Origin: an uncultured Bacilli bacterium
Lineage (GTDB): Bacteria > Bacillota_I > Bacilli_A > RF39 > UBA660
Reading direction: 5' to 3'
Assembly (NCBI GenBank): GCA_947624095.1
Contig: CANQIR010000026.1
Location: 1 to 11,284, forward strand
DNA: 11,284 bases
Under the pieces are notes generated by a model that worked only from the letters and a program-made list of their open reading frames with translations, ran no database searches and was not told the DNA's origin. The position numbers and the translations under genes were made by a program. Below, in pieces: positions 1 to 11,284 of the stretch (position 1 is its first letter; each line of letters starts with the position of its first letter).

Positions 1-753
1 CCATCTAATCAAGATTTAACTAAAAATGTCGATGCCATTTATAATCGTAGTAAAACAGGCGGCGGTGCTTGGAATATCCAAAATCCTCATCTTCCAAACA
101 GCTGGCAAGTTCATTACCACGATTTAACTTTTAATATCAAATTAATGGGTTTTAAACATACCGGTTTATTTCCCGAACAAGCCTATAACTGGAACTATCT
201 AATAGATATTATTAAACAATCTAATCAAAATGTTACTGTCTTAAATCTCTTTGCTTATACTGGTGGGGCATCTCTCGCTGCCTTAAGTGCTGGAGCTAGC
301 GTAGTCCATGTCGATGCCTCTAGAGGAATGGTCGACTGGGCCAAAGAAAATGTCAAAGCCTCTCATCTCGAAGATAAACCAATCCGCTTTCTTGTCGATG
401 ACGTTGTCAAATTTGTCAAAAGAGAAATTCGCCGAGGAAATAAATACGATATTATTTTAATGGACCCACCGTCATTTGGCAGGGGAGCTAATAAAGAAGT
501 TTGGGATATTGAAAAAGACTTATATAATTTAGTAGATCTTTGTACTGAACTTTTATCTGCTAAACCATTATTATTTCTTATTAATTCCTATACTACTGGT
601 CTATCTATGACAGTTCTAGAAAACATTCTTTCTCTAACTGTTAATCGTAAATATCCTGGAATCATTAGTAGTGACGAACTAGGCCTACCATCTAAAACTG
701 GTTTAATACTTCCTTGTGGTATTTATGCTAGATGGGAACCATTTAAAAAATAG
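1..753 (+). CDS. Class I SAM-dependent methyltransferase, 5' partial (RlmI/COG1092-like)
   Basis: The frame is open from base 1 and ends at TAG 751-753, giving 250 visible residues; the true start lies left of the window. An internal ATG at 145 is not the start, because conserved-looking sequence (GGAWNIQNP) lies upstream. The glycine-rich SAM-binding loop VLNLFAYTGG is at visible residues 80-89, an acidic residue follows in VVHVDAS, and the catalytic-type motif DPPSFGRG starts at about residue 155. The stretch KHTGLFPEQAYNW before the Rossmann fold is typical of the family that modifies rRNA bases (RlmI/RlmK-like, PF10672). The likely role is methylation of 23S rRNA using S-adenosylmethionine in the cytoplasm, but the exact target base cannot be read from the sequence. 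The gene converges on the minus-strand gene at 780 and shares a bidirectional terminator with it. I am confident of the fold and less so of the substrate. Confidence 0.88.
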   Translation, partial: PSNQDLTKNVDAIYNRSKTGGGAWNIQNPHLPNSWQVHYHDLTFNIKLMGFKHTGLFPEQAYNWNYLIDIIKQSNQNVTVLNLFAYTGGASLAALSAGASVVHVDASRGMVDWAKENVKASHLEDKPIRFLVDDVVKFVKREIRRGNKYDIILMDPPSFGRGANKEVWDIEKDLYNLVDLCTELLSAKPLLFLINSYTTGLSMTVLENILSLTVNRKYPGIISSDELGLPSKTGLILPCGIYARWEPFKK

Positions 754-755
754 TC

Positions 756-787
756 AAAAAATAAAGCCGTAATGGCTTTTTAATTTT
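756..787. terminator. Bidirectional rho-independent terminator
   Basis: Stem AAAGCC (763-768) pairs with GGCTTT (774-779) around a 5-nt loop. On the minus strand the stem is followed by a run of six T (761 down to 756), and on the plus strand by T-rich sequence (777-787). It lies between two convergent genes. The minus-strand side has the better U-tract. Confidence 0.75.
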
Positions 788-1250
788 CCTCAATCCTATC
801 TCTTGCATAATTAGCTTTTTCAAGTTTAAATATCAGTTGCAATATTTCCTCTTTCTTTGCTGTATCAATAGCTTGTACTTTTTCATTACGAAATAAAAAT
901 CTTTTCAAATCCTGTACCTCCATAGCAACTTCCACATCATCTAATACTTCCTCATAATAAGCAAAAGCTCTTTCAAACTCTTCATCTAATCTAATCATAA
1001 TTTCATCAAACTCTTCCAAAGATATATAAGCTTTTCCTAATACTTTAAATATTTCTGCTTCATTTTTTAAATGATTAAAAAATCCCTGCATCATTCTGAC
1101 CATTTTTCTTCTTAATTCTAACTCATTAGGATATAAAAATAAACATTTCAAATATAAACAAATAACATCTTTATACATCATATATTTAACTTCATTACTT
1201 TGTTTTCTAGCTTCCTTAATATCTGCTTTTACAATTTCTTCATCGCTCAT
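780..1250 (-). CDS. Conserved-type hypothetical protein, all-helical
   Basis: I do not recognise the family. From ATG 1250 the product is 156 residues, soluble, highly charged and rich in Glu, Lys and Arg, with no signal peptide or membrane segment. The sequence looks like consecutive amphipathic helices (for example the EFERAFAYYEEVLDDVEVAMEV region), so an all-alpha protein is inferred. An in-frame TTG four codons upstream (1262) is rejected: it lies at the predicted transcription start, and a GGTGAT ribosome binding site sits between it and the ATG, at 1260-1255. The gene has its own strong promoter and is divergent from spoVS. It ends with TAA directly against a terminator, so it is monocistronic. 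No function is proposed. Confidence 0.8.
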   Translation of the reverse strand: MSDEEIVKADIKEARKQSNEVKYMMYKDVICLYLKCLFLYPNELELRRKMVRMMQGFFNHLKNEAEIFKVLGKAYISLEEFDEIMIRLDEEFERAFAYYEEVLDDVEVAMEVQDLKRFLFRNEKVQAIDTAKKEEILQLIFKLEKANYARDRIEEN

Positions 1251-1268
1251 CAAAATCACCAAAGAAAT

Positions 1269-1296
1269 ATTATAAATATTCCCATCAAATAGTCAA
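1269..1296 (-). promoter_or_regulatory. Sigma-A-type promoter for the minus-strand gene at 780-1250
   Basis: On the minus strand the -35 box TTGACT (1296-1291) and -10 box TATAAT (1274-1269) are separated by 16 bp. Transcription should begin near 1262, giving a leader of only about 11 nt that begins at the GGTGAT ribosome binding site. The -35 box overlaps a 9-bp direct repeat. Confidence 0.8.
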
Positions 1297-1306
1297 TAAA
1301 TAGTCA
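1287..1306. repeat. 9-bp direct repeat at 11-bp period in a divergent promoter region
   Basis: AAATAGTCA occurs at 1287-1295 and again at 1298-1306, about one helical turn apart. The first copy overlaps the -35 box of the minus-strand promoter, and both lie upstream of spoVS. This is the arrangement of a possible regulator site, but the repeat is short and could be chance. Confidence 0.4.
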
Positions 1307-1317
1307 TAAAATAAAAA

Positions 1318-1349
1318 TCCCCTCATATAAATTAACTATAGAAAGGGGA
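1318..1349 (+). promoter_or_regulatory. Possible SD-sequestering hairpin in the spoVS leader
   Basis: TCCCCT (1318-1323) can pair with AGGGGA (1344-1349) across a 20-nt AT-rich loop. The right arm is the core of the spoVS ribosome binding site, so folding would hide it. Six pairs with four G:C is modest stability, and whether the left arm is transcribed depends on an unmapped start site. No clear sigma-A promoter for spoVS is visible on the plus strand. Confidence 0.4.
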
Positions 1350-1356
1350 ATAAAAT

Positions 1357-1620
1357 ATCACAACATTAAAAGTCGGATCGAAATCCAATCCCAATTCCGT
1401 AGCAGGTGCTTTAGCTAATATATTTCGGGAAACCAATGATCAAGTCGAAATTCAATGTATTGGTGCAGGCGCTTTAAATCAAGCAATAAAAAGTATAGCC
1501 ATTGCTCGTGGCTTTGTCGCCCCATCTGGTAAAAATTTAATTTGCATCCCAGCTTTTACCGATATTATTATCGATGGCGAAGAACGCACTGCTATCAAAT
1601 TAATAATAGAAAATCGCTAG
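1357..1620 (+). CDS. spoVS: Stage V sporulation protein S (SpoVS), apparent ATC start
   Basis: SpoVS is a small Alba-like, probably nucleic-acid-binding protein needed for late sporulation and septation control in Bacillus; it also occurs in some non-sporulating lineages. The frame gives 87 residues, against 86 in B. subtilis. It carries the strongly conserved blocks PNSVAGALA (11-19), IGAGALNQA (35-43), IAIARGFVAPSG (47-58), ICIPAFTDI (62-70) and DGEERTAIKLI (73-83). A stop (TAA 1351-1353) lies just upstream in frame, and the frame has no ATG, GTG or TTG. The ATC at 1357 falls exactly where other SpoVS proteins have their initiator Met. TAGAAAGG (1339-1346), with GG at 1347-1348, gives a very strong ribosome binding site 8 nt before it. 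The intact reading frame argues against a pseudogene; a base error at the start codon remains possible. The gene converges on 1623-2294 with two bases between stops. Confidence 0.9.
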   Translation: MTTLKVGSKSNPNSVAGALANIFRETNDQVEIQCIGAGALNQAIKSIAIARGFVAPSGKNLICIPAFTDIIIDGEERTAIKLIIENR

Positions 1621-1650
1621 TATTATCCAAAATAAATAAATACTAGTGAT
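1613..1650. repeat. 12-bp inverted repeat spanning two convergent stop codons
   Basis: The arms at 1613-1624 and 1639-1650 match at 11 of 12 positions, with a G:U pair in the plus-strand RNA, around a 14-nt loop. The stop codons of spoVS (1618-1620) and of the opposing gene (1625-1623) both lie in the left arm. On the minus strand the stem is followed by a U-rich run (from 1612 down), so it may terminate the minus-strand transcript. On the plus strand no U-tract follows. Confidence 0.55.
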
Positions 1651-2294
1651 GCAATAATTACTCCAATAAAGCTGATACCAATCGCAATTATAAATGCATT
1701 GACATATCCAGCTTTCTCCTTAGGCAAAGTTAGTTTAAACTTTGCCTCTTTTTCTTTTTTAAATTTTTCTTGAAAACCTAAAGCTTGTTCTCTCATTCCA
1801 TAATATGTTTGCAATTCATTTTCTTGTATTCTACTAGGAGCTTCATTTATCGCTACTAATTCCATTTCATCTTGAAATTCCTGAAGTAGAGGACTTACAT
1901 CTGGTGTCAAATAATCTTGATAACACATCATATCATAAATAAAAGCATTGTAACCATTAACAATATTTTCTGGTCGATAATTAGTTGGCGCTCCATCTAA
2001 TACTTGATAAAAACAATCTCTTAAATTTCTTTCCTGTCCCTGTGTCGCCAATTGCTGAATACCTAGTATATGAACAGCGACTATATCAAGAAAATCCCTT
2101 GGTTCCATCAAACTTAAATCTTGACTAAAAGAAGTATAATCTCCCATTAAGGACATTAAACTAAAATTCCCCAAATCAAGCGTCTTATCGCCATAACTAA
2201 GTCGATTATTATTAAAATGCACATCGCGAAGCTGCGGATTTTGACTTACTATATACATCATTGCTCTTTGATTTAAAGATTCAATATATTCCAC
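1623..2294 (-). CDS. Hypothetical tail-anchored membrane protein
   Basis: I do not recognise the family. From GTG 2294 the product is 223 residues: a soluble, mixed N-terminal region of about 165 residues, a short Lys/Glu-rich segment (FKKEKEAKFKL), and one strongly hydrophobic C-terminal helix (about 196-222) ending in IYFG. With no N-terminal signal, this predicts a tail-anchored protein with its main domain in the cytoplasm. An earlier GTG at 2303 is disfavoured: AAGGTGA (2306-2300) overlaps it and is correctly spaced as the ribosome binding site for GTG 2294. The gene is divergent from sufB and converges on spoVS. A TATAAT-like box (2323-2318, minus) lacks a good -35 box. Confidence 0.75.
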   Translation of the reverse strand: MEYIESLNQRAMMYIVSQNPQLRDVHFNNNRLSYGDKTLDLGNFSLMSLMGDYTSFSQDLSLMEPRDFLDIVAVHILGIQQLATQGQERNLRDCFYQVLDGAPTNYRPENIVNGYNAFIYDMMCYQDYLTPDVSPLLQEFQDEMELVAINEAPSRIQENELQTYYGMREQALGFQEKFKKEKEAKFKLTLPKEKAGYVNAFIIAIGISFIGVIIASLVFIYFG

Positions 2295-2344
2295 TAACTT
2301 CACCTTCTATCATACTAATTATATCGTATCAAAAAATAGCTCTA

Positions 2345-2373
2345 TTTTCAAATAAAAAATAATATTGTATAAT
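2345..2373 (+). promoter_or_regulatory. Candidate sigma-A promoter for sufB
   Basis: -35 TTTTCA (2345-2350), a 17-bp spacer and a perfect -10 TATAAT (2368-2373). The predicted start near 2380 leaves a leader of about 10 nt before ATG 2390. Confidence 0.6.
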
Positions 2374-2389
2374 ACAACTTGTGATATAT

Positions 2390-3685
2390 ATGAAAAAACA
2401 ACTAAATAAAGAATTTATAATTGAATTATCTCAAAAAAAGCAAGAACCATCTTGGATGCTTGATTTTCGTCTTAAATCCTTAGAGGCATTTAATGCTCTA
2501 CCCAATCCCAACTTTGGACCCAAGCTGGATATTGATTTTACTAATCTTACTTATTACAAAAGTAATAACAATAAACTAACTAATAAATGGGAAGATGTTT
2601 CTTGTAACATCCGAACTACCTTTGATGAATTAGGAGTAATTGATGCTGAAAAAAAATATTTAGGTGGTGTAACTAATCAATATGAAAGCGAAGTATTTTA
2701 CCATAATCAAAGCCTTCCAAAAGATATTATCTTTACCTCCACAGATGATGCTCTAAAGAAGTATCCTGATCTTTTCCAAAAATATTTTAATAACTTAGTT
2801 AAGTATGACGAAAATAAATATACCGCCCTAAATGGCGCTTGTTGGAGTGGGGGATCTTTTATTTATATTCCTCCTAATACCAAAGTTGACCGTCCCTTAC
2901 AAAGTTATTTCCGTATTGATTCTGCTTCCCTAGGTCAATTTGAAAGAACTATAATTATTGTCGATGATAACTCAAGTTTATCCTATATTGAAGGCTGTAC
3001 AGCCAAAAGTTATTCTACTACCTCTCTTCACGCCGGCGTCGTCGAAATCTATGTTGGTAAACATTCAGAATGTCGTTATTCCACAATTCAAAATTGGTCC
3101 AATGATGTTTATAACTTAGTAACTAAAAGAGCAATCGTTGATGCTTACGGTAAAATGGAGTGGGTTGATGGTAATATCGGTAGTAAAATTACAATGAAGT
3201 ACCCATCCTGCATTCTAAATGGTGAATATGCCAGTGGTAATTCAATTAGTATTGCTTATGCTAAAGAAGGTCAAATCCTCGACGCTGGCGCTAAAATGAT
3301 TCATCTTGCTCCGCATACTAAAAGTAATATCATTAGTAAATCAATAGCTAGTAATGGTGGTATTAGTAATTATCGGGGAACAACTCATATTTCTTCCAAA
3401 GCTGAATTTAGTAAAGCTACTATTAAATGTGATACTATTATTTTAGATAGTGAATCTAAAAGCGATACCTATCCCCAAAATATTGTAAGCAACCAGAGTT
3501 CAACCCTCGAACACGAAGCGACAGTCTCGAAAGTAAGTGCTGAAAAATTATTCTATTTAACTAGTAAAGGACTTAGTGAAAATACTGCTAAAGAACTCCT
3601 AATTATGGGCTTTATTAGCGATTTTAAAAAAGAATTACCTATGGAATATGCTGTAGAATTAAACCGTTTATTAAAAGAAAATTAA
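2390..3685 (+). CDS. sufB: Fe-S cluster assembly scaffold protein SufB
   Basis: SufB is the scaffold subunit of the SUF iron-sulfur cluster machinery; it works with SufC (ATPase) and SufD and receives sulfur from SufS/SufU in the cytoplasm. The 431-residue product matches the family along its length, including KKYLGGVTNQYESEV, WSGGSFIYIP, GQFERTIIIVDD, STIQNWSNDVYNLVTKRA, MEWVDGNIGSKITMKYP and the C-terminal PMEYAVELNRL. Residues expected to matter in E. coli SufB appear conserved: Cys228 (in ECRYSTIQNW), Cys347 (in KCDTIILD) and the Glu-His-Glu at 374-376. It is somewhat shorter than the usual 465 or so residues, mainly at the N-terminus. ATG 2390 is preferred over GTG 2381 because GTGAT (2381-2385) serves as a weak SD and GTG 2381 would be leaderless. 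No other suf gene lies beside it in this window, which is unusual for a system normally organised as sufCDSUB. Confidence 0.93.
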   Translation: MKKQLNKEFIIELSQKKQEPSWMLDFRLKSLEAFNALPNPNFGPKLDIDFTNLTYYKSNNNKLTNKWEDVSCNIRTTFDELGVIDAEKKYLGGVTNQYESEVFYHNQSLPKDIIFTSTDDALKKYPDLFQKYFNNLVKYDENKYTALNGACWSGGSFIYIPPNTKVDRPLQSYFRIDSASLGQFERTIIIVDDNSSLSYIEGCTAKSYSTTSLHAGVVEIYVGKHSECRYSTIQNWSNDVYNLVTKRAIVDAYGKMEWVDGNIGSKITMKYPSCILNGEYASGNSISIAYAKEGQILDAGAKMIHLAPHTKSNIISKSIASNGGISNYRGTTHISSKAEFSKATIKCDTIILDSESKSDTYPQNIVSNQSSTLEHEATVSKVSAEKLFYLTSKGLSENTAKELLIMGFISDFKKELPMEYAVELNRLLKEN

Positions 3686-3695
3686 AAAAATTAAA

Positions 3696-3818
3696 AAATA
3701 CCCAATTTTGCATTTTGACCCACTTTTTTAACCCCAATTCTGCAAATTTTGTCCAAAAAGCTTCATTTTTGCAAAATTGACCCCCTTTTTAACCCCCAAT
3801 TTTGCAAATTGGGTATTT
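3696..3818. repeat. Four-unit degenerate repeat array with flanking inverted repeat
   Basis: The core C-A-A-T-T-T-T-G-C-A-(AATT) recurs four times, with TGCA at 3709-3712, 3741-3744, 3770-3773 and 3803-3806, so periods are 32, 29 and 33 bp. Between cores lie TTGACCC-like and C(T)5-6AAC(C)3-4 segments. A longer 37-bp unit starting TTGACC repeats at 3715-3751 and 3777-3813. The outer ends form a 13-bp perfect inverted repeat (3696-3708 with 3806-3818). The last unit alone folds as CCCAATTT / AAATTGGG around TGC (3795-3813). The region fills the sufB-ssb gap and contains no ORF. It could be a dispersed palindromic element, a structured leader or a protein-binding array; the sequence does not decide. 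Confidence 0.75.
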
Positions 3819-3845
3819 GCACACCTTTTTTCATCGTGATATTAT
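3817..3845 (+). promoter_or_regulatory. Candidate extended -10 promoter for ssb
   Basis: -35-like TTGCAC (3817-3822), a 17-bp spacer and -10 TATTAT (3840-3845), preceded by TGA (3837-3839), an extended -10 motif. The -10 box sits in a small inverted repeat, TGATA-T-TATCA (3837-3847), a possible operator. The predicted start near 3852 gives a leader of about 18 nt. Confidence 0.6.
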
Positions 3846-3869
3846 CATCGCCATGAAAGGAGGAAGATT

Positions 3870-4202
3870 ATGCTGAATCAAGTAGTATTAGTTGGCCGTT
3901 TAACTAAAGACCCAGAAGTTCTTAGAAAAGAAAACGGCAAACGAGTAAGCAACATTATTGTCGCTGTACCAAGAGCTTATAAAAATACCTCAGGCTTATA
4001 TGATACTGACTTCTTCAAATGTGTCTTATGGGATGGCATCGCTGAAAATACTAAAGAATATTGTCATTCAGGCGATATCATTGGTATTAAAGGTCGTCTT
4101 ATAAGTAATGTCATCACTAAAGAAGATAATACCAAACAATACCAGACAGATGTCGTTGCTGAAAAAGTTACTTTTTTATCAAGTAACAAAAAAGATGACT
4201 AA
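3870..4202 (+). CDS. ssb: Single-stranded DNA-binding protein, short form
   Basis: This is an OB-fold protein that coats single-stranded DNA in replication, repair or DNA uptake. The N-terminus MLNQVVLVGRLTKDPE and the blocks FFKCVLWDGIAENT and GDIIGIKGRL are typical SSB strands, filling residues 1-103. At 110 residues it lacks the long disordered linker and the acidic DDDIPF-like tip that recruits partner proteins; it ends KKDD. In length it resembles B. subtilis SsbB (113 residues, competence-associated) more than SsbA, so a second SSB may exist elsewhere in the genome (inference). A near-perfect ribosome binding site, AAAGGAGG (3856-3863), lies 6 nt before ATG. The stop codon overlaps the stop of the opposing regulator gene by 3 bp, and the last codons form one arm of that gene's terminator. 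Confidence 0.92.
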   Translation: MLNQVVLVGRLTKDPEVLRKENGKRVSNIIVAVPRAYKNTSGLYDTDFFKCVLWDGIAENTKEYCHSGDIIGIKGRLISNVITKEDNTKQYQTDVVAEKVTFLSSNKKDD

Positions 4203-4213
4203 GCCAAGTCATC
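4188..4213 (-). terminator. Rho-independent terminator of the minus-strand XRE gene
   Basis: Arms AGTCATC (4207-4213) and GATGACT (4194-4200) pair around a 6-nt loop. On the minus strand they are followed by six T (4193 down to 4188). The hairpin is built from the last codons of ssb plus the stop codons of both genes. On the plus strand an A-run follows, so it does not terminate ssb. Confidence 0.8.
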
Positions 4214-4399
4214 ATAAAAAACTTCATCCGGTTTTTTCTTAAAGATTAGTGCGAGTTTAATAGCCATCTCGTAACTTAATCTTTTTTGTCCATTTTCAAT
4301 TTGATGGTAGAAAGACTTACAAATTCCCACTCTCTTGGCGATATCGCCACCAGTAAGTCCTTCTGCCAATCTTAATGCTTTTAAATTCTTTAATTTCAT
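4199..4399 (-). CDS. XRE-family helix-turn-helix regulator, minimal
   Basis: At 66 residues the protein is little more than one Cro/C1-type DNA-binding domain. The helix-turn-helix covers about residues 16-37 (GDIAKRVGICKSFYHQIENG), followed by KRLSYEMAIKLALIFKKKPDEVF, which closes the five-helix fold. There is no effector or dimerisation domain, as in small autoregulators of plasmid, phage or toxin-antitoxin origin, though no toxin lies beside it. The ribosome binding site is GGGTGATGGG just before ATG. It is divergent from a second XRE gene, and the two probably act on the shared intergenic region (inference). Its targets are unknown. Confidence 0.88.
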   Translation of the reverse strand: MKLKNLKALRLAEGLTGGDIAKRVGICKSFYHQIENGQKRLSYEMAIKLALIFKKKPDEVFYDDLA

Positions 4400-4416
4400 C
4401 CCATCACCCTATAAAA

Positions 4417-4445
4417 ATTATATCCTAATGTCGGATGATAATCAA
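4417..4445 (-). promoter_or_regulatory. Sigma-A-type promoter for the minimal XRE gene
   Basis: On the minus strand -35 TTGATT (4445-4440), a 17-bp spacer and a perfect -10 TATAAT (4422-4417). The predicted start is about 4410, giving a leader of about 11 nt, as for the other minus-strand gene with a clear promoter. Confidence 0.75.
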
Positions 4446-4459
4446 GAAAAAGTTTACAA

Positions 4460-4471
4460 ATTGTGCACAAT
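4460..4471. promoter_or_regulatory. Palindromic candidate operator between divergent XRE genes
   Basis: ATTGTGCACAAT is a 12-bp perfect palindrome, and a further half-site CACAA follows at 4473-4477. It lies upstream of the -35 box of the minus-strand gene and upstream of the -10 box of the plus-strand gene. Dimeric XRE repressors typically bind such dyads, so this is a plausible site for one or both regulators. Binding is inferred. Confidence 0.55.
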
Positions 4472-4495
4472 ACACAAATAGCAAATTTCCCATCA

Positions 4496-4501
4496 TATAA
4501 T
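4496..4501 (+). promoter_or_regulatory. -10 box of the plus-strand XRE gene
   Basis: A perfect TATAAT lies 29 bp before ATG 4525. No good -35 box is seen at 16-18 bp: the nearest is TACACA (4471-4476) with a 19-bp spacer, next to the palindrome. This suggests a weak or regulated promoter. Confidence 0.5.
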
Positions 4502-4524
4502 GTAAGAAGAGGTGATACCATATA

Positions 4525-4878
4525 ATGAAAGGTGATAGATTAAAAGCATTAAGACTGAGCAAAAATTTAACCCAAAAAGGTTTAGGTGATTTAATTGGTG
4601 TTAAAAAATCAACTATTTGCGCCTACGAAAAACAAACTCGAACTCCATCAGTTGAAAATATTGTTGACTTAATGCAAGTATTTGGTGTGAGTGCTGACTA
4701 TCTTCTAGGTACAGATCATTTAATCAAAACTGTTTCCAATAATGAAGAAACAATTACTACTATGTCGGAAGAAGAATTAGTTTTCTTAGATGAACTCAAG
4801 AAAAATAAATATGTCTATGACATTATTATCGAAAATCCTAAAAGAACTGCAGAACTCATAAAATCTAAAATAGGATAA
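4525..4878 (+). CDS. XRE-family transcriptional regulator
   Basis: This 117-residue protein has an N-terminal Cro/C1-type DNA-binding domain (about residues 4-62): LKALRLSKNLTQKGLGDLIGV, then the recognition-helix region KKSTICAYEKQTRTPSVENI and the typical closing segment FGVSADYLLGTD. The remaining 55 residues are acidic and helical (SEEELVFLDELKKNKYVYDII) and may serve for dimerisation or partner binding; they match no domain I can name. AGGTGAT (4510-4516) lies 8 nt before ATG. The gene is monocistronic, with a strong terminator after it, and divergent from the minimal XRE gene. SinR-like or phage-repressor-like roles are both possible. Confidence 0.9.
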   Translation: MKGDRLKALRLSKNLTQKGLGDLIGVKKSTICAYEKQTRTPSVENIVDLMQVFGVSADYLLGTDHLIKTVSNNEETITTMSEEELVFLDELKKNKYVYDIIIENPKRTAELIKSKIG

Positions 4879-4884
4879 ATAATC

Positions 4885-4918
4885 TAAACTATTGACTCAG
4901 TTAATAGTTTATTTTTTT
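4885..4918 (+). terminator. Strong rho-independent terminator after the XRE gene
   Basis: A 12-bp stem (4885-4896 with 4900-4911, one G:U pair) closes a 3-nt TCA loop and is followed by seven T (4912-4918). Confidence 0.9.
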
Positions 4919-4993
4919 GTATTACTAAATAATTTAACCATTTTTCATACCTAAAATAGTTACCATCTTCATAAGATTAAAATAGGTGATTCA

Positions 4994-5779
4994 ATGAAAA
5001 AAATATTTGAATACATTGGTTTATTCGCCATTATCGCCTTTAGTTTTTATTATACCGAAAAAGCTGCTTTAATCGTTCGTAATAAAAATCCCATTATGCA
5101 AAGCATTAACGAAGTAAAAGATGATTTAAAAGAAAGTAGTGTTAATGCCATTATTGATAATAATACGATAATTCCTGGTTTATATGGTAAAGAAGTCAAT
5201 GTCACAAAAAGTTTTAATATTATGAAATCCTTTGGTCTATTTAATAAATATTATCTCGTTTATGATGATGTAATTCCTGAAATCTCCCTTAAAGATCATA
5301 AAGATAAAACAATTATTTCCGGCAATAAACAACTTCGTCAAGTATCTATTATTATTGAAAATGATACCCAGTTAATCAATTACTTTACTGCAAACCAATA
5401 TTCCATTAATTATCTAGTTACCAAAGAAACCTATCAAAAAAATACCTTAGAGCCAATTAATACTGAATCTAAAGAAGACAATTTTTATACTTTAGAAAAT
5501 ACCCTTGATAATAATAATGATAACCAACATCTATGTCTTACAAATACTTTTGTTAATATTAGTGCCTGTAAAACCAATAAAAATTTTTTGATTAAACCAT
5601 CTCTTATCTTAAAACCCAATAATTTAGTTGAAATCAAAAATAAAATAACTAATGGTAGTATCATTTATATCGAAAAAGATGCCCCGATTAAAGATATTGA
5701 AGTATTACTTAATCAAATAAAATATCAAGGATTATCCATTGTTAAGTTAAGTCAACTAATTAGTGAAAATCCATCCTAA
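4994..5779 (+). CDS. Exported or membrane-anchored protein, possibly deacetylase-fold relic
   Basis: The 261-residue product begins with KK and a hydrophobic segment (about residues 7-24), with no lipobox and no obvious signal peptidase site, so it is probably anchored in the membrane with the rest outside. The exported part contains IIPGLYGKEVNVTKSFNIMK (59-78) and VYDDVIPEISL, followed by alternating beta/alpha sequence that ends with a Leu/Ile-rich helix and LSQLISENPS. The layout recalls catalytically inactive polysaccharide-deacetylase-like proteins of low-GC bacteria, but no metal-binding His or Asp motif is visible, so I treat that as a weak idea only. AGGTGAT (4984-4990) lies 3 nt before ATG. 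It stands between a terminator and the promoter of the RNase J-like gene. No clear promoter of its own was found in 4919-4983. Confidence 0.7.
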   Translation: MKKIFEYIGLFAIIAFSFYYTEKAALIVRNKNPIMQSINEVKDDLKESSVNAIIDNNTIIPGLYGKEVNVTKSFNIMKSFGLFNKYYLVYDDVIPEISLKDHKDKTIISGNKQLRQVSIIIENDTQLINYFTANQYSINYLVTKETYQKNTLEPINTESKEDNFYTLENTLDNNNDNQHLCLTNTFVNISACKTNKNFLIKPSLILKPNNLVEIKNKITNGSIIYIEKDAPIKDIEVLLNQIKYQGLSIVKLSQLISENPS

Positions 5780-5786
5780 ATCATTA

Positions 5787-5815
5787 TTGCTATTTTTCTC
5801 AAGTTTTGTTATAAT
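5787..5815 (+). promoter_or_regulatory. Extended -10 promoter for the RNase J-like gene
   Basis: -35 TTGCTA (5787-5792), a 17-bp spacer and -10 TATAAT (5810-5815), directly preceded by TGT (extended -10). The predicted start near 5822 gives a leader of about 40 nt. Confidence 0.75.
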
Positions 5816-5862
5816 TCATTAAGCAACAGCCTTTTATATTTATTTTAGAAAGTAGATGAATT

Positions 5863-7497
5863 ATGAATAAAATTAAGATATTCGCCCTTGGCGGACTTGA
5901 TGAAAATGGCAAAAATTGCTATGTCGTAGAAGTTAATGATAGTATTTATATTTTTGACTGTGGTTTAAAATATGCTTTAGAAAATCTTTATGGAATAGAT
6001 TATATTATTCCTGATTTTTCCTATCTAGTAAAAAATCGTAAAAGAATTAAAGGCTTATTTTTAACCCATGGTCACTATGAAAATATGGGTGCAGTTGAAG
6101 ACTTGGTAAGTGCAATTCCTAATTTAAAAATTTACGCGACTAAATTTACTAAGTACATCCTAACTAGTGATGGTATTGATGAAAAGAAAATTATTGAAAT
6201 TAAACCTCATAAAAAAATCAACTTCGATAATGAAAGTATTTTTCCAATTAGTGTTTCTCATTCAGCACCCGATGCTGTTATGTATGTTTTAAATACTAAA
6301 GATGGGGCGATTGTTTATAGCGGCGATTTTATTATCGATCCAACTATGAATGGCGCTTATTCTATGGATTTAGGTAAGATAGCTTATATTGGTAAACAAA
6401 AAGTTTTAGCACTTTTATGCGAATCCGTTTTTTCCGAACACGCTGGTCATACCTCTCCTAATCACCGTCTAACTGGTATTTTTAAAGATGCTCTAAATCA
6501 CAATCCGAATCGTGTATTATTCTTACTTTTACCAACTCATCTTTATACAATTCAAGAAATCTTCGATAGTGCTAAAAATACCCACCGTAAAATAATTCTT
6601 ATGGGTAAACAACTTCAAAATATTGTTAGTATGGCTAAAAAAGAAGGCTACTTAACTTTTGATAGTGGAATTTTAGGTGATTTATCTAATATTGATGATA
6701 AAAATGCTATTCTTCTAATTGCTGATAGTAAAGAAAATCCTTATGCCAGTATTAATAAAATCATTAACGGCTATGACAAATTCATTAAACTTAAACCAAC
6801 AGATGCCGTCGTTTTTGCTGAACCAAGATATGACTCATCTGAAAAAATTCTTGTTAAAACAGAAAATGATTTAGCAATGCACGGTTGCAACATTGTCTCT
6901 ATTCCCAAGACTAAACAAATTCTCCTTCACGCTTCCAGTGAAGATTTAATGATTATGATTAATTTACTTAAGCCAAAATATTACATCCCAGTTAAAGGTG
7001 AATATCGTTATATGGTTGGTAATGCCAACTTAGCTAGTACTCTAGGCATCCCAGCAACTAACATTCTCTTAAAACAAAATGGTGATATTATTGAAATCGA
7101 AGATGGCAAATTACTTGATAACTTTAATCATCTTAAAGTCAATGATGTCTTAATCGATGGTAAGAGTAATGATGATGTTGGTGAATTAGTAATTAAAGAC
7201 CGTGAAATGCTCAGTGAAAATGGTATTGTCTTAATTAGTGCTACTATTAGTCGAAAAGAAAAAGTCGTTTTAGTTGGTCCAGAAGTAACTACAAGAGGAT
7301 TTATCTATGTTAAAGACTCTGTTGAAATGATTAATGAAATAAAAAGAATCTCTTTAGAAATTATTGAAAGAAATATTTTTGAAAACTTTATTGATTTTAC
7401 TAAAATCAAAAATGAAATTCGTGAAGAATTAGGTAAATATCTATATGATGAAACAGAATGTAAACCAATGATTATCGCCGTTGTTCAAGAAGTATAG
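5863..7497 (+). CDS. RNase J-family protein, probably non-catalytic (J2-like)
   Basis: RNase J enzymes are metallo-beta-lactamase/beta-CASP ribonucleases that process and degrade mRNA and rRNA from the 5' end. This protein has full family length (544 residues) and order: N-terminal IFALGGLDENGKNCYVVE, metal-binding motifs, beta-CASP insert, then the C-terminal domain with TTRGFIYVKDS. The active site is altered. The usual HxHxDH reads HGHYEN (69-74), so Asp and the last His are Glu and Asn. His133 and Asp155 remain. The motif B position keeps His356, but the motif C His of PVHGEYR is Lys378. The second metal site is therefore probably lost, as in RNase J2 subunits that support an active J1 partner (inference). 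No canonical J1 gene lies in the window. The ribosome binding site is weak (GAAAG, 5849-5853). The gene is followed 42 bp later by 7540-7968, probably on the same transcript. Confidence 0.88.
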   Translation: MNKIKIFALGGLDENGKNCYVVEVNDSIYIFDCGLKYALENLYGIDYIIPDFSYLVKNRKRIKGLFLTHGHYENMGAVEDLVSAIPNLKIYATKFTKYILTSDGIDEKKIIEIKPHKKINFDNESIFPISVSHSAPDAVMYVLNTKDGAIVYSGDFIIDPTMNGAYSMDLGKIAYIGKQKVLALLCESVFSEHAGHTSPNHRLTGIFKDALNHNPNRVLFLLLPTHLYTIQEIFDSAKNTHRKIILMGKQLQNIVSMAKKEGYLTFDSGILGDLSNIDDKNAILLIADSKENPYASINKIINGYDKFIKLKPTDAVVFAEPRYDSSEKILVKTENDLAMHGCNIVSIPKTKQILLHASSEDLMIMINLLKPKYYIPVKGEYRYMVGNANLASTLGIPATNILLKQNGDIIEIEDGKLLDNFNHLKVNDVLIDGKSNDDVGELVIKDREMLSENGIVLISATISRKEKVVLVGPEVTTRGFIYVKDSVEMINEIKRISLEIIERNIFENFIDFTKIKNEIREELGKYLYDETECKPMIIAVVQEV

Positions 7498-7518
7498 TAT
7501 AAATTTTCCAGAATAAAG

Positions 7519-7534
7519 CACCATAATAATGGTG
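7519..7534 (+). promoter_or_regulatory. Hairpin covering the SD of the 7540 gene
   Basis: CACCAT (7519-7524) pairs with ATGGTG (7529-7534) around an AATA loop. The right arm contains the GGTG of the ribosome binding site GGTGAT (7531-7536). It starts 22 nt after the stop of the RNase J-like gene, so ribosomes ending there could influence it. No U-tract follows, so it is not a terminator. Confidence 0.5.
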
Positions 7535-7539
7535 ATAAA

Positions 7540-7968
7540 ATGAATAAAGATATTGAATTCCTTAACTATATCTATCAAAATGCTCGTATGGGTGTTATCG
7601 GTATTAATAGTATTCGTAGTCAACTAGTTGATGAAGATTTAAAACAAACTATTGAAGAACAATATAAAGATTATTTAGCTATTTGTGAAGAAGCTGTAGA
7701 ATTATTTATCAAATATGGTAAAGAAGAAAAAGACGTTAACTTAATGGCTAAAATCAGTACCTATATGATGGCTAAAACAACTAAATCCAAAGAAAATCCT
7801 ACTACCAAAATTGCTAAAATGATGATGACCGGCAGCAATAAAGGCATAATTGAAATAACTGAAAAACTTAATCATTATAGTCGTAGTGATGAAAAAATAG
7901 TTAACCTAGCTAAACGCCTTTTAAAAGTAGAACAAAGAAACTTAGATAACTTAAAAAAATATCTCTAA
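7540..7968 (+). CDS. Small all-helical protein, ferritin-like or DUF-type bundle
   Basis: The 142-residue soluble protein is made of long amphipathic helices: MNKDIEFLNYIYQNARMGVIGINSI, a second helix with QYKDYLAICEEAVELFIKYG, a Met-rich middle (LMAKISTYMMAKTTKS, IAKMMMTGSNKGIIEITEKL) and a final helix with LAKRLLKVEQRNLDNLKKYL. Its pattern resembles a widespread Firmicutes family predicted as a four-helix, ferritin-like bundle. No diiron ExxH pattern is evident, so oxidoreductase or iron storage activity is not claimed. It follows the RNase J-like gene without a promoter and is closed by a strong terminator, so the two probably form a two-gene operon. GGTGAT lies 3 nt before ATG, inside a hairpin. 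Confidence 0.78.
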   Translation: MNKDIEFLNYIYQNARMGVIGINSIRSQLVDEDLKQTIEEQYKDYLAICEEAVELFIKYGKEEKDVNLMAKISTYMMAKTTKSKENPTTKIAKMMMTGSNKGIIEITEKLNHYSRSDEKIVNLAKRLLKVEQRNLDNLKKYL

Positions 7969-7982
7969 AAATTAGCCAAGTG

Positions 7983-8010
7983 AAAAGTAAACATTGATTT
8001 ACTTTTTTTT
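7983..8010 (+). terminator. Rho-independent terminator closing the RNase J-like operon
   Basis: AAAAGTAAA (7983-7991) pairs with TTTACTTTT (7998-8006) around a 6-nt loop and continues into eight T (8003-8010). Confidence 0.85.
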
Positions 8011-8026
8011 CTACTTTTGTTATCAT
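7998..8026 (+). promoter_or_regulatory. Extended -10 promoter for the herA cluster, overlapping the terminator
   Basis: -35 TTTACT (7998-8003) lies in the right arm of the upstream terminator; the spacer is 17 bp and the -10 is TATCAT (8021-8026), preceded by TGT (extended -10). The predicted start is near 8033. Confidence 0.6.
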
Positions 8027-8049
8027 ATTAACTAGAGTAGGTGTAGCTT

Positions 8050-9807
8050 ATGTTTGGAAAAATAATTGAAATTAACGAAAATGTTTTAGTATTAGAAAAC
8101 TTAAAAGGATCCCCCGAAACTAATATTTTAAATTATCACGTTGTCTTTAATGAAAACGACCGAAAAATTATTGGTGAAATAACCGGTATAAGCGATAAAA
8201 CAATTACCATAATGCTCATTGGCGAAATTAAAGATAATATTTTTCTATCAGGAGTTAATAAAAAACCATCCTTTGAAACAGGTTGTCGAATAATTACTAA
8301 AAGTGAATTAGAGTTAATTTTAGGTAGTCAAGATATAGCTAATAAACAAACGTTATTAATTGGTGATTCCAATATCTATAACGGTTTTAAAATTTCTGCT
8401 AATATTAATGATTTTTTCTCTAATCACTTTGCCATTATAGGTAATACAGGAAGTGGTAAATCATGCGGTGTTGCCAGAATTCTCCAAAATGTTTTCTTTC
8501 ATAACGATAGTGCCCTTCCTACCAATGCTCATATCGTTTTATTTGATGTATATGGTGAATATAATAAAGCATTTTCTACCTTAAATAACATTCCTAATAT
8601 CCATTTTAAAAACTATACTACTGATTTATCCTTAATAGATAATAATCTTGTCAGGATTCCTGCTTACTTCCTTGGTGTCGATGATTTAGCATTACTTTTA
8701 AATGTTACTGATAGTTCTCAACTTCCAATAATCGAAAACGCTTTAAAATTAGTTTATGTTTTTACTAGTAAAGACCCAAAGGTGATTGAATATAAAAATG
8801 ATATTATTGCTAAAAGCGTGCAAGATATATTATCAAGTGGCCATTCATCTACCCAAATTAGAGACCAAATCATCGCCGTATTAACTCAATTTAATACCGA
8901 GACTTTAAATCTTGATACTATTATTGTTCAACCTGGTTATAATCGTACCTTAAAACAATGTCTCAATATAGATACCCAAGGTAAGATGAACTCTGTCGGT
9001 TTAGTTGTCGACTTTTTAGAATCATTTACTAAAATTACTTTAGATAAAATTGAAATAACTGGCGATTTTGTCTATACTTTAGATGATTTATATAAAGCTT
9101 TTGAATTTGCTTTAATTAACGAAGGTATTCTAAATAGTGAAGCAATATTTGATAAAGCTAATGTTTTAAAAGTTCGTTTACAATCCATTATTAATAGCGA
9201 TAATCGTCATTTCTTTGAGTATCCAGGCGTTATTTCTAAAGAAGAATACATTCATCGTTTTTTCCAAACCCAAGGTGGAATGGCTCAACTAGTCAATATG
9301 AATTTTAGCCATATTGATGATAGATTTGCTAAGGTGCTAACTAAAATTTATGCTAAATTATTCTTTAATTATGCCACTAAATTAGATGTTAGAGCTTCTT
9401 TCCCAATCCATATTATCTTAGAAGAAGCTCATCGTTATGTCCAAAATGATAGTGATTTAAATATTATTGGATATAATATTTTTGATCGTATTACCAAAGA
9501 GGGTAGAAAATATGGTGTTATCCTAGGTTTTATTACTCAACGACCTAGTGAATTATCGACTACTTCCTTATCTCAATGTTCTAATTTTCTCGTATTTAGA
9601 ATGTTTCATCCTGAAGATTTAAATATAATTTCTTCAATGTCAGCTAATGTTACTACTGAGACAATTGAAAAATTAAAAACTCTAAGACCAGGAACAGCAA
9701 TGGCCTTTGGTACTGCTTTTAAAGTTCCTGTAATTGCCAAATTAGATTTACCAGACCCAATGCCAGAAAGTACTAATGTCGACTTAACAAATAGTTGGTT
9801 TAATTAA
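8050..9807 (+). CDS. HerA-type hexameric ATPase (DUF87 family)
   Basis: HerA proteins are FtsK-like ring ATPases that move DNA, usually with the NurA nuclease in end resection, and also act as motors in several phage-defence systems. The 585-residue product has an N-terminal beta-rich region consistent with a HAS-barrel (about 1-90). It then has the Walker A motif GNTGSGKS (131-138, Lys137), the segment IVLFDVYGEY shared by HerA proteins, a Walker B stretch IILEEAHRYV (455-464, Glu458/Glu459), GRKYGV, and the sensor-like ITQRPSEL (495-502, Arg498). The catalytic machinery appears intact. No NurA-like gene is adjacent in the window; instead two zinc-ribbon membrane proteins follow at gaps of 11 and 12 bp, then an Lgt-like gene. 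AGGTG (8039-8043) lies 6 nt before ATG. A DNA-pumping role is inferred from the family. Confidence 0.92.
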   Translation: MFGKIIEINENVLVLENLKGSPETNILNYHVVFNENDRKIIGEITGISDKTITIMLIGEIKDNIFLSGVNKKPSFETGCRIITKSELELILGSQDIANKQTLLIGDSNIYNGFKISANINDFFSNHFAIIGNTGSGKSCGVARILQNVFFHNDSALPTNAHIVLFDVYGEYNKAFSTLNNIPNIHFKNYTTDLSLIDNNLVRIPAYFLGVDDLALLLNVTDSSQLPIIENALKLVYVFTSKDPKVIEYKNDIIAKSVQDILSSGHSSTQIRDQIIAVLTQFNTETLNLDTIIVQPGYNRTLKQCLNIDTQGKMNSVGLVVDFLESFTKITLDKIEITGDFVYTLDDLYKAFEFALINEGILNSEAIFDKANVLKVRLQSIINSDNRHFFEYPGVISKEEYIHRFFQTQGGMAQLVNMNFSHIDDRFAKVLTKIYAKLFFNYATKLDVRASFPIHIILEEAHRYVQNDSDLNIIGYNIFDRITKEGRKYGVILGFITQRPSELSTTSLSQCSNFLVFRMFHPEDLNIISSMSANVTTETIEKLKTLRPGTAMAFGTAFKVPVIAKLDLPDPMPESTNVDLTNSWFN

Positions 9808-9818
9808 GGAAGTAAAAA

Positions 9819-10172
9819 ATGAATGATTTAAATAATTATTGTCACAATTGTGGTGCCAAAATCGAAAAAGATTTAACTAAATGTCCTAATTGTAATACTG
9901 AAATATTAACTAAAAGAATCCGAACAGATAATAGATATATCATATATTTACTAATCCATTTTTCCCTTATTATTGCGGGGATTATAACCAGTTCAATATG
10001 GCAATTCATTTTTTATATCCTAGCTTACATCACTATTTGTGGCTGTGCTAATAAATACCCCCAAAGATTCATTGTTGGTTTTATTCTTGGTGTTGAAAGC
10101 GCTATCGTTATAGCATATGTAAGCTTATTATTAATCTTCTTTACTAGCTGCTTTCTACTTGGTTTATTTTAA
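9819..10172 (+). CDS. Zinc-ribbon membrane protein
   Basis: The 117-residue protein starts with a compact zinc ribbon (Cys8, Cys11, Cys22 and Cys25, in CHNC and CPNC). After a basic segment TKRIR come three hydrophobic stretches, at about 40-60, 61-76 and 84-116. The ribbon is expected on the cytoplasmic side because it precedes the first helix and the basic segment. Proteins of this kind are common in Firmicutes and mostly uncharacterised. It follows the HerA-type gene by 11 bp with ribosome binding site AAGGAAG, so co-expression is near certain. Cysteines inside or next to the membrane (CGCANKY, TSCF) are a further feature. Function is unknown; coupling the ATPase to the membrane is a guess from context. 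Confidence 0.85.
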   Translation: MNDLNNYCHNCGAKIEKDLTKCPNCNTEILTKRIRTDNRYIIYLLIHFSLIIAGIITSSIWQFIFYILAYITICGCANKYPQRFIVGFILGVESAIVIAYVSLLLIFFTSCFLLGLF

Positions 10173-10184
10173 GGAGGTTCCCTA

Positions 10185-11033
10185 ATGAATAATTATTGTA
10201 CTAATTGTGGTAAAAAGTTAAATCCGAAGGATAAAAAATGTCCAAATTGCCAAACTCCAGTTTTAGATATTCCTCCTAAAGAAGAACCTAAAAAAACCAA
10301 TAAATTTAATTGGTCTAACTTTTTTAAAAATACTATCATAATTATCCTAGCTATCTTAATATTTTTGGTTATCTACCACGCTTATAATATCTATAATGTT
10401 AAACAAATAATCAAAGAAAATTTTTCTACCGATTTTCAAAAAATTCGTATAACTAATATTGAACAATGCCATATATGTACTAATTCTTGCGACGGCACTT
10501 GTGTATCACAGCACAGCATCTATAACTGTCACAAATATTATTTAACAATTAAATTTACTGATCAAAAATATTTAAATTCTTATATCCAATATAGTGGTGC
10601 AAATAATGAAAAAAATGATTTAACTAATATTTATAAAGCTTTAAATAGCTATCAGATTAATAATAAAATAGTCGATAAATATCTTACATATACCAAATAT
10701 ATCCAAAGTGACACCGCTGAAATTTACTTAGACACCAATCTAAAAGATAATCTAAATATTGATTATGTCCAAAAAATAGTTGATATGGGTCAGGAAATAG
10801 CTGCTAAAAGTAATACCTATTTTAGTATCAACTATCAAGATAATTTTATAATCCGTATATCATATTCTAATGGTGATCTCACTGTATTGCGAACCAATTT
10901 AAACGATGATGAATCTAGTTTAGAAGAATATAAAAAACAAAGATTATATTTATATCCGAAATACAATCATTCTCCAATAGATTATGCACAAATTTTACAA
11001 ACTTTAACAGAGTGGGTGAATCTATATGATTAA
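10185..11033 (+). CDS. Zinc-ribbon protein with one TM helix and Cys-rich exported domain
   Basis: The 282-residue protein has an N-terminal zinc ribbon (Cys5, Cys8, Cys19 and Cys22), a Pro/Lys-rich linker (28-44), one transmembrane helix (about 49-66) and a large C-terminal domain predicted outside the cell. That domain opens with a second cysteine cluster (Cys95, Cys98, Cys102, Cys106, Cys115, with nearby His96, His110 and His116), which could bind metal or form disulfides. It continues with Tyr/Asn-rich alpha/beta sequence resembling no family I know. The paralogous start shared with the previous gene (NNYC.NCG.K) suggests a related origin of the ribbons. The ribosome binding site AAGGAGG (10171-10177) overlaps the upstream stop codon, so translation is linked. 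Its 3' end overlaps the next start by 8 bp. Confidence 0.85.
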   Translation: MNNYCTNCGKKLNPKDKKCPNCQTPVLDIPPKEEPKKTNKFNWSNFFKNTIIIILAILIFLVIYHAYNIYNVKQIIKENFSTDFQKIRITNIEQCHICTNSCDGTCVSQHSIYNCHKYYLTIKFTDQKYLNSYIQYSGANNEKNDLTNIYKALNSYQINNKIVDKYLTYTKYIQSDTAEIYLDTNLKDNLNIDYVQKIVDMGQEIAAKSNTYFSINYQDNFIIRISYSNGDLTVLRTNLNDDESSLEEYKKQRLYLYPKYNHSPIDYAQILQTLTEWVNLYD

Positions 11034-11284
11034 TACTTCTCTAAATCTATATGGTCTTATTTTAATAATTAGTTTTATTTTGGGATTTACTGTCATTTGC
11101 TATTTCAGCCAAAATCAATTATCATCCCATAACCGTTTTTATTTCATTATCTATCTACTTATCGGTATCATTTTTGGTGGCAAATACTATACTTTAATTA
11201 CCCATCATCAATTTAATGAAGTAAGTTTTATAACAGTTGGAATGAGTTCCGTTGGCTCTTTAATAGGTGGGTTAACTATGCTTG
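11026..11284 (+). CDS. Lgt-like membrane protein, 3' partial
   Basis: The frame opens at ATG 11026, overlaps the previous gene by 8 bp, and runs off the window after 86 codons. GGGTGA (11014-11019) is the ribosome binding site. The visible part has transmembrane stretches at about 8-26, 39-58 and from 68. NLYGLILIISFILGF, GIIFGGKYYTLI and GMSSVGSLIGGL fit, in order, prolipoprotein diacylglyceryl transferase motifs (YGL at the start, the GxRxYY-like segment, and the SFHGGLIGG loop). In that last loop the essential His of Lgt appears as Val and a Gly as Ser. It may therefore be a divergent Lgt-family protein of other function rather than the housekeeping enzyme, which adds diacylglycerol to prolipoproteins. 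The remaining motifs lie beyond the window, so the assignment is moderate. Confidence 0.65.
   Translation, partial: MINTSLNLYGLILIISFILGFTVICYFSQNQLSSHNRFYFIIYLLIGIIFGGKYYTLITHHQFNEVSFITVGMSSVGSLIGGLTML

Follow-up and report, generated by a model that had tools for sequence, protein, structure and literature searches.

A genus of RF39-type Bacilli in which spoVS probably starts at a weak AUH codon

How is a conserved gene translated when its reading frame offers none of the usual start codons? The question is raised by a stretch of 11,284 nucleotides (the window), which is contig 26 of the 127 contigs of a 0.93 Mb, 77% complete genome (G000) of an uncultured RF39 bacterium. On the plus strand of the window, the spoVS coding frame runs from 1357 to 1620, i.e. 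88 codons counting the TAG stop (1618-1620), and contains not a single ATG, GTG, TTG or CTG. An ORF search limited to ATG, GTG and TTG starts listed no ORF of at least 60 amino acids at this position. The frame nevertheless belongs to the SpoVS family, as the PF04232 profile matches it with 122.3 bits (cut-off 24) over profile positions 2-82 of 83. A preliminary description of this DNA had already claimed a frame intact over 87 codons with a family match to both ends, an in-frame TAA just upstream and the lack of ATG, GTG and TTG. We find the same, with the TAA at 1351-1353, and CTG is absent too. The gene appears to be monocistronic: it lies between a divergent ORF (780-1262, minus strand) and a convergent ORF 3' of it (1623-2303, minus strand), so that there is no adjacent upstream co-directional gene with which spoVS could couple.

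Where, then, could translation begin? The ATC at 1357-1359 aligns with the initiator methionine of the family and is preceded, 8 nt upstream, by a long Shine-Dalgarno (SD) sequence, TAGAAAGGGG (1339-1348, plus strand), with a duplex energy of -12.2 kcal/mol. This SD combines TAGAAAGG (1339-1346) with GGGG (1345-1348), and the gap from GGGG to the ATC measures 8 nt; the position and the spacing given in the preliminary description are thus borne out. The TAA, two codons 5' of the ATC, excludes an upstream in-frame start; a second in-frame stop, TAG, is found at 1339-1341, and the 95 nt upstream of the ATC hold no ATG, GTG or TTG in any frame. An SD energy of -12.2 kcal/mol or lower is reached by 11% of 194 homology-supported genes of G000. 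All energies were calculated with the general bacterial 16S tail as anti-SD, which may not be exactly that of the host; 16S 3' tails were sought in six genomes, of which one gave a match, a partial one, and the tail of G000 was not readable.

The leader is identical between G000 and its relative G002 over 31 nt (1320-1350, plus strand), a stretch that holds both CATATAAATT and the SD. We speculate that CATATAAATT could be a promoter -10-like element, a putative and unproven assignment that would imply a short leader. A promoter scan of 1200-1700 returned as its strongest match a sigma-70-like one (1269-1296, minus strand, 11 of 12), which is directed to the divergent neighbour and faces away from spoVS, and 5' of spoVS a single weak plus-strand match (1228-1256, 9 of 12); neither was taken as evidence. 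RNA folding of 1330-1400 gave nothing unusual (z 0.40).

Is the missing start codon a peculiarity of this one assembly? SpoVS was matched in 328 of 386 family genomes, and starts were read in the three genomes of the genus (G000, G001 and G002, one species each) and in 62 others, weighted to the best-scoring matches. At the aligned start place we found ATC in G000 and G002 and ATA in G001, with no standard start near and with the same gap of 8 nt between GGRG and ATH in all three. All 65 scoreable copies from the 62 other family genomes (63 loci, one of them with three copies; locus L127 of G017 was left out because its contig ends inside the gene) have an ATG at or close to the aligned place, at most four codons before it and at most two after (two after in L123). 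Nine class-level loci have ATG in eight cases and GTG in one, and ATH in none. The only other ATA among 80 spoVS loci, in L061, has an ATG two codons upstream and was set aside. A loose DNA pattern for ATH-started spoVS matched 385 of the 386 family genomes, roughly as many as its control did, and was uninformative. As a side observation, a single contig (C30, L114) of the family member G038 carries three copies of a spoVS-like gene in some 7 kb.

The preliminary description had proposed to align orthologous loci, and took ATG in all close relatives as the sign of a base error or a recent private mutation; the genus relatives aligned here carry ATC or ATA, without ATG. Upstream of the aligned place (-95 to -1), G002 has no ATG, GTG or TTG in any frame and G001 has only an out-of-frame GTG at -80. 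The runs ATT ATT ATA in G001 and ATA ACT ATC in G002 stand at the aligned place. Codons 1-2 read ATA GCA in G001, ATC GCA in G002 and ATC ACA in G000; most of the relatives that start with ATG have GAA as their second codon. Between G000 and G002, 45 of 87 codons are identical, and 39 synonymous changes stand against 3 non-synonymous ones (97% protein identity). Of the fourfold sites, 23 of 36 are changed in this pair, and 21 of 32 and 18 of 34 in the other genus pairs, which suggests that synonymous divergence is close to saturation. Since an ATH start was retained while 18/34 to 23/36 of the fourfold sites came to differ, an error in the sequence or a private mutation can hardly account for it, and its recurrence in the two other genomes of the genus goes beyond chance.

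This start codon appears to have left its mark on annotation. Among the best 120 listed of 8000 scored matches from 5.8 billion predicted proteins, none is more than 87% identical to SpoVS of the window; the public assemblies contain a 97%-identical spoVS locus (CANQMM010000027.1). P0001, the best-scoring predicted SpoVS of the genus, reads MKGEKNITTLK and has Ile at the aligned start place. It was probably called from a codon before the SD, so that the SD itself seems translated; the gene would then come from a fourth genome and have been given the wrong start. The earlier claim that standard gene callers miss spoVS therefore holds largely (at most 87% identity among the matches listed) but not for P0001, which was called, apparently with the wrong start.

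Is spoVS the only gene of the genus without a standard start? We scanned stretches of G000, G001 and G002, and of G014 as a family control, for ORFs that span 60 codons or more and have a homologue in at least one of the other three genomes. 'No standard start' was scored where neither ATG, GTG nor TTG occurs between the stop codon that precedes the ORF and a point 25 codons beyond where homology begins. Such ORFs numbered 3 of 198 in G000 (rnpA, DUF2229 and spoVS), 4 of 222 in G002 (rnpA, DUF5305, spoVS and DUF2229) and 4 of 199 in G001 (rnpA, spoVS, DUF2229 and an ORF that seems to be truncated) against 0 of 170 in G014, fractions that are not rates, because some loci were chosen on purpose (the window, spoVS and DUF2229 of G002, DUF2229 of G001). 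This last ORF (L416), whose alignment to its G002 match begins no earlier than residue 78 of the latter, seems to lack its 5' part and was not counted as a case. By its construction the criterion overlooks ATH genes that happen to have a standard codon close by, e.g. infC or an adhesin-like candidate in G014. A standard start is offered by 608 of the 619 homology-supported ORFs of the genus. ATG starts amount to 167/198 in G000, 202/222 in G002 and 174/199 in G001 compared with 161/170 in G014, and non-ATG starts are commoner in the genus (76 of 619, including the 11 with none) than in G014 (9 of 170; Fisher p 0.008). When starts were mapped against G014 orthologues, the mapped start had a standard codon close to it in 60 of 62 cases in G000 and 49 of 54 in G002; the true ATH case was spoVS, and the remainder arose from shifted alignments or from an ill-chosen start in the comparison gene.

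Beyond the preliminary description, the AUH state is thus genus-wide and common to rnpA and a DUF2229 gene. The rnpA gene starts with ATT in G000 (L256:6573-6935, minus strand), ATA in G001 (L340) and ATC in G002 (L192:9610-9951, plus strand); outside the genus, all 33 family loci and all 12 class loci have a standard start codon, the reading having covered 48 of the 58 genomes with a match. In G022 and G007, rnpA seems to contain in-frame stops; these fall at its 3' end and do not point to recoding. A short DUF2229 gene (CoA-enzyme activase-like) reads ATT AAA after TTGAGGTGATTTTTT in all three genomes (L403 in G000, L402 in G002, L401 in G001). Short DUF2229 loci elsewhere have ATG in 12 of 12 cases, a count that leaves out ten long or partial loci and whose members, 25-41% identical over the first residues, may not be orthologues. 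The weak AUH start that spoVS appears to share with rnpA and this third gene would lead gene finders to overlook spoVS.

The infC gene was read in 53 of the 58 genomes with a match. Its ATH follows a strong SD in all three genomes of the genus, where codons 1-2 are ATA GCA, and in 49 of 50 others. The sole infC locus of the 53 with ATG is L379 (G060), which would be without the classic autocontrol by IF3; a few infC loci (L328, L333 and L335) contain, in addition, a TTG further upstream that comes with a strong SD. Single ATH candidates were seen for a DUF5305 gene of G002 (L202:7871-8806, plus strand), while other DUF5305 genes start with ATG (G000), GTG (G001) and ATG (G002); for a DUF5412 gene of G000 (L245:303-635, plus strand, ATA), a gene found in 1 of 21 genomes, G000 only; for a G001 ORF that we take to be a symporter-like gene (L421, from 1315, plus strand), with ATT where G002 has GTG; and for a TED/SpaA adhesin-like gene of the control G014 (L265:9818-11347, minus strand).

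Are the AUH starts accompanied by unusually strong SDs? The spoVS SD reaches -12.2 kcal/mol in G000 and G002 and -13.1 in G001, compared with a median of -9.7 in the 65 family copies with ATG (p 0.008). Likewise, the rnpA values in the genus are -13.4, -12.3 and -11.1 against -7.2 over 33 family loci (p 0.012), and those of DUF2229 are -9.9 in all three genomes against -6.8 over 12 (p 0.21). These p-values overstate the case, as the three genomes are related and represent few independent events. The combination of a strong SD with a weak start, stressed in the preliminary description, is real and exceeds the family median, but an SD as strong is found in 9% of the 65 copies with ATG, and the nine class-level copies have a median of -11.4.

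How else could these observations be explained? A base-calling error or private mutation at 1357 might be suspected in a single MAG of 77% completeness, but with two separate genomes that read ATC and ATA without ATG, and with P0001, apparently from a further genome, giving Ile at the aligned place (KGEKNITTLK), its probability is practically negligible. A silenced pseudogene that had lost its start would explain the absent standard codon; it is extremely unlikely in view of an intact frame, 97% protein identity to G002 with 39 synonymous versus 3 non-synonymous changes, and a conserved 31-nt leader with a strong SD. Translation might also begin elsewhere, or ribosomes might enter the frame by a shift from an ORF further upstream, and the runs at the start of spoVS indeed make the exact AUH codon uncertain in G001 and G002. 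The alternatives there are likewise AUH, however, and with the TAA two codons upstream in G000, and the 95 nt before the aligned place free of ATG, GTG and TTG in G000 and G002 and holding just the out-of-frame GTG in G001, we consider such a start very unlikely. A changed initiator tRNA or IF3, which would read AUH as an ordinary start so that the codon would not be weak, could account for several genes at once. Yet the initiator tRNA of G002, the one that was examined, is of the usual type (anticodon CAT, C1:A72, GGG:CCC stem pairs), none of the IF3 columns with at least 90% agreement in 50 other sequences is changed in all three genus sequences, and the great majority of genus ORFs (608 of 619) keep a standard start option. 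Given the usual IF3 columns and the usual tRNA, we hold an altered initiation machinery to be highly improbable.

A neutral relaxation deserves more weight. Here, the AUH start would be real but without regulatory use, the ATG having drifted to ATH and been tolerated in a small-genome gut lineage. The generally commoner non-ATG starts of the genus (76/619 against 9/170) fit this picture, as do the isolated ATH candidates (DUF5305, DUF5412, the symporter-like gene and the adhesin-like gene of G014) and the wandering identity of the codon, ATC/ATC/ATA in spoVS and ATT/ATA/ATC in rnpA; moreover, the conservation of ATH could be the retention of one ancestral change per gene. On the other hand, three genes keep ATH in three of three species despite large synonymous divergence, with ATG only one base away, and in two of the three genes the SDs exceed those of family relatives with ATG. 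We regard neutral relaxation as a possible explanation, although the less probable one.

We consider it likely that spoVS has a genuine AUH start like those of infC and ccpN, a weak one that should be sensitive to IF3. In the genus, spoVS would be translated from AUH, namely AUC at 1357-1359 in G000, AUC also in G002 and AUA in G001. An ordinary initiator tRNA would pair imperfectly at AUC, while the long UAGAAAGGGG SD would keep the 30S subunit in place. Initiation would hence be weak and exposed to rejection by IF3, as in infC, and IF3 would probably throttle spoVS output. The AUH state would most likely be older than the split of the three species and have been retained since, perhaps because a low, buffered output of SpoVS was favoured. 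It is from these comparisons that we infer initiation at the ATC, low output, IF3 sensitivity and a selective reason for the AUH codon.

How does spoVS compare with known systems? IF3 is reported to destabilise initiation complexes at codons besides ATG, GTG and TTG, by which E. coli infC regulates itself (PMC5472188). Control of spoVS by IF3, as put forward in the preliminary description, is in these terms an expected property of an AUH start; a response of spoVS to the IF3 level, IF3 control as physiology and an IF3 'regulon' are what we infer beyond it. Like infC, spoVS of the genus has AUH after a strong SD, and its first two codons in G001 are those of infC. The resemblance of the spoVS starts (ATA GCA, ATC GCA) to that of infC (ATA GCA) is suggestive, though it counts as one evolutionary event. 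Unlike infC, which is AUH in 49 of 50 loci outside the genus, spoVS is AUH in the genus only among the loci examined, and while E. coli infC is autoregulatory (PMC5472188), spoVS does not encode IF3.

In S. aureus, AUH starts are described for infC (AUA), cvfC1 (AUU), ccpN (AUA) and citZ (AUA), that of ccpN being conserved to B. subtilis, and reporters of cvfC1, ccpN and citZ differ between canonical and non-canonical codons with p <= 0.0002 (PMC13009471). With ccpN, cvfC1 and citZ, spoVS shares a non-canonical start, a long SD and a low-GC Gram-positive host. The genes are different, however, and of the 3' extended SD motif as defined in that study (AGGNAT, AGGNGT, GGGNAT or GGGNGT, at most 20 nt 5'), inspection by eye found GGGNAT in G000 and none in G002 or G001. 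Non-canonical starts lower initiation in the S. aureus reporters (PMC13009471). A further parallel is Streptomyces sigR, itself a regulatory gene with a weak start that gene callers misannotate and that is repressed by IF3, as tested via mutants and an extra infC copy; unlike spoVS, it starts with GTC (GUC, not AUH) and is followed by its anti-sigma gene (PMC5472188). Among the matches listed, titles and abstracts of the open-access literature included none on AUH starts of spoVS or rnpA.

What would an AUH start mean for these bacteria? The dose of SpoVS matters in B. thuringiensis, where deletion and overexpression each disturb sporulation (PMC8510167), and RF39-type Bacilli are predicted to sporulate in an altered manner (PMC10868615). 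Few bacterial genes with AUH starts have been characterised, and at least three conserved genes with AUH where relatives have ATG form a natural series in which IF3-linked selection may be set against mere tolerance. Through its start codon alone, a conserved gene may vanish from sets of predicted proteins or be given a wrong start, and profiles that record which sporulation genes are present or absent are affected by this. Tentatively, and with more doubt than confidence, we speculate that spoVS, rnpA and the CoA-activase-like DUF2229 gene might form a small translation-fidelity regulon under the AUH/IF3 gate of infC. If true, this regulon would be invisible to annotation pipelines restricted to ATG, GTG and TTG, and the dose of SpoVS (in septation or sporulation), the supply of RNase P and the level of IF3 would shift together with the free IF3 per ribosome.
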